Shown here: positions 1 through 64,000 of the stretch, piece by piece | Layout of the letters: every line of letters begins with the position of its first letter | Position numbering within the stretch: position 1 is the stretch's first letter | Origin: Aquabacterium humicola | GTDB taxonomy: Bacteria; Pseudomonadota; Gammaproteobacteria; Burkholderiales; Burkholderiaceae_C | Assembly (NCBI RefSeq): GCF_030167915.1 | Contig: NZ_JARGNB010000004.1 | Coordinates: 248,001-312,000, forward strand | Reading direction: 5' to 3' | DNA: 64,000 nucleotides | Notes under the pieces: generated by a model | Told to the model about the DNA's origin: nothing | The model's database searches: none | Seen by the model: only the letters and a program-made list of their open reading frames with translations | Made by a program: the position numbers and the translations under genes

Positions 1-1797
1 TCGAAGGTCGAGGCCGAGCTCGACCCGATGATCGACCAGCTCGGGGCCCTGCTGGAGATCCAGCCGCGCGACCGCCGCCGCTTCAAGCGCCTGCTCGAGG
101 AGAGCAAGAGCTTCGAATCGCTGCCGATCCGCACCAAGCTGACCGACGAGGAAGTGGCGCGCTTCATGGCGCAGCGCTTCCGCTTCCCCGGCGTCGACGT
201 GCGTGCGCGCCTGTTCCGCAACTACCCCGAGGGCGAAGCCGCGAGCCACCTGCTCGGCTACATCGGCCGCATCAACGCCAAGGAAAAGGCGGCGATGGAG
301 GAGTGGGACGAGGAAACCCAGGGCAACTACCGCGGCACCGACTACATCGGCAAGCTCGGCCTCGAGCAGAGCTACGAGCGCGAGCTGCACGGCATCACCG
401 GCTTCGAGGAGGTCGAGACCAGCGCCGGCGGCCGCGCGGTGCGGCGGCTGCGCAGCCACCCGTCGACGCCGGGCAATACGCTGGTGCTGTCGGTCGACAT
501 GCGGCTGCAGCAGCTGGTCGAGCGGCTCTATGGCGACCGCCGCGGCGCGCTGGTGGCGCTGGACCCGCACACCGGCGAGGTGCTGAGCTTCGTCAGCAAG
601 CCGACCTTCGATCCGAACCTCTTCGTCGACGGCATCGACGTCGACAGCTGGCGCGAGCTCAACGAATCGATCGACAAGCCGCTGCTGAACCGCGCGCTGC
701 GCGGGCTGTACCCGCCGGGCTCGACCTACAAGCCCTTCATGGCTCTGGTCGGGTTGGCCACCGGCAAGCGCACGCCGCAGCAGGGCATCTCGGACCCGGG
801 CTACTTCATGTTCGGCAACCACCGCTTCCGCGACGACAAGGAAGGCGGCCACGGCTGGGTCGACATGTACCGCTCGATCGTGCACAGCTGCGACACCTAC
901 TACTACGTGCTGGCCAGCGAGCTGGGCGTCGACCTGATGGCCGAGCAGCTGGCGCCCTTCGGCTTCGGCCAGCTGACCGGCATCGACCTCGAGGGCGAGG
1001 TCAAGGGCATCCTGCCGTCGACGAGCTGGAAGAAGCGCGCCTACCGCAAGCCCGAGCAGCAGCGCTGGTACGCCGGCGAGACGATCTCGCTGGGCATCGG
1101 CCAGGGCTACAACAGCTACACCGTGCTGCAGATGGCGCAGGCGCTGGGCATCCTGGCCACCGGCGGCGAACGCCACAAGCCGCACCTGGTGCGCGAGGTC
1201 GTCGATGTCGTGCACAACACGCGACGCCCGGTGGGCAAGGAGCCGTTCGAGCCGGTGCCGATCAAGCCCGAGCACCTCGCCGAGATCCGCCGCGCGCTGG
1301 TCGGCGTCAACGTCGAGGGCACCTCGGCCACCGCCTTCCGCGGCGCGGGATACACCTCGGCCGGCAAGACCGGCACCGCGCAGGTGGTGACGATCAAGCA
1401 GAACGAGAAGTACAACGCCGCGAAGATGGCCGAGCACCTGCGCGACCACGCGCTGTACGTCGCCTACGCGCCGGCCGACAACCCCAAGATCGCCGTCGCG
1501 CTGGTGGTCGAGAACGCCGGCTTCGGCGCGCAGAACGCCGCGCCGATCGCGCGCCGCATCTTCGACTACTGGCTGATGGGCCTGTATCCGACGGAGGAGG
1601 ACATCGCCGCGGTGCAGCAGGGCCAGGCGCCGGCACCGCTGAAGCCGCCGCGGCGGATCGCGGACGTGGCGTTCAGGTCGGCCGTGCCGGCATCGGCCGT
1701 CGTGCCCGCCGCGGCCAGCGTGCCGGCGGCGGGCTCGCCGATCGCAGTGGGCCCGGTGGGCGCGGTGGGCCGCCAGCCCGCGGGAGCGTCGCGATGA
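1..1797 (+). CDS. mrdA: Penicillin-binding protein 2 (peptidoglycan transpeptidase), 5' end cut by window
   Basis: Class B penicillin-binding protein that cross-links peptidoglycan during lateral wall elongation, working with RodA in the inner membrane. The reading frame is open from base 1, so the N-terminal membrane anchor lies outside the window and 598 residues are visible. The transpeptidase motifs are all present: S-T-Y-K with the nucleophile serine at 721-723, S-C-D at about 886-894, and K-T-G with its lysine codon at 1366-1368. A dimerization-type segment precedes the catalytic domain. The C-terminal tail, about 50 residues, is rich in Ala, Pro and Val and looks disordered. The stop overlaps the rodA start (ATGA), the usual mrdA-rodA coupling. 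Confidence 0.95.
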   Translation, partial: SKVEAELDPMIDQLGALLEIQPRDRRRFKRLLEESKSFESLPIRTKLTDEEVARFMAQRFRFPGVDVRARLFRNYPEGEAASHLLGYIGRINAKEKAAMEEWDEETQGNYRGTDYIGKLGLEQSYERELHGITGFEEVETSAGGRAVRRLRSHPSTPGNTLVLSVDMRLQQLVERLYGDRRGALVALDPHTGEVLSFVSKPTFDPNLFVDGIDVDSWRELNESIDKPLLNRALRGLYPPGSTYKPFMALVGLATGKRTPQQGISDPGYFMFGNHRFRDDKEGGHGWVDMYRSIVHSCDTYYYVLASELGVDLMAEQLAPFGFGQLTGIDLEGEVKGILPSTSWKKRAYRKPEQQRWYAGETISLGIGQGYNSYTVLQMAQALGILATGGERHKPHLVREVVDVVHNTRRPVGKEPFEPVPIKPEHLAEIRRALVGVNVEGTSATAFRGAGYTSAGKTGTAQVVTIKQNEKYNAAKMAEHLRDHALYVAYAPADNPKIAVALVVENAGFGAQNAAPIARRIFDYWLMGLYPTEEDIAAVQQGQAPAPLKPPRRIADVAFRSAVPASAVVPAAASVPAAGSPIAVGPVGAVGRQPAGASR

Positions 1798-2948
1798 TCG
1801 CGATCGTCGAGCAGCCGACGCTGTGGCAGCGCGTGCGGCCCGTGCTGGCGGTGTTCGACGCACCGCTGGCCGGCGGCCTGCTGTTGCTGTCGGCGATCGG
1901 CATGACGATCATGTACTCGGCCGGCTTCGACCACGGCACGCGCTTCGTCGACCATGGCCGCAACATGGCGCTGGGCTTCGTCGTGATGTTCCTGATGGCG
2001 CAGCTGCCGCCGCAGAAGCTGATGCGGCTCGCGGTGCCGCTGTACACGCTGGGCATCGCACTGCTGGTGGCCACGGCGATGTTCGGCATCACGAAGAAAG
2101 GCGCGACGCGCTGGCTCAACATCGGCGTCGTGATCCAGCCGAGCGAGATCATGAAGCTGGCGATGCCGCTGATGCTGGCCTGGTGGTTCCAGAAGCGCGA
2201 AGGCCAGCTGCGCGTGCCGGACTTCGCGATCGCCGGCGCGCTGCTGCTGCTGCCGGTGGGGCTGGTCGCGAAGCAGCCGGACCTCGGCACCGCGATCCTG
2301 ATCCTGTCGGCCGGCCTCTACGTGATCTTCTTCGCGGGGCTGTCGTGGAAGCTGATCCTGCCGGTGCTGGGGGCGGCGGCGATCGGCCTGGTGGCGCTGG
2401 TGGCCAGTGCCGACACCATCTGCGAGCCGGACAAGGTGTGGCCGCTGCTGCGCGAGTACCAGAAACACCGCGTCTGCACGCTGCTCGACCCGACGACCGA
2501 TCCGCTCGGCAAGGGCTTCCACATCATCCAGGGCATGATCGCGATCGGCTCCGGCGGCGTCGGCGGCAAGGGCTTCATGAACGGCACGCAGACGCACCTG
2601 GAGTTCATCCCCGAGCGCACCACCGACTTCATCTTCGCCGCCTATGCCGAGGAGTTCGGCCTCGCCGGCGCCGCGGTGCTGGTGTGCGCCTTCATCTTCG
2701 TGATCCTGCGCGGGCTGGTCATCGCCGCGCAGGCGCCGACCGTCTTCACGCGGTTGCTGGCCGGCGCGCTTTCCTTGAGCTTCTTCACCTACGCCTTCGT
2801 CAACATGGGCATGGTCAGCGGCATCCTGCCGGTGGTCGGCATCCCGCTGCCCTTCGTCAGCTACGGCGGCACGGCGATGGTCACGCTGGGGCTGGCGCTG
2901 GGCATGCTGATGTCGATCTCGCGCAGCCGCGGGCTGATGCAGCGATGA
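1794..2948 (+). CDS. rodA: Rod-shape peptidoglycan glycosyltransferase RodA
   Basis: SEDS-family membrane glycosyltransferase that polymerizes lipid II for cell elongation, partner of PBP2. The 384-residue protein is made mostly of hydrophobic helices. It carries the SEDS signatures QPSE (about residue 119) and KQPDLG near residue 160, and the C-terminal PFVSYGG motif. A region with HRVCTLLDPTTDP and FIPERTTDFIF is also typical of RodA. The start ATG at 1794 overlaps the mrdA stop by four bases, which decides the start. Its own stop overlaps the next gene in the same way, so three genes appear translationally coupled. Confidence 0.95.
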   Translation: MIAIVEQPTLWQRVRPVLAVFDAPLAGGLLLLSAIGMTIMYSAGFDHGTRFVDHGRNMALGFVVMFLMAQLPPQKLMRLAVPLYTLGIALLVATAMFGITKKGATRWLNIGVVIQPSEIMKLAMPLMLAWWFQKREGQLRVPDFAIAGALLLLPVGLVAKQPDLGTAILILSAGLYVIFFAGLSWKLILPVLGAAAIGLVALVASADTICEPDKVWPLLREYQKHRVCTLLDPTTDPLGKGFHIIQGMIAIGSGGVGGKGFMNGTQTHLEFIPERTTDFIFAAYAEEFGLAGAAVLVCAFIFVILRGLVIAAQAPTVFTRLLAGALSLSFFTYAFVNMGMVSGILPVVGIPLPFVSYGGTAMVTLGLALGMLMSISRSRGLMQR

Positions 2949-3847
2949 CCGACGACTCGATGCGTGTCGGCGTCATCGGCGTCGGCAACATGGGCCAGGG
3001 CATGGCGCTGCGCCTGGTCGAGGCCGGCTGGCGCGTCACGGTGCGCGACCTGCTGCCCGCGCGCGAGGCGCCGGTGCTGGCCGCCGGCGGCACGTGTGCA
3101 CCCGATGCGGCCGCGCTGGCCGCGCACTGCGACGTGGTGATCGTCGTCGTGATCGATGCCGCGCAGGTGCACGAGGTGCTCTTCGGCGCGCGCGGTGTCG
3201 TGCACGCGCCGCGCCGGCCAGCCGCCGTGATGCTCTGCCCGACCATCGGCCCGGGCGACGTCGAACAGGCGGCGGCGCAGCTCGCCGCGCACGGCATCGC
3301 CTGCATCGACGCGCCGATCTCCGGCGGCCCGGCGCGCGCCCGCGACGGCACGATGAGTCTGATGGTGGCCTGCGACGACGCGCTCTTTGCGCGTCATGAA
3401 TCGCTGCTGCGCACGCTCGGCAGCCGGCTGTTCCGGATCGGTGCGCGGCCCGGCGATGGCGCCCGCACCAAGCTGGTCAACAACCTGCTGGCAGCGATCA
3501 ACCTCGCCGGTGCCGCCGAGGCGATCGCGCTGGCGGAACACCTCGGCCTCGACGCCCGCCGCACGCTCGAGGTGATCGAGCAGTCCAGCGGCCAGAGCTG
3601 GATCGGCAGCGACCGCATGGCACGGGCGCTGCGGGGCGATTTCGCGCCGCGCGCACACACGACGCTGCTGGCCAAGGACTCGGCACTGGCGATGGCCATG
3701 GCGCAGGCGGCCGGCGTCGCGCCGGTGCTGGGCGGCGATGCCGCGGCGCTGTTCCGCGCCGCCTGCGACGCCGGCTTTGCCGCCGCCGACGACGCGAGCC
3801 TGCTGCGCTACCTGCGAGCGGGCGCCGGCAAGCCGCCGGCAGGCTGA
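2945..3847 (+). CDS. NAD-binding beta-hydroxyacid dehydrogenase (3-hydroxyisobutyrate dehydrogenase-like)
   Basis: Predicted oxidoreductase of the 3-hydroxyisobutyrate/tartronate-semialdehyde reductase family. The N-terminal Rossmann motif GVIGVGNMGQGMA starts near residue 8. The substrate-binding signature DAPISGGPARARDGT follows near residue 125. The catalytic lysine lies in the K-L-V-N-N-L segment near residue 178, and the C-terminal helical domain contains the family LLAKD motif. Length, 300 residues, is normal. It starts at an ATGA overlap with the rodA stop, so it is probably co-transcribed with mrdA-rodA although no wall function is evident. The last 40 bases overlap the end of the convergent sensor-kinase gene. 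The substrate cannot be read from sequence. Confidence 0.85.
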   Translation: MTDDSMRVGVIGVGNMGQGMALRLVEAGWRVTVRDLLPAREAPVLAAGGTCAPDAAALAAHCDVVIVVVIDAAQVHEVLFGARGVVHAPRRPAAVMLCPTIGPGDVEQAAAQLAAHGIACIDAPISGGPARARDGTMSLMVACDDALFARHESLLRTLGSRLFRIGARPGDGARTKLVNNLLAAINLAGAAEAIALAEHLGLDARRTLEVIEQSSGQSWIGSDRMARALRGDFAPRAHTTLLAKDSALAMAMAQAAGVAPVLGGDAAALFRAACDAGFAAADDASLLRYLRAGAGKPPAG

Positions 3848-5379
3848 TCACGGTCGTCGGGCGATGCCGCGGACGGCGCGGCCGTGCCGTCCGGCAGCAG
3901 CTCGTCGCGCCGCGCCAGCGGGAAGCGCACCGTGAACAGCGCACCGGGCCCCTGGCCGGACGGCAGGCCGGTGCGCGGACGCGCGTCGGCGATGGCGATC
4001 TCGGCCTGGTGCTGCTGCACGATCTCGTGCACGATCGCCAGGCCTAGCCCGCTGCCGTCGACATTGGTGCCCAGCGCCCGGTAGAACGGCCGGAACACCA
4101 GCTCGCGCTCGGCCTCCGGGATGCCGGGCCCGGTGTCCTCGACCTGCAGCACCACCACCTGGCCGAACGGGTCGTCCATCACACGCACCGTGACGCTGCC
4201 GCCGGCCGGCGTGTATTGCAGCGCGTTGTCGACGAGGTTGCGGATCAGCTCGCGCACCAGCAGCGGCTGCCCGGTGAGGCGGCCGTGCAGCGCCTGGCCT
4301 TCGTCCGGCCCCTCGTAGCCGAGGTCGATGCGGTTCTCCAGCGCCCGCGGCACGAAGTCGCGCACGGTCTCGCGGGCCAGCCGGGCGATGTTCACGTCCT
4401 GCCGGCTGCGCGAGCTCTCCTTGTCCTCGGCGCGGGCCATCGCCAGCAACTGGTTGACCATGTGGGCCGCGCGCTGGCTGGCATGCGCGATCTGCTGCAG
4501 CGAGCGCTTCAGCGCCTTCGGGTCCTGCTCGCCGGCATCGATCTCGCGCTGCGCCAGCTCGGCCTGCATGCGCAGCCCCGCCAGCGGCGTCTTCAGCTGG
4601 TGCGCGGCATCGGCCAGGAAGTGCTTCTGCGCGCCGATCGAGCGGTCGAGGCGGCCGAGCAGGTCGTTGATCGCGCCCACCAGCGGCGCGACCTCCTCGG
4701 GCACGTCGCGCTCCTGCAGCGGCGACAGGTCGTGGCTTTCGCGGCGGCGGATGCGCTGCTGCAGCTCGTTGAGCGGCTTGATGCCACGCGCCAGCGCGAA
4801 CCACACCAGCAGCACCGCCAGCGGCAGCACGACGAACTGCGGCACGATGACACCCTTGATGATCTCGGTGGCCAGGCGCGAGCGCTTGTCCAGCGTCTCG
4901 GCCACCTGCACCAGCGGCGGCACCTCGCCCGGCACGCCGGTGGATGGCAGCCAGACGTAGGCCACGCGCACCGCGTCGGACTGCACGTCGTCGTCGCGGT
5001 AGCGCAGCTCCTGCGCCGGCGCCGCGACCTCGTCCGGCACCGGCAGCTCGCGGTCGCCGGCGACGAACTCGCCGCGTGCGCCCAGCACCTGGAAGAACAC
5101 GCGGTCGGCCTCGTCCGAGCGAAGCACCTCGTTGGCCACCTCCGGCAGCCGCAGCTTCACGCGGCTGGCGCCGCCCGCGGCGTGCTCGACAACCACCTGG
5201 CGCGCGATGGTGCGTGCGGTCTCCGCCAGTGCGCGGTCGAAAGGCCGGTTGGCGATGCTCTGCGCCACCAGCCAGGTCAACGCGACGCTCATCGGCCACA
5301 GCAGCAGCAGCGGCGCGAGCATCCAGTCGAGGATCTCGCCAAACAACGACCGCTGCTCACGGTACGGGTGGGCTTGCAT
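3808..5379 (-). CDS. Two-component sensor histidine kinase (TctE/QseC-like)
   Basis: Membrane histidine kinase of 523 residues that should phosphorylate the response regulator encoded just upstream. Features in order are a first membrane helix at about 20-42, a periplasmic region of about 130 residues (TctE-type N-terminal domain), a second helix at about 176-198, and HAMP. The dimerization helix carries the phospho-acceptor H260 in A-H-Q-L-K-T-P. The ATPase domain shows the N box ([10 protein letters not shown]) and G boxes ([15 protein letters not shown]). The C-terminal 40 residues are low complexity. The signal is unknown; TctE relatives sense tricarboxylates and QseC relatives other cues. 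A gap of 139 bp separates it from the regulator, more than usual. Confidence 0.9.
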
Positions 5380-5518
5380 GGCTGGGTCTCAGCATAGCCC
5401 GACCGCGTGCCTTCCCAAGCGGACAGCGCGGAACCGGCTCTGCCGGGCCGCTGGTGTGTCCTGCGGGCCACGTCGGGCCTCGCGGCCTGACCGGCCGCCA
5501 GGCCGCTCCAGGGGTAGG

Positions 5519-6190
5519 CTAGTTCTGGATCTTCTCGAGGCAGTAGCCGAGGCCGCGCACGGTCGCGATGCGGATCGGGCCCTGCTCGATCTTCTTGCGC
5601 AAGCGGTGGATGTAGACCTCGATCGCGTTGTTGCTGACCTCCTCGCCCCATTCGCAGAGGCGGTCGACCAGCTGGTCCTTGCTGACGAGGCGCCCGGCGC
5701 GCTGCAGCAGCACTTCCAGCAGGCTCAGCTCACGCGCCGACAGCTCGATCATCTGGTCGCTGATGTAGGCGACGCGGCCGGTCGCATCGAAGGTCAGCGG
5801 GCCATGGCGGATCAGGCTGGACGCGGTGCCCAGGCCGCGCCGCGTCAGCGCCCGCACGCGCGCTTCGAGCTCCTGCAGCGAGAAGGGCTTGGCCATGTAG
5901 TCGTCGGCGCCGAGGTCCAGGCCCTTGACGCGCTGCTCGACGCTGTCGGCCGCGGTGAGGATCAGCACGGGCATCGAGGAGCCGCGGGCGCGCAGCTTGC
6001 GCAGCACGTCGAAGCCATGCATCTTCGGCAGCCCGAGGTCGAGGATCAGCAGGTCGAATTCGTGCGAGGACAGCGCCGCGTCGGCTTCGCTGCCGCTGCC
6101 GACCTGGTCGACCGCGTAGCCCGACGCGCGCAACGAGCGCATCAGGCCGTCGGCCAGCACCTGGTCATCCTCGGCGATCAGTATCCGCAT
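5519..6190 (-). CDS. OmpR-family response regulator (TctD/QseB-like)
   Basis: DNA-binding response regulator of 223 residues. The receiver domain has the acidic pair E7-D8-D9, phospho-acceptor D51 in LILDLGLP, and the conserved lysine in the M-A-K-P-F segment near residue 100. The C-terminal winged-helix domain ends with the typical RLRKKIEQ...RGLGYCLE stretch. It is transcribed divergently from recA and precedes its sensor kinase. The pair is most likely autoregulated from the 6191-6300 interval, but I see no clear regulator repeat there. Confidence 0.93.
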
Positions 6191-6308
6191 CGCTTGTCTC
6201 CTGCTCGAGCCTCTGCGGGCCGAGGTGTCGAGCGGATTCTAGGCAGTTCGATTCACCGGACAGCCCGCACTGTCAAGCACCGCCTTGTGGATGCGCAAGT
6301 TCAATGTA

Positions 6309-6324
6309 CTGTACAAATATCCAG
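6309..6324 (+). promoter_or_regulatory. LexA (SOS) box of recA
   Basis: CTGTACAAATATCCAG matches the LexA operator pattern CTG-N10-CAG, with an AT-rich centre in a very GC-rich background. It ends 49 bases before the recA start. A plausible promoter (TTGTGG at 6285-6290, 16 bases, TACTGT at 6307-6312) overlaps it, so LexA binding would block recA transcription as in other proteobacteria. Confidence 0.85.
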
Positions 6325-6373
6325 CCACTGCCATAATCCGGCGCCAACCCAGCAAGACCCCGAGGAGAGCCCC

Positions 6374-7414
6374 ATGGATGCACCCGTCAAAGCGCTGAAC
6401 ACCGAGAAGGCCAAGGCCCTGCAGGCCGCGCTGGCCCAGATCGAGAAGCAGTTCGGCAAGGGCTCGATCATGCGCCTGGGCGACGGCGAGGTCGAGCCGA
6501 TCGAGGTCGTTTCCACCGGCTCGCTGGGCCTGGACATCGCGCTCGGCGTCGGCGGCCTGCCGCGCGGCCGGGTGGTCGAGATCTACGGCCCCGAATCGTC
6601 GGGCAAGACCACGCTGACGCTGCAGGTCGTCGCGCAGATGCAGCAGCTTGGCGGCACCTGCGCCTTCATCGACGCCGAACACGCGCTCGACACGGGTTAT
6701 GCCCAGAAGCTCGGCGTCGACCTGCAGGAACTGCTGATCAGCCAGCCCGATACCGGCGAGCAGGCGCTCGAGATCGTCGACGCGCTGGTGCGCTCCGGCT
6801 CGGTCGACCTGGTGATCATCGACTCGGTCGCCGCGCTGACGCCCAAGGCCGAGCTCGAAGGCGAGATGGGCGACTCGCTGCCCGGCCTGCAGGCCCGCCT
6901 GATGAGCCAGGCACTGCGCAAGCTGACCGCGACGATCAAGAAGACCAACACGATGGTCATCTTCATCAACCAGATCCGCATGAAGATCGGCGTGATGTTC
7001 GGCAACCCCGAAACCACCACCGGCGGCAACGCGCTGAAGTTCTATTCGTCGGTGCGCCTGGACATCCGCCGCACCGGCAGCATCAAGCGCGGCGAGGAAG
7101 TCATCGGCAGCGAGACCAAGGTCAAGGTCGTCAAGAACAAGGTGGCGCCGCCCTTCAAGACCGCCGAGTTCGACATCCTCTACGGCGAAGGCACCAGCCG
7201 CCAGGGCGAGATCATCGACCTGGGCGTCAACGCCAAGATCCTCGAGAAGTCCGGCGCCTGGTATGCCTACAACGGCGAGAAGATCGGCCAGGGCAAGGAC
7301 AACGCGCGAGAGTTCCTGCGCGAGAACCCCGACCTCGCACGCGAGATCGAGAACAAGGTGCGCGAGTCGCTGGGCATCCCGGCGCTGCCGCCGGCCGCCG
7401 CGGCCGAAGGCTGA
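6374..7414 (+). CDS. recA: Recombinase RecA
   Basis: DNA-dependent ATPase for homologous recombination and SOS co-protease activity, 346 residues. Diagnostic features are Walker [10 protein letters not shown], Walker [14 protein letters not shown]-binding loop L1 with [22 protein letters not shown] in two stretches, and loop L2 with [13 protein letters not shown]. The start ATG at 6374 follows a strong GAGGAGAG ribosome site. The C-terminal tail is short and alanine-rich. The upstream LexA box and the downstream recX place it in a standard SOS-controlled recA-recX unit. Confidence 0.99.
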
Positions 7415-7444
7415 TCCGAAGACTGATCGTCCGCACGGCCCGGT

Positions 7445-7981
7445 TTGGCGCCCAAGCCCCCCGCCTCGCCGAAGGTGCGCGCGCTGCAGTGGCTGGCGCA
7501 GCGCGAGCACAGCCGCGACGAACTGCGCGCCAAGCTGCTGCGCCTGATGCGCACGCCGCGCGCGACCGTCGAAGCGCCCGAGGGCGGCGACCGCGATGAA
7601 GCCGACCTCGCCGCCGAGGTCGACACCCTGCTCGACTGGCTGAGCACGCGCGGCTACCTGTCGCAGGCGCGCTTCGTCGAAAGCCGAGTGCATGCGCGCG
7701 AGAAGCGCTTCGGCAACCTGCGCATCGAGCGCGAACTGCAGCAGCACGGCGTCACGCTCGACGCCGACGCCCGCGCGGCGCTGAAGGCCTCCGAATACCA
7801 GCGCGCCCGCGAGGTCTGGCACAGGAAGTACGCGGCCATCGGCGCGGCCGACGCCGCCGCGCGGGTTCGACAGATGCGATTCCTCGTCGGCCGAGGCTTC
7901 TCGCCCGAGGTCGTGCGCCGCGTGCTGCGCGATGCCGCCGCGCCGGGCGAACGGGCGGACACGGTCGACACCGAGCCCTGA
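7445..7981 (+). CDS. recX: Regulatory protein RecX
   Basis: Inhibitor and modulator of RecA filaments, 178 residues, built of three-helix repeats. Recognisable RecX segments are [19 protein letters not shown] near the N terminus, the central [27 protein letters not shown], and the C-terminal [17 protein letters not shown]. The frame opens with TTG at 7445 and has no suitable upstream ATG, so I take TTG as the start. It lies 30 bases after recA and is probably co-transcribed. An acidic insertion ([12 protein letters not shown]) after residue 40 is longer than in many RecX proteins. Confidence 0.9.
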
Positions 7982-8204
7982 GGGCCGCAGCGCTGGCAAG
8001 ACCGCGCGGCAGGCGCGGGGATCCGCGCAAAAGGGCGCGCCCGCCCGGTGCGTCAGCGGGGTGCGTGGTTCCCGTCAGCTTTGCCGCAGCGCAGCATGCT
8101 AAATTGCGTCGGTTTGCTTCCGTGGCAGGCGCCAGCCTGCTGCCGATCGTCGGCGCCGCTGCCGGCGTCCGGCGTTTTACCGACCCTTCGCAGCGAGCCC
8201 CCCG

Positions 8205-9365
<1,161 letters not shown>

Positions 9366-9395
9366 CCGCCCGCCAGTCCCGAAGGAATTCACTCC

Positions 9396-10289
9396 ATGTC
9401 CATCCTGATCAACAAAGACACCCGGGTCATCACCCAGGGCATCACGGGCAAGACGGGCCAGTTCCACACGCGCGGCTGCGTCGCCTACGCCAACGGCAAG
9501 AACTGCTTCGTCGCCGGCGTCAATCCGAAGAAGGCCGGCGAGGACTTCGAAGGCATCCCGATCTACGCCACCGTCGCCGACGCCAAGGCCAAGACCGGCG
9601 CGACGGTCAGCGTGATCTACGTGCCGCCGGCGGGTGCCGCCGCCGCGATCTGGGAAGCGGTGGAAGCCGACCTGGACCTCGCGATCTGCATCACCGAAGG
9701 CATCCCGGTGCGCGACATGCTCGAGGTGCGCAACAAGATGAAGGCCAAGGAAGCCGCCGGCGGCAAGAAGACGCTGCTGCTGGGCCCCAACTGCCCCGGC
9801 CTGATCACGCCCGACGAGATCAAGATCGGCATCATGCCCGGCCACATCCACCGCAAGGGCCGCATCGGCGTCGTCTCGCGCTCGGGCACGCTGACCTACG
9901 AAGCGGTCGCGCAGCTCACCGAGATCGGCCTCGGCCAGTCGAGCGCGGTCGGCATCGGCGGCGACCCGATCAACGGCCTGAAGCACATCGACGTGATGAA
10001 GGCCTTCAACGACGATCCGGACACCGACGCGGTGATCATGATCGGCGAGATCGGCGGCCCGGACGAAGCCGAAGCCGCGCGCTGGTGCAAGGACCACATG
10101 AAGAAGCCGATCGTCGGCTTCATCGCCGGTGTCACGGCGCCTGCGGGCAAGCGCATGGGCCATGCCGGCGCGCTGATCTCCGGCGGCGCCGACACCGCCG
10201 ACGCCAAGCTGGCGATCATGGAGGAGTGCGGCTTCACCATCACGCGCAACCCGAGCGAGATGGGCCGGCTGCTGAAGTCGCTGCTGTAA
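9396..10289 (+). CDS. sucD: Succinyl-CoA synthetase, alpha subunit
   Basis: CoA-binding and phospho-histidine subunit, 297 residues. The N-terminal Rossmann domain has TQGITGKTGQFHT. The segment LLGPNCPGLITPDEIKIGIMPGHIH is diagnostic. The active-site histidine lies in the C-terminal stretch VTAPAGKRMGHAGALISGG. The start ATG at 9396 follows GAAGGAATT. A strong intrinsic terminator begins 20 bases after the stop. Confidence 0.98.
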   Translation: MSILINKDTRVITQGITGKTGQFHTRGCVAYANGKNCFVAGVNPKKAGEDFEGIPIYATVADAKAKTGATVSVIYVPPAGAAAAIWEAVEADLDLAICITEGIPVRDMLEVRNKMKAKEAAGGKKTLLLGPNCPGLITPDEIKIGIMPGHIHRKGRIGVVSRSGTLTYEAVAQLTEIGLGQSSAVGIGGDPINGLKHIDVMKAFNDDPDTDAVIMIGEIGGPDEAEAARWCKDHMKKPIVGFIAGVTAPAGKRMGHAGALISGGADTADAKLAIMEECGFTITRNPSEMGRLLKSLL

Positions 10290-10309
10290 GGCTTCGACGC
10301 ACCGCTGCC

Positions 10310-10334
10310 AGGCCACCTGCGGGTGGCCTTTTTC
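10310..10334 (+). terminator. Rho-independent terminator of sucCD
   Basis: The stem AGGCCACC / GGTGGCCT with a three- to four-base loop is followed directly by a T run (TTTTTC). It lies 20 bases after the sucD stop and ends the sucCD transcript. Confidence 0.9.
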
Positions 10335-10442
10335 ATGGCCCTGGCGCTATGTAATCCCCGCAGCGCCGCGGGCGGGTGCGCGGCATAAACTTCCGCCGCC
10401 TTCGCCACCGGCGGCGCAAGAACGCATCACAAGAGGCCACCC

Positions 10443-11165
10443 ATGGACCAGTTCATGCATGTCGACTTCTGGATCGCCGTCGGGCAGATCATCATGATCG
10501 ACATCCTGCTCGGCGGCGACAACGCGGTGGTCATCGCGCTGGCCTGCCGCAGCCTGCCGCCGCAGCAGCGCACCAAGGGCATCATCTGGGGCACCATCGG
10601 CGCGATCGTGCTGCGCGTCGCGCTGATCTTCTTCGCGCTGACGCTGCTGAAGATCTCGTTCCTGAAGCTGGTCGGCGCCGCGCTGCTGGTGTGGATCGGC
10701 ATCAAGCTGCTGCTGCCCGAGGACGGCGACGAACACGGCAACATCCAGGCCAGCGACAAGCTGTGGTCCGCGGTGCGCACCGTCATCATCGCGGACTTCG
10801 TGATGAGCCTGGACAACGTGATCGCCATCGCCGGCGCGGCCGAAGGTGCGGGTGGCGACCACAAGATGCCGCTGGTGATATTCGGCCTGCTGGTCAGCAT
10901 TCCGATCATCGTCTGGGGCAGCCAGTTCGTGATCAAGCTGATGGACCGCTTCCCCATCGTCATCACGCTGGGCGGCATGCTGCTGGGCTGGATCGCCGGC
11001 ACGATGGCCGTCGGCGACCCGGCGCTCGCCGGACAGATCCCGCAGGTCAACGGCGAGGCGACCGCGGCGGTGCGCTACACCGCCGGCATCGCTGGCGCGT
11101 TGCTGGTGCTGGCCGTCGGCATGCTGCTGCGGCGGCGACGGCCCTCGCAGCACGGCAAGGAATAA
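10443..11165 (+). CDS. TerC-family integral membrane protein (probable metal ion exporter)
   Basis: TerC/YjbE-family protein of 240 residues with about seven hydrophobic helices. The two family acidic motifs are LGGDNAVVIALA near residue 24 and MSLDNVIAIAGA near residue 120, which are thought to bind metal. Relatives such as MntX-like and YkoY proteins export manganese, and others are linked to tellurium resistance. The substrate here is inferred only. A hydrophilic loop separates helices 3 and 4, and the tail is basic. I looked for the yybP-ykoY manganese riboswitch upstream and did not find it. Confidence 0.88.
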   Translation: MDQFMHVDFWIAVGQIIMIDILLGGDNAVVIALACRSLPPQQRTKGIIWGTIGAIVLRVALIFFALTLLKISFLKLVGAALLVWIGIKLLLPEDGDEHGNIQASDKLWSAVRTVIIADFVMSLDNVIAIAGAAEGAGGDHKMPLVIFGLLVSIPIIVWGSQFVIKLMDRFPIVITLGGMLLGWIAGTMAVGDPALAGQIPQVNGEATAAVRYTAGIAGALLVLAVGMLLRRRRPSQHGKE

Positions 11166-11252
11166 CGTCCGACGGGCCCGGAGCAGTTCCCGGGCTGTCG
11201 TCGCTGTGGTAGCTTGCGGTCGAACCGCCCCGCCACCGCAGCAGCCGACGAC

Positions 11253-12215
11253 ATGCAACCCACCGCTCCGCCTGGTGCGCCCGGATGGTGGCGCCGCCTG
11301 TGGCCGGCGCGCCCGGACGCGGGCGGAGCGGCTCCGGCGGCGAGCAGCGCGCGATCGGGCACGCCGGCCACCGGCGGCGCACCGCGCTTCGGCCGCTACC
11401 AGGCGACGGCGCTGCTCGGCCAGGGCGCCTCGGGTCCGGTCTACCTGGCCCAGGATGGCGAGCGCACGGCCGCCGTGAAGGTGCTGGCACTCGATCCCCG
11501 CCTGAAGTCGCTGGAACTGGCCGACCTGCGCCGGCGCTTCGAACGCCAGGCGGCGGTGATGCGCGCACTGTCGCACCCCGATATCGTCGGGCTGCTCGAC
11601 GAGGGCGACAGCGACGGCCGGCCCTGGATCGCGATGGAGGTGGCGCCGGGCACGGACCTCACCCGCTATACGCGCCCCAACCGGCTGCTGCCCGAACCGC
11701 TGGTGCTGCGCATCGGCGCGCGCGTCGCGCGGGCGCTGGCGCATGCGCATGCCCATGGGGTCGTTCATCGGGACCTGAAGCCGGCCAACGTGCGCTTCGA
11801 CCTGGCCGGCGACCGCCTCAAGCTGCTCGACTTCGGCGTCGCCCGGCTGGAAGACGCCTCGGTCACCCGCACCGGCGTCACGCTCGGCACGCCGGCCTAC
11901 ATGGCGCCGGAGCAGCTGGCCGGCGACGACGCCCGCCCGGCCAGCGATACCTACGCGCTCGGCGTCATGCTCTACGAACTGCTGTGTGGCCGCCTGCCGT
12001 ATCCGGCCACGCACCTGGGCGAGTTGCTGCGCGCGGTCGCCGCCGGCGCGCCGGCGCCGCTGCGCCACTGGCGCCCGGAGCTGCCCGAGGGCCTCGACCA
12101 ACTGCTCGCCAGCCTGCTGCACGCCGACCCGCAGGCCCGACCGGCCGATCTGGGCCGGCTGGCCGACGACCTGGAGCGCTGGGCCGCGCTGCTGCAGCGG
12201 CCGGCGCCATCGTGA
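11253..12215 (+). CDS. Serine/threonine protein kinase, soluble
   Basis: Eukaryotic-type protein kinase of 320 residues. After an N-terminal extension of about 47 residues rich in Ala, Gly and Pro, the kinase domain shows the glycine loop LLGQGASGPVY, catalytic K76, H-R-D-L-K-P-A-N with D174, D-F-G with D193, and the activation-segment end GTPAYMAPE. There is no transmembrane helix or PASTA domain, so it should be cytoplasmic. It precedes a PP2C phosphatase and an FHA protein, the classic writer-eraser-reader set. I chose ATG at 11253; a TTG 39 bases upstream is in frame but less likely. Confidence 0.9.
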   Translation: MQPTAPPGAPGWWRRLWPARPDAGGAAPAASSARSGTPATGGAPRFGRYQATALLGQGASGPVYLAQDGERTAAVKVLALDPRLKSLELADLRRRFERQAAVMRALSHPDIVGLLDEGDSDGRPWIAMEVAPGTDLTRYTRPNRLLPEPLVLRIGARVARALAHAHAHGVVHRDLKPANVRFDLAGDRLKLLDFGVARLEDASVTRTGVTLGTPAYMAPEQLAGDDARPASDTYALGVMLYELLCGRLPYPATHLGELLRAVAAGAPAPLRHWRPELPEGLDQLLASLLHADPQARPADLGRLADDLERWAALLQRPAPS

Positions 12216-12311
12216 CGTCCCCCACGGGCTCGGGACCACCCGCAAGGTGACGCCCGCAAAGGACAAGGCACAATCGCCGCACAACTGCATGCCGAGCACA
12301 ACTCCGCCCCG

Positions 12312-13097
12312 ATGAGCTTCGAGTTCTTCCATGCCGTGGATACCGGCCGCGCGCGCTCGAACAACGAGGACTCGGTGGCCGTCGACGAGGGCAACGCGCT
12401 GGCGGTGCTGGCCGACGGCATGGGTGGCTACAACGCCGGCGAGGTCGCCAGCAACATGGCCACCTCGTTCATCCGCAGCGAGCTCGGGCGCTGGCTGCAC
12501 GAGGCGGGCGGCAAGGCCAACGATGCCGAGGTCCGCCGCGCGATGGACATCTGCGTCGACAACGCCAACCGCGCGATCTTCAACGCCGCGAACGCCAACC
12601 CGCAGTACGCTGGCATGGGCACCACGCTGGTGGTCGCGGTGTTCCGCGACGGCCAGCTGCGGCTCGGGCACGTCGGCGATTCACGCGCCTACCGCATGCG
12701 CGGCGGCCAGCTGGTGCAGATCACCCGCGACCACTCGCTGCTGCAGGAACAGATCGATGCCGGCCTGATCACGCCGGAACAGGCCGCCTTTTCCGCGAAC
12801 AAGAACCTCGTCACGCGCGCCGTCGGCGTCGAGGACACGGTGCTGCTCGAGACGCACCTGCACGACGTGCAGCCCGGCGACCTGTACCTGATGTGCTCCG
12901 ACGGCCTCTCGGACATGCTCGACAACGCCGCGATGCAGCAGCTGTTGCAGGTACACGACGAGTTACCGAAGGCCGGCCGCGCGCTGATCGACGCGGCCAA
13001 TGAGGCAGGCGGAAAGGATAATATCGCGCTCGTTCTCGTGCGCGTCGCGGGCAACCCGGCGTCGAACGCCAAGCCCTGGTGGCGCTTCGGGCGCTGA
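12312..13097 (+). CDS. PP2C-family protein phosphatase (Stp1/PrpC-like)
   Basis: Metal-dependent Ser/Thr phosphatase of 261 residues that should reverse the neighbouring kinase. The PP2C motifs are in order: RSNNEDSVAVDE (metal-binding D20), LADGMGGYNAGEVAS (D35), GMGTTLVVAVF, LGHVGDSRAYR, LMCSDGLSDML and the final KDNIALVLVR. It lies 96 bases after the kinase gene on the same strand and 83 bases before the FHA gene. Confidence 0.93.
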   Translation: MSFEFFHAVDTGRARSNNEDSVAVDEGNALAVLADGMGGYNAGEVASNMATSFIRSELGRWLHEAGGKANDAEVRRAMDICVDNANRAIFNAANANPQYAGMGTTLVVAVFRDGQLRLGHVGDSRAYRMRGGQLVQITRDHSLLQEQIDAGLITPEQAAFSANKNLVTRAVGVEDTVLLETHLHDVQPGDLYLMCSDGLSDMLDNAAMQQLLQVHDELPKAGRALIDAANEAGGKDNIALVLVRVAGNPASNAKPWWRFGR

Positions 13098-13132
13098 ACA
13101 GACCTGATTACAGCGGCCTGCAAGGCCGAACA

Positions 13133-13162
13133 TGCCGGACCGGGGTGACGGGGGGTCCGGCA
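13133..13162 (+). other. Stem-loop between phosphatase and FHA genes
   Basis: Perfect 9-bp inverted repeat TGCCGGACC / GGTCCGGCA with a 12-base GC-rich loop, lying 35 bases after the phosphatase stop and 18 bases before the FHA start. It has no T run, so it is not a clear intrinsic terminator. It could slow ribosomes or polymerase, or stabilise one end of a processed transcript. Confidence 0.5.
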
Positions 13163-13180
13163 GTCTAGATAAGGGCAAGC

Positions 13181-13873
13181 ATGGGCAAACTGGTGGTGTC
13201 GCTCGACGGTGTGGTCATCAAGGAAGTCCAGATCACCAAGGACAAGACCACGCTCGGGCGCCGGCCTTACAACGACATCGTGATCGACAACCTCGCCGTC
13301 AGCGGTGAGCATGCCGTGCTGCAGATGGTCGGCCAGGACGTCTTCATCGAAGACCTCAACAGCACCAACGGCACCTACATCAACGGCAAGGCGATCAAGA
13401 AGCAGCTGCTGGCTCACAACGACACGGTCGAGATCGGCAAGTACAAGATCAAGTACCTGGTCGAGGACAACGGCGACTACGAGAAGACGATGATCATGCG
13501 GCCGGGCGCCATGGCGCCGGCCGCCCACCATGCCGGACCGCCGTCGGGCCACGGCACCTTCAACCCCGTCGCCACCTCGCCGCGCCCGCTGGGCGCGAAT
13601 CCGGTCAGCACGCTGCCGGCGTCGATCAAGGTGCTGAGCGGCGCCGCCGCCGGCCGCGAAGTGACGCTCACCAAGGTCGTCACCACGGTGGGCAAGCCGG
13701 GCGTGCAAGTCGCCTCGATCACCAAGCGTCCGGGCGGCTACGTGATCGCCCATGTTGAGGGCCTCAGCCGCCCGACCATCAACGGCATGCCGCTCGCCGG
13801 CGACATCGCGCCGCTGAAGAACGGCGACCTGATCGAGCTGGCCGGCACGCAGATGCAGTTCATCCAGGCGTAG
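13181..13873 (+). CDS. FHA-domain protein (phosphothreonine reader)
   Basis: Protein of 230 residues with an N-terminal forkhead-associated domain. The signature residues are G26-R27, S41-G-E-H44 and N-S-T-N-G-T-Y-I-N-G at about 60-69, all conserved, so phosphothreonine binding is expected. A proline/alanine-rich linker at about 110-145 leads to a second domain with a degenerate FHA-like outline (TTVGKPGVQVASI, RPTINGMPL) but no conserved binding residues. It probably docks substrates of the upstream kinase. No membrane segment is seen. Confidence 0.9.
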   Translation: MGKLVVSLDGVVIKEVQITKDKTTLGRRPYNDIVIDNLAVSGEHAVLQMVGQDVFIEDLNSTNGTYINGKAIKKQLLAHNDTVEIGKYKIKYLVEDNGDYEKTMIMRPGAMAPAAHHAGPPSGHGTFNPVATSPRPLGANPVSTLPASIKVLSGAAAGREVTLTKVVTTVGKPGVQVASITKRPGGYVIAHVEGLSRPTINGMPLAGDIAPLKNGDLIELAGTQMQFIQA

Positions 13874-13983
13874 CCTGCGAGGACACAACCGGGCGCCGCG
13901 GGATGCGGCGGCGTCCGCTCCAGCGGGATGCGACGCCCCTCGGCGGCCCCCCGTTTCCGCTGCATTCGGACCCACCCGAGCCG

Positions 13984-14001
13984 TCGTGAACTAGGTCACG
14001 A
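13984..14001 (+). promoter_or_regulatory. CRP-type palindrome upstream of the cyclic-nucleotide phosphodiesterase
   Basis: TCGTGA-ACTAGG-TCACGA is a perfect palindrome around a six-base spacer, containing the CRP-family core GTGA-N6-TCAC. It lies 142 bases before the phosphodiesterase start. The 269-bp gap 13874-14142 holds this site and otherwise no recognisable element. Function is inferred from the match and its neighbour. Confidence 0.5.
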
Positions 14002-14142
14002 GGCCGTCACGAACGGCGATCGGTGCTCCACGGCTAGCGCCGACTGTGGACAAAGCGACCTTGCGGTCCGACAAACCCGGCGCGACGATTGGCTTTTGTT
14101 CGCCCGGGCGCGCACGCCGCTCTCGGACCACGCCGCCTTTCC

Positions 14143-14925
14143 ATGCAAATCCGGGTTCTTGGCTGCTCGGGGTCGATCGCGGCCGGATGCCGCACGACCG
14201 CGTTCCTGCTCGACGACGACGTGCTGATCGATGCGGGCACGGGTGTCGGCGATCTGTCGCTCGACCAGCTCGAGCACATCGACCACGTGCTGCTCAGCCA
14301 CTCGCACCTCGACCATGTGCTCGGCGTGCCGCTGCTGGCCGACAGCGTGATGCGCCGGCGCAGCGGCCGCCCGCCGATCCAGGTGCATGCGCTGCCCGAA
14401 ACGCTCGACGCGCTGCGCGCCCACATCTTCAACGGCGCCATCTGGCCCGACTTCACCCGCCTGCCGTCGAAGGACCAGCCGGTGCTGTCGCTGCGCCCCT
14501 TCGCGACGGGCGACGTGCTGGAGTTCGGCGACCGCCGCGTCGAAGTGCTGCCGGCGCTGCACACCGTGCCGGCCGTCGGCTTCGCGGTGCTGCCGCCGGC
14601 CGACACCGACGCCGGCGCGTGGGTCTTCACCGGCGACACCGCACCCGATCAGGCGCTGTGGCAGCGGCTGGCGGCGATGCGTGTCGGCAGCCTGGTGATC
14701 GAGACCGCCTTCCGCAACGACGAGCACGTGCTCGCCGACATCAGCCGCCACATGCACCCGGCCGCGCTCGGCCGCGAGTTGCAGAACCTGGCGCCGGGTG
14801 TCTCGGTCTACATCACCCACATCAAGCCGGGCGAGCTCGATCCGGTGATGAGCGAGATCGGCGCCATCGCCCACCGCCACGCGATCCATGCGCTGACGGC
14901 GGGGCAGGTGATGGCCATCGTCTGA
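14143..14925 (+). CDS. Metallo-beta-lactamase-fold 3',5'-cyclic-nucleotide phosphodiesterase (class II-like)
   Basis: Predicted hydrolase of 260 residues. The metal site H-S-H-L-D-H (residues 53-58) in HVLLSHSHLDHVLGVP, a later histidine in ALHTVPAVGF, D in FTGDTAPD, and the C-terminal YITHIKPGE fit class II cAMP/cGMP phosphodiesterases related to yeast PDE1 and Vibrio CpdP. The start MQIRVLGCSGS at 14143 is where the fold begins; frames upstream add no conserved sequence. Its place between a phospho-signalling set and the type IV pilin genes suggests it lowers cyclic nucleotide levels in the same network, which is an inference. Confidence 0.8.
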   Translation: MQIRVLGCSGSIAAGCRTTAFLLDDDVLIDAGTGVGDLSLDQLEHIDHVLLSHSHLDHVLGVPLLADSVMRRRSGRPPIQVHALPETLDALRAHIFNGAIWPDFTRLPSKDQPVLSLRPFATGDVLEFGDRRVEVLPALHTVPAVGFAVLPPADTDAGAWVFTGDTAPDQALWQRLAAMRVGSLVIETAFRNDEHVLADISRHMHPAALGRELQNLAPGVSVYITHIKPGELDPVMSEIGAIAHRHAIHALTAGQVMAIV

Positions 14926-15000
14926 CCGACCGTTCTGGTCGACGAAAAGCGTCAGCTCCGGCAGCGTGAAGTGACGCACCAGGGCACTTCGCCCTTTCAT

Positions 15001-15018
15001 TCGTGACGTGATTCACGG
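15001..15018 (+). promoter_or_regulatory. CRP-type palindrome upstream of the first pilin promoter
   Basis: TCGTGA-CGTGAT-TCACGG carries the same GTGA-N6-TCAC core and the same outer bases on the left as the site at 13984-14001. It lies 30 bases before the -24 element of the sigma-54 promoter, a plausible place for an accessory regulator. Confidence 0.45.
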
Positions 15019-15048
15019 TTGAGGCGGCCAACCCCCACGTTCAAGGGC

Positions 15049-15064
15049 TGGCACATGGCGTGCA
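15049..15064 (+). promoter_or_regulatory. Sigma-54 promoter of pilin gene 1
   Basis: TGGCACATGGCGTGCA fits the -24/-12 consensus TGGCAC-N5-TTGCA with GG and GC at the exact spacing. Sigma-54 with the PilR activator drives pilA in Pseudomonas, and the same arrangement is expected here. Transcription would begin near 15075, giving a leader of about 40 bases. Confidence 0.8.
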
Positions 15065-15113
15065 ACTTTGGAAGCGCACCACCCCTCCCCCCTCGGTTGT
15101 CCAGGAGCACCCC

Positions 15114-15599
15114 ATGAAGCGCAGCATCCAAAAAGGTTTCACCCTGATCGAACTGATGATCGTCGTCGCGATCATCGGCATCCTCGCAGCCGTTGCGCTG
15201 CCGGCCTACCGCGACTACACCGTCAAGGCGCGTGTCTCGGAAATCATCCTGGCCGCCAGCCAGTGCCGCACGTCGGTTGCGGAGGTCTACCAGACCGGCA
15301 CCGCTGCCGTCACCGCCCCGGGCGCCAACGGCTGGGGCTGCGGCGAAGGCACCGCCAAGACCAAGTACCTGGCTTCGATCGCCACCGATGCCAACGGCGT
15401 AATCACCGCCACCGGAGAGTCGCTGGCCAACGCGCCTGACCTGTTCGGCGCCGCCGGCATCGTCTTCACGCTGACCCCGCAGAATGCGGCCGGCACCGCG
15501 CTGACCATCGCCGACATCCCGACCCAGGTCGACCGCTTCCGCTGCGTCGTCGGCACGCCGGCCACCTTCGGCAAGTACGCCCCGGGTTCCTGCAAGTAA
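15114..15599 (+). CDS. pilA: Type IV pilin, copy 1
   Basis: Major type IV pilin subunit, 161 residues. A short basic leader MKRSIQKG is followed by the prepilin-peptidase site (G8|F9), N-methylated Phe1 of the mature chain, Glu5 (residue 13) and the hydrophobic assembly helix [22 protein letters not shown]. Cysteines at 144 and 160 near the C terminus should form the D-loop disulphide; two more are at 51 and 76. A ribosome site CAGGAG precedes the ATG. It is almost identical to the next gene, differing at only residues 65, 132 and 134. Confidence 0.97.
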
Positions 15600-15621
15600 T
15601 CGGGCCGTCGGCCCATTCGAC

Positions 15622-15645
15622 AAGGGGCGCCTCGGCGCCCCTTTG
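15622..15645 (+). terminator. Rho-independent terminator of pilin gene 1
   Basis: Stem AAGGGGCGC / GCGCCCCTT with a short loop followed by TTGTCATT, 22 bases after the stop codon. It separates the two pilin genes into independent transcripts. Confidence 0.8.
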
Positions 15646-15827
15646 TCATTGCGGCGCCGCGGCTCGCTGAATGCCAAGTCGGCGGCCAAGCTGGAGGCCA
15701 AAGCTGGCGCTGACCAAAGTGACGAATCGCGTCAACCGACACGAACCGGCTGACGAAAATGGTCGAAGAAACCCCTTTCGATGACCCGCCGGCGCACTCG
15801 GCGTGCAAAAGGTCCTCGTTATCGGGC

Positions 15828-15843
15828 TGGCACGGGCCCTGCA
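15828..15843 (+). promoter_or_regulatory. Sigma-54 promoter of pilin gene 2
   Basis: TGGCACGGGCCCTGCA again has GG and GC at the -24/-12 spacing. The six bases between TGGCAC and TGCA differ entirely in character from the first promoter, so the two copies may differ in strength while sharing the sigma-54 requirement. Confidence 0.75.
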
Positions 15844-15886
15844 ACATGGCACTCGCCCCCCCAACACCGTCTGGAGTTCCAGTCTC

Positions 15887-16372
15887 ATGAAGCGCAGCAT
15901 CCAAAAAGGTTTCACCCTGATCGAACTGATGATCGTCGTCGCGATCATCGGCATCCTCGCAGCCGTCGCGCTGCCGGCCTACCGCGACTACACCGTCAAG
16001 GCGCGTGTCTCGGAAATCATCCTGGCCGCCAGCCAGTGCCGCACGTCGGTCGCCGAGGTCTACCAGACGGGTACCGCCGGCGTCACCGCCCCGGGTGCCA
16101 ACGGCTGGGGCTGTGGCGAAGGCACCGCCAAGACCAAGTACCTGGCTTCGATCGCCACCGATGCCAACGGCGTGATCACCGCCACCGGCGAGTCGCTGGC
16201 CAACGCGCCCGACCTGTTCGGCGCCGCCGGCATCGTCTTCACGCTGACCCCGCAGAATGCCGCCGGCACCGCGCTGACCGTCGCCGCCATCCCGACCCAG
16301 GTCGACCGCTTCCGCTGCGTCGTCGGCACGCCGGCCACCTTCGGCAAGTACGCTCCGGGTTCCTGCAAGTAA
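15887..16372 (+). CDS. pilA2: Type IV pilin, copy 2
   Basis: Second pilin of 161 residues, with the same leader, cleavage site, Glu5 and C-terminal cysteine pair as copy 1. The substitutions relative to copy 1 are A65G, I132V and D134A. The coding DNA is also nearly identical, while the 287 bases between the two genes are not, which indicates recent duplication or ongoing gene conversion. It has its own sigma-54 promoter and terminator. The pilin accessory gene and oligosaccharyltransferase follow directly. Confidence 0.97.
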
Positions 16373-16392
16373 CGGCACCCGACCTGCCAAGG

Positions 16393-16413
16393 AGGGCGCC
16401 TGCGGGCGCCCTT
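16393..16413 (+). terminator. Probable terminator of pilin gene 2
   Basis: Stem AGGGCGCC / GGCGCCCT with a four-base loop and a weak pyrimidine tail (TCTGCCATTTCC), 20 bases after the stop. The poor T run suggests incomplete termination and some read-through into the accessory gene. Confidence 0.6.
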
Positions 16414-16460
16414 CTGCCATTTCCGACTCCAACAACGTCCGACGCGCCATTCGATTCACC

Positions 16461-17246
16461 ATGAACCGCGTTACCGCCCTGCCCGCACTGGACCTGCGGA
16501 CCCGCATCAAAGCCGCGTTGATCCACCTGAGCGGCAGCGCATTCGTCGCCGGCATCGCCGCGGCGCTGATCTTCCTGCTCTGGTACCCGTGGCCCTACGC
16601 GGCGCTCAGCGGCGGCAGCAAGCTCTTCCTGCTGATCACCGGCGTCGACATCGTGCTCGGGCCGGCGATCACCTTCGCGATCTTCGACCTGCGCAAGGGC
16701 TGGCCGCACCTGCGGCGCGACCTCGCGGTGATCGTCGTGCTGCAGCTCGCGGCGCTGGGCTACGGCATGCACACGATGTACCTCGCGCGACCGGTGGCGC
16801 TGGCGCTCGAGAGCAACCGTTTCCGGGTGGTCGCTGCGAACGACGTGATCGCCGAGGAACTCGGGCAAGCCCCGGCCGAGTTGCGCGCCCTGTCGATCAC
16901 CGGTCCGCGCCAGCTGCGGACCATCACGCCCACCGATGCCGACGAGCTGATGAAGTCCATCGAGATGGCACTGGCTGGCGCGGACCTGGGCACGCGGCCG
17001 AAGTACTGGCGCGCCTGGGACGACACCGCCCGACGGGAAACGCGCGAGAACGGCAAACCCCTGAAGGTGCTGCGCACCCGTTACCCGGCCCGAGCCGCCG
17101 AGCTCGACGAGGCCGTCGCGCGCAGCGGCCGCAGCGACGACCAGCTGGTCTTCGTGCCGGTGATCTCGCGGCACGCCGACTGGGTGGCGCTGATCGACAA
17201 GGCCAGCGGCGATGTCGTCGGCTTCGCGCCGTTCAACGCGTACTGA
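16461..17246 (+). CDS. TfpX/TfpZ-type type IV pilin accessory protein
   Basis: Protein of 261 residues resembling the TfpX/TfpZ family, inner-membrane proteins encoded next to certain pilins and needed for their stability or assembly. There are three hydrophobic segments, at about 32-54, 57-79 and 95-112, with the family stretch LFLLITGVDIVLGPAITF in the second. The soluble C-terminal half holds an NRFRV segment and a final region ending near the C terminus with WVALIDKASGDVVGFAPF. It immediately follows the second pilin gene. The exact role in this lineage is not established. Confidence 0.85.
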   Translation: MNRVTALPALDLRTRIKAALIHLSGSAFVAGIAAALIFLLWYPWPYAALSGGSKLFLLITGVDIVLGPAITFAIFDLRKGWPHLRRDLAVIVVLQLAALGYGMHTMYLARPVALALESNRFRVVAANDVIAEELGQAPAELRALSITGPRQLRTITPTDADELMKSIEMALAGADLGTRPKYWRAWDDTARRETRENGKPLKVLRTRYPARAAELDEAVARSGRSDDQLVFVPVISRHADWVALIDKASGDVVGFAPFNAY

Positions 17247-17289
17247 TCGCGCGCCCGGTCCCCCTTCGGCGCATTCCTAGAATGCACCG

Positions 17290-19056
17290 ATGCTGCTGAC
17301 CTCCACTGCAGGATCGCAGGCCGCGCGCCACGCGCTCTGGATGCCCGCCCTGCTGCTCGCCTGCGCCCTGCCCGCGCTGCTGGCATACAACCTGCCGCCG
17401 TCCTCGACGATGTTGAACCAGTGCCTCGCGGTGGGCCTTTGGGGCGGCGTCGTCGCGACGGTGGCGCCCTCGGACGGCTGGCTGCGCGCGCGGGTGCTGA
17501 TGGCCGCGGTGCTGCTGCTGCTGGCCGCGGTGCTCGGCAGCGGCCTCTTCGGTGCCCTGCCCCTGCCGCTGACGGCCTCGGCCGCTGCGCTGGTCATCGC
17601 GGCGTTGGGGGTGGCGTGGGCGGGCTGCGCGGCCGCGCAGCGCGACGAGCGCACGGCCCTCTTCAGCTGGTTCGCCATCGGCCTGCTGGTCGCCGGGGCC
17701 CTGAGCACCGTCGTCGCGCTGGTGCAGGTCTTCGCACCGTCGCTGGCCGACGGCAACTGGATCGCGGTCAGCGGCCTGCCGGGCCGCGCGGTGGGCAACC
17801 TGCGCCAGCCGAACCACCTGTGCAGCCTGCTGCTGTGGGGCGTGATCGCGACCGTCGCGCTGCATGAACTGCGCGTGCTGCGCTTCGGGGCCACCGCCGC
17901 GCTGGTCGCCGCGATGGTCTTCGCCGTCGAGCTGAGCGCCTCGCGCACCGGCGCGCTCGGCCTCGGCCTGCTGGCGCTGTGGGGCCTGCTCGACAAGCGC
18001 CTGTCCAGGCGCAGCCGCGCGCTGCTGCTGGCCACGCCGCTGCTGTACGCCCTGTCGTACGGCGCGATGGCGCTGTACGGCCAGTGGAGCGACCAGGCCT
18101 TCGGCGCCGCCGCGCGCATCGCCGCCGACAGCGCGGCGGAAGGCGGCGGCGGCATAGAAAGCCCGAACTCGCGGCGCCGCATCTGGGCCAATGCGCTGGC
18201 CCTGATCGCCCGGCACCCGTGGCTGGGCGTCGGCTTCGGCGAGTTCAATTTCGCCTGGTCGCTGACACCCTTCCCCGGCCGTCCGACCGCCTTCTTCGAC
18301 CACACGCACACGCTGCCGCTGCAGTTGGCCGTGGAGCTCGGCCTGCCGCTGGCGGGGCTGATCATGGGCCTCTTGGGCCTGGCACTGTGGCAGGGCTGGC
18401 GCCGCAGCGGTGACGCGACCGGCGACGACGGAACCTGCGCGCGGTCGGCCTGGATGCTGGTGCTGATGATCGGCCTGCACAGCCTGTCCGAGTACCCGCT
18501 GTGGTACGCGTACTTCCTGCTGCCGGCGGCGTTCGCCTGGGGCTTTTCGCTGGGCGCCGGCCGGGCCGTGACCGCGATCGGGCCGCGGCCCGGCCCGTCC
18601 TGGGCCGGCGGCATCGCCGGCGCCGTGCTGGTGCTGGGCGCCGCCTACGCCACCTACGACTACAAGTTGATCGTCGACATCTACGCGCCGAGCGAAAGCG
18701 CCGGTCCGCTCGACGAACGCATCGCGATCGGCCAGCGCAGCCTGCTGTTCGGCCACCATGCGGACTACGCCGCCGCCACCGGCGCGGAGCCGATGCCCGG
18801 CACCGCGCTGGCGTTCCGCCGCGCACCGCATTACCTGCTCGATACCCGGCTGATGATCGCCTGGGCCCGCTACCTCGACCAGCACGGCCAGCCCGATCTC
18901 GCCCGCGCGCTGGCCGACCGGTTGCGCGAGTTCCGGAACTCCGCCTCCGATGAGTTCCTGAAGCCCTGCGCCCAGGGCGCCTTCTCGAACTTCCAGTGCC
19001 AGGCGCCGCAGCGCCCGCACGACTGGCGCGACTACCGGTCGCCGCCGGCGAAGTAG
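17290..19056 (+). CDS. PglL-family O-oligosaccharyltransferase (pilin glycosylation)
   Basis: Polytopic membrane enzyme of 588 residues with about twelve helices and a Wzy_C/O-antigen-ligase core. The PglL-specific motif GRAVGNLRQPNHL lies near residue 170. The catalytic-type periplasmic loop has RIWANALALIARHPWLGVGFGEFNFAW and FFDHTHTLPLQLAVELG, where the histidines are expected to be essential. These enzymes move lipid-linked glycans to Ser/Thr of pilins, and the adjacent pilin genes are the obvious acceptors. A periplasmic C-terminal domain of about 120 residues follows the last helix. It starts 43 bases after the accessory gene. Confidence 0.88.
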   Translation: MLLTSTAGSQAARHALWMPALLLACALPALLAYNLPPSSTMLNQCLAVGLWGGVVATVAPSDGWLRARVLMAAVLLLLAAVLGSGLFGALPLPLTASAAALVIAALGVAWAGCAAAQRDERTALFSWFAIGLLVAGALSTVVALVQVFAPSLADGNWIAVSGLPGRAVGNLRQPNHLCSLLLWGVIATVALHELRVLRFGATAALVAAMVFAVELSASRTGALGLGLLALWGLLDKRLSRRSRALLLATPLLYALSYGAMALYGQWSDQAFGAAARIAADSAAEGGGGIESPNSRRRIWANALALIARHPWLGVGFGEFNFAWSLTPFPGRPTAFFDHTHTLPLQLAVELGLPLAGLIMGLLGLALWQGWRRSGDATGDDGTCARSAWMLVLMIGLHSLSEYPLWYAYFLLPAAFAWGFSLGAGRAVTAIGPRPGPSWAGGIAGAVLVLGAAYATYDYKLIVDIYAPSESAGPLDERIAIGQRSLLFGHHADYAAATGAEPMPGTALAFRRAPHYLLDTRLMIAWARYLDQHGQPDLARALADRLREFRNSASDEFLKPCAQGAFSNFQCQAPQRPHDWRDYRSPPAK

Positions 19057-19072
19057 CGTCCGCCGCAGCGGG

Positions 19073-19558
19073 TCAGCCGGCGTCGGCTACCCAGTGGCCG
19101 GACTTGCCGCCCTGCTTCTCGAGCAAGCGAACGTCGTCCATCACCATGCCGCGGTCGGCGGCCTTGCACATGTCGTAGATGGTCAGCAGCGCGACCTGCA
19201 CCGCGGTCAGCGCCTCCATCTCGACGCCGGTGCGGCCGACGGTCTCGGCCTGCACTTCCACGTGCACCGCGCTGGCCGCGTCGTCGAGCCGGAACTCCAC
19301 CGCCACGCGCGTCAGCGGCAGCGGGTGGCACAGCGGGATCAGCTCCGCCGTGCGCTTGGCGGCCTGGATCGCCGCGATGCGCGCGATGCCGATCACGTCG
19401 CCCTTCTTCGCGCTGCCCTGCGCGATCAGCGCCAGCGTCGCCGGCTGCATGCGGATCGTGCCGCCGGCGCGCGCGATGCGGTGCGTGTCCGGCTTGGCCG
19501 CGACGTCGACCATGTGGGCCTGGCCCTGGGCATCGAAGTGGGTCAGCGGTTGCGTCAT
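19073..19558 (-). CDS. moaC: Cyclic pyranopterin monophosphate synthase
   Basis: Molybdenum-cofactor biosynthesis enzyme, 161 residues, converting the MoaA product to cyclic pyranopterin monophosphate. Key features are [13 protein letters not shown] at the N terminus, the [11 protein letters not shown] motif, the GVEMEAL segment and the catalytic-site stretch [11 protein letters not shown] with [13 protein letters not shown] use ATG at 19558; the longer upstream frame has no conserved sequence. It is convergent with the glycosyltransferase and divergent from the M48 protease. Confidence 0.95.
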
Positions 19559-19652
19559 CGTCGGGGACAACCAGAAACGTAAGGGAAATGCAGCGGTGCC
19601 ATCATAGGCGACGCTATTTCTCGGGCGGCGCCACCGCCGCCCGCTGCCGCCG

Positions 19653-21308
19653 GTGGTTCGTTCCCCCTCCCCCCGCTTCCCGTGGCGCCGACGCGCGCTG
19701 TGCTGCCTGATGGCGGCCGCGCTGGCCGCGCCCGCGTGGTCCCAGTCGCCCGACGCGACAGCCAAGCCCGGCCGTGTCGACGACTCGGCTGCCGCACGCG
19801 CGGCCGAATCGAACGTGCGCCTGCCGGCACTCGGCGAATCGGCCTCCGACGAGTTCAACCTCAATGCCGAGAAGCGCCTGGGCGAGCAGATCATGCGCGA
19901 GGTGCGCCGCGATCCCGACTACCTGGACGACCCGGTGCTGCTGGACTACCTGCAGGCGCTGTGGCAGCCGCTGGTGCGCACGGCGCGCGCGCGCGGCGAC
20001 ATCGACAAGGATTCCGACGGCCTGTTCCCGTACGAAGCCTTCCTGGTGCGCGACCGCAGCGTCAATGCCTTCGCGCTGCCCGGCGGTTATGTCGGCGTGC
20101 ACCTGGGGCTGATCGGGCTGACCGCCACGCGCGACGAGCTGGCATCGGTGCTGGCGCACGAGCTGTCGCACGTCACGCAGCGCCACATCGCGCGCAGCAT
20201 CGTCGCGTCGCAGCGCAGCAGCACCTTGAGCCTGGCCGCGATGCTGCTGGGCGTGCTGGCCGCCAGCCGCGCCGGCAGCGCCGACATGGCGCAGGCCGCG
20301 ATCATGGGCGGCCAGGCCGCCGCCGCGCAGGCACAGCTGAACTTCTCGCGCGACATGGAGCGCGAGGCCGACCGCAACGGTTATGCGCTGATGACGCAGG
20401 CCGGCTACGCGCCGTCGGGCATGGCCGCGATGTTCGAGAAGCTCGACAGCGCCAACCGCATCAACGACAGCGGCGGCTTTCCCTACCTGCGCAGCCACCC
20501 GCTGACCGTCGACCGCGTCGGCGAAGCGCGCCAGCGCGCGTCGGCGGCGACGACCCCGGCCTTCGGCAACGCCCCGGCGCATGCCGGCGCGCTGCGCCAC
20601 GCGCTGATGCAGGCGCGCTCGCGCGTGCTGATGGACCCGTCGACGCAGTCGGTGCGGCGCCAGCAGGAGACCGTGCCGCGCAGCGACGCAACGCCGATGC
20701 AGCGCCTCGCCGCGCTGTACACGCGTGCGCTCGCGTCGATGCGGCTGCGCGATTTCACCCTCGCCGAGGAAACCCTCGCCGCCGGCACACCGCTGCTGGC
20801 CGACAGCGACGCCCGCCTCGCCTGGGCACAGCTGAACGCGGAGCTCGCGATCGCGCGTGCGCAGCCGCAACTCGCCGCGCAGGCCCTGGCCGCATTGCCG
20901 GCCGACGGCACGCGCAGCCAGCTGCTGCTGCGCAGCCAGCTCGCGCTGCTGGCCAACGACGACACGGCCCTGCGCGACAGCACCGAAGCGCTGCAGGCCT
21001 GGGCCGCCGAACACCGCGGCGACGCCGGCGCATGGCGTGCACTCGCCGCCACCGCCGAACGAATGAACCAGCCGCTGCGCTCGCTGCGGGCGCAGGCCGA
21101 GGCGCAGGCTGCGCTGGGCGACCTGCCCGGGGCGATGGACCGCCTGCGCGCCGGCCAGTTGCTGGCCAAGCGCGGCGGTCCCAACATCGACTTCATCGAA
21201 GCCTCGGTGATCGACGCACGCATGCGCGAGCTGATCGCACAGCGCCGCCAGCTGATGGCCGAGCAGCGCGGCGACCGCGGACAGCCGCGCCAGGCCGACC
21301 CCGACTAG
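19653..21308 (+). CDS. M48-family metalloprotease (BepA-like), periplasmic
   Basis: Predicted periplasmic zinc protease/chaperone, 551 residues, of the kind that maintains outer-membrane proteins. A signal peptide ends near A-W-S at residue 30. The zinc motif H-E-L-S-H is at residues 169-173, and the third ligand glutamate is in the [11 protein letters not shown] segment. The second half has the helical repeat pattern of tetratricopeptide repeats. The start is GTG at 19653; no ATG precedes the signal sequence. It overlaps no neighbour and ends 90 bases before the macroglobulin gene. Confidence 0.9.
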
Positions 21309-21398
21309 TCGCCGCCGGGCCGTTCCCGAGGCGACGCTTGCCCCCGGGGGCAGGCACCGCGGCTCCTACACTGGCCGCGTTCGCCAGGGGAGCCGACC

Positions 21399-24300
21399 AT
21401 GCGTTTGGGGATCGCGGCGTTCAGCCGCATTGCAGGCAACATCGTCGCCGCGCTCATGGCCGCGGCCGTCACCGCGCCGGCCGAGGCCGCGCGCATCACC
21501 GGCGTCACGCCGCAGGGCGAGGTCGCGCAGGTGCGGCAGCTGGTCGTGCGCTTCGACGACGCGGTCTCGCCGGCCGGCGACATGCTGCGCCAGGCGCCGC
21601 TCACTTTGCAGTGCAGCGGCGGTGCGCTGCCCGAGCGCAGCGCGCGCTGGAACACCGAACGCGAATGGGTGCTCGACTTCCACGCGCCGCTGCCGCCCGG
21701 CGTGCGCTGCACCACGCAGCGCAACCCGGCCTGGCAGCCGCGCAGCGGCACACTCGAGGGCCGCACCGACTTCAACTTCTCCACCGGCGGCCCGGCGATC
21801 GAGCGCAGCGACCCCTGGGACGGTTCGACGACGATCGCCGAGGACCAGCATTTCCTGCTGCGCCTGACCGGCCCGGCGACGCCGGCCAGCATCGCCGCCA
21901 ACGCGTGGTGCGAGGTCGACGGCATCGGCGAGCGCATCGGCCTGAACATCGTCAATGGCGCGGCGCGCGACGCGGTGCTGAAGGCCCGTCGCGTGCGCGC
22001 GGCCGATGCGGCCCGCACCCTGCTCGTGCACTGCGCGCGGCCGCTCAGCCCCCAGGCCAAGCTGCGCATCGTCTGGGGCGCGGGCATCGCTTCGGCCGCC
22101 GACCCGGCGGTGCAGACGCGCGCGCCGCAGCGCCTGCGCTTCGAGGTGCAGCCACGCTTCACCGCCGAGTTCAGCTGCGAGCGCGAGCGCGCGCAGGCGC
22201 CGTGCATGCCGCTGGCCGCCGCCATCGTGCGCTTCAGCGCACCGATCCCGCGCGCGCTGGCCGAGCAGCTGCGCCTGACGCCGAGCGACTCGAAACACGG
22301 CGCCGCGCGCACGCCGAAGCTGCCGGACAACGAATCGCAGACGAGCGAAGTGCGCTTCCCCGCGCCGCTGCCCGAGCAGGCCAGCCTGCAGCTGACGCTG
22401 CCGCGCGAGCTGAAGGACATCGCCGACCGGCCGCTCGCCAACGCCGACCGCTTCCCGCTGACCGTCGCCACCGGCCCGATGCCGCCGCTGGCGAAGTTCG
22501 CCGCCTCGCCTTTCGGCATCGTCGAGCACGGGCCGGACGCGATGCTGCCGATCACGCTGCGCCATGTGCAAGGCGAGATCCGCGCCGGCGGCGCGGTGCG
22601 CATCAAGAAGATCGACGAACGCGAGTGGCTGAAGTGGATGGGCCAGCTCGCAGCGGCCCAGAACAACGAGTTCAAGAGTCGCGAAACCGCGCTGCTCGCG
22701 CGCCAGCCCGACGTGCGCAAGCTCGACCTGCCGCAATTGCAGGGCGGCGACCCGCGGCCCTTCGAGGTGGTCGGCATCCCGCTCGCCGAGCCGGGTTACC
22801 ACGTGGTGGAGATCGAGTCGCAGGTGCTCGGCGAACGGCTGCTGGCGACGCGCGCGCCGATGTTCGTGCGCACCGGCGTGCTGGTGACCAACCTCGGCGT
22901 GCACTTCAAGCGCGGCCACGAGAACTCGCTGGTGTGGGTGACGACGCTGGACCGCGCGCAGCCGGTCGCCGATGCCGAGGTGCTGCTGCACGACTGCGTC
23001 GGCAAGCGCCTGTGGGAAGGCCGCACCGATGCGCAGGGCCGCGCGCTGGTGCCCCAGGCGCTGCCCGACCCGAACGAAGAACGCTGCACCTGGCAGCCCG
23101 GCTATTACGTCACCGCGAGCAAGGTGATGAAGACCGCGCAGGGCCAGCCGCAGCGCGACAGCGCCTTCGTCTTCAGCAACTGGAACCGCGGCATCGAGCC
23201 CTGGCGTTTCAACCAGGTCTCAGGCCTCTACGGCGACGAACGCGGCGCCGAGCAGCTGCGCGTGCACACCATCTTCGACCGCCTGCTGCTGCGCGCCGGC
23301 GAGACGGTGTCGATGAAGCACCTGGTGCGCCAGGAAACCACCGCCGGCCTGCGCGATGCCGATCGGGCGAGCCTGCCGACGACGCTGAAGATCGTGCACG
23401 TCGGCAGCGGCGACGAAGTGACGCAGCCCCTGCAGTTCGATGCCGCCGGTCGCGCGGCGCTGTCGAGCTGGGCGATCCCGCCGACCGCCAGGCTCGGGCT
23501 CTACGACGTGATCCTGAAGAGCGCACGCCGCGTATGGTCGGGCGGGCGCTTCCGCGTCGAGGAATTCCGCCTGCCGCTGATCGATGCGAAATTAATGCCG
23601 CCGCGCGGCGACGTGATCGCGCCGGCCGAGACCGTGCTGTCGCTGCAGCTGAACCACCTGTCGGGCGGCGGCGTCGCGCGTGCGCCGGCGCGCGCCAGTG
23701 CGCTGCTGCGCGACCGGGACGTGTCTTTCCCCGGTTACGAGAATTTTTCGTTCCAGCCGCCCCGCCCCGAGCGGCGTGATCCGTCGGCCGACGACGAGCC
23801 GGCGTCCGGCGATGCCGCGAAGCTGGTGGTCGACAAGCAGGCGCTGGCCACCGACGCCAACGGCGCCGCCGCGGTGACGCTGAAGGGCCTGCCGAAGATC
23901 ACGCGGCCGAGCGAGCTGCAGGCCGAGGTCACCTTCAACGACCCGAACGGCGAGGTGCAGACGGTGTCGTCGCGCGTGCCGCTGTGGCCGGCCGCGCGGG
24001 TGGTCGGCGTGCGCACCGGCAGCTGGGCCGCGGCGATCGGCAAGGTGAAGTTCCAGGCGATCGCGCTGGACCTGCGCGGCAAGCCGATTGCGAACACCAA
24101 GCTCGGCGTCATCGCGCGGGTCACGCAATGGGAAGCCAGCCGCAAGCGCCTCGTCGGCGGCTTCTACGCCTACGACCAGCGCTCGCTGCAGAAGCCGCTC
24201 GGCGAGGTCTGCTCGGGCAAGAGCGACGAACGCGGCATGCTCCTGTGCGAAGCCTCGATTGACGCCGCCGGCGAGGTGGAGCTCGTCGCGCGCTCGATCG

Positions 24301-27248
24301 ACGAGGCCGGCCGCATCGCCGAAGCCGCGACCACGGTGTGGATCACGCGCCAGGGCGAACTGTGGTTCGAGCAGGACAACGACGACCGCATCGACGTGCT
24401 GGCCGACAAGCCGCACTACGCGCCGGGCGAGACCGCCAGGCTGCAGGTGCGCATGCCCTACCGCCAGGCGACCGCGCTGGTCTCGATCGAGCGCGAAGGC
24501 ATCGTCGACAGCCGCGTCGTGCAGTTGCAGGGCGACGATCCGGTGATCGAGCTGGTGATCCCGAACCGCGACGCGAAGAGCGGCACGGCGGGCGCGTCGA
24601 CCGCCTCGTGGGCGCCCAACGTCTACGCCAGCGTGCTGGTGCTGCGCGGCCGCGTGCGCCATGTGCCGTGGTACTCGTTCTTCAATTGGGGCTGGCGCTC
24701 GCCCGGCGAATGGTGGCGCGCCTTCCGCTACGAGGGGCGCGAGTACCAGGCACCGACGGCGATGGTCGATCTCGCGAAGCCCTCGCACAAGTTCGGCGTC
24801 GCGAACCTGAAGATCGGGCTCGCGGCGCACCAGCTCGACGTCAAGGTCACGCCCGAGCGCAGCCAGTACGCTGTGCGGCAGACCGTGAAGACGCGCGTCC
24901 AGGTGACGCAGGCCGGGCAGCCCGCCGCGGGGGCGGACATGGCGTTCGCCGCGGTCGACGAAAGCCTGCTCGCGCTGCTGGAGAACGACAGCTGGAAGGT
25001 GCTGGAATCGATGTTCCCGCCGCGGGCCTGGGCGGTCGAGACCTCCACCGCGCAAGGCGAGATCATCGGCCGGCGCCACTACGGCCGCAAGGCCATCCCG
25101 GCCGGCGGCGGCGGCGGCCGCAACCCGACGCGCGAGCTCTTCGACACGCTGCTGCTGTGGCGCGGCAGCGTGACCCTGGATGCGCGCGGCGAAGCCACGA
25201 TCGACGTGCCGCTGAACGATTCGCTGACCAGCTTCCGCCTCGTCGCGCTGGCCTCGTCGGGTGCCGATCGCTTCGGCACGGGCCACGCGACGGTGCGGGT
25301 GACGCAGGACCTGCAGCTGCTGCCGGGCCTGCCGCCGGTGGCGCGCGAAGGCGACCGCTTCGATGCGGTCTACACGCTGCGCAATACCACCGCGCGCGAG
25401 CTGAAGGTCGACGCGGCGCTCGCGGCCAGCGTGCAGCGCGACGATGGCGCGGGCGGCCTGCAGCGCACGCCGCTGACCTTCGCGCCGCAGGCGGTCACCT
25501 TGCCGGCCGGTGGAGCGGCCGAAGTGAAATGGCCCATCGAACTGCCGACCGGCGCGATCAGCCTGGTCTACGAGGCCACGGCACAGGAGAAAGTGGACCG
25601 CGGCGGCGTGCGCGACGCGGTGAAGACGACGCAGCTGGTGCGGCCGGCGCTGCCGGTTCGCACCTGGGGCGCGACCCTGCAGCAGCTGGACGGTCCGGTC
25701 ACGCTGCCGGTGGCGCCGCCGGCCGATGCGATCCCCGTCGATCCCGCGAAGCCCGACGGCCCGCGCGCCGGCGGTCTGGTGATCGGCCTGCAGCCGACAC
25801 TCGCCGGCGCGCTGCCCGGCATCCGCCGCTTCTTCGAGCAGTACCCGTTCAGCTGCCTCGAACAGCAGAGCTCGCGCGCGCTGGCGCTGCAGGACGCGGC
25901 GGCCTGGACGCGCCTCGTCAACGCGCTGCCGGGGTACCTGGACGCCGATGGCCTCGCGCTTTACTACCCGCCGCGCGCCGGCGATGCACCGCGCGGCAGC
26001 GACCGGCTCACCGCCTACCTGATCGCCGCCGCGCACGAAGCGAAGCAGACGATTCCCGACGCCCCGCGCGAGCGCATGCTGCAGGCCCTGGTCAACTTCG
26101 TCGAAGGCCGGCTCGAACGCAAACCCTGGGTGCCGGCCAGCAGCGCCGGCATCGACCTCGACGTGCGCAAGCTCGCGGCGATCGAGGCGCTGTCGCGCCA
26201 CGGCCGCGCGCGCGCCGCGCAGCTGCAGTCGATCACCATCGAGCCGAACCGCTGGCCGACCGCCGCGGTGATCGACTGGCTGCGCATCCTGCAGCGCATC
26301 GACGGCGTGCCCGAGCGCGCGCAGCGCCTGACCGAGGCGCAGACCGTGCTGCGTTCGCGCATCACGTATGCCGGCAGCATGCTGAAGTTCAGCACCGAGG
26401 CCGGCGATTTCTGGTGGTGGCTGATGGACAGCGGCGATGCCAACGCGGCGAAGCTGATCCTCGCGCTGGTCGACGACCCGGCCTGGAAGGACGAGCTGCC
26501 ACGGCTGGTGCTCGGTGCGCTGGGCCGCCAGCAGCGCGGCGCGTGGCTGACGACCACCGCCAATCTCTGGGGCGTGCTCGCGCTCGAGCGCTTCGCGGCG
26601 CGCTTCGAGAGTGCCGCGGTCGGCGGCCGCAGCGTCGCGACCCTCGGCAGCGCCAGCGTCTCGCACGACTGGTCTGCGCAGAAGAACGGCGGCCGCATGT
26701 CGCTGCCGTGGCCCGCCGCGGCGGCCTCGGGCGCCACGCTGCAGGTCACGCAGCAGGGCGGCGGCAAGCCCTGGCTCACCGTGCAGGCGCTCGCCGCGGT
26801 GCCGCTGAAGGCGCCGGTCGCCGCCGGTTATCGCCTGACGCGCACGGTGAGCGCCGTCGAGCGCAAGGCCGATGGCGCGTGGAGCCGCGGCGACGTGCTG
26901 CGGGTGCGCGTGGAGATCGATGCGCAGGCCGACATGACCTGGGTCGCGCTGAACGATCCGGTGCCGACCGGCGCCACGCTGCTCGGCTCTGGCCTCGGCC
27001 GCGACTCGGCCATCGCCACCGGCGGTGAACGCCGCGAGGGCAGCGCATGGCTGACCTACGAGGAGCGCGCGCAGGACGCCTTCCGCGCGACCTGGGAGTT
27101 CATGCCGCGCGGCAAGCACGTCATCGAGTACACGCTGCGCCTGAACAGCGCCGGCCGCTTCGGCCTGCCGCCGTCGCGCGTCGAGGCGATGTACGCGCCG
27201 GAGAGCTTCGGCGAAGTACCGAACGCGGTGCTGGAGGTGAAGCCGTGA
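21399..27248 (+). CDS. Bacterial alpha-2-macroglobulin (protease trap)
   Basis: Very large periplasmic protein of 1949 residues of the MG1/A2M family, which traps attacking proteases through a thioester. A signal peptide ends at A-E-A near residue 31. Unlike E. coli YfhM there is no lipobox cysteine, so it should be soluble or otherwise anchored. Macroglobulin beta domains fill the first two thirds. The thioester motif C-L-E-Q is present, with its cysteine at residue 1486 (25854-25856), followed by the helical thioester domain. The pbpC start overlaps its stop, repeating the known partnership of type I bacterial A2M with PBP1C. It is longer than the 1653-residue E. coli homologue. Confidence 0.93.
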   Translation: MRLGIAAFSRIAGNIVAALMAAAVTAPAEAARITGVTPQGEVAQVRQLVVRFDDAVSPAGDMLRQAPLTLQCSGGALPERSARWNTEREWVLDFHAPLPPGVRCTTQRNPAWQPRSGTLEGRTDFNFSTGGPAIERSDPWDGSTTIAEDQHFLLRLTGPATPASIAANAWCEVDGIGERIGLNIVNGAARDAVLKARRVRAADAARTLLVHCARPLSPQAKLRIVWGAGIASAADPAVQTRAPQRLRFEVQPRFTAEFSCERERAQAPCMPLAAAIVRFSAPIPRALAEQLRLTPSDSKHGAARTPKLPDNESQTSEVRFPAPLPEQASLQLTLPRELKDIADRPLANADRFPLTVATGPMPPLAKFAASPFGIVEHGPDAMLPITLRHVQGEIRAGGAVRIKKIDEREWLKWMGQLAAAQNNEFKSRETALLARQPDVRKLDLPQLQGGDPRPFEVVGIPLAEPGYHVVEIESQVLGERLLATRAPMFVRTGVLVTNLGVHFKRGHENSLVWVTTLDRAQPVADAEVLLHDCVGKRLWEGRTDAQGRALVPQALPDPNEERCTWQPGYYVTASKVMKTAQGQPQRDSAFVFSNWNRGIEPWRFNQVSGLYGDERGAEQLRVHTIFDRLLLRAGETVSMKHLVRQETTAGLRDADRASLPTTLKIVHVGSGDEVTQPLQFDAAGRAALSSWAIPPTARLGLYDVILKSARRVWSGGRFRVEEFRLPLIDAKLMPPRGDVIAPAETVLSLQLNHLSGGGVARAPARASALLRDRDVSFPGYENFSFQPPRPERRDPSADDEPASGDAAKLVVDKQALATDANGAAAVTLKGLPKITRPSELQAEVTFNDPNGEVQTVSSRVPLWPAARVVGVRTGSWAAAIGKVKFQAIALDLRGKPIANTKLGVIARVTQWEASRKRLVGGFYAYDQRSLQKPLGEVCSGKSDERGMLLCEASIDAAGEVELVARSIDEAGRIAEAATTVWITRQGELWFEQDNDDRIDVLADKPHYAPGETARLQVRMPYRQATALVSIEREGIVDSRVVQLQGDDPVIELVIPNRDAKSGTAGASTASWAPNVYASVLVLRGRVRHVPWYSFFNWGWRSPGEWWRAFRYEGREYQAPTAMVDLAKPSHKFGVANLKIGLAAHQLDVKVTPERSQYAVRQTVKTRVQVTQAGQPAAGADMAFAAVDESLLALLENDSWKVLESMFPPRAWAVETSTAQGEIIGRRHYGRKAIPAGGGGGRNPTRELFDTLLLWRGSVTLDARGEATIDVPLNDSLTSFRLVALASSGADRFGTGHATVRVTQDLQLLPGLPPVAREGDRFDAVYTLRNTTARELKVDAALAASVQRDDGAGGLQRTPLTFAPQAVTLPAGGAAEVKWPIELPTGAISLVYEATAQEKVDRGGVRDAVKTTQLVRPALPVRTWGATLQQLDGPVTLPVAPPADAIPVDPAKPDGPRAGGLVIGLQPTLAGALPGIRRFFEQYPFSCLEQQSSRALALQDAAAWTRLVNALPGYLDADGLALYYPPRAGDAPRGSDRLTAYLIAAAHEAKQTIPDAPRERMLQALVNFVEGRLERKPWVPASSAGIDLDVRKLAAIEALSRHGRARAAQLQSITIEPNRWPTAAVIDWLRILQRIDGVPERAQRLTEAQTVLRSRITYAGSMLKFSTEAGDFWWWLMDSGDANAAKLILALVDDPAWKDELPRLVLGALGRQQRGAWLTTTANLWGVLALERFAARFESAAVGGRSVATLGSASVSHDWSAQKNGGRMSLPWPAAAASGATLQVTQQGGGKPWLTVQALAAVPLKAPVAAGYRLTRTVSAVERKADGAWSRGDVLRVRVEIDAQADMTWVALNDPVPTGATLLGSGLGRDSAIATGGERREGSAWLTYEERAQDAFRATWEFMPRGKHVIEYTLRLNSAGRFGLPPSRVEAMYAPESFGEVPNAVLEVKP

Positions 27249-29413
27249 CCCGTTCGGCACGGCACGCCACCGTCGCACTGCTGTGCGCGATGGCCTGTGC
27301 CGTGGCGGCCGATGCGGCGGCCGACGACGAGGTGCCGCGCTTCGAGGCCGTGCGCGCGGCGCACCGGCCTTCGGACCTCACGGTGCTCGACCGTCATGGC
27401 GGGCCGATCCAGTCGCTGCGCATCGATCACACCGTGCGCCGCCTGCCGTGGCTGCCCCTGGCGCAGGTCTCGCCGGCGCTGCGCGAACTGCTGGTGCAGG
27501 GCGAGGACCGGCAGTTCTGGTCGCACGCCGGTGTCGATTGGGGCGGCCTCGCGCGCGGTGCACTGGCCCGTTCGCAGGGCCGGGTGGAGGGCGGCTCGAC
27601 CCTGACGATGCAGCTCGCCGCGCTGCTCGACCCGGCGCTCGCGCGGCCGTCTGGAGGACGCGGCGTGGCGCAGAAGTGGTCGCAGATCGGCGCGGCGCGT
27701 CAACTCGAAGCGCGCTGGAGCAAGGTGCAGATCCTCGAGGCCTACCTCAACCTCGTGCCGCTGCGCGGCGAGCTGGTCGGCGTGCCGGCGGCGAGCTGGC
27801 AGCTCTTCGGCAAGCGCGCGTCGGGCCTCGACCGCAGCGAAGCGGCGCTGCTGGTCGCGCTGCTGCGCGCGCCGAACGCCACACCGGCGCTCGTGCAGCG
27901 GCGCGCCTGCGCGCTGATCGGCGAAGCGCCGGACTGCGAGCGCATCGGCATCGTCGCCGCGCGCGCGCTGGCCCCGAAGCGCACGATGCCCCCGCCGGTC
28001 GAGCCGCTGGCGCCGCACCATGCGCGCTGGCTGCTCGCGCAGCAGCCGAAGCCGATGACCGCGGCCACCTTGCGCAGCACGCTCGACGCGAGGCTGCAGC
28101 GCAGCGCGCTGCAGGCCCTGCGTGCGCAGATGGCCGAGCTGCAGGGCCGGCAGGTCGAGGACGGCGCGGTCGTGGTGCTGCACAACCGGACCGGCGAGGT
28201 GCTGGCCTGGGTCGGCTCCAGCGGCGCCGCCTGGTCCGACGCACCGGCGGTCGATGCGGTGCTCGCGCGCCGCCAGCCGGGCTCGACCTTGAAGCCGTTC
28301 GTCTATGCGCTGGCCTTCGAACGCGGCCTGCTGACGCCGGCGAGCCTGGTGCACGACGCGCCGGCGGACCTCGACGGCGGCAGCGGCGCCTTCATGCCGC
28401 GCAACTACGACCACCGTTACCGCGGCTGGGTCAGCGCGCGCACCGCGCTGGCCGCGAGCCTCAACGTGCCGGCCGCGCGGACCGCGGCGCTGATCGGGCC
28501 GGAGCCGCTCTTCGATGCACTGAACGCCGCCGGCCTGCAGCTCGGCGAGAGCGGCGGCTACCACGGCCTCGCGCTCGCGCTGGGCACCGCCGACGTCACG
28601 CTGCTGCAGCTGACGAATGCCTACCGCATGCTGGCCAACCAGGGCCGGTGGTCGCCGGTGGTGGGCCTGGCCGGCGCATCGGGCACGGCGCCTGCCAGGG
28701 GCGGCAGTCGTTCGGTGATCGATGCCCGCACCGCGTTCCAGATCGGCGACATCCTCGCCGACGCCGGCGCGCGCGCGACCACCTTCGGCCTCGACAGCGC
28801 GCTGGTCACTCGCGGCTTCGCGGCGGTCAAGACCGGCACCAGCATGGACATGCGCGACAACTGGTGCATCGGCTTCACCGAACACCACACGATCGGCGTC
28901 TGGGTCGGCAATGCCAGCGGCGAGGCGATGCACCGCGTCAGCGGCACGCAGGGCGCGGCGCCGGTGTGGCGCGCGCTGGTGCAGCAGCTGCAGGCGCAGG
29001 TGCCGTCGCGCGCGCCGCTGCCGCCGGCCGGACTCGAGCGGCGCGCGATCCACTTCGACGAGGCACTCGAAGCGTCGCGCGAGGAGTGGTTCGTGGCCGG
29101 CAGCGCACCCGCCGGCGGCCGCGTGCGCGCCGGCGAGCAGCTCGCGCAGGCGCGGCCCAGCGGCATCAGCAGCCCGCGCGACGGCTCGGTGTTCGCGCTC
29201 GATCCGGATATGCCGGCGCCGGTGCAGCGCATCCGCTTCGAGGGCGAAGCGGGCCACTGGTGGCTCGACGGCCGGCCGATCGGCCAGGGCGCGTCGCTGC
29301 AGTGGATGCCGTGGCCGGGTCGCCATCGGCTGGAGCTGAAGGGCCTCGACGGCCGCGTGGTCGACCGCGTCGCCTTCGAGGTGCGTGGCGCGACGGTGAC
29401 TGCGAAGCGCTGA
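27245..29413 (+). CDS. pbpC: Penicillin-binding protein 1C
   Basis: Class A penicillin-binding protein of 722 residues, thought to repair peptidoglycan where the partner macroglobulin guards. The glycosyltransferase domain shows VQGEDRQFWSHAGVDWGGLAR and EGGSTLTMQLA. The transpeptidase domain has S-T-L-K in RQPGSTLKPF, SLN in ALAASLNVPAARTAAL and K-T-G-T-S. The C-terminal PBP1C-specific domain (about 90 residues) is present. It starts with GTG at 27245 inside the macroglobulin stop (GTGA). The N-terminal hydrophobic stretch ending in AVAADAAAD looks more like a cleaved signal than a long anchor. Confidence 0.93.
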   Translation: MTRSARHATVALLCAMACAVAADAAADDEVPRFEAVRAAHRPSDLTVLDRHGGPIQSLRIDHTVRRLPWLPLAQVSPALRELLVQGEDRQFWSHAGVDWGGLARGALARSQGRVEGGSTLTMQLAALLDPALARPSGGRGVAQKWSQIGAARQLEARWSKVQILEAYLNLVPLRGELVGVPAASWQLFGKRASGLDRSEAALLVALLRAPNATPALVQRRACALIGEAPDCERIGIVAARALAPKRTMPPPVEPLAPHHARWLLAQQPKPMTAATLRSTLDARLQRSALQALRAQMAELQGRQVEDGAVVVLHNRTGEVLAWVGSSGAAWSDAPAVDAVLARRQPGSTLKPFVYALAFERGLLTPASLVHDAPADLDGGSGAFMPRNYDHRYRGWVSARTALAASLNVPAARTAALIGPEPLFDALNAAGLQLGESGGYHGLALALGTADVTLLQLTNAYRMLANQGRWSPVVGLAGASGTAPARGGSRSVIDARTAFQIGDILADAGARATTFGLDSALVTRGFAAVKTGTSMDMRDNWCIGFTEHHTIGVWVGNASGEAMHRVSGTQGAAPVWRALVQQLQAQVPSRAPLPPAGLERRAIHFDEALEASREEWFVAGSAPAGGRVRAGEQLAQARPSGISSPRDGSVFALDPDMPAPVQRIRFEGEAGHWWLDGRPIGQGASLQWMPWPGRHRLELKGLDGRVVDRVAFEVRGATVTAKR

Positions 29414-29424
29414 ACTTGTTGCGC

Positions 29425-29447
29425 TGAGCGAGACGGCATCTCGCTCA
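29425..29447. terminator. Bidirectional stem-loop between convergent genes
   Basis: Perfect 9-bp stem TGAGCGAGA / TCTCGCTCA with a five-base loop, lying between the pbpC stop and the convergent small membrane-protein gene. There is no long T run, but its position suits a shared terminator. Confidence 0.55.
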
Positions 29448-29455
29448 ACGCGCCA

Positions 29456-29815
29456 TCAGGCGTCAGCCCGGTTGAAGACGCGCTCGACCGCGACGTCGAT
29501 GACCATGCCGCACAGGCTGTAGATCACCGAGCCGATGAGCGCCGCGCCGAAGCCCGAGACGTTGAAGCCCGCCAGCACGCTGGCCGCGGCCCAGAACATC
29601 AGCGCGTTGATCACGAAGAGGAACAGGCCCAGTGTGAGCAGCGTGACCGGGAAGGTCAGCAGCACCAGCAGCGGCCGCACCAGCGTGTTCAACAGGCCGA
29701 TCACGAGGGCCGCGATCATCGCCGAGACGAAGCTCGTGACGACGACCCCCGAGTACACGTGAGCCACCAGCAGCAGGGCCGCGGCGAGCAACAACCAGCG
29801 CGCGATGATCTTCAT
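29456..29815 (-). CDS. Small four-helix membrane protein (phage-holin-4-superfamily, YvlD-like)
   Basis: Protein of 119 residues with four hydrophobic helices and the family core IGLLNTLVRPLLVLLTFPVTLLTLG given here in part as N-T-L-V-R-P and F-P-V-T-L-L. Such proteins are often labelled phage holin family, but they are widespread chromosomal membrane proteins of unknown function. No phage genes are nearby. It starts at ATG 29815. Confidence 0.85.
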   Translation of the reverse strand: MKIIARWLLLAAALLLVAHVYSGVVVTSFVSAMIAALVIGLLNTLVRPLLVLLTFPVTLLTLGLFLFVINALMFWAAASVLAGFNVSGFGAALIGSVIYSLCGMVIDVAVERVFNRADA

Positions 29816-29910
29816 GCGGCCAGCATATCAAGGCCGTCGAGCGGCCCTTCAAGTGCCTCGCGATGCGCTCGTGCGAGCCACGAAAGGTCCACGAGAGCGC
29901 GCCCGAATGC

Positions 29911-29946
29911 ACCGAGTGACGCACCGAGTGACGCATCGAGTGATGC
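29911..29946 (+). repeat. Three tandem 12-bp repeats
   Basis: ACCGAGTGACGC occurs twice exactly and then once as ATCGAGTGATGC, followed by the partial AGCGAG. This is in the 313-bp noncoding interval 29816-30128 upstream of the SWIB gene. The same interval holds an 8-bp hairpin (AGAAGCGG at 29979-29986 and CCGCTTCT at 30004-30011). No other element is recognisable there. Confidence 0.7.
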
Positions 29947-30128
29947 AGCGAGACGACAAATCAGCGTTTTCAGAGGGAAGAAGCGGGCTTCTACGAGGGA
30001 AAACCGCTTCTCAGCACCTAGGTGACGCAGTACCATTGCGCCCGCAGAGGTCATGAGAGAAACGAGGGTCCGCGAGACCCCGGCCCGGACCCCGGCACAT
30101 CAACAACCTTGTGATGGAGAGAATCAAC

Positions 30129-30560
30129 ATGGCAACTGCGAAGAAGGCCGCTCCGGCCAAGAAGGCCGCTCCGGCGAAGAAGGCCGCCCCGGCGAAGAAG
30201 GCGGCGCCCGCGAAGAAGGCCGCCGCCCCGGCGAAGAAAGCAGCCCCCGCGAAGAAGGCGGCCGCCCCGGCGAAGAAGGCCGCAGCGAAGAAGGCCGCGC
30301 CCGCCAAGAAGCGCACCCCGAACGCCGCCTTCATGAAGGCGATGACGCCCAGCGCCGCCCTGGCCGCCGTGATCGGCGACAAGGCGCTGCCGCGCACCGA
30401 GGTGACGAAGAAGGTGTGGGAGTACATCAAGAAGAACGGCCTGCAGGACAAGGTCAAGAAGACGATGATCAACGCCGACGCCAAGCTGAAGGAGATCTTC
30501 AAGCAGGCGCAGGTGTCGATGTTCGAGATGACCAAGCTGATCAACGCGCACCTGAAGTAA
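30129..30560 (+). CDS. SWIB/MDM2-domain protein with histone H1-like lysine-rich tail
   Basis: Protein of 143 residues. Residues 4-62 are an almost perfect run of AAPAKK-type repeats, as in histone H1-like and AlgP proteins. Residues 63-143 form a SWIB domain (MTPSAALAAVIGDKALPRTEV, VWEYIKKNGLQD, MFEMTKLINAHLK). SWIB domains are best known from eukaryotic chromatin remodelers; bacterial versions occur in chlamydiae and Burkholderiales and their role is not settled. Nucleoid binding through the tail is likely. GGAGA precedes the ATG at 30129, which I prefer to GTG/ATG 15-18 bases upstream. The repeats make the DNA prone to slippage. Confidence 0.88.
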   Translation: MATAKKAAPAKKAAPAKKAAPAKKAAPAKKAAAPAKKAAPAKKAAAPAKKAAAKKAAPAKKRTPNAAFMKAMTPSAALAAVIGDKALPRTEVTKKVWEYIKKNGLQDKVKKTMINADAKLKEIFKQAQVSMFEMTKLINAHLK

Positions 30561-30622
30561 GCCGCCTCAGGATCGCTCCGAGGGGCAGGCTACCCGGACG
30601 AGCGATCCCGAAGCAGCGACGA

Positions 30623-30647
30623 AGGCCGGCTTTGCAGCCGGCCTTTT
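30623..30647 (+). terminator. Rho-independent terminator of the SWIB gene
   Basis: Stem AGGCCGGCT / AGCCGGCCT with a small loop and a TTTTTC tail, about 60 bases after the stop codon. Confidence 0.9.
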
Positions 30648-30672
30648 TCATTGGTGCGCGCGTCGTTGCTCA

Positions 30673-31545
30673 TCAATGCGCCGGCAGATCCTGCAGCACC
30701 TGCGCGCACCACGTGCGCAGGGCCTCGTCGCCGACCTCGGCCAACAGGCCTTGCATGCGGTCACGCTGTCGCCCGGCAGCGTCCGCATCGCCCGCAGCAC
30801 GGGCCGCATGCCACAGCGCCTCGTGCGCGAAGAAGCGTTCGGCCGCATCGGCGCCTTCGGCCTCGCAGATCGCCAGGCACGAACGCGCGTGGGCGAGCGC
30901 CTCGTCGCCCCGGCCCAGCACCGCATGGCAGCGCGCGAGCTGGTAGTCGGCGCGCTCCACATGCATCCAGGTGCCCGCGCCCTGCCAGGCCCGCCGCGCG
31001 ATCGTGGCGGCGTCCAGCATCAGCGCGTCGCGCGCCGCGTTCCCGCGCGGGCCCTCGCGCAGGTGCAGCGCGAGGTTGTTCGCACAGGCGGCGAAGGCCT
31101 GGCGCGTAGCGGTGTCGGGCGATCCGGCCGCCTGCGGCTCGGACTCGCGCAACGTGCGGCTGGCGTCGCCGCCGCGGCCCGTGGCGATCCAGGCCAGCAG
31201 CACGTTCTGCAGCACGCGCCAGCGCGACGGCTCGCCGATCGGCGGCAGATCCGCAGCATCGCCGACCCGTGCCAGCGCCCAACGGACGCGGCCCACCGCA
31301 TCGGCGCAGGCGCCGCCCGGCGCGTCGCGGAACCCGGCCGGCAAGGCCGCCAGAAGGCGCTGCAGTGCGTCCGCGTCCGCCAGGTGGCCCAGCAGCACAT
31401 GCTCGGCCAGCCGCAAGGCCTCGGCGCCTTCGTCGTCCGCCGGCAGCGTCGGCGCGCGCGCGGCCAGCGCCTCGGCGATGGCTTGCGGCGAGGCCGCGTG
31501 GGTGTCGTAGGCGCCGTCGAGAAAGGCGCGCAGGTCGTCGTTCAT
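30673..31545 (-). CDS. Uncharacterized helical-repeat protein, last gene of the DinB/ArsR operon
   Basis: I do not recognise a specific family. The 290-residue protein is soluble and helical. The segment from about residue 190 to 270 (ADYQLARCHAVLGRGDEALAHA and the following stretch) has the spacing of tetratricopeptide repeats. There is no signal peptide or membrane helix. The ATG at 31545 overlaps the upstream gene's stop by four bases, so it is co-translated with the SRPBCC-DinB protein and probably acts with it. Confidence 0.7.
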   Translation of the reverse strand: MNDDLRAFLDGAYDTHAASPQAIAEALAARAPTLPADDEGAEALRLAEHVLLGHLADADALQRLLAALPAGFRDAPGGACADAVGRVRWALARVGDAADLPPIGEPSRWRVLQNVLLAWIATGRGGDASRTLRESEPQAAGSPDTATRQAFAACANNLALHLREGPRGNAARDALMLDAATIARRAWQGAGTWMHVERADYQLARCHAVLGRGDEALAHARSCLAICEAEGADAAERFFAHEALWHAARAAGDADAAGRQRDRMQGLLAEVGDEALRTWCAQVLQDLPAH

Positions 31546-32426
31546 CGATCCTCCCCTTCGTTCCACAACAAGGCCATCTCGGCGCGGTGCTCCTGGTCGT
31601 GCGCGACCATCGCGGCCAGCAGGTCGCCGGCCGTGGTCGGTCCGCCGAATCGGATCGGCCGCGCCAGCACTTCGGCATCGCAGCGCGCGAGCGCGGCCAG
31701 CGATCGTGCGCGCTGCGCGACGAAGCGCCGCGCGGCGCCGCGCCACGGGCGCTGCTGGTAGCGGCGCTCGATCGCCAGCCGGTCGCCATCGACGCCGGCG
31801 AGCTCGGGCTCGATGTCGTGCAGCACGCGCGGCCAGCGCTGCGCCCAGCCGAGCTGCTCGACGTCGGCCAGGTGCCACAGGTGCTCGACCAGCGAGAAGC
31901 GATCGGGTGCCGGCTTGCGGTAGCCGGCATCGGCGGGCATCGCGTCGAGCAGCCGGCGCACCGCGGCGGCGCTGCCGGCCAGGTACGCGCGGGCCGCCGC
32001 CAGCGCCGCCTCGTCGCCGATGCGGGCACCCGGCAGCAGGCCGCGCGGCGCAGCGCCGAGGGCGTCCGCCACCGCATCGCGCGGCAGGCGACCGTCCTGC
32101 CCGTCGAGCGCTTCATGCAGCAAGGTCAACCGGCTGCCGCCGTCGCAAGCCGCCACCGCGCAGTGCAGCGAACGCCGGCCGCCCGCGCCGTCGACCACCA
32201 GCACGAGGCTGGTCGGCGGTCGGGCGTCGAGCACGGTGATGGTGATGGCACGACCCTGTGCGTCATGACCGGTGAGCACCGCGCCGGCCTCGAGCGCACG
32301 CCGGGGCAGCGCCGCGCCGAGGTAGTCGGCGATGAAGCCGCTGTCGTGCACATGCGCCCAGACGCGCTCGGGCGGCGCCGGCAGCCGCGACGCATGCACC
32401 GCCTGCGGAACGCCGGCCCGGCTCAC
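31542..32426 (-). CDS. SRPBCC (AHSA1-like) domain fused to a DinB-like domain
   Basis: Protein of 294 residues. The first 115 or so resemble an SRPBCC/polyketide-cyclase ligand fold, starting with the typical S-R-L-P-A-P-P-E-R-V-W segment. The rest is a DinB-like four-helix bundle with candidate metal ligands in FSLVEHLWHLADVE and AHDQEHRAEM. DinB-fold enzymes include thiol transferases such as bacillithiol and mycothiol transferases; the reaction here is unknown. GTG at 32426 overlaps the ArsR stop (GTGA), so the regulator is coupled to it. ArsR-AHSA1 pairs are common; the DinB fusion is less so. Confidence 0.75.
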   Translation of the reverse strand: MSRAGVPQAVHASRLPAPPERVWAHVHDSGFIADYLGAALPRRALEAGAVLTGHDAQGRAITITVLDARPPTSLVLVVDGAGGRRSLHCAVAACDGGSRLTLLHEALDGQDGRLPRDAVADALGAAPRGLLPGARIGDEAALAAARAYLAGSAAAVRRLLDAMPADAGYRKPAPDRFSLVEHLWHLADVEQLGWAQRWPRVLHDIEPELAGVDGDRLAIERRYQQRPWRGAARRFVAQRARSLAALARCDAEVLARPIRFGGPTTAGDLLAAMVAHDQEHRAEMALLWNEGEDR

Positions 32427-32749
32427 GACGCGCCCTCCAGGGCCTTGTGCAGCGCGGCCAGCGCGGCGCTGTGCTCGCGCGCGCTGGTGGTCACCCAGCG
32501 CGCGGGCAGCGTCTGCAGCGGCACCGGGTTCAGGTAGTGCAGCTTCTCACGCCCGCGCCACACCGGCACGACGAGGTCGACCGCTTCCAGCAGCGCGAGG
32601 TGCTTCGACAGCGCCTGGCGCGACTGCGTGAAGCCCTCGATCAGCTCGCCGAGCGTCAGCCCCGGTTGGTCGCGCAGGCGGTCGAGCAGCCGCCGCCGCG
32701 TCGCGTCGGACAACGCGCGCAGCAGGCGATCGATGTCGTCGTCGTTCAT
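32423..32749 (-). CDS. ArsR-family transcriptional regulator
   Basis: Winged-helix repressor of 108 residues: RLLRALSDATRRRLLDRLRD, GELIEGFTQSRQALSKHLALLEAVDLV (recognition helix) and VWRGREKLHYLNPVPL (wing). No metal-binding cysteines are seen, so it belongs with the non-metal ArsR proteins that accompany AHSA1-type genes. Both ends overlap neighbours by four bases. The inverted repeat at 33301-33346 in front of the operon is a candidate operator. Confidence 0.88.
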   Translation of the reverse strand: MNDDDIDRLLRALSDATRRRLLDRLRDQPGLTLGELIEGFTQSRQALSKHLALLEAVDLVVPVWRGREKLHYLNPVPLQTLPARWVTTSAREHSAALAALHKALEGAS

Positions 32750-33267
32750 GCCGGCGCGGCGCCGGCTTCGCGGCGCTGCGGCTGCTGGCGATGCAGGAAA
32801 CCGGTGAACAGGTCGCGCGGCGGCGCCACGCCCAGCTGCGTGAGGATGCGCCCGACCGCGCCGCGGTGGTTGCTGCCGTGCAGCGCGACGTGCAGCAGCA
32901 TCTCGGCCCGGGTCATGCAGCCGACGTCACCGTCGGTGAAGGTGAATCGGATGGGCTCGGCCAGTGCATCGGCCGACAGCGCGCCGATCAGCGCGAGGTA
33001 GCCCTGGTCCGTCTCGCGCACGGCGGCGTGCAGCGCGTCGAGCGTCGGCGTCTCCGAGGTGTTGGTGGCGGTGTAGCCGTGCGGCCTGCCTTCGAGGTGC
33101 GCCGCGAAGATGCGGTCGACGACGTGGATGTGGTTCAGGATGCGCAACGCGGCGTGGCGCGCATCGGCATGGGCTTCGGCGTCCACGTCGCGCAGGCGGC
33201 TCAGCAGCGCGTCGTCGGCCCAGGCCTTGTGGCCGAACACGGATTCCAGTAATGGCAGCGGGATCAT
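32746..33267 (-). CDS. DinB-family protein
   Basis: Four-helix-bundle protein of 173 residues, first gene of a four-gene operon. The conserved histidines sit in LRILNHIHVVDRIFAAHLEG and in LLHVALHGSNHRGAVGRIL, the usual metal site of the DinB superfamily. I take ATG at 33267 (MIPLPLLESVF), which puts the start 34 bases downstream of the inverted repeat; an in-frame upstream ATG would lie inside that repeat. Its stop overlaps the ArsR start. Confidence 0.85.
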   Translation of the reverse strand: MIPLPLLESVFGHKAWADDALLSRLRDVDAEAHADARHAALRILNHIHVVDRIFAAHLEGRPHGYTATNTSETPTLDALHAAVRETDQGYLALIGALSADALAEPIRFTFTDGDVGCMTRAEMLLHVALHGSNHRGAVGRILTQLGVAPPRDLFTGFLHRQQPQRREAGAAPA

Positions 33268-33300
33268 CGCGACAAGGTCGGTCGGCGCCGACAGGCAACT

Positions 33301-33346
33301 CGATGGTTGCATGTTGCCAGGCCTGACGCGAACATGCAACCCATCG
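33301..33346. promoter_or_regulatory. Long inverted repeat, candidate operator of the DinB/ArsR operon
   Basis: CGATGGTTGCATGTT and AACATGCAACCCATCG are complementary over 15 bases with one inserted C, separated by 15 bases. The site lies just before the dinB start on the minus strand, in the 111-bp gap after the amidohydrolase gene. It has no T run, so an operator for the ArsR protein is more likely than a terminator. Confidence 0.65.
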
Positions 33347-33378
33347 ATTGCAGATCGAGATGCGAAGCCGTTGCGCCC

Positions 33379-34260
33379 TCAGTCCGGATCGGCGAGCCCG
33401 AACAGCCTCGCGCCGTTGCCCCAGCCGATGCGCCGCGCGACTTCCGGCGGCAGGTCGCCGAGCCAGCGCCGCGCGTCGCTCATCAGCGCTTCGTAGCCGC
33501 TCCAGCGGCCGTTGATCCAGGTGTCCGAGCCGACCACGAAGCGGTCGGGGAAGGTGGTCATCAGCGCCTTCCATTCGGCGCTCAGGCCCCCGCCGCCGGT
33601 GGTCAGCCCGGGGCGGTAGGACAGCTCGCCGACCAGCTGCGGGTAACGCTGCATCAGGGCGCGCACCCGCTCGATCGGTGCCCCGCCGATGCCGGTGTGC
33701 GCCCAGATCAGGCGGGCCTGCGGCGCATGCGCCATCAGCTTGTCGATCGCCGCGTCATCCACGTGCGCCAGCACGACCAGCCCGCGCGCCTGCGCCAGCT
33801 TCATCAGCTTCGCGGCCACCGGGCCGTCGGCGTTCGCGCTGTCGTAGAGGTGGAACTCGCCAAGGCCGCGGTACGGCCCGGCGGCGGTGCCGGCGGCGAG
33901 CTCGTCCTGCACCATCGTGTGGATCGATTCGTCGGCGAACCAGCCCGAGTAGTCGGCGCGGTTGCGGTACAGGCGCACGAAGGGCACGACGGTGATACCG
34001 GCCTTGCGCGTCTCGTCGCGCGCGGCGGCGAGCGACCGGGTGCCGACGTTCGGCCGGCTGTTGGCGATGATCGCGCGCACGCCCGAGCGCTGCATCATCG
34101 CCAGCACCTCGGCGATCGGGTACGGGCAGGCGCCGGGGAACATGCACGCCTCGTCGTTGTAGTGCAGGTGCGCGTCGAACAGCGGGCCGGCGTAAGGCGT
34201 CTGCGCGGCCGCGGTCAACGGCAGCAGCACGGCGATCAGTGCGGGCAGGAGACGGCGCAT
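33379..34260 (-). CDS. Exported amidohydrolase-superfamily protein (TIM-barrel metal hydrolase)
   Basis: Protein of 293 residues with an N-terminal signal peptide ([20 protein letters not shown], cleavage after A-A-A). Metal-site features of the amidohydrolase superfamily follow: [27 protein letters not shown] and VGSDTW. Its closest type is the amidohydrolase_2 group, whose substrates range widely, so no reaction is assigned. GGAGG precedes the ATG at 34260. It is not obviously linked to the DinB operon beyond sharing the strand. Confidence 0.8.
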
Positions 34261-34338
34261 GGGAACCTCCGGCGGGACGGGTCGCCGGGAGTGTAGGCAG
34301 CGCAAGGAACCACAGGCGGCGTGCGCGCCGCTTGTCCT

Positions 34339-37239
<2,901 letters not shown>

Positions 37240-37335
37240 CGACGTCGGCAGGTCGGAAGGCAACCGGCCATGATAGCGGCGCGAGGCATTCGGCCCACAC
37301 CCTGCCCGCGGGCCGGACGACTGGCGGCCGCGCGC

Positions 37336-38646
37336 TCAGCGCATCGCGTCGCGCAGCTGCTGCAGCGCCGCGTCGTCGAGCGGCGCGAACCACACGCTGC
37401 CGTCCGGCTCGGTCCAGCGCACGCCATCGCGCTCGATGCGCAGCGCCAGCGCCGCTGAGAAGCTCGCCGTGCGACCGGCGGCGAGCTCGCCGGTGCGCGG
37501 CGACGAGGCGAACGCGGTGTTCGACGCCGGACGCTGCCAGCGTCCGCGCGTCAGCTGGTCGAGCAGCGGCAGCCAGCGTTGCGAGGCCGCGTCCGACGGC
37601 GGCAGCGCGATCAGCGCCGCGAGCCGGGGCGGTTGAACGGGCGGCGAGACCAGCGCCGCGCCTGCACGCGCGGCCACCGCCGGTGCCGCGGGTGCCGGGG
37701 GTGCCGGGGGTGCCACGGGGGCTGTCGGCGAGACGACGGACGCCTGTGCCTGCCGGCGTTCGTCGCGGGCGCCGGCCGTGGCGTTGTCGGCGCTCGGCGA
37801 CGCCGGGAACGCGCGCGGCGCGGCCGGTGCAGCGGCTGCCACCGGGGGAGGCGGTGGCGCGGCCGGTGCCGGTGCCGGTGCCACTTCGACCCTCGCCGGC
37901 GCAGCAGCACCGGCCGCGCGTTCGCTGCCGGTGTCGGCCGGCGCGCGTTCGCGCGCTTTCGCGAGGTCACGCTCGGCGGTCGGCGCGGCGCGGCGCGCCG
38001 GCGGTTCTGGTGCGGCGGGGGCAGGCGCTGGCGTGGCCAGCGGCGCCACGGCTTCGGCCACGGCGCGCGGCGCCTCGGCCTCCCGCTTCGCTTCCTCTTG
38101 CGGCTGCGCGGGGGCCTGCGCCATCTTCGGCTTCGCAGCGGCAGCGGCTTTCGCCGGCGCGGCGTCGGCCCGCGGGCGCTCGGCCGCGGCCGTGCTGCTA
38201 TCCTCGCGCGGCGCCGGTGCGGCGGCCGCCCGGTCGCGCGCGGCCGGCGCTGCATCGGGGTCCACCGGCGGCGCCGGCGCGATCGTCGGTGCCGGTGCCG
38301 GCGCGGGGGCGCGCGACGACCCCGCTGGCGGCAGCTCGTCGCTGGTCATCGGCGGCACCGGTTCGTTGAACCACAGCGACAGCGTCAGCGCCGAGACCAC
38401 CAGCGCGGCGACCCCGCCGGCCCACACCGGCCGCGGTGCGAACAGCATCTGCCCGCCCTGGCGCAGCGCCGCGGCGACGCGGGCCCAGGGCGACGGTGCC
38501 GGCGGGGCGACGGCCGCGCGCGCCGCGGCCGCGATGGCCGCGGACAGCGCCGGCGGCGGCGCCGCGTCGTGGTCGGGCGCGTGCCGAAGCGCGGCCTTCA
38601 GCCGCGCATCGAGCCCGGGATCGCGATCGTCATGGGCGCCGTTCAT
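37336..38646 (-). CDS. Putative anti-sigma factor with long Ala/Pro-rich linker
   Basis: Protein of 436 residues, translationally coupled (ATGA) to the sigma factor gene, which is the main reason to suspect an anti-sigma role. An N-terminal cytoplasmic region of about 72 residues precedes one membrane helix at about 74-92. A 230-residue linker of Ala, Pro, Lys and Glu follows, then a compact C-terminal domain of about 100 residues (LPLLDQLTRGRWQRP to the end). No zinc-binding anti-sigma motif is visible. The linker could reach across the periplasm like that of TonB-type proteins. Confidence 0.65.
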   Translation of the reverse strand: MNGAHDDRDPGLDARLKAALRHAPDHDAAPPPALSAAIAAAARAAVAPPAPSPWARVAAALRQGGQMLFAPRPVWAGGVAALVVSALTLSLWFNEPVPPMTSDELPPAGSSRAPAPAPAPTIAPAPPVDPDAAPAARDRAAAAPAPREDSSTAAAERPRADAAPAKAAAAAKPKMAQAPAQPQEEAKREAEAPRAVAEAVAPLATPAPAPAAPEPPARRAAPTAERDLAKARERAPADTGSERAAGAAAPARVEVAPAPAPAAPPPPPVAAAAPAAPRAFPASPSADNATAGARDERRQAQASVVSPTAPVAPPAPPAPAAPAVAARAGAALVSPPVQPPRLAALIALPPSDAASQRWLPLLDQLTRGRWQRPASNTAFASSPRTGELAAGRTASFSAALALRIERDGVRWTEPDGSVWFAPLDDAALQQLRDAMR

Positions 38647-39329
38647 CGCGCCCCTTTCAGGCTTTCGGGCGCCAGGTAGGCGCCCATGCAGGTGCGCAGC
38701 TTGGCCATCGCGTAGCGCAGCCGGCTCTTCGCGGTCTCGAAGCCGAGCTCGAGCGCGCGCGCGATGTCGTCGAGCGTGCAGTCCTCGTCGTGGTGCATCA
38801 GGAAGACGACGCGTTGCGGCGCGGGCAGTTCATCGAGGCAACCCAGCAGGCGTTCGCCGGCGCGGCGCCAGAAGAGCTGATCCTCGGCAGGCGCCGTGCC
38901 CGGCGCCGGCCAGTCGAGCCAGGGTTCGCCGTCGGGCACGAAGGGGTCGTCGCGCTCACCGTCGCCATCGAAGGCGGCATTCGAGACCTCGCGGCCGCTG
39001 CGCCGCAGCTGGTCGATCGCGCGGTTCTGCGCCAGCGTGAAGAGCCAGGTGCGGAAGGCCGCGGCGGGCGCACCCCCTTCTGGACCATCCGCCGGTCGCG
39101 CGACGAACCGATCGCGCGACTGCACGACGCGCATCCAGGTGTCCTGGAACACCTCGTCGGCCTGCGCCGCCAGCGCCTGGCCGAGCACACGACGCACGAA
39201 GCGGTACAGCGCCGCGTGGTGGCGCTGGTAGAGCCGGTCGAAGGCGCGTGCGTCGCCGCGCGCGAAGGCGGCCATCAGGCGCGCGTCTTCGTCGGCATCG
39301 GCAGGGCTGGTGCGCGGCGGCTCGCTCAT
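38643..39329 (-). CDS. ECF-type RNA polymerase sigma factor
   Basis: Sigma-70 family factor, 228 residues. Region 2 is ARAFDRLYQRHHAALYRFVRR followed by EVFQDTWMRVV and TWLFTLAQNRAIDQLRR. Region 4 is LDELPAPQRVVFLMHHDEDCTLDDIARAL and ETAKSRLRYAMAKLR. A longer acidic linker (about 45 residues) separates the regions. ATG codons at 39329 and 39347 are both possible; I take the inner one. The coupled downstream gene is probably its membrane regulator. Confidence 0.88.
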   Translation of the reverse strand: MSEPPRTSPADADEDARLMAAFARGDARAFDRLYQRHHAALYRFVRRVLGQALAAQADEVFQDTWMRVVQSRDRFVARPADGPEGGAPAAAFRTWLFTLAQNRAIDQLRRSGREVSNAAFDGDGERDDPFVPDGEPWLDWPAPGTAPAEDQLFWRRAGERLLGCLDELPAPQRVVFLMHHDEDCTLDDIARALELGFETAKSRLRYAMAKLRTCMGAYLAPESLKGAR

Positions 39330-39472
39330 CGGCGGGCAGTCTGCCATGCGCAACCAGGCCCGCGGCGTGTCGAAACCGGGGTCCATGCAGGCTTGCACGG
39401 CCGGCGACGCCGAACGGGGTTGATGCCCGCGCCGGACCGGCGGTCACGCCGCACCGGCGTAGCATCGACCCC

Positions 39473-39865
39473 ATGGCTTCATCGCTGGTCCGCCGGTTCG
39501 TCACGCTGCTGCTCGCCGCCACGCTGGCCGGCTGCGGCGGCGGCATCTACATCGGCTGGGGCGGCGACGACGACGACCCGCCGATGGTCGGCCTCGTCAG
39601 CAGCCCGAACGCCGCCGCGCCGGGCCAGACCGTCACATTGATGGCCGCGGCGAGCGACGACTACGGCGTCGACCGCGTGCAGTTCTTCCGCGTCGAGAGC
39701 GATGGGCGCACCACCGCGCTGGGCACCGACAGCAGCGCGCCCTACCAGTTCCAGACGGTGATGCCGGACACCACGGCGTCCTCGGTGCGCTACTTCGCGC
39801 GCGCCTTCGACGAAGGCGACCAGTGGCGCGACAGCGCGGACGTCAGCGTCACCGTCCTGCGTTGA
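39473..39865 (+). CDS. Small lipoprotein with Ig-like domain
   Basis: Protein of 130 residues with a lipobox L-A-G-C at about residue 20 after a short hydrophobic signal. The mature part is a beta-sandwich of the bacterial Ig-like type (VTLMAAASDDYGVDRVQFFRV and VRYFARAFDEGDQWRDSADVSVTV). It is divergent from the sigma factor gene with 143 bp between starts, and its 3' end overlaps the GST gene by 17 bases. Function unknown; it may be a target of the adjacent sigma factor. Confidence 0.75.
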   Translation: MASSLVRRFVTLLLAATLAGCGGGIYIGWGGDDDDPPMVGLVSSPNAAAPGQTVTLMAAASDDYGVDRVQFFRVESDGRTTALGTDSSAPYQFQTVMPDTTASSVRYFARAFDEGDQWRDSADVSVTVLR

Positions 39866-40586
39866 GCGCGACGGCCCCGAAGCGCCGACCGAGCCAGCTG
39901 CCGCGGCGCACGATGAAGTCGCGCAGGCGCTCGGGGTAGTCCGCCGCCACCGCGGCACGCACCGACGGCCGCGCGGCGAGCGCTTCGCGCCACGCCGCGA
40001 GCCGCGGCAGGCCCGCGACCAGCGGCGCGTCGAGCACCGGCTCGATGACCTCGACGTAGCGGAAGGCCGGCGCGAAGGCTGCATCGACGATCGAGAACGC
40101 CGCGCCGCCGAACCACGGGCCGGCGCCTGCATGCGCCGCGAGCTCGGCTTCGAGCGTCGCGCAGCGGTCCTGCAGCTTCGTGCGGGCCGTCTCAAAGGCC
40201 GCCTCGTCCGGCGCGCTGTACAGCACGCCGATCTGGTTCAGCAGCGCCGAGGCGAACTCGACCCACCCCCGGTGCCGCGCCCGCGCCAGCGGCGCGGCCG
40301 GGTGCAGCGCCGGCGCCTGCGTCTCGTCGAGGAAATCGCAGATCACGGCGGACTCGAACAGCGGCACCACCGCCGCGCCGTCGCGCTGCAGCAGCATCGG
40401 CGTCTGGCCCAGCGGCGACAGGGCGCGGAACCACAGCGGCTTGTCCGCCAGGTCGATGTCGATGCGCTGGTGCGGCACGCGCTTTTCGCTCAGCACGATC
40501 TGCGCGCGCTGCACGTAGGGGCACAGCGCGTGGCTCACCAGCACCGGCGCGTCGCCGACGGCGAAGGGCAGCTCGACCGGCTTCAT
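39849..40586 (-). CDS. Glutathione S-transferase family protein
   Basis: Protein of 245 residues. The thioredoxin-like N-terminal half begins with VLVSHALCPYVQRAQIVLSEK, where the cysteine is the likely catalytic residue as in omega/lambda-type and glutaredoxin-like enzymes. The G-site has LSPLGQTPML and FESAVICDFLDE. The helical C-terminal half contains FSIVDAAFAPAFRYVE. ATG at 40586 overlaps the doxX stop, so the two form an operon next to a divergent LysR regulator. Confidence 0.9.
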   Translation of the reverse strand: MKPVELPFAVGDAPVLVSHALCPYVQRAQIVLSEKRVPHQRIDIDLADKPLWFRALSPLGQTPMLLQRDGAAVVPLFESAVICDFLDETQAPALHPAAPLARARHRGWVEFASALLNQIGVLYSAPDEAAFETARTKLQDRCATLEAELAAHAGAGPWFGGAAFSIVDAAFAPAFRYVEVIEPVLDAPLVAGLPRLAAWREALAARPSVRAAVAADYPERLRDFIVRRGSWLGRRFGAVALNAGR

Positions 40587-41017
40587 GCACGCGCTCCGGC
40601 CAGTCGCTGCTGCGCCGGCGACGACGTGGCCCGGCCGAGCGCCCAGGCCCCGTCGCCGAGCAGCGCATGCACCAGCGACATCGCGGCCAGGAACACCGGG
40701 TACTCCCAGCCGCCGTTGGCCGCGCTGAAGACCCAGCCGTTGGCCGCGTGCACCAGCGTCGCGCCGGCCAGCACCGGCAGCAGCGCGATCGAGGCCCAGC
40801 GGCCGTGCCAACCGGCGAGGATCAGCACGCCGCCGGCGACTTCGGCGAGCACCACCGGCCACGCCAGCGCGGTCGGCAGCCCCTGCTGCGCGAGGAAGCC
40901 GGTGAAGCCGGCCATCGTGAACACGCCCAGCTTGAGCCAGGCATGGGACAACCACATGGTGCCGAGCGCGGCGCGCAGCAGCGCGGCGGCGGCATCGGAG
41001 GAGAGGGCGGATCGCAT
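40583..41017 (-). CDS. DoxX-family membrane protein
   Basis: Integral membrane protein of 144 residues with four hydrophobic helices. The family pattern LLRAALGTMWLSHAWLKLG at the N terminus and the VLAEVAGGVLILAG helix are typical. DoxX proteins have been tied to oxidative and electrophile stress, which fits the co-translated GST. Expression is probably set by the LysR protein from the 73-bp divergent promoter. Confidence 0.88.
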   Translation of the reverse strand: MRSALSSDAAAALLRAALGTMWLSHAWLKLGVFTMAGFTGFLAQQGLPTALAWPVVLAEVAGGVLILAGWHGRWASIALLPVLAGATLVHAANGWVFSAANGGWEYPVFLAAMSLVHALLGDGAWALGRATSSPAQQRLAGARA

Positions 41018-41056
41018 CGAGAAGCTCCCGGAAAGGGGTTGAACGTGGCGCCATGG

Positions 41057-41078
41057 TCATCGGCGCCGGCGCCGATGA
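41057..41078. promoter_or_regulatory. Perfect 22-bp palindrome in the doxX-lysR divergent promoter
   Basis: Two 11-bp arms, TCATCGGCGCC and its exact complement, meet with no spacer. It is 12 bases upstream of the LysR start and 40 bases upstream of the doxX start. It is a strong candidate operator for the LysR protein, though LysR sites more often have a spaced T-N11-A form. Confidence 0.65.
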
Positions 41079-41090
41079 AAATGGGCGTCC

Positions 41091-41993
41091 ATGAACTCAT
41101 CGATTGCATCGACGCCCAGGCCGACGCTGCACCCCCGCGACCTCGAGCTGGTGCTCGCGCTGGTGCGCGGCGGCACCCTGGCCGAAGGCGCACGGGGGCT
41201 CGGCCAGGACCTGTCGACGGTGTTCCGCGCGTTGAAGCGCCTGGAGCAGCGCCTGGGGCTCACGCTGTTCGAGCGCGGCCGGCTCGGCCTGGTGCCGGGC
41301 GAGCTCGCGCTGGCCCTGGCGAAGAGCGCCGAAGCCGTCGAGGACGAGCTCGACCGCGCCGAAGCGCTGCTGCAGCCGGGCGAACGACGGCTTTCCGGCA
41401 CCTTGCGCGTGACGACCACCGACACGCTGCTGGTCGGCCTGGTGCTGCCGCTGGTGGCCGACTTCCGCGCCACCTTCCCGCAGCTGCGGCTCGAGTTCAT
41501 CGCCAGCAACCAGCTCGCCAGCCTGAGCCGCCGGGAGGCCGACGTCGCGATCCGCGCGACCACCCGGCCGCCGGAGCACCTCGTCGGCGCGCGGCTCGGC
41601 GCCATCCGCTCGGCGCTGTTCGCGCACCGTTCGCTGCTGCCGGCGCCGCCGGCCAGGCCCGATGCGGCGCTGCTGCCCTGGGCATCGCCCGATGCCGACG
41701 AGTCGCTCGCCGACCACCTGTCGGTGCGCTGGCGGCGGCGCGTCTACCCGCAGGTCGAACCGGTCCTGCGCTGCAACAGCATCCTCGCCATCGCGCAGGC
41801 GGTGCGCTGCGGGGCGGCCATCGGCGTCGCGCCGCGCTTCCTGCTGCAGGACCAGCCGGACATCGTCGCGCTGACCGGCGACGAGCCGGCGCTGGACACC
41901 GAGCTGTGGCTGCTGACGCACCCCGACGTGCGCCACCTGCGGCGCATCAAGGTGTTCTTCGACTTCGTGCGGGAGCGGCTGGTGCTGCCGTGA
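41091..41993 (+). CDS. LysR-family transcriptional regulator
   Basis: Regulator of 300 residues. The N-terminal helix-turn-helix covers about residues 14-72 (LELVLALVRGGTLAEGARGLGQDLSTVFRALKRLE in two parts, LFERGRLGLVPG). The rest is the two-lobed effector-binding domain. It is transcribed away from doxX-gst and most likely controls that operon and itself. The effector is unknown. Confidence 0.92.
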   Translation: MNSSIASTPRPTLHPRDLELVLALVRGGTLAEGARGLGQDLSTVFRALKRLEQRLGLTLFERGRLGLVPGELALALAKSAEAVEDELDRAEALLQPGERRLSGTLRVTTTDTLLVGLVLPLVADFRATFPQLRLEFIASNQLASLSRREADVAIRATTRPPEHLVGARLGAIRSALFAHRSLLPAPPARPDAALLPWASPDADESLADHLSVRWRRRVYPQVEPVLRCNSILAIAQAVRCGAAIGVAPRFLLQDQPDIVALTGDEPALDTELWLLTHPDVRHLRRIKVFFDFVRERLVLP

Positions 41994-42042
41994 CGTGCTG
42001 CGCGATGGCCGCGTACTTCAGGTGCAAGCGATGCCGGCCGCT

Positions 42043-43905
42043 TCAGCCGGTCAGCACGCGCAGGATCTCGCGTCCGTAGGCCTCGAGCTTCTTCGCGCCG
42101 ACGCCGGAGATGCCGGCCAGCGCGTCCATCGATTCCGGTGCCTCGCGCGCCATCTCGGCCAGCGTCGCGTCATGGAAGACGATGTACGCGGGCAGGTTGT
42201 GCTCCTTCGCGACCTCGGCACGCCAGGCCTTCAGCGCGGCGAAGCGCTGCAGGCCGGGCTCGTCCAGCGGCAGCGGCGGCGGCTTGTCGGCCGCGCCCGC
42301 ACCGCGGCTCGAACGGCTCGACTTGCCACGCTTCGGCGGCTCGCTCGGCACGCGCAGCAGCACGTCCACCTCGCCCTTGAGCACCGCGCGCGCCGATTCG
42401 GTCAGCTCCAGCGTGTTGTACTCGCCTTCGGCGCGCACATGGCCCAGCGCGATCAGCTGCCGCAGCACGCCGCGCCACTGCTGCTCGGCCAGGTCGGCGC
42501 CGATGCCGAAGGTCGACAGGCGATCGTGCTGGTGCTGCGTGACCTTGTCGGTGAGCTTGCCGCGCAGCACGTCGATCAGGTGGCCCGAGCCGAAGCTGAT
42601 GCCGCCGTGCTGGCGGAAGCGGTAGATGCACGACAGCGCCTTGCGCGCCGCCTCGGTGCCGTTCCACACCGCGGGCGGGTTCAGGCAGTTGTCGCAATTC
42701 CCGCAGGGCTCGCTGTGTTCGCCGAAATACGCCAGCAGCCGCACGCGCCGGCAGTCGTGCGCCTCGGCCAGCGCCAGCAGCGCATCGAGCTTGGCACGCT
42801 GCAGGCGCTTGAAGTCGTCGCCGGCCGGGCTCTCGTCGATCATGCGGCGCTGGTTGACGACATCGACCAGGCCATAGGCCATCCACGCGTCGGCCGCCGC
42901 GCCGTCGCGGCCGGCGCGGCCGGTCTCCTGGTAGTAGCCCTCGATGTTCTTCGGCAGGTCCAGGTGCGCGACGAAGCGCACGTCGGGTTTGTCGATGCCC
43001 ATGCCGAAGGCGATGGTCGCGACCATCACCAGCCCGTCCTCGCGCAGGAAGCGGTCCTGGTGGCGCTTGCGCACGTCGGCGTCGAGGCCCGCGTGGTACG
43101 GCAGCGCGGCGATGCCTTCGGCGCTCAGCCACGCGGCGGTCTCCTCGACCTTCTTGCGGCTCTGGCAGTAGACGATGCCGGCGTCGCCCTCGTGCTCGTC
43201 GCGCAGGAAGCACAGCAGCTGCTTCTTCGCCTCGTCCTTCTCGACGATGGTGTAGCGGATGTTCGGCCGGTCGAAGCTGGCGACGAACTGGCGCGCACCG
43301 TTCAGCGCGAGGCGCTCGACGATGTCGGCGCGGGTGTGCGCGTCCGCGGTGGCCGTCAGCGCGATGCGCGGCACGTCGGGGAATCGTTCGTGCAGCTGCG
43401 ACAGGCCGAGGTACTCCTCGCGGAAGTCGTGGCCCCACTGGCTGACGCAATGCGCCTCGTCGATCGCCACCAGGCTCAGGAGGCCGCGCTCGTTCAGCGA
43501 GTCGAGCATCGCGAGGAAACGCGGCGTCAGGATGCGCTCGGGCGCCGCGTACAGCAGCACCAAGCGGCCGCCGAGCAACTCGCGCTCGATGCGGCGGGCT
43601 TCGTCGCCTTCGAGCGTCGAGTTGAGGAAGGCGGCATGCACGCCGGCTTCTTCCAGCGCGCCGACCTGGTCGTGCATCAGCGCGATCAGCGGGCTGACGA
43701 CCAGCGTGACGCCGCGGCCCTGGCGGTGGCGCTGGATCGCCGGCACCTGGTAGCACAGGCTCTTGCCGCCGCCGGTGGGCATCAGCACCAAGGCATCGCC
43801 GCCGCCGCCGACGTGCGCGACGATGTCCGCCTGCTGGCCGCGGAAGGCCGGATAACCGAACACCTCGTTCAGGATGTCGAGCGGGGCGGTCGTATCGGCG
43901 GGCAT
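42043..43905 (-). CDS. recQ: ATP-dependent DNA helicase RecQ
   Basis: 3'-5' helicase of 620 residues. Motifs: [17 protein letters not shown] (motif 0), [14 protein letters not shown] (Walker A), [19 protein letters not shown] (DEAH plus aromatic loop), ALTATA, and [13 protein letters not shown]. The RQC zinc site lies in [12 protein letters not shown] and CGNCDNC, and an HRDC domain forms the C terminus. I take ATG at 43905; a TTG nine bases upstream is in frame. A poly-Ser/Arg/Lys stretch with [13 protein letters not shown] lies between the RQC and HRDC domains. Confidence 0.97.
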
Positions 43906-44087
43906 GGACGGCAAGGGGGCAGGCGAGGGAGCGGGGCGGGGCGGGGCGGATTGTCGCTGGCGCGCATGATCGGCCGTCCGTGACCCGGCCGACCATCCCC
44001 CTGAAGGGCGAATGCGTCACGCAGCGGCCGGATTACGCACCGCCACGCGGCGGGCGACGCGATCGGTGGCCTAGACTGCCGGCCGAC

Positions 44088-45293
44088 ATGACCGAGCACG
44101 ATCCCGGCGGCCCGCCCAGCGCGCCACCGCCGGACACCACCGCCGCCGAACGCAACCGCCGCGCCAACAGCGATTTCCTGTCGCGCATCAGCCACGAGCT
44201 GCGCACGCCGCTCAACGGCGTGCTGGGCTTCGCGCAGCTGCTGCAGCAGCGCGCGGACGAGCTGCCGGACTGGACGGCCGAACCGCTGCGCCAGATGCGC
44301 CAGGCCGGCGACCACCTGCTGACGCTGATCGACGACCTGCTCGACCTGGCGTCGATCGAGTCGGGCGCGCTGCGCCTGCAGATGCAGCCGCTGGCACTGG
44401 ACGCGGTGGCCACCGAGGCGCTGCAGCTCGTGGCACCGCAGGCGCTGGCCGCCGGCGTGGTGCTGCGGCCCTGGGCCCCGTGCGGCGCCTGGGTCGAGGC
44501 CGATCCGACGCGCCTGCGCCAGGTGCTGCTGAACCTGCTCGGCAACGCGATCCGGTACAACCGGCCCGGCGGAGACGTGCAGCTGCGCTGCAGCATCCCC
44601 GCTGGCGGCGCGACGCTGGAGGTCCAGGTGATCGACAGCGGCCCCGGCATCGATGCCGCACGCCGCGCCGCGTTGTTCCAACCGCTGGTGCGCCTGGGCA
44701 CCGAGATCCAGCCGGCCGGCAGCGGGCTGGGGCTGACGATCGCACGCCACCTCGCCGAAGCGATGGGCGGCGCGCTGGACATCGCCCCACCGGCGGGCAC
44801 CGCCGGCACCGACGTGCGCGTGCGCCTGCGCCAGGTCGCGCCGCGTCAGGCGGCCGCCGCGCCAGCGCTGTCCGCCGCCGCTGCCGGTGCAGACCGCGCC
44901 TGCGACGTGCTCTACATCGAGGACCACCCGGTCAACGCGATGCTGGTGCGCGAAGCGCTGGCGATGCAGCAGCCATGCCACCGGCTGCGCATCGCCGAGA
45001 CCGGCGAAGAGGGCCTGGTGATGGTCGGGCAGGCGCCACCCGACGTCGTGCTGCTGGACCTGAACCTGCCCGGCGCCGACGGTTACGCGGTGCTCGCGCG
45101 GCTGCGTGCCGACCCGACGACCGCGCGGCTGCCCTGCATCGCCGTGTCGGCCGACGCGATGCCGGAGGAACTGGCACGCGCGCGCGCCGCCGGCTTCGAC
45201 GACTACTGGACCAAGCCGCTGGCGATGGTGGGGCTGGCCGAGCGCATCGCGGCGGTCGCGGCCGGCACCGCCGCGGGCTTCCCGCGGGGCTGA
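44088..45293 (+). CDS. Soluble hybrid histidine kinase-response regulator
   Basis: Protein of 401 residues with no membrane helix and no visible sensory domain. The phospho-acceptor helix FLSRISHELRTPLNGVLGFAQ starts near residue 28. The ATPase domain has LLNLLGNAIRYNRPGG, DSGPGID and GSGLGLTIARHL. A C-terminal receiver has YIEDHPVNAMLV, phospho-acceptor in VVLLDLNLPG and the K-P-L lysine. Such minimal hybrids usually receive a signal from a partner. The ATG at 44088 is preferred to a GTG 108 bases upstream. Confidence 0.88.
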   Translation: MTEHDPGGPPSAPPPDTTAAERNRRANSDFLSRISHELRTPLNGVLGFAQLLQQRADELPDWTAEPLRQMRQAGDHLLTLIDDLLDLASIESGALRLQMQPLALDAVATEALQLVAPQALAAGVVLRPWAPCGAWVEADPTRLRQVLLNLLGNAIRYNRPGGDVQLRCSIPAGGATLEVQVIDSGPGIDAARRAALFQPLVRLGTEIQPAGSGLGLTIARHLAEAMGGALDIAPPAGTAGTDVRVRLRQVAPRQAAAAPALSAAAAGADRACDVLYIEDHPVNAMLVREALAMQQPCHRLRIAETGEEGLVMVGQAPPDVVLLDLNLPGADGYAVLARLRADPTTARLPCIAVSADAMPEELARARAAGFDDYWTKPLAMVGLAERIAAVAAGTAAGFPRG

Positions 45294-45451
45294 CGGCGCT
45301 CCCCTCGAAAGGGTGAACCCCCATCGGGGCGAAGGCGTCGGTCGGGCGCCGCTGGATATCATCGCCGACGTGGGATCTGCGCGGCGCGTCTGATTACAGC
45401 GCCGCACCCTTCGACGCAGTCCCCGTACCCCACCAGCAGGAGCGCCTCGCC

Positions 45452-45976
45452 ATGGCATCAGTCAACAAAGTCATCCTCGTCGGCAACCTGGGGCGCGACC
45501 CCGAGGTCCGCTACACGCCCAACGGCAGCGCAGTCTGCAACTTCAGCATCGCGACGACCCGCAACTGGAAGAACAAGGAATCCGGCGAGCGCCAGGAAGA
45601 AACCGAATGGCACCGCATCGTGCTGTTCGACCGCCTCGCCGAGGTTGCCGGCGAATACCTGAAGAAGGGGCGCTCGGTCTACATCGAAGGCCGCCTGCGC
45701 ACCCGCAAGTGGACCGACAAGGACGGCATCGAGAAATACACCACCGAGGTCTACGGCGAGCAGATGCAGTTGCTCGGCGGCCGTGAAGGCGGCGGTGGTG
45801 GGGGTGGCGGCGGCTACGGCGGCGAGGACTACGAAGGCGGTGGCGGCGGTGGTGGCGAGAGCGCCCCGCGCCGCAGCGCCCCGGCCGCCCGCGCGCCCTC
45901 GGCCGCGCCGCAGCAGCGGCCGGCGCAGAAGTCGAGCACCGGCTTCGACGACATGGACGACGACATCCCGTTCTGA
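45452..45976 (+). CDS. ssb: Single-stranded DNA-binding protein
   Basis: SSB of 174 residues. The N-terminal OB fold starts [21 protein letters not shown] glycine-rich disordered linker (about 110-140) is encoded by G-rich DNA with several GGCGG/GGTGG runs. The acidic partner-binding tip D-D-D-I-P-F is intact. CAGGAG precedes the ATG at 45452. It stands alone here rather than divergent from uvrA as in E. coli. Confidence 0.98.
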
Positions 45977-46005
45977 CGCCACGAGCCGCCCGCGCGCCGA
46001 GCGCG

Positions 46006-46998
46006 TCAGCGCACGCCCGGCGCCGGTTCGGCCAGGAAGTCGCGCACGAGGTCCAGGCTGCGCTGCGGCTGGTCGTTGAACATGAAGTGGCCCGCGTCGG
46101 GCACCGTCGCCAGCCGCGCATGGCGGAAGTGGCGCAGATGACGGGCCTGGTGCGCCGGCCCGACCACCTGGTTGCAGGCGCCGGCCAGCAGCAGCACGCC
46201 GCCCTCGAAGGCCTCGGCGCCGCGGCGGAAATCCAGGCCGGCGAAAAAGGCCGGTTCGCGCCGCATGCGGCCGATCGTCGCCTCGAAGTTCGGGCTGCCG
46301 AAGCGCCAGGCCTGCAGCGGCGGCGCCCGGCCCTCGCACATCTGCGCGCGGCCCTGGGTCAGCGGCAGGATCTGCATCAGGAAGAAGTCGTCGCGCGCGT
46401 AGGCGTCGCCGCCGGTGCGCACGAACCACTTCTTCAGCCACGCGGTCGCGAAGCCCCAGATCACCGCCGGGCCCGGCCCACCTGCGGACACCATCGCATC
46501 GGCCGTCGACGCATCGAGGAAGGCCGGCTCGGCCAGCACCATCTTCGCCACCTTGCGCGGATGCGCGCCGGCATAGGCCGACGCGAGCATCGCGCCCCAC
46601 GAGTGGCCGAGCAGGTGCACCGGCCGGCCGCGGCCGAAGTGCTCGACGAACCGATCGAGGTCGGCGACGAAGCTGTCCAGCGTGATGGTGCCGGCCGGCA
46701 CGCGCGGCGACAGCCCGGTGCCGCGCTGGTCGTAGAAGACGACGCGCCAGCCGTCGTCGGCCAGCGCCTTCAGCGGCAGCAGGTAGCGGTAGTCCGCGCC
46801 CGGCCCGCCGTGCAGCACGATGACCACCGGCCGGTCCTCCGCGCCGAAGGCCTCGGCATGGAAGCGGTAGCCGTCCAGCACCACGGCCGGCAGGCTCGGG
46901 TCGCGGTCGACCGTCTCGGGCAGCGTGAAGCCGGTGGTCAGCAGCCACGCGGGCAGCGCGAGCAGCAGCGTGGCGAGCGGGCGGATGAAAGAGCGCAT
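46006..46998 (-). CDS. Exported alpha/beta hydrolase (proline iminopeptidase-like)
   Basis: Protein of 330 residues with an N-terminal hydrophobic signal or anchor (residues about 6-26). The alpha/beta fold shows the oxyanion motif HGGPGADYRY, FYDQRGTGLSP, nucleophile serine in LLGHSWGAMLAS and the catalytic histidine in VPDAGHFMFND. The HGGPG motif is typical of proline iminopeptidases and related esterases, but the substrate is not assigned. It is divergent from the Crp-family gene. Confidence 0.85.
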   Translation of the reverse strand: MRSFIRPLATLLLALPAWLLTTGFTLPETVDRDPSLPAVVLDGYRFHAEAFGAEDRPVVIVLHGGPGADYRYLLPLKALADDGWRVVFYDQRGTGLSPRVPAGTITLDSFVADLDRFVEHFGRGRPVHLLGHSWGAMLASAYAGAHPRKVAKMVLAEPAFLDASTADAMVSAGGPGPAVIWGFATAWLKKWFVRTGGDAYARDDFFLMQILPLTQGRAQMCEGRAPPLQAWRFGSPNFEATIGRMRREPAFFAGLDFRRGAEAFEGGVLLLAGACNQVVGPAHQARHLRHFRHARLATVPDAGHFMFNDQPQRSLDLVRDFLAEPAPGVR

Positions 46999-47057
46999 GG
47001 CGGGGTCGGCGGCTGTGGACAGGCGCGCATCATCGGAATCCGCCCGCAGGGCCGCCA

Positions 47058-47069
47058 TATCATTTGATA
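47058..47069. promoter_or_regulatory. Short palindrome in the hydrolase/Crp-family divergent promoter
   Basis: TATCATTTGATA is a perfect 5-bp inverted repeat with a two-base centre, an unusually AT-rich patch three bases before the Crp-family start and 60 bases before the hydrolase start. It may be an autoregulatory site or a -10 region. Confidence 0.35.
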
Positions 47070-47072
47070 ACC

Positions 47073-47675
47073 ATGGATGACGCCGACCGCGCCGCGGTGC
47101 TGGCCATCGCGCGGTCGATCGCACCGCTCGACGAGACGGCCTTCGACAGCGTGCTGCGCACGATGCAATGCCGTGCACTCGCCGCCGGCGACACGCTGCT
47201 GCGCGCCGGCGACCACGATCCGCCGGAGGTCTTCGTGCTCGAGGGCATGCTGCGGACCAGCGTCGCCGATGCCGAGGGCCGCGAGGTCACCCTGGCCTTC
47301 CACACCGGCCCGGGCGTGCTGATGCCGGCGATCACGCGCCTGGCGGGCGATCGTTCGCGCGTCGATTGCACGGCGATGACGCCGGCGCGCGTCGCGGCCT
47401 TCCCGAGCGATGCGCTGCTGCAGTGCATGCTGGCGCATCCGGTCGTGCAGCGCTGGGGCGATGCCGTGCTGCGCGCCGAGCTGATGCGGCGTGCCGATCG
47501 CGAATGGTCGCTGGCGGCGCTGCCGGCGGCGCGGCGCCTGCGCGACCTGCGTCGCCTGCACCCCGGCCTGGAGGACCAGGTGGCGCACCACCACATCGCG
47601 AGTTATCTCGGCATCACGCCGGTGAGCCTGAGCCGGCTGCGGGCGCAGCTGCGGCGGGCGGTGCCGGGCGACTGA
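47073..47675 (+). CDS. Crp/Fnr-family transcriptional regulator
   Basis: Regulator of 200 residues. The cyclic-nucleotide-binding beta-roll spans about residues 25-110 (LAAGDTLLRAGDHDPPEVFVLEGML in part). The C-terminal helix-turn-helix has HHIASYLGITPVSLSRLRAQL. The N terminus lacks the cysteines of an oxygen-sensing FNR. The cAMP pocket is not clearly conserved, so the ligand is unknown. ATG at 47073 is chosen over a TTG nine bases earlier. Confidence 0.88.
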   Translation: MDDADRAAVLAIARSIAPLDETAFDSVLRTMQCRALAAGDTLLRAGDHDPPEVFVLEGMLRTSVADAEGREVTLAFHTGPGVLMPAITRLAGDRSRVDCTAMTPARVAAFPSDALLQCMLAHPVVQRWGDAVLRAELMRRADREWSLAALPAARRLRDLRRLHPGLEDQVAHHHIASYLGITPVSLSRLRAQLRRAVPGD

Positions 47676-47688
47676 CGCCGAACGAAAA

Positions 47689-47712
47689 ACGCGGGCCACG
47701 AAGGGCCCGCGT
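47689..47712 (-). terminator. Intrinsic terminator of the Oar-like receptor gene
   Basis: Read on the minus strand, stem ACGCGGGCC / GGCCCGCGT with a six-base loop is followed by TTTTCGTTC. It lies 52 bases after the receptor stop. A second hairpin, CGGGCC / GGCCCG at 47730-47751 followed by TTCTTCTTGTT on the plus strand, may terminate the Crp-family gene. Confidence 0.8.
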
Positions 47713-47763
47713 CGAACGCTCTCGCGAAGCGGGCCACCTGGCGGCGGCCCGTTCTTCTTGTTG

Positions 47764-50700
47764 TTAGAACTCGTACTTCAGCGTGACCTGCACGGCCCAC
47801 TGGGACTCGCCCTTGGCCTGGCGGGTCTGCAGGTCTTCCAGCGGGATCACGTTGTAGACGTACTTGCCGTCGCGCATGCCGGCGTAGCGGACGAAGCTGC
47901 GGGCTTGGCCGCCGCTGGACTGGAAGCCAACCTCGTCGATACGGCCCCAACGGCGGTCGAGCAGATTGCCCAGGTTCAGGATGTCGAAGCTGATCACCCC
48001 TTTGTGTCCGGACATGAAGCCGGGCACTTCCTGGGAGACCCGCAGGTCAAAGCTGTTGGTGAACGGCGAAAAGCTGCCATTGCGCTTCGTGACGCCGCCG
48101 CGCGAGCGCGTCAGTTCCGGGTAACGGTGCACCGTGTCCCAGAAAGCCGCTTCGGCAGCCGCGGCACTCGGGAAGGTCCCGCTGGCGAAGATGACTTCGC
48201 CCGACCCCGGTGCAGTCGGGATGTACATCAGGTCGTTGCCTGCGAGGCCATCGCCGTTGGCGTCGTTGTCGAACGTCCAGCTGTACGGCTTGCCCGTGCG
48301 CCCTTCGTAGAACAGGCCGACGCTGGTCTTGTACTTGCCGATGAACGCCTGGGACCAAGTCAGTGATGCACTGACGCGATCACGGACCAGGTAGGGCGAG
48401 TTGGCCGCCACTTCCTCATTCGGGTTGAGCGATGACCGCGCTGCCCAGTTCGAGTTCGACACCGACGAGGTCAGCGGGCTGACTTCCTTGGCCCGAGCGC
48501 GGGTATAGGCGAGCTGCCAGCCGAGGCCAGCCGCCGCGGGTTGCGACAGGGACATCGTCAACGAATCGGCGCTGCCCTTGCCTGTCTTCGAAGCGAGCAG
48601 GACGTTCGCGTAACTGGCGTTGTTCAGAGCGCGGTTGCGAACCGAGCAGGTGCTGACGGCATTGCCGTTGCGATCCCAGCACGCCGGGTCGTAACCCGTC
48701 GCACCGTAGAACAGATCACGCCCATCCGGACCAGTGCGCGTCGGGGCGCCGAGGTTCAGGTGCCGGTAGTAGATCCCCTGCTTGGTATCCGTGTGCAGCC
48801 ACTCGGCGCCGGCCACCAGACCGCCCCAAGGCAGCTCGGCGTCATAGGCCAGGTTCATCTTCCATACCGACGGCTGACCCAGCCCCTTCTCGATGAAATC
48901 GACGTTGGCGGCCGGCGCGGCGCCGGGCAAGCTGGTCGGCTGCTTGGTCGGGTCGGGGTTGAAGATGCCGTTGTCGTTCGTGTTCACGCAGGGCGCGAAC
49001 GTGCCGCCACAACCGATGAAGCGCGTCGCGATGCCGGTATTCGAGTACGGATTCGACAGCCAGACCGTCGCCGCGGCCCCCTGGAACAGACCGATGCCCC
49101 CGCGCACCTGCTGCCGCCGCTTGTCGGTGGTGTCGAGGTTGTAGTTGAACCCGAAGCGCGGCTGCACGAGCTTCTCGCCATCCAGCGTCACCGAGTTGTC
49201 GAGACCGAAGCCGCCCGTCTGCCGGGTGTTTGTCTGCACGTTGGCTGCCACCATCGGCGCCGCGGCCGCCGCGTTGTAAAGCGGCTTGTCGCCGGTGGTG
49301 GTGATGTCGATGCGCACGCCGCCGGTCAGCGTCAGCTGCTTGTTGACCTTCCAGGTGTCCTGCGCGAACAGTCCGGTGTCCGTGATGCTCCAGCGGGCGA
49401 CGCCGTCGTCGATCGTCTTGCCGGAGAACGGCGCTTGCACCTGAAACTGCGCGACGCGACCACGCTGGAAGTTCTCCAACAGAGCCGCCTCGACCTGCGC
49501 TGCGGTTGCATTGCCGCAAGACAGCGCCGCCCCGTTGTTGAACCGATAGGTGAAGTTCGGATTGGTCGCCGGGTTGGCGTCCAGGCAGCGGAACGTGTAG
49601 TTGCCGTAGACGTCCTGCAGGAATGCGTTGTAGATGGTGTTCTCGACGATATCAGCGCCGAACTTGAGTTCGTGCGGGCCGGTCGTCCAGGTTGCACCGA
49701 GGTAGGCGTCGTTGGTCTTGGTCTTCAACGCATTGAAGTGGCGGCTACGCTCGGTTCCCGCAAACAGCGTCCGGTTGCTCTGCACCGACGACGGCGTGCC
49801 AGGCGGCAGCGCGCCGGTGAAGTTCAGACCGATCTGCGGCATCGACACGCTGTTGATCGTGATGCTGTCGTACTTGCGGTTCGAGACTTTCAGCTCGGTC
49901 GAGAAGTTCGGCGTCCAGTCCGCGAACCACTGACCGACGACCGTCTCGATCACGTCGTTGAGGTCGTGCCAGTTCGTATTGAACGACAGCGCCGTCGGCG
50001 TGATGTTGTTCAACGACGGATCGATCTGATCGGTCTTCGTGTACCGCACATTGGCGCGGTGGTCGTCGTTGATGTTCCAGTCAAGCTTCAGCAACGTGTC
50101 CTTGACGGTCGTCTTGAGCTTGCCAGGGGCCTCGATGCTGCCGAAGTCGAGGTTGTAGGTCGACTTCGCAATCTGCGCGGCGCTTGCGATCGCCGAGCTC
50201 GTGATGCCGACGTTGGTCTTGGCTCCTCCGAGCGGCCCGAACTCAGGCGCGGCCTTGCTGGACAGGAGTTCCTCGTAGCCGACGAAGAAGAAGAGCTTGT
50301 CCTTGACGATGGGGCCGCCGAGTACAAAGCCCCTGAGCGTCTCAGTGAAGTTCGGCGCACCGGAGAACGTGTCATTGGTGCGGTTGTAGCGATCGCCGGA
50401 CAGGTGATCGTCGTCGCGATAGGTGTGGAACACCGAGCCATGAACCTCGTTCGTGCCTGACTTCGTGACGGCGTTGATATTGCCGCCAACATAGCCCTTC
50501 TGGGTCACGTCGTAGTTCGAAACATTGATCTGCACCGACTGGATCGCATCCAGCGAGATCGGCTGCTTCAAGGTCGGCAGGTTGTTGGCCTTCAGCCCGA
50601 AGGTGTCGCTGATGTTGACGCCGTCGACGGTCACCGAATTGAAGCGCGAGTTCTGACCGGCGATCGAGATTTCGCCGCGCTCCTTGTCGGTCTGCGATAC

Positions 50701-51201
50701 CCGCGGGTCGGTGCGCGCGAAGTCCTGCAGGCTGCGCGAAATCGTCGCGAGCGAATTGAGCTCCCGTGCGCCGATGTTGGTGCCCGAACCCATGTTCGAG
50801 CTGCCGAAGCGCGCCGATTGCGCCTGCCCCGTCACCACCACCGTCGCGGTGCCCACCCCGATCGCGCCATCCAGCGTCGTCGTCTCGGCCAGCGCCAGAT
50901 AGACGTCGTTGCGCGTATCGGTCTGCCCGTCCTTCGTGAAGGTCACCGTGTACGGCCCGCCGACCCGCAGGCCGCGGACGGCGTAGCGGCCCTCGGCATC
51001 GGTCGTCACGTTGTTGGTGGAGCCCGATTCGACATGGCGAATCGTCACCGCCGCTCCGGCCACCGGCCTGCCACCCGCATCCGTCACCCGCCCGCCGACT
51101 GCGGCGGTGGTGTTCTGCGCCAGCACCGGCGTCGCTGCCGCCATCGCCACGGCGATGCTGATCACCGTCCTCGGAAAACCGAACCAGTGCCTGTCGTTCA
51201 T
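47764..51201 (-). CDS. Oar-like TonB-dependent outer-membrane receptor
   Basis: Outer-membrane protein of 1145 residues. A signal peptide ends at V-L-A-Q near residue 29. A carboxypeptidase-regulatory-like beta-sandwich (GGRVTDAGGRPVAGAAVTI) covers about 33-110. A plug domain follows (GARELNSLATISRSLQDFARTDPRVS, VTVDGVNISDTFGLK), then a large beta barrel ending in the outer-membrane signature Y-E-F. This domain order is that of Myxococcus Oar and related receptors for large or proteinaceous ligands. ATG at 51201 is chosen because GAGGAG lies eight bases before it; a GTG nine bases upstream is too close to that site. GC is visibly lower than in neighbours. Confidence 0.88.
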   Translation of the reverse strand: MNDRHWFGFPRTVISIAVAMAAATPVLAQNTTAAVGGRVTDAGGRPVAGAAVTIRHVESGSTNNVTTDAEGRYAVRGLRVGGPYTVTFTKDGQTDTRNDVYLALAETTTLDGAIGVGTATVVVTGQAQSARFGSSNMGSGTNIGARELNSLATISRSLQDFARTDPRVSQTDKERGEISIAGQNSRFNSVTVDGVNISDTFGLKANNLPTLKQPISLDAIQSVQINVSNYDVTQKGYVGGNINAVTKSGTNEVHGSVFHTYRDDDHLSGDRYNRTNDTFSGAPNFTETLRGFVLGGPIVKDKLFFFVGYEELLSSKAAPEFGPLGGAKTNVGITSSAIASAAQIAKSTYNLDFGSIEAPGKLKTTVKDTLLKLDWNINDDHRANVRYTKTDQIDPSLNNITPTALSFNTNWHDLNDVIETVVGQWFADWTPNFSTELKVSNRKYDSITINSVSMPQIGLNFTGALPPGTPSSVQSNRTLFAGTERSRHFNALKTKTNDAYLGATWTTGPHELKFGADIVENTIYNAFLQDVYGNYTFRCLDANPATNPNFTYRFNNGAALSCGNATAAQVEAALLENFQRGRVAQFQVQAPFSGKTIDDGVARWSITDTGLFAQDTWKVNKQLTLTGGVRIDITTTGDKPLYNAAAAAPMVAANVQTNTRQTGGFGLDNSVTLDGEKLVQPRFGFNYNLDTTDKRRQQVRGGIGLFQGAAATVWLSNPYSNTGIATRFIGCGGTFAPCVNTNDNGIFNPDPTKQPTSLPGAAPAANVDFIEKGLGQPSVWKMNLAYDAELPWGGLVAGAEWLHTDTKQGIYYRHLNLGAPTRTGPDGRDLFYGATGYDPACWDRNGNAVSTCSVRNRALNNASYANVLLASKTGKGSADSLTMSLSQPAAAGLGWQLAYTRARAKEVSPLTSSVSNSNWAARSSLNPNEEVAANSPYLVRDRVSASLTWSQAFIGKYKTSVGLFYEGRTGKPYSWTFDNDANGDGLAGNDLMYIPTAPGSGEVIFASGTFPSAAAAEAAFWDTVHRYPELTRSRGGVTKRNGSFSPFTNSFDLRVSQEVPGFMSGHKGVISFDILNLGNLLDRRWGRIDEVGFQSSGGQARSFVRYAGMRDGKYVYNVIPLEDLQTRQAKGESQWAVQVTLKYEF

Positions 51202-51344
51202 CGTGTCCACTCCTCGAGAGTCAAAAAATTTCGGCCGCCGCTCACCATGCGTGGCCGAAGCAGGGGGTGCCGAGGCGCCGCTGACGCGTCGGTGCCGAGG
51301 CCACGCTTACGCAAGTGCCCTGCCAGCGTCCGTGCACCAGAATC

Positions 51345-51358
51345 TGACCAAAGGGTCA
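51345..51358. promoter_or_regulatory. TGACC-N4-GGTCA palindrome upstream of the Oar-like receptor
   Basis: TGACCAAAGGGTCA, flanked by C and A, is identical in its arms to the site at 54510-54523. It lies 144 bases upstream of the receptor start, in the 383-bp gap 51202-51584. Beside it a stem-loop at 51371-51403 (arms GCGGGC and GCCCGC outside ACCCG / CGGGT) may terminate the nucleotidase transcript. The rest of the gap shows nothing recognisable. Confidence 0.6.
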
Positions 51359-51584
51359 ATTTCACGCAAAGCGGGCGACCCGGGCTAGCACGGGTTTGCC
51401 CGCAATTCGGCATTTCGCCAACACTCGGATTGGTGCGCGGCGGGCACTGCGACGGTGCGTCCAGCGGCGGCCGATGGCGTGCACTGTGCCGGCGGTCGAT
51501 GCAAGCCCGATGACAGCGGCGTGGCTTGTCGTGCGGCGGTCACGCGGGTCACCCGCCACGCTGCGGCGGCGGGCGCCGCCGGCC

Positions 51585-53378
51585 TCACTCGACCCAGTGG
51601 ATGCGCGGCGCGGCCGCCGGCGCCGGCGTGCTGCCCAGGTAGGCGAGCAGCGCATCGAGGTCGAGCTCGCCGCCCAGCCGGTCGCGTCCGTTCTTCAGCA
51701 GCACGAAGCCGTCGCCGCCTTCGGCGAGGTAGCTGTTCACCGTCACGCGGTAGGTGGCCTCGGGCCGCAGCGGCGCGCCGTCGATCGTGATGTCCTGCGC
51801 CCGCTGCCCGTGCGGCGCCGCTGCGACCCAGCGGTAGCGCAGGCTGGCCGACGGGTGCAGCAGGTGCGCGCCGCTGTGGCCCGGCGGCTGCTGCGATTCG
51901 AGCAGCGCCTTCAGCTCGGCGCCGCTGAAGCTCATCACGACCAGGCTGTTGCCGAAGGGCTGCATCGTGAACGCATCGCCGAAGGTGACGGCGCAGGGCG
52001 GCGTGCCGCGGCACAGCAGGTCGCTGCGGATGCCGCCGGGGTTCATCAGCGCGAGCTGCGCGCCGCCCTTGGCCGGGTCGCGCGTGGCCGCCAACTGCGC
52101 GTCGGCGATCAGCCGACCGGCCGGGCTGTCGACCTTGGCCGAGCGCTCGCCGCGCTCGAAGCTGCCGCCGATGCGGCCCACTTCGCGTTGCGTGCGCGGC
52201 GCCGCGGCCGCGCTGAACTGCGCGACGACCTGCGCCACCTCGCGGTCGGGCTTCGCCTCGCGCAGCGCGGCACTCCACGGCGCGGGCTGCGCGGCGACCA
52301 GCGCCGTGCGCTGGGCCGCGTCGGTGCGCTCGTTGAGCACCGGCAGGTTGCGGCTGCGCGTGCGCGCGCGGTCGACGCGGCCGGTAGCCGGGTCGATGAA
52401 CAGGTCGGTCGCCGACAGCCCGCGGCTGTACGAGAACGACTGGATCACCGGCCGGCCGTCGATCACGCAGCGGTAGCCCTGGTGGCTGTGGCCGGTGAGG
52501 ATCAGGTCGACGTCCGGCGTGATGCGCTGCGCGAGCTCGACGATCGGCCCGCGCAGACCGGGGCAGCGCTCGTCGTTCCAGTCGGCCGGCTGCTCGGCGG
52601 AGCCGATCACGCCGCCTTCGTGCATCGTGACGACCAGCGCATTCACGCCCTGGGCCTTCAGCGCGGCGGCGGCCCGGTTGATCGCCTCGGCCTCCTCGAT
52701 GAAGCGCAGCCCGGCGACCCCCGAGGGCACGACGATGGTCGGCGTCCAGCGCGTCACGGCGCCGATGAAGCCGACCTTCACCGGGCCGACCTGGCGCACC
52801 CAGCTCGGCGCCAGCAAGCTGCCGCCGCCGGCGCGTTCGACGTTGGCGGCGACCAGCGGGAAGCGCGCGCCGGTGTAGTGCTTCAGCGCGCAGGAGGTGG
52901 TCGTCGCGCCCGCCGGGTTCGGCGCGCAGCCGCCGCCGAGCACGCGCTGCAGCTCGCCGCTGCCGGCATCGAACTCGTGGTTGCCCGGCGCGCCAACGTC
53001 GACGCCGATCGCATTCATCACGTCGATCGTCGATTCGTGGCGGAACAGCGTCGAGACCAGCGGCGCGGCGCCGATCATGTCGCCCGAGGACACCAGCACG
53101 CTGTGCGGCGCGCCGTCGCGCAGCGACTTCACGAGGCCGGCGAAGGCGGTGGCGCCGCCGACGTTCACGCGCAGGCTGGCGCCTGGCTTGCCCGGGTCCG
53201 GCAGGGTGAGCGTCTGGCTGCCGGCCTCGAGGTGGCCGTGGTAGTCGTTGAAGCCGATGACGCGCAGCTGCACCGGGCGCGGCGGCAGCGGCGGGGCGGT
53301 CGAGCAGGCGGCCAGCGCCGCGGCGAGCGTGGTGGCGATCGACCACGCGCCCAGGGACGAGAGCCGGATCGGCGTCAT
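51585..53378 (-). CDS. 5'-nucleotidase/metallophosphatase lipoprotein
   Basis: Predicted exported nucleotidase of 597 residues, dephosphorylating extracellular nucleotides or related phosphoesters. The lipobox L-A-A-C is at about residue 25. The N-terminal metallophosphatase domain has FNDYHGHLE, SSGDMIGA, GAPGNHEFD and LTGHSHQGY. The C-terminal 5'-nucleotidase domain has ALMNPGGIRSDL and FGNSLVVMSFSG. ATG at 53378 overlaps the adenosine deaminase stop, so dephosphorylation and deamination are encoded as one unit. The C-terminal AEGGDGFVLL stretch is also typical of UshA/NutA relatives. Confidence 0.9.
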   Translation of the reverse strand: MTPIRLSSLGAWSIATTLAAALAACSTAPPLPPRPVQLRVIGFNDYHGHLEAGSQTLTLPDPGKPGASLRVNVGGATAFAGLVKSLRDGAPHSVLVSSGDMIGAAPLVSTLFRHESTIDVMNAIGVDVGAPGNHEFDAGSGELQRVLGGGCAPNPAGATTTSCALKHYTGARFPLVAANVERAGGGSLLAPSWVRQVGPVKVGFIGAVTRWTPTIVVPSGVAGLRFIEEAEAINRAAAALKAQGVNALVVTMHEGGVIGSAEQPADWNDERCPGLRGPIVELAQRITPDVDLILTGHSHQGYRCVIDGRPVIQSFSYSRGLSATDLFIDPATGRVDRARTRSRNLPVLNERTDAAQRTALVAAQPAPWSAALREAKPDREVAQVVAQFSAAAAPRTQREVGRIGGSFERGERSAKVDSPAGRLIADAQLAATRDPAKGGAQLALMNPGGIRSDLLCRGTPPCAVTFGDAFTMQPFGNSLVVMSFSGAELKALLESQQPPGHSGAHLLHPSASLRYRWVAAAPHGQRAQDITIDGAPLRPEATYRVTVNSYLAEGGDGFVLLKNGRDRLGGELDLDALLAYLGSTPAPAAAPRIHWVE

Positions 53379-54445
53379 GCAGCGGCACTCCAGGCGTCGA
53401 TCGTCGCGCGCGCCGCGGCCCGGTCGGCCCCCGGCAGGAAGGACGCGTCGGCCGCGGCCTGGCCCATGCGCTTGAGGTCCTCCCACGAGAACCCGGCCTC
53501 GCGCACCAGCGCGGCGGCTTCGTCCGAGTGCGACAGGCAGGAGATCAGCCGGTTGTCGGTGTGGAAGGAGAGCGAGACGCCGGCATCCCACAACGCACGG
53601 ATCGGGTGCGTGGCGATCGACGTCGCCGCACCGGTGTGCACGTTGCTGGTCGGGCAGACCTCCAGGTGCAGGCCCATCGACCGCACCTCGTCGAGCATCG
53701 CCGCGCCTTTCGGCGTGCCGATCACCTCGGCCAGCCGCACGCCGTGGCCGATGCGCCTGGCGCCGAGCCGGCCGGCCTCGAGCACGCGCTCGGCGCCGTC
53801 GGCCTCGCCGGCATGCAAAGTGAGCGGCAGGCCCCGCTCGGTCAGCCGTGCCAGCAGCGCGGCATGCGGCGTCGCTGGAAAGCCGTGCTCCGGGCCGGCG
53901 AGGTCGAAGCCGACCACGCCCCGGCCCTGGTAGCGCAGCGCCAGCTCGGCGCTGCGGGTGATCTCGGCCGCATCGTGCTGGCGCATGCCGCAGACGATCA
54001 GCCCGGTCGGCAGCGGCGAACGCGCCAGGCCGGCCAGCATCGCCTCGACCGCCGCTTCGCCGCTGACGCCGTGCGGCTCGAACAGCAGCGGCGCGATGCG
54101 GAACTCGGCCAGCACGCAGCCGTCGAGCCGCGCGTCCTCCGCGGCCTCGAAGGCCACGCGCTGCAGCGCGGCCGGCGTGGCCATCGCGGCGATCGTCAGC
54201 GCGAAGCCGCGCAGGTATTCGACCAGCGAGCCGGCGTGGGCCCGGGCATCGAACCAGGCCGCCAACGAATCCTCGTCGGCCGCGGGCGCCTGCAGGCCGC
54301 GCTGCTGCAGCAGATCGAGCAGGGTCGAGACGCGCAGGCCGCCGTCCAGGTGTTCGTGCAGCAGCACCTTCGGCAGGCGCCGCGCGATCATGTCGATGTC
54401 CACCGGATCGGTGGGTCGCGACGTTGGATGAGGGGTGTCCTTCAT
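53375..54445 (-). CDS. add: Adenosine deaminase
   Basis: Zinc enzyme of 356 residues converting adenosine or deoxyadenosine to inosine forms. Metal and catalytic residues are in LLHEHLDGGLR, LTLHAGEADGAE (histidine and catalytic glutamate), ARRIGHGVRL and SFHTDNRLIS (aspartate). The CPTSNVHTGA motif is diagnostic of the ADA group against AMP deaminase. It is cytoplasmic and first in the operon with the nucleotidase, and divergent from the nucleoside transporter operon. Some relatives act on adenine; the substrate is inferred from motifs and context. Confidence 0.88.
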   Translation of the reverse strand: MKDTPHPTSRPTDPVDIDMIARRLPKVLLHEHLDGGLRVSTLLDLLQQRGLQAPAADEDSLAAWFDARAHAGSLVEYLRGFALTIAAMATPAALQRVAFEAAEDARLDGCVLAEFRIAPLLFEPHGVSGEAAVEAMLAGLARSPLPTGLIVCGMRQHDAAEITRSAELALRYQGRGVVGFDLAGPEHGFPATPHAALLARLTERGLPLTLHAGEADGAERVLEAGRLGARRIGHGVRLAEVIGTPKGAAMLDEVRSMGLHLEVCPTSNVHTGAATSIATHPIRALWDAGVSLSFHTDNRLISCLSHSDEAAALVREAGFSWEDLKRMGQAAADASFLPGADRAAARATIDAWSAAA

Positions 54446-54509
54446 CGCGCGATGCTACCGCCGGCCAGTGGCCCTCGCGGCTCCAAAAGGGGCCGGATGG
54501 GTAGAAACC

Positions 54510-54523
54510 TGACCGCTTGGTCA
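54510..54523. promoter_or_regulatory. TGACC-N4-GGTCA palindrome between add and the nucleoside transporter operon
   Basis: TGACCGCTTGGTCA, flanked by C and A as at 51345, lies 65 bases upstream of add and 115 bases upstream of the binding-protein gene in the 192-bp divergent promoter 54446-54637. It could serve both directions. No firm -35/-10 pair could be assigned. Confidence 0.6.
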
Positions 54524-54637
54524 AGTGAGAGGGCACTCGTCAAGGGGTCTGGATTGCGCGCAAGTACCGGGGAGATTCCGGTCCGAGTCTTGCTATCCTG
54601 CCCGCCACATCAACGCCATCACAGGGGTAACCCGCAT

Positions 54638-55606
54638 ATGAAGCCCACGCTGCTCGCCCTGGCCTGTCTCACTCTCGCCGCCGGCGCGGCGAAGGCCCAG
54701 CCCGCCGTCATCTACGACATGGGCGGCAAGTTCGACAAGTCCTTCAACGAGGCCGCCTACAACGGCGCCGAGCGCTGGAAGAAGGAAAGCGGCAAGGCCT
54801 ATCTCGACTTCGAGATCGCCAACGAGGCGCAGCGCGAGCAGGCGATGCGGCGCATGGCCGACAAGGGCGCCAATCCGATCATCGCGATCGGCTTCTCGCA
54901 GGGCTCGACGGTCGAGAAGGTGTCGAAGGACTTCCCGAAGCTGCAGTTCGCGATCATCGATTCGGTGGTCAAGAACCCGAACGTCGAATCGATCGTCTTC
55001 AAGGAACAGGAAGGCAGCTTCCTGGTCGGCATGATGGCCGCGCTGGCGTCGAAGACCGGCAAGGTCGGCTTCGTCGGCGGCATGGACATCCCGCTGATCC
55101 GCAAGTTCCAGTGCGGCTACGAGCAGGGTGCGAAGTACGCCAACCCGAAGGCCGAAGTAACGTCCAACATGACCGGCACCACGCCGTCCGCCTGGAATGA
55201 TCCGACGCGCGGCGCCGAGCTGGCGAAGGCGCAGTTCGCCAAGGGTGTGGACGTGGTGTTCGCCGCCGCCGGCGGCACCGGCATCGGCGTCTACCAGGCC
55301 GCCAAGGACGCGGGCAAGCTGGCCATCGGCGTCGACAGCAACCAGAACCACCTGCAGCCCGGCACGATGCTGACCTCGATGGTCAAGCGCGTCGACGTCG
55401 CGGTGTTCAATGCCGCGAAGAAGACCAACCCCGGGGTCACGGTGCTGGGCCTGAAGGAAGGCGGCGTCGACTACGCGCTGGACCAGCACAACGAGAAGCT
55501 GGTGTCGGCCGACATGAAGAAGCGCGTCGATGCGGCCAAGGCCGACATCATCGCCGGCAAGATCAAGGTCGCCGACTACATGGCCGACAACGCCTGCAAG
55601 TACTGA
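54638..55606 (+). CDS. BMP-family nucleoside-binding periplasmic protein of an ABC transporter
   Basis: Substrate-binding protein of 322 residues from the PnrA/BMP family, which binds purine nucleosides. A signal peptide ends at A-K-A near residue 20; there is no lipobox cysteine, unlike many BMP proteins of Gram-positive bacteria and spirochaetes. Family motifs are VIYDMGGKFDKSFNEAAYNG, IIAIGFSQGS, GKVGFVGGMDIPLIRKF and GVDSNQNHLQPGTMLTSM. AGGGG precedes the ATG at 54638. It heads the operon with ATPase, permeases and cytidine deaminase. Confidence 0.93.
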   Translation: MKPTLLALACLTLAAGAAKAQPAVIYDMGGKFDKSFNEAAYNGAERWKKESGKAYLDFEIANEAQREQAMRRMADKGANPIIAIGFSQGSTVEKVSKDFPKLQFAIIDSVVKNPNVESIVFKEQEGSFLVGMMAALASKTGKVGFVGGMDIPLIRKFQCGYEQGAKYANPKAEVTSNMTGTTPSAWNDPTRGAELAKAQFAKGVDVVFAAAGGTGIGVYQAAKDAGKLAIGVDSNQNHLQPGTMLTSMVKRVDVAVFNAAKKTNPGVTVLGLKEGGVDYALDQHNEKLVSADMKKRVDAAKADIIAGKIKVADYMADNACKY

Positions 55607-55608
55607 TC

Positions 55609-57159
55609 TTGTCCAGCCGCGCGCCGGCCGTGCTGATGCGCGGCATCCACAAGCGATTCGGCGCCGTTCAAGCCAACAGGGACGTCACGCTCGCCGTGTC
55701 TTCGGGCACGGTGCACGGCATCGTCGGCGAGAACGGCGCGGGCAAGAGCACCTTGATGTCGATCCTCTACGGCTTCTACCAGGCCGATTCGGGATCGATC
55801 GAGGTCGAGGGCAAGCCGGTGACGATCACCGGCTCGAAGGAAGCGATCGCGCTGGGCATCGGCATGGTGCACCAGCACTTCATGCTGGTCGACCCGCTCT
55901 CGGCGCTCGACAACATCATGCTCGGCGCCGAGCCCGACTGGCGGCTGCAGGCCGCGCGCGCCGAGGTGCGCACCAAGCTCGACGCGCTGATGCACGACAC
56001 CGGGCTGGTGGTGCGCCTGGACACGCCGGTGGAGGACCTGCCGGTCGGCGAGCGCCAGCGGCTGGAGATCCTGAAGGCGCTGTACCGCGGCGCGCGCATC
56101 CTGATCCTCGACGAGCCCACCGCGGTGCTGACGCCGCAGGAGACCGACCAGCTCTTCGTCACCCTGCGCCGGCTGCGCGCGCAGGGCACGACGATCCTGC
56201 TGATCACGCACAAGCTGAAGGAAATCCTCGCGCTGTGCGACCAGGTGACGGTGATGCGCGCCGGCGCCGTGGTGCTGGATTGCCCGATCGCCGACACCAG
56301 CCTCGACAAGCTGGCCGAGGCGATGGTCGGCCGGCGCGTGAACCTCGGCCGCGACGCGGCGTCGGCGCGGCCGAAGACCGGCGCCGTGCTGCTGGACGCG
56401 AAACACCTGCAGTGGGCCGATGCGCTGGGCGTCGTTCGGCTGGCCGACGTGTCGCTCACCTTGCGTGCTGGCGAGATCGTCGGCATCGCCGGCGTCTCGG
56501 GCAACGGCCAGAGCGAGCTGCTCGAAGCGCTGTCGGGCATGAAGGCGCCGCAGGCCGGCGAGCTGATGCTGGCCGGCGCATCGTTCACCGCGAAGGACTG
56601 GCTCGACCCGGCGCGCGCCCGCGAGCTCGGCCTCGCGCACGTGCCGGAGGACCGCCACCGCGTCGGCATGGTGCTGCCTTTTGCGGCGTGGGAGACCGCG
56701 ATCCTCGGACACCAGAAGCTCGCGCGCTTCGCCGGCCGCTTCGGCTGGCTGAAGCAGGCCGCGATGCGCGCCGACACCGCGCGCATGATGGAAGACTACG
56801 ACGTGCGGCCGCGCAACCCGCTGCTGCGCTCGTCGAAGTTCTCCGGCGGCAACCAGCAGAAGCTGGTGCTGGCGCGCGAGGCGGTGGTCAAGCCGAAGGT
56901 GCTGCTGGTCGGCCAGCCGACGCGCGGCGTCGACATCGGCGCGATCGAGTTCATCCACGGCCAGCTGCGCGCGATGCGCGATGCCGGCGGCGCGGTGCTG
57001 GTGGTGTCGTCCGAGCTCGACGAGATCCTCGCGCTGTCCGACCGCGTGCTGGTGATGGACCGCGGCCGCATCGCCGGCGAGCTGCCGATCGAGGACTGCA
57101 CCGAAGCCGCGCTCGGCCGCCTGATGTGCGGCGCGACCGCGACGGAACCCGCCGCATGA
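55609..57159 (+). CDS. Nucleoside ABC transporter, double ATP-binding subunit
   Basis: ATPase of 516 residues with two ABC domains, the NupA/YufO type that pairs with BMP proteins. Domain 1 has Walker A GENGAGKST and Walker B ILILDEPTAVLT, but its signature is LPVGERQR instead of LSGGQ. Domain 2 has a degenerate Walker A (GVSGNGQSE), an intact SGGNQQK signature and Walker B VLLVGQPTRGVD. One competent and one degenerate site is usual in this subfamily. The start is TTG at 55609, two bases after the binding-protein stop. Confidence 0.92.
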   Translation: MSSRAPAVLMRGIHKRFGAVQANRDVTLAVSSGTVHGIVGENGAGKSTLMSILYGFYQADSGSIEVEGKPVTITGSKEAIALGIGMVHQHFMLVDPLSALDNIMLGAEPDWRLQAARAEVRTKLDALMHDTGLVVRLDTPVEDLPVGERQRLEILKALYRGARILILDEPTAVLTPQETDQLFVTLRRLRAQGTTILLITHKLKEILALCDQVTVMRAGAVVLDCPIADTSLDKLAEAMVGRRVNLGRDAASARPKTGAVLLDAKHLQWADALGVVRLADVSLTLRAGEIVGIAGVSGNGQSELLEALSGMKAPQAGELMLAGASFTAKDWLDPARARELGLAHVPEDRHRVGMVLPFAAWETAILGHQKLARFAGRFGWLKQAAMRADTARMMEDYDVRPRNPLLRSSKFSGGNQQKLVLAREAVVKPKVLLVGQPTRGVDIGAIEFIHGQLRAMRDAGGAVLVVSSELDEILALSDRVLVMDRGRIAGELPIEDCTEAALGRLMCGATATEPAA

Positions 57160-58286
57160 GCCAACCCGTCGAATTGCCGCGCTGGATCGACATCGGCGTG
57201 CTGCCGCTGGTCAACCTCGGCATGGCACTGGTCGTCGCCGGCATCGTCGTCGCCGGCATCGGGCTCGACCCGCTGCAAGTGATCACGCTGCTGGTGAAAG
57301 GCGCGTTCGGCACGCGCGCCGGCATCGGCTACACGCTGTACTACGCGACCACCTTCGTCTTCGCCGGCCTCGCGGTAGCGATGGCCTTCCACGGCGGGCT
57401 GTTCAACATCGGCGGCGAGGGCCAGGCGCTGATCGGCGGGCTCGGCGCGTCGCTGGCCGCGCTGGCCTGGGGCGCCGCGCTGCCGGCCTGGGTCATGCTG
57501 CCGCTGATGGTGGCGGCCGCCGCGCTCTTCGGCGCCGCGTGGGCCGCCGTGCCCGCCGCACTGCAGGCCTGGCGCGGCAGCCACATCGTCATCACGACGA
57601 TCATGTTCAACTTCATCGCGTCGGCGCTGCTGGGCTACCTGGTGGTCAACGTGCTGAAGGAGCCCGGCAACATGACGCCCGAGAGCCGCGCCTTCGATGC
57701 GTCGGCCCATGTGCCCGGCCTGCACGAGGCGCTGGGCTGGCTCGGCATCGAGTGGCCGAAGACGCCGGCGAACCTGTCGCTGCTGCTGGCGATCGCCGCG
57801 GCGGTGTGCATCGGCCTGCTGCTGTGGAAGACGCGCGCCGGCTACGAGTTGCGCGCGGTCGGCTTCTCGCCCGATGCGGCGCACTACGCCGGCGTGAAGC
57901 CGAAGCGCCAGATCATGGTCTCGATGATGATCGCCGGCGCGCTGGCCGGCGGCATCGCGGTCAACGAGCTGGGTGGCGTGCAGCACCGCCTGCTGATGGA
58001 CTTCGTCGCCGGCGCCGGCTTCACCGGCATCGCGGTCTCTCTGATCGGTCGCAACCACCCGGTAGGCATCGTGCTCGCGTCGCTGCTGTTCGGCGCGCTC
58101 TACCAGGGCGGCGCCGAGCTGTCGTTCGAGATCCCCGGCTTCAGCCGCGAGATGGTCGCCACCCTGCAGGGCCTGATCGTGCTGTTCTCCGGCGCGATGG
58201 CCACCGTCGCGGCGCCGACGCTGGCCAAGATCTATGCGCGCACGCGGCCCGCCGTTGCCCCGAAACCGGGAGTCGCGCATGGATGA
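57156..58286 (+). CDS. Nucleoside ABC transporter permease 1
   Basis: Inner-membrane permease of 376 residues in the BPD_transp_2/LivH-like superfamily, with about nine or ten helices. The motif FNIGGEGQALIGGLGAS and the region GFTGIAVSLIGRNHPVG are typical of NupB/YufP-type nucleoside permeases. ATG overlaps the ATPase stop by four bases, and its own end overlaps the next permease by eight. Confidence 0.92.
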   Translation: MSQPVELPRWIDIGVLPLVNLGMALVVAGIVVAGIGLDPLQVITLLVKGAFGTRAGIGYTLYYATTFVFAGLAVAMAFHGGLFNIGGEGQALIGGLGASLAALAWGAALPAWVMLPLMVAAAALFGAAWAAVPAALQAWRGSHIVITTIMFNFIASALLGYLVVNVLKEPGNMTPESRAFDASAHVPGLHEALGWLGIEWPKTPANLSLLLAIAAAVCIGLLLWKTRAGYELRAVGFSPDAAHYAGVKPKRQIMVSMMIAGALAGGIAVNELGGVQHRLLMDFVAGAGFTGIAVSLIGRNHPVGIVLASLLFGALYQGGAELSFEIPGFSREMVATLQGLIVLFSGAMATVAAPTLAKIYARTRPAVAPKPGVAHG

Positions 58287-59256
58287 GGTGCTGGTCGGCA
58301 CGCTGCTGGCGTCGACGCTGCGTGTGTCGGTGCCGCTGATCCTGTGCGCGCTGGCCGCGACCCTGAGCGAACGCGCGGGCGTCATCGACCTCGGCCTCGA
58401 GGGCAAGATGCTGATGGCGGCTTTCGCCGCCGGCGCGGCGGGCGCGACCAGCGGCTCGCTGGTGCTGGCGCTGGCGGCGGCGCTGGCGGTGGGCCTCGCG
58501 CTGTCGATGCTGCATGCCTATGCCTGCGTCAGCCACACCGGCGACCAGGTCGTCGCCGGCATGGCAATCACGATGACCGCCGCCGGCCTGACCGTGGTGC
58601 TGGGCATCGCCTGGTTCAAGCAGGGCGGGCAGACGCCGCCGCTGTCCGATGCGGTGCGGCTGGCCGCGTGGTTCGGTGGCATCGGCGAGGCACTGAAGGC
58701 GATTCCAGTGCTCGGCAATGCGCTGGCGCTGGCTTTCTTCGGCCACAACCTGATGGTCTACCTCGCGCTGCTGGCGGTGCCGGGCGTCTGGTGGCTGCTG
58801 TACCGCACCCGGCTGGGCCTGCGGCTGCGCGCGACCGGCGAGAACCCCGCGATGGTCGACGCCGCCGGTCTGTCGGTGAAGGGCCTGCGCTACCTGGCGC
58901 TGGCCTTCAACGGCACGCTGTGCTCGCTGGCCGGGGCCTACCTGGTGCTGGCGCAGAACGCGTCCTTCGTGCCGAACATGACGGCCGGCCGCGGCTACAT
59001 GGCGCTGGCGGCGATGATCTTCGGCAAGTGGCATCCGGTCGGCGCGCTGTGGGCCTGCCTGCTGTTCGGTTTCCTCGACGCCGTCGCGATACGGCTGCAG
59101 GGTGTCGCCTTGCCCGCGACCCTGGGCGGGGGTACCGTGCCGGTGCAGGCGATCCAGGCGCTGCCCTATGTGATGACGGTGGTGCTGCTGGCCGGCTTCA
59201 TCGGCCGCGCGCGCGCGCCCGCCGCGCTCGGCGTGCCCTACGTGAAGGAACGCTGA
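58279..59256 (+). CDS. Nucleoside ABC transporter permease 2
   Basis: Second permease, 325 residues, NupC/YufQ-type. Recognisable parts are the ATLSERAGVIDLGLEGKMLM helix, GDQVVAGMAITM and GYMALAAMIFGKWHPVGA. It forms the transmembrane channel with permease 1. Overlaps on both sides show tight translational coupling; its stop and the cytidine deaminase start share a base (TGATG). Confidence 0.92.
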   Translation: MDEVLVGTLLASTLRVSVPLILCALAATLSERAGVIDLGLEGKMLMAAFAAGAAGATSGSLVLALAAALAVGLALSMLHAYACVSHTGDQVVAGMAITMTAAGLTVVLGIAWFKQGGQTPPLSDAVRLAAWFGGIGEALKAIPVLGNALALAFFGHNLMVYLALLAVPGVWWLLYRTRLGLRLRATGENPAMVDAAGLSVKGLRYLALAFNGTLCSLAGAYLVLAQNASFVPNMTAGRGYMALAAMIFGKWHPVGALWACLLFGFLDAVAIRLQGVALPATLGGGTVPVQAIQALPYVMTVVLLAGFIGRARAPAALGVPYVKER

Positions 59257-59687
59257 TGGCCTCTCCCGTCGACGAACACGTGATGCATGCGCTGGTGCAG
59301 GCCGCGCGCGCCGCCCGCGAACGCGCCTATGCGCCATACTCGAAGTTCAAGGTCGGCGCCGCGCTGCTCGACGACCACGGCCGGCTGCACGCCGGCTGCA
59401 ACATCGAGAACGCCGCCTACCCGCAGAGCCAGTGCGCCGAGGCCTCGGCCATCGCGCACCTGGTGCTCACCGGCTCGCACCGCATCCTCGCGGTGGCGGT
59501 GGTCGGCGTCGCCGCCGAGCCGGTCACGCCCTGCGGCGGCTGCCGCCAGCGCCTGCGCGAGTTCGCGGCCGACGACGTGCCGATCTGGATGGCGGACGAG
59601 CAGATCATCCGCGCCAAATACACGTTAGGGCAGCTGCTGCCGGCGAGCTTCGGCCCCGACCACCTGGTTCAGGAACTGCGCTCCTGA
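59256..59687 (+). CDS. cdd: Cytidine deaminase
   Basis: Zinc enzyme of 143 residues, the short tetrameric class, converting cytidine and deoxycytidine to uridine forms. The substrate-binding YAPYSKFKVGAALL and CNIENAAYPQSQCAE motifs are present. Zinc is held by three cysteines (C60, C93, C96) with catalytic E62. As the last gene of the transporter operon it would act on nucleosides as they enter, supporting pyrimidine as well as purine uptake. Confidence 0.96.
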   Translation: MASPVDEHVMHALVQAARAARERAYAPYSKFKVGAALLDDHGRLHAGCNIENAAYPQSQCAEASAIAHLVLTGSHRILAVAVVGVAAEPVTPCGGCRQRLREFAADDVPIWMADEQIIRAKYTLGQLLPASFGPDHLVQELRS

Positions 59688-59721
59688 ACCAGGCGCCATT
59701 GGTTTCCGCTCCCCGGTCGGC

Positions 59722-62145
59722 TCACTCGCCGTAGGGAATCCAGACGTTCTTCACCTGCGTCGCATGGCGCAGCAGCACCGGGCCGGACGCGGCCCGGTCG
59801 TCGTACCAGTCGATCGCGCGGCCGTGGTCGACCAGCGTGCGCTTCAAGTTGCCGACCGACAGCTTCTCGGCCATCGTGCTCAGTTCGGCCGAGCCGAAGG
59901 CCCACAGGCCATCGACGTCGTCGTGCTCGGCCAGCGTGCGGGCCAGCGTCATTGTTTCGCCAGTGACGATGTTGAGCACCCCCGCGGGCACGTCCGAGGT
60001 TTCGAGCACCTGGTAGAAGTCGGTCGCCACCAGCGAGGCCGGGCCGCTGGGGATCAGGACGACGCGATTGCCCATCGCCATCAGCGGCGCGGCCAGGCTG
60101 ATCAGCGCCAGCAGCGGGGCTTCCGGCGGGCAGACCACGCCGACCACGCCCAGCGCCTCGGGCAGCGCCAGCGCGACGCCGCGCAGCGGCGGCTGGTGCA
60201 CGCGGCCTTCGTACTTGTCGGCCCAGGCGGCGGCGGTGAAACAACGTCCGATCGACGCGTCCACTTCGGCGCGGGCCTGATCGGCGCCGACGCCGGTCAG
60301 CGTCGCGATGCGGGCAGCGAACTCGCCGGCGCGCGCCGACAGGTTCTCGCCCAGGTAGTACAGCACCTGCGCGCGGTTGTGCGACGTGGCCTTGGTCCAG
60401 CCCTCGGCGCCACGCGCGGCGGCCACCGCGTTGCGGATGTCCTTGCGGTTGCCCGCGCCGACTTCGCCGGCCAGGTGGCCGTCGGCCGCGAACTGCGGCA
60501 GCGAGTGGTTGCCGTCCGGCCGCGCCTGCTTGCCGCCGATGAAGAGCTTGGCGGTGCGGTCGAGCGTCGGCATCGCGAAGACGTTGGCGGTCGAGGCGGC
60601 CGGCGCCGCGCCGAGCGCCGGACCGGCCGGCGGCGTGGCCGGCGCCGCGGCGCGCGATGGCCGCTCATCCCACGCGATGGGCTTCAGGTATTCGAAGCAG
60701 CCCTCGCGGCCGCCCTCGCGGCCGAAGCCCGATTCGCGCGTGCCGCCGAAGCCGACCGCGGCATCGAAGAGGTTGGTCGCGTTGACCCACACGACACCCG
60801 CCACCAGCTTCGGCGCGATGTCCAGCGCCAGGCCGATGTTCTCGCTCCACACGCTGGCCGACAGGCCGTAGCGGCTGTTGTTGGCCAGCAGGACCGCTTC
60901 ATCGGGCGTGCGGAAGGTGCCGGTCACCAGCACCGGACCGAAGATCTCCTCGCGCGCGACGGTGGCGCCGGGCTGCACGTTGGTGATCAGCGTCGGCGGA
61001 TAGAAGCAGCCGCCGGCCGGGCAGGCTTCCGCCGCGCCCGGCGCCTGGTAGACCTGGCCGCCTTCGGCCGCGGCCACGGCCACCAGCGAGCGGATGCGCT
61101 CCAGCTGTGCCGGCGCGACGATCGCGCCCATGTCGATGGCCTTGTCCAGCGGTGCGCCGACGCGCAGCGCGCCCATGCGGCGCTTCAGCTTCGCGATGAA
61201 GCGTTCGGCCACGCCTTCCTGCACCAGCAGGCGCGAGCCGGCGCAGCACACCTGGCCCTGGTTGAACCAGATCGCGTCGACGACGCCTTCGACCGCCGCA
61301 TCGAGATCGGCGTCGTCGAAGACGACGAAGGGCGACTTGCCGCCCAGCTCCAGCGTCAGCGCCTTGCCCGAGCCGGCCGTGCGCTCGCGGATCAGGCGGC
61401 CGACCTCGGTCGAGCCGGTGAAGGCCAGCTTGTCGACGCCGGGGTGGTCGACCAGCAGTGCGCCGGTGGCGCCGTCGCCGGTGACGATGTTCAGCACGCC
61501 GGGCGGCAGGCCGGCCGCGGCGGCGAGCTCGGCGAACAGCAGCGCGGTCAGCGGCGTGTACTCGGCGGGCTTGAGCACCACGGTGTTGCCCAGCGCCAGC
61601 GCCGGCGCGATCTTCCACGCCAGCATCAGCAGCGGGAAGTTCCACGGAATGATCTGGCCGACGACGCCGACCGGCCGGTGGTCGGCGAACTCCGTGGCCT
61701 GCACCTGCGCCCAGCCGGCATGGTGGTAGAAGTGGCGCGCGACCAGCGGCACGTCGATGTCGCGCGATTCACGGATCGGCTTGCCGTTGTCCATGCTCTC
61801 GACCACCGCCAGCAGCCGTGCGTGCCGCTGCACCATGCGCGCCAGCGCATAGAGGTGCCGCGCCCGCACCGCGCCGCCCGCAGCCGCCCAAGGCCCCTGG
61901 GCCGCCCGCGCGGCGGCCACCGCAGCGTCGACATCGGCCTTCGACCCCTGCGCGATGCGCGCCAGCCGCTTGCCCGTCGACGGATCGTTGCTGTCGAACG
62001 CATCGGCCCGTTCGGCGCCGACCCACGCGCCGTTGATGAAATGGCCGAAGCCCTTGTCGTGGGCGGAGAGCCAGGCCTTGGCCTCGGCATTGCCCTCGGG
62101 CGCCGGCGCGTAGTCCATCGTGTCCATGTAGTGCGCGACCGTCAT
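59722..62145 (-). CDS. Aldehyde dehydrogenase with a second, incomplete dehydrogenase domain
   Basis: Protein of 807 residues. Residues about 30-490 form a complete aldehyde dehydrogenase with catalytic glutamate in LELGGKSPF and catalytic cysteine in QGQVCCAGSR. After a Pro/Ala linker, residues about 520-807 resemble the N-terminal cofactor-binding part of another dehydrogenase (FIGGKQARPDG, VVCPPEAPLLALISLAAPLMAMGNR) but lack the cysteine region. Next to deoC the likely job is oxidising the acetaldehyde made by the aldolase. GGAGC precedes the ATG at 62145. It is convergent with cdd. Confidence 0.88.
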   Translation of the reverse strand: MTVAHYMDTMDYAPAPEGNAEAKAWLSAHDKGFGHFINGAWVGAERADAFDSNDPSTGKRLARIAQGSKADVDAAVAAARAAQGPWAAAGGAVRARHLYALARMVQRHARLLAVVESMDNGKPIRESRDIDVPLVARHFYHHAGWAQVQATEFADHRPVGVVGQIIPWNFPLLMLAWKIAPALALGNTVVLKPAEYTPLTALLFAELAAAAGLPPGVLNIVTGDGATGALLVDHPGVDKLAFTGSTEVGRLIRERTAGSGKALTLELGGKSPFVVFDDADLDAAVEGVVDAIWFNQGQVCCAGSRLLVQEGVAERFIAKLKRRMGALRVGAPLDKAIDMGAIVAPAQLERIRSLVAVAAAEGGQVYQAPGAAEACPAGGCFYPPTLITNVQPGATVAREEIFGPVLVTGTFRTPDEAVLLANNSRYGLSASVWSENIGLALDIAPKLVAGVVWVNATNLFDAAVGFGGTRESGFGREGGREGCFEYLKPIAWDERPSRAAAPATPPAGPALGAAPAASTANVFAMPTLDRTAKLFIGGKQARPDGNHSLPQFAADGHLAGEVGAGNRKDIRNAVAAARGAEGWTKATSHNRAQVLYYLGENLSARAGEFAARIATLTGVGADQARAEVDASIGRCFTAAAWADKYEGRVHQPPLRGVALALPEALGVVGVVCPPEAPLLALISLAAPLMAMGNRVVLIPSGPASLVATDFYQVLETSDVPAGVLNIVTGETMTLARTLAEHDDVDGLWAFGSAELSTMAEKLSVGNLKRTLVDHGRAIDWYDDRAASGPVLLRHATQVKNVWIPYGE

Positions 62146-62257
62146 GTCAGTTGCTCCAGGGAATTCCGTCGCGTTCAGGACGCGTCGATTGCGAGATAGT
62201 GAAGGTCGCCTGGCGGCCCGTTGCGGGCGTTCGCCGTTGCGTGCTTGGGTGTGCACA

Positions 62258-62387
62258 GGATCAGGCCGGCGGGGCGCTCTGTTCCGCTCATGTCCCCCGG
62301 GCCGGGCTGCGCTGTGACGTCCCAGGTGGTGCTCGGCCGGCCCTCCTCCTTGACTTCGCTCCACAGAGCGCCCCGCCGTCCTGATCC
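62258..62387 (+). repeat. Stem-closed repeat element, copy 1
   Basis: A 130-bp unit inside the 534-bp noncoding gap 62146-62679. Terminal arms 62258-62282 and 62363-62387 are 25-bp inverted repeats with one mismatch (beginning GGATCAGGCC and ending GGCCT/GTCCTGATCC). They enclose a 78-bp core, 62283-62360, that starts TCCGCTCATGTCCCCC and ends CTCCTTGACTTCGCT. Inside the core GGGCCGG and CCGGCCC can pair. Confidence 0.8.
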
Positions 62388-62429
62388 GCCCCGCCCTGGC
62401 ATCCGATCGCACGCCGCGGTAGTGCCGAA

Positions 62430-62556
62430 GCCAAGGACGCTGGGTGCCCGGCGTAGCGAAGTCAAGGAGGAGGGCCGGCCGGGATTGAGCCTGAGGCGTA
62501 TCAGCGGCGCACGGCCCGGGGGACATGAGCGGAGCCGGGCACCCAGTGGCCTTGGC
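62430..62556 (-). repeat. Stem-closed repeat element, copy 2 (inverted)
   Basis: A 127-bp unit in opposite orientation to copy 1. Its core (62455-62533) matches the copy 1 core exactly over its first 22 and last 26 bases, with a diverged middle of about 30. Its terminal arms, 62430-62452 and 62534-62556, are complementary to each other with three mismatches but unrelated to the arms of copy 1. The order arm, core, two bases, arm is the same in both. Confidence 0.8.
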
Positions 62557-62679
62557 GCGCTCGGTGCTGCCATGCACAGTCCCCGCGTGCGCGCCGGCCT
62601 GATCTTGCGCGGTCTACGCACGCGGCACGTGGCGACCGACCGCAACGGGCCGAATGCGGGATTCCACATGCCACCCACG

Positions 62680-63732
62680 TCACGCCACCCCGTGGCGATT
62701 GAACGCGGAATAGCGTCCGGTGACGTGGTGTTCCAGCTGCCGCTCGATGTCCGCCAGCAGGCTCGACGCGCCGACGCGGAAGAGTTCCGGCTCCAGCCAC
62801 GGCCGGCCGAGCTCTTCCTTCATCAACACCTGGTACTCGAGCACGTTCTTCGCGGTGCCGATGCCGCCGGCCGGCTTGTAGCCGATGCGCACGCCGGTGC
62901 GTTCCTCGTACTCGCGGATCATGCGCAGCATCACCAGCGACACTGGCAAGGTCGCGTTGACCGGCTCCTTGCCGGTGGACGTCTTGATGAAGTCGGCGCC
63001 GGCCATCATGCAGACCATCGACGCCTTCGCCACGTTGCGCAGCGTCTTCAGCTCGCCGGTGGCGAGGATGGCCTTCACATGCGCCTCGCCGCAGGCGGCG
63101 CGGAAGTCGCGCATCTCGTCGTAGAGCTTGCGCCACTGGCCGCCCAGCACATGCTCGCGGCTGATGACGATGTCGATCTCCTGCGCGCCGTCGCGCACCG
63201 AGGCTTCGATCTCCTTGAGCTTCAGCGCATGCGGATTCAGGCCGGCCGGGAAGCCGGTGGACACCGCCGCCACCGGGATGCCCGAGCCTTCGAGCGCGGC
63301 GACCGCGGTGCCGACGAAGCGGTGGTAGACGCAGACCGCACCGGTGGTGATGCGGCGGTCGGCCACGCCCAGCGCCTCGAGCAGATCACTGCGCACCGGC
63401 TGGCGCGCCTTCGCGCACAGGCGCTTCACGCGCTCGGCCGTGTCGTCGCCGGACAGCGTCGTCAGGTCGATGCAGGTGATGGCCTTCAGCAGCCACGCGG
63501 CCTGCGCGTCCTTCTTCACCGAGCGCCGGCCGGCGAGGCCGGCGATGCGGCGCTCGACCGCGGACAGGTTCACCCGCTGGTCGACGAACCAATCCGGATC
63601 GAAGGGCTGGCCGGGGTTGCGCCCGGGCGTCGCGGCGGCAGAGACCCGCGCATCCGCAGCAGGCTGCGGCAGCGCGGTGGAGGGGGCCGCGGCGGCATCG
63701 CGCAGCAGGGGTTTGGCGGAAGCGGCGTTCAT
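62680..63732 (-). CDS. deoC: Deoxyribose-phosphate aldolase
   Basis: Class I aldolase splitting 2-deoxyribose-5-phosphate into glyceraldehyde-3-phosphate and acetaldehyde. The Schiff-base lysine K250 is in ADFIKTSTGK, with the acidic partner D187 in EIDIVI and a second lysine in RIGYKPAGGIG. At 350 residues it is of the long type: about 65 N-terminal residues, Ala/Pro-rich, precede the barrel. I take ATG at 63732. Together with the adjacent aldehyde dehydrogenase it gives a complete route from deoxynucleoside sugars to central metabolites. Confidence 0.95.
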   Translation of the reverse strand: MNAASAKPLLRDAAAAPSTALPQPAADARVSAAATPGRNPGQPFDPDWFVDQRVNLSAVERRIAGLAGRRSVKKDAQAAWLLKAITCIDLTTLSGDDTAERVKRLCAKARQPVRSDLLEALGVADRRITTGAVCVYHRFVGTAVAALEGSGIPVAAVSTGFPAGLNPHALKLKEIEASVRDGAQEIDIVISREHVLGGQWRKLYDEMRDFRAACGEAHVKAILATGELKTLRNVAKASMVCMMAGADFIKTSTGKEPVNATLPVSLVMLRMIREYEERTGVRIGYKPAGGIGTAKNVLEYQVLMKEELGRPWLEPELFRVGASSLLADIERQLEHHVTGRYSAFNRHGVA

Positions 63733-63819
63733 GCGGCGGCCTCTTTGGAATGCACCGGGCAACCCATCGGGGGTGCTCGGGGAAAGCCCGGCAGGGGGTT
63801 CCGGCCGGCGAGGCCGGGA

Positions 63820-63835
63820 TGTTATTCTAGAAACA
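63820..63835. promoter_or_regulatory. DeoR-like operator between deoC and the deoR-type gene
   Basis: TGTTATTCTAGAAACA has TGTTA and AAACA ends around the palindrome TTCTAGAA and resembles the E. coli DeoR site TGTTAGAATTCTAACA. It is 88 bases upstream of deoC and 55 bases upstream of the regulator. The patch is AT-rich in a GC-rich region. Confidence 0.55.
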
Positions 63836-63889
63836 TTGCCCACCACAATCTGTTTTCCGCGTCACAAGCCGCGGATTGAACACCCCCCG

Positions 63890-64000
63890 ATGTCCACGCC
63901 TTCCGGCACCGCCGCCCGCGCCGCCCGCTGGGACCGGCTGCAGCAGCTGTTCGCCCGCCGCGGCGCGCTGCCGCTGGCCGATGCGGCGGCGGCGCTGAAG
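63890..64000 (+). CDS. DeoR-family regulator, N-terminal fragment cut by window end
   Basis: Only 37 codons are visible (MSTPSGTAARAARWDRLQQL and onward), continuing past the window. The R-W-D-R-L-Q-Q-L-F-A-R-R-G segment followed by LPLADAAAALK has the look of the first helices of a DeoR-type winged helix. Divergence from deoC and the DeoR-like palindrome between them support the call, but too little is present for certainty. Confidence 0.6.
   Translation, partial: MSTPSGTAARAARWDRLQQLFARRGALPLADAAAALK

What the first reader, a model, noticed from the sequence alone, without database searches (positions are those of the whole stretch)
62258..62556. Two inverted copies of a repeat whose core is conserved but whose closing stems have been swapped
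The noncoding gap between the aldehyde dehydrogenase gene and deoC holds two units in opposite orientation. Their cores of 78 and 79 bp share exact blocks of 22 and 26 bases at the ends, with a diverged middle. Each core is enclosed by terminal arms (25 bp in copy 1, 23 bp in copy 2) that pair within the copy but have no similarity between copies. Layout is identical in both: arm, core, two extra bases, complementary arm. Conserved pairing without conserved sequence is what selection for a hairpin would leave, in RNA or single-stranded DNA. The core also carries the anti-Shine-Dalgarno-like string CCTCCTT, so ribosome interaction is imaginable but speculative. No transposase lies nearby; a REP/BIME-like element moved in trans is one explanation.
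Basis: partly seen in the sequence, partly recalled or inferred. Interest (0 to 1): 0.8.

Follow-up and report, generated by a model that had tools for sequence, protein, structure and literature searches.

The report
Twin-hairpin mobile repeat between operon genes
A stretch of non-coding bacterial DNA turns out to be one copy of an apparently undescribed family of mobile twin hairpins whose fold, rather than its stem sequence, has been preserved across many bacteria, and which in a number of cases sits exactly between the stop codon of one gene and the start codon of the next; no enzyme that moves it was found.

Summary
The window holds one of 16 copies in its own genome of a paired-hairpin repeat family seen in 30 of 141 genera of its family, two more families of its order and one outside it. 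Stems differ between copies yet pair within each: 30 of 34 pairs change on both sides. A·C outnumbers G·T 73 to 9 on the CCTCC strand, so the opposite strand, AAAGGAGGAGG, is the one that folds. The core covaries too, partly by purine-purine swaps. Units form heterodimers, sense-divergent in 92 of 96 pairs. A close relative lacks the ~530-bp insert. A genome with at least 111 units has no Y1 transposase; none of 24 Y1/RAYT loci has a unit nearby. In that genome 17 of 20 copies carry a stop-N-start motif at the right boundary, but identical repeats on both sides occur in 2. It works like a REPIN but fails the RAYT test. The mobilising enzyme is unknown; DNA versus RNA is unresolved.

The parts
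62263..62382 (-). Unit 1 (type A), covariance-model match; the folded (sense) strand is minus
   Evidence: R1 match L001:1534-1653:-, 79.3 bits, E 4.6e-13; = G000:C34:310263-310382
62433..62553 (+). Unit 2 (type B), covariance-model match; the folded (sense) strand is plus
   Evidence: R1 match L001:1704-1824:+, 82.4 bits, E 1.1e-13; = G000:C34:310433-310553
62258..62282 (.). Unit 1 outer arm of lower stem
   Evidence: inverted repeat I3, 25 nt, 96%
62363..62387 (.). Unit 1 inner arm of lower stem
   Evidence: inverted repeat I3
62430..62452 (.). Unit 2 inner arm of lower stem
   Evidence: inverted repeat I4, 23 nt, 91%
62534..62556 (.). Unit 2 outer arm of lower stem
   Evidence: inverted repeat I4
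62388..62429 (.). Spacer between the two units; the 5' ends of both sense strands face it
   Evidence: read; sense-divergent order in 92 of 96 two-unit elements
62214..62236 (+). Left outer inverted repeat CGGCCCGTTGCGGGCGTTCGCCG; its first 13 letters are shared with a second structured repeat family of this genome
   Evidence: (I5)
62630..62652 (-). Right outer inverted repeat
   Evidence: (I5)
62143..62149 (-). TGACATG on minus: short direct repeat that contains the start codon of the aldehyde dehydrogenase gene
   Evidence: start context CCCTGGAGCAACTGACATGACG
62154..62157 (-). GGAG, likely ribosome-binding site at the end of the insert (GGAGCAAC; the same 8 letters end 5 of 20 copies in G497)
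   Evidence: function inferred
62676..62682 (-). TGACGTG on minus: second direct-repeat copy, one base different, contains the deoC stop TGA
   Evidence: stop context GGCGTGACGTGGGTGG, 1179 nt open upstream
62150..62682 (.). Whole insertion (one direct-repeat copy included), absent from the orthologous deoC-aldDH junction of G143

Best explanation
It is a non-autonomous mobile element that works like an oversized REPIN. SHOWN: a multicopy paired-hairpin repeat; two differentiated units (A and B) in nearly fixed head-to-head order; a fold that covaries in the lower stem, the apical hairpin and part of the purine-rich core; one strand of each unit favoured by wobble pairs; an empty site in a close relative; frequent placement, in one genome and in single cases elsewhere, at the junction between a TGA/TAG stop and the next ATG, with a GGAG-like sequence before that ATG. 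INFERRED: each unit is recognised as a folded single strand (DNA exposed at replication is my first guess) by a protein that reads the conserved internal loop AAGTNAAGGAGGAGG/CCGGGGGACAT while the stems only have to pair; the two outward-pointing units act as the element's two ends; a trans-acting enzyme that is not a Y1/RAYT transposase cuts and rejoins them; survival at operon junctions is eased because a short direct repeat keeps both stop and start and the end supplies a GGAG.
For: 16 copies in G000, 41 of 299 genomes by pattern, at least 111 units in G497 (150 of 3437 candidates scored). Covariation: 94.4% of cells paired against 66.9% shuffled, score 0.705 against 0.188 shuffled and at most 0.137 slid; wider set 0.791 against 0.203. 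Own arms pair at 12-14 of 14 in 158 of 205 units, against about 5% for swapped arms. Strand asymmetry 9 G·T against 73 A·C (19 other) on the CCTCC strand in 57 dereplicated units; sense strand the more stable in 53 of 54. Core: C-G to T-A in 31 of 187, A-T to G-C in 10, A·G to G·A in 11. Order: 92 of 96 two-unit elements sense-divergent, none convergent. Heterodimers: 0 of 2000 permutations as low. Empty site in G143 and a gap of about 70 bp in G301. Junction motif right 17 of 20, left 14 of 20 in G497, against 0.024 per 100 nt background.
Against: No mobilising enzyme was found: no Y1_Tnp in G000 or G497, and no transposase recognised by eye among the 14 largest neighbour-gene clusters. Identical 8-mers on both sides occur in only 2 of 20 G497 copies (L304, L315), so a target-site duplication is not secured; the direct repeats of the window differ by one base. 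38 of 112 elements with two called flanking genes lie between convergent genes, where no start codon is available. Outside G497 only 24 of 277 sides show the strict junction motif, no background was measured there, and of 17 inspected only 7 also have a stop-N-ATG/GTG on the upstream side. One strand of the whole window element is predicted to fold as one long hairpin (-227.9 kcal/mol RNA) rather than as two units. Nothing here shows single-stranded DNA rather than RNA.
Confidence: 0.5

Rival explanations
1. The units are structured RNA elements in mRNA leaders, intercistronic regions or tails (RNA processing, stability, protein binding), and copies were spread by some means that does not use the fold.
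For: G·U is more favourable in RNA than G·T in DNA (general knowledge), and the wobble asymmetry is strong. Tandem G·A and purine-purine pairs with compensating swaps are typical of RNA internal loops (general knowledge). Placement avoids divergent, promoter-bearing gaps: 10 divergent against 38 convergent. A GGAG-like sequence precedes the next start codon in many G497 copies.
Against: Lone units in codirectional gaps are sense 10, antisense 8, so no orientation preference with respect to transcription was seen; every sense-divergent pair contains one unit in each orientation. No Rfam family matches.
Confidence: 0.27
2. An ordinary MITE of a DDE-type insertion sequence with terminal inverted repeats; the hairpins are passengers.
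For: Outer inverted repeat CGGCCCGTTGCGG on both sides of the window copy, shared with a second repeat family in this genome; small non-coding insertion with an empty site.
Against: All 17 exact 13-mers of the outer repeat in G000 belong to the two non-coding families, so no parent insertion sequence with this end was found there. By eye, the outer ends differ between genera while the hairpin fold is kept. Passengers would not be expected to keep covariation and strand asymmetry.
Confidence: 0.13
3. True REP/BIME/REPIN elements mobilised by RAYT (TnpA-REP).
For: Inverted doublets, compensated stems, intergenic placement, strand-specific features, as described for REPINs and REPs (passages read in PMC3116915, PMC8266576, PMC2817692). 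26 of 41 positive genomes do carry PF01797, as do 11 of 14.
Against: PF01797 absent from 15 of 41 pattern-positive genomes and present in 27 of 33 pattern-negative ones that I chose (two of the 33, G070 and G114, later proved element-positive by model); absent from G497 with at least 111 units; no unit within 1.5 kb of 24 Y1/RAYT loci, 17 of them from element-positive genomes, whereas RAYT genes are reported as always flanked by two REPs (PMC2817692, abstract passage).
Confidence: 0.05
4. Quasi-palindrome correction by template switching makes the arms look covariant without selection.
For: A known way for DNA hairpins to become perfect (general knowledge).
Against: It does not predict a strand-fixed excess of G·T over A·C, nor A·G to G·A swaps and a conserved core with non-canonical pairs.
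Confidence: 0.03

Closest known systems
REPIN / BIME (REP doublets with RAYT)
   Same: Intergenic inverted hairpin doublets, also heterodimers, with compensatory stem changes; strand-specific recognition; alternative long-hairpin and two-hairpin folds (PMC3116915, PMC3733652, PMC8266576, passages read; for the folds here)
   Different: Units of about 80-190 nt (model matches, partial ones apart) instead of 20-40 bp; a long conserved purine-rich internal loop; A and B units with different stems; no Y1_Tnp hit in G000 or G497, and none of 24 Y1/RAYT loci flanked by units; many G497 copies at stop/start junctions
CGTC-tagged palindromic repeats
   Same: REP-like dimers for which no dedicated transposase is known (PMC3733652, passages read)
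   Different: Those are REPs (20-40 bp by the abstract) with a CGTC tag; the units here are several times larger. Their consensus sequences were not compared with the core.
MITEs (example MITEAba12)
   Same: Non-coding insertion with outer inverted repeats in this genome and an empty site in a relative
   Different: No parent insertion sequence seen in G000; ends change between genera by eye while the inner fold stays; MITEAba12 is reported with weak secondary structure (PMC6382973, passages read)
Rfam structured RNAs
   Same: Covarying helices and a conserved non-canonical internal loop
   Different: No match for window 62000-62800 at E up to 10, nor for 20 relative loci at gathering scores apart from a tRNA

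Membership tests
REP/BIME/REPIN | inverted doublet of hairpin units in intergenic DNA | tested here: met
   92 of 96 two-unit elements in one inverted order; 55 further elements show one unit; 12 of 151 elements fall inside a called ORF
REP/BIME/REPIN | compensatory changes in the stems | tested here: met
REP/BIME/REPIN | RAYT (Y1_Tnp) in the genome and flanked by cognate units | tested here: not met
   some element-positive genomes do carry a Y1_Tnp gene, but no tested one has a unit beside it
REP/BIME/REPIN | GTAG (or CGTC) tetranucleotide at the foot of the hairpin | tested here: inconclusive
   No such tag was noticed by eye beside the stems of the 32 units printed; not searched systematically
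REP/BIME/REPIN | unit length about 20-40 bp (PMC3733652, abstract) | tested here: not met
   model of 96 positions with arms cut at 20 bp; about 120 nt in the window
MITE | terminal inverted repeats | tested here: met
   window outer repeats 62214-62236/62630-62652; they lie inside the insertion rather than at its very ends, and differ in other genera by eye
MITE | target-site duplication | tested here: inconclusive
   TGACATG/TGACGTG flank the window insert, TGACATG in the empty site; identical 8-mers in 2 of 20 G497 copies
MITE | parent insertion sequence with the same ends | tested here: not met
   all 17 exact end 13-mers in G000 lie in the two non-coding families; other genomes not tested
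Rfam RNA families | match to a covariance model | tested here: not met
Intrinsic terminator | G+C-rich hairpin followed by a T run | not tested
   no T run is visible after the arms; no scan was made

The most novel reading that the evidence does not exclude
A new class of mobile element: a heterodimer of large folded single strands, recognised through a conserved non-canonical internal loop by an unknown enzyme, that inserts at translationally coupled stop/start junctions (CTGANATG) and brings its own ribosome-binding site so that the operon goes on working.
Probability: 0.3. Interest if true: 0.88.

Novelty: new variant of a known kind. Interest (0 to 1): 0.72.

Why it matters
The family reaches at least 111 units in a 3.6-Mb genome, spans three families of the window's order and one outside it, matched no Rfam model, and none of the papers listed by my searches appears to describe it (listings, with passages of five papers). 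It gives a clean natural experiment on fold without stem sequence, with a defined working strand. If the junction preference is real targeting, it is a mobile element fitted to operon architecture, and it points to an unidentified nuclease or transposase.

Tried and rejected
Coding hypothesis: the core strand reads SEVKEEG and GGHER with changes at third codon positions, but the length of the middle keeps to no one reading frame (lengths), and the changes go with changes of the pairing partners. Rejected.

Per-copy stem swapping: rejected, because arms are nearly constant within unit type in 15 of the 16 copies of this genome (by eye) and the types co-occur as heterodimers. By my own simple letter rules 38 of 62 distinct arm pairs type as A+B, 6 as A+A, 2 as B+B and 16 have at least one untyped arm; some arms there are out of register.

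RAYT: rejected as above. Plasmid or phage carriage: no match in plasmids and no exact pattern match in viral contigs; the phage collection was not searched. Parent insertion sequence through the outer repeat: none in G000. Recurrent neighbour gene: of the clusters of 1923 ORFs from 214 loci only the 14 largest were printed; by eye they look like common metabolic and transport genes, with no transposase recognised, and they were not run against a family library.

Ribosome contact through CCTCCTT: not supported. Lone-unit orientation as a test for RNA: uninformative, 10 against 8.

Limits: gene context rests on a home-made GC3 ORF caller; an earlier count with looser unit finding gave 31 convergent, 59 codirectional and 6 divergent. 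Many elements come from the same genomes, and some loci look like orthologous sites in related species (for example L088, L105 and L156; L155 and L160), so counts are not all independent. In one search, 24 of 277 sides met the strict motif; I inspected 17 of these and left out 7 that lacked the GGA..AACTGA-like context or looked accidental. Of the 17, 12 gave a candidate upstream stop, 7 of them as stop-N-ATG/GTG. In one search the right-hand motifs of L299, L301, L307 and L313 open no long frame. Alignment A1 uses 54 of 55 dereplicated units with a middle of at most 21 nt; one with a middle of 1 nt was dropped, and units with a longer middle, including the window's own, are outside A1. The core counts use 187 of 205 units (those with standard arm offset and score of at least 9). 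Searches scored at most 12 and 11 candidates per genome, with stricter filters. In one search, 32 rows were found and the 23 that passed a filter were printed.

Full report
WHAT IS THERE. The gap between the aldehyde dehydrogenase gene and deoC holds two inverted units exactly as described. Searching the genome of the window (7.39 Mb, 44 contigs) with the element gives 16 copies, 75-100% identical, the window's own included. A 26-nt core block has 31 hits (30 exact, 1 with one mismatch) and none for the reversed control; all 31 lie in these 16 elements, 15 of which have the block twice and one (L023) once. The genome belongs to the genus of Aquabacterium terrae; I infer this because same-genus genome G143 has a contig of exactly the length of NZ_JABRWJ010000003.1.

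HOW WIDE. With up to 2 mismatches, a 22-nt core pattern occurs in 41 of 299 genomes of the family, in 30 of 141 genera, with no control hit in the rows shown. An exact scan of named genomes gives 90 loci, among them Rubrivivax, Hydrogenophaga, Rhizobacter, Albitalea, Ideonella, Sulfurisoma, Paucibacter and Methylibium. With a covariance model, 16 of 349 genomes of the order match at E up to 1e-5, from three families, and 4 of 369 of the class, two of them from a family outside the order. In six genomes searched more deeply the model finds 29 (own), 20, 73, 21, 25 and 111 units, with 150 candidates scored in each. No match came from plasmids and no exact pattern match from viral contigs.

ANATOMY OF A UNIT. 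On the sense strand: lower stem of 18-25 bp, then AGCGAAGTNAAGGAGGAGG, an apical hairpin, CCGGGGGACATGAGCGG, and the other side of the lower stem. In 158 of 205 distinct units, 12-14 of the 14 arm positions next to the core pair; with arms exchanged between units only about 5% do. On alignment A1 (54 units) 30 of 34 pairs have changes on both sides, 94.4% of cells pair (66.9% after shuffling) and the covariation score is 0.705 (0.188 shuffled; at most 0.137 when slid). RNAalifold finds the lower stem and the apical hairpin unaided, 28 of 29 pairs with double changes. A set of 38 matches, 35 from other families of the order or from outside it and 3 from G215 of the window's family, gives 0.791 against 0.203 and 32 of 34 pairs; that alignment was fitted to the model and leans to it.

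WHICH STRAND. In 57 dereplicated units the strand with CCTCCTCC shows 9 G·T and 73 A·C mismatches in the arms, with 19 others (all 187 units: 10, 235 and 57). An A·C on one strand is a G·T on the other, so the strand under selection is the one with AAAGGAGGAGG. Folding energies agree in 53 of 54 units, with RNA and with DNA parameters. The neutral repair of quasi-palindromes does not predict such a bias.

THE CORE IS ALSO PAIRED. In 187 units: C2-G13 is C-G in 155 and T-A in 31; A5-T10 is A-T in 172 and G-C in 10; G3·A12 and A4·G11 form a tandem G·A in 175 and 177, replaced by G-C and A-T in 11 and 10; A13·G4 is A·G in 169, G·A in 11 and neither in 7. In the wider set the tract between AAGT and the lower stem varies (for example GGA opposite GGA in G497), while AA[GA]TNAAGG.GGAGG and CCGG.GGACA stay almost fixed, and AAGAAGGAGG goes with GGGTGACAT or GGATGACAT in three units of A2 and in L082 of A1. 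This is what a folded recognition motif would leave. The codon-like look of the core (SEVKEEG, GGHER) is rejected because the middle changes length without regard to frame.

THE PAIR. Of 151 distinct elements found with the model in 152 loci, 96 show two units: 92 sense-divergent, 3 tandem on minus, 1 tandem on plus, none convergent; 55 show one unit, in part because loci end or a partner is diverged. The two arms in one element resemble each other less than arms paired at random (5.73 of 12 against 6.53, 0 of 2000 permutations as low), hence types A (..GCTCTGC) and B (..GACCGGC..GGCTGAC). An optional domain of about 69 nt with its own hairpins sits at one fixed core position in either unit, in the window's genome and in records named Rubrivivax, Albitalea, Rhizobacter and Ideonella.

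MOBILITY AND PLACE. In G143 the orthologous deoC-aldehyde dehydrogenase junction is empty: deoC TGA, one base, then ATG. In the window about 530 bp lie between, flanked by TGACGTG (deoC stop) and TGACATG (aldehyde dehydrogenase start). G301 has a gap of about 70 bp between its two matches there. Of the 151 elements, 64 lie between codirectional, 38 between convergent and 10 between divergent genes; 12 fall inside a called ORF and 27 at locus edges (GC3-based caller). In G497, 20 fetched copies carry T(GA/AG)N(A/G)TG at the right boundary in 17 and at the left in 14, against 0.024 per 100 nt in 400 kb of the same genome. In 13 of 20 the right ATG/GTG opens at least 204 nt, limited by the fetched stretch, and in 11 of 20 the left stop ends an open stretch of at least 111 nt. 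GGAGCAAC stands before the right motif in 5 of 20 (L298, L301, L305, L310, L312) and near variants in others; GGAGCAACTGACATG whole, the letters before the window's aldehyde dehydrogenase start, occurs in 2 of 20 (L305, L312) and twice in the 400 kb. In the other loci 24 of 277 sides meet a strict version; the 17 that I inspected further include GGAGAACTGACATG and GGAAAACTGAGATG, and 7 of the 17 also have stop-N-ATG/GTG on the upstream side. Identical 8-mers on both sides occur in 2 of 20 G497 copies only, so targeting and duplication are likely but not proven.

WHO MOVES IT. Not a Y1/RAYT enzyme by these tests: none in G000; 26 of 41 element-positive against 27 of 33 chosen pattern-negative genomes have PF01797 (G070 and G114 among the 33 later proved element-positive by model); G497 has none, while 11 of the 14 genomes of that call do; no unit lies within 1.5 kb of 24 Y1/RAYT loci, 17 of them from element-positive genomes. 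No transposase was recognised by eye among the 14 largest clusters of neighbour genes. The outer repeat CGGCCCGTTGCGG occurs 17 times in G000 (3 for the reversed control), each time at this family or at a second non-coding structured family, which suggests shared machinery.

COMPARISON. By passages read, REPINs are inverted REP doublets forming hairpins, with compensatory changes and a nearby RAYT (PMC3116915); RAYT genes are reported as always flanked by two REPs (PMC2817692); TnpA-REP recognises its substrate in a strand-specific manner (PMC8266576); CGTC repeats seem to lack a dedicated transposase (PMC3733652). The element works like a REPIN but is not a member by the RAYT and length criteria. 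My paper searches listed no paper that describes it as far as titles, abstract starts and the passages read show; six core strings occur in no paper of the library.

VERDICT. A real, apparently undescribed family of mobile paired hairpins with a defined strand and motif; mechanism open. Interest 0.72.

Noticed in passing
G000 C42:318115-318741 (L230/L231), C4:73519, C40:235733, and near contig ends of C1, C3, C4, C14, C40, C41, C43: A second large non-coding structured repeat family (core with GAGTCCGGCGGTCGGCCCC and GCCGTCCATTTAGCTTCG) has the same outer end CGGCCCGTTGCGG as the window element and lies at several contig ends of the assembly.
   Followed up: partly
L020 1765, L021 1775 and loci L084, L089, L124, L137, L154, L163: An optional domain of about 69 nt with palindrome CACAAACAGTCC/GGACTGTTTGTG sits at the same core position in units of several genera; by eye its own stems vary in a paired way.
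   Followed up: partly
G497 right flanks (L298-L317), about 60 nt beyond the right arm: A further stretch, in many copies close to GTTTCATGCGTCGCGGAAGACGCGCAGCGTCATGGAGCAACTGACATG, ends the element and brings a GGAG-like sequence before the next start codon.
   Followed up: partly
window 62580-62652: The right flank of the window copy looks like a degenerate inverted copy of its left flank (CCTGATCTTGCGC ... CCGCAACGGGCCG), as if a further partial unit had been attached.
   Followed up: no
L349 (G925:C98): A cluster of three units (minus, minus, plus) in a genome outside the order; by eye the first two have a shorter, fully paired tract next to the core.
   Followed up: no
window 59722-62145, minus strand: The aldehyde dehydrogenase reading frame downstream of the element is about 800 codons long and looks like two aldehyde dehydrogenase domains in one protein (read; not run against a family library).
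   Followed up: no
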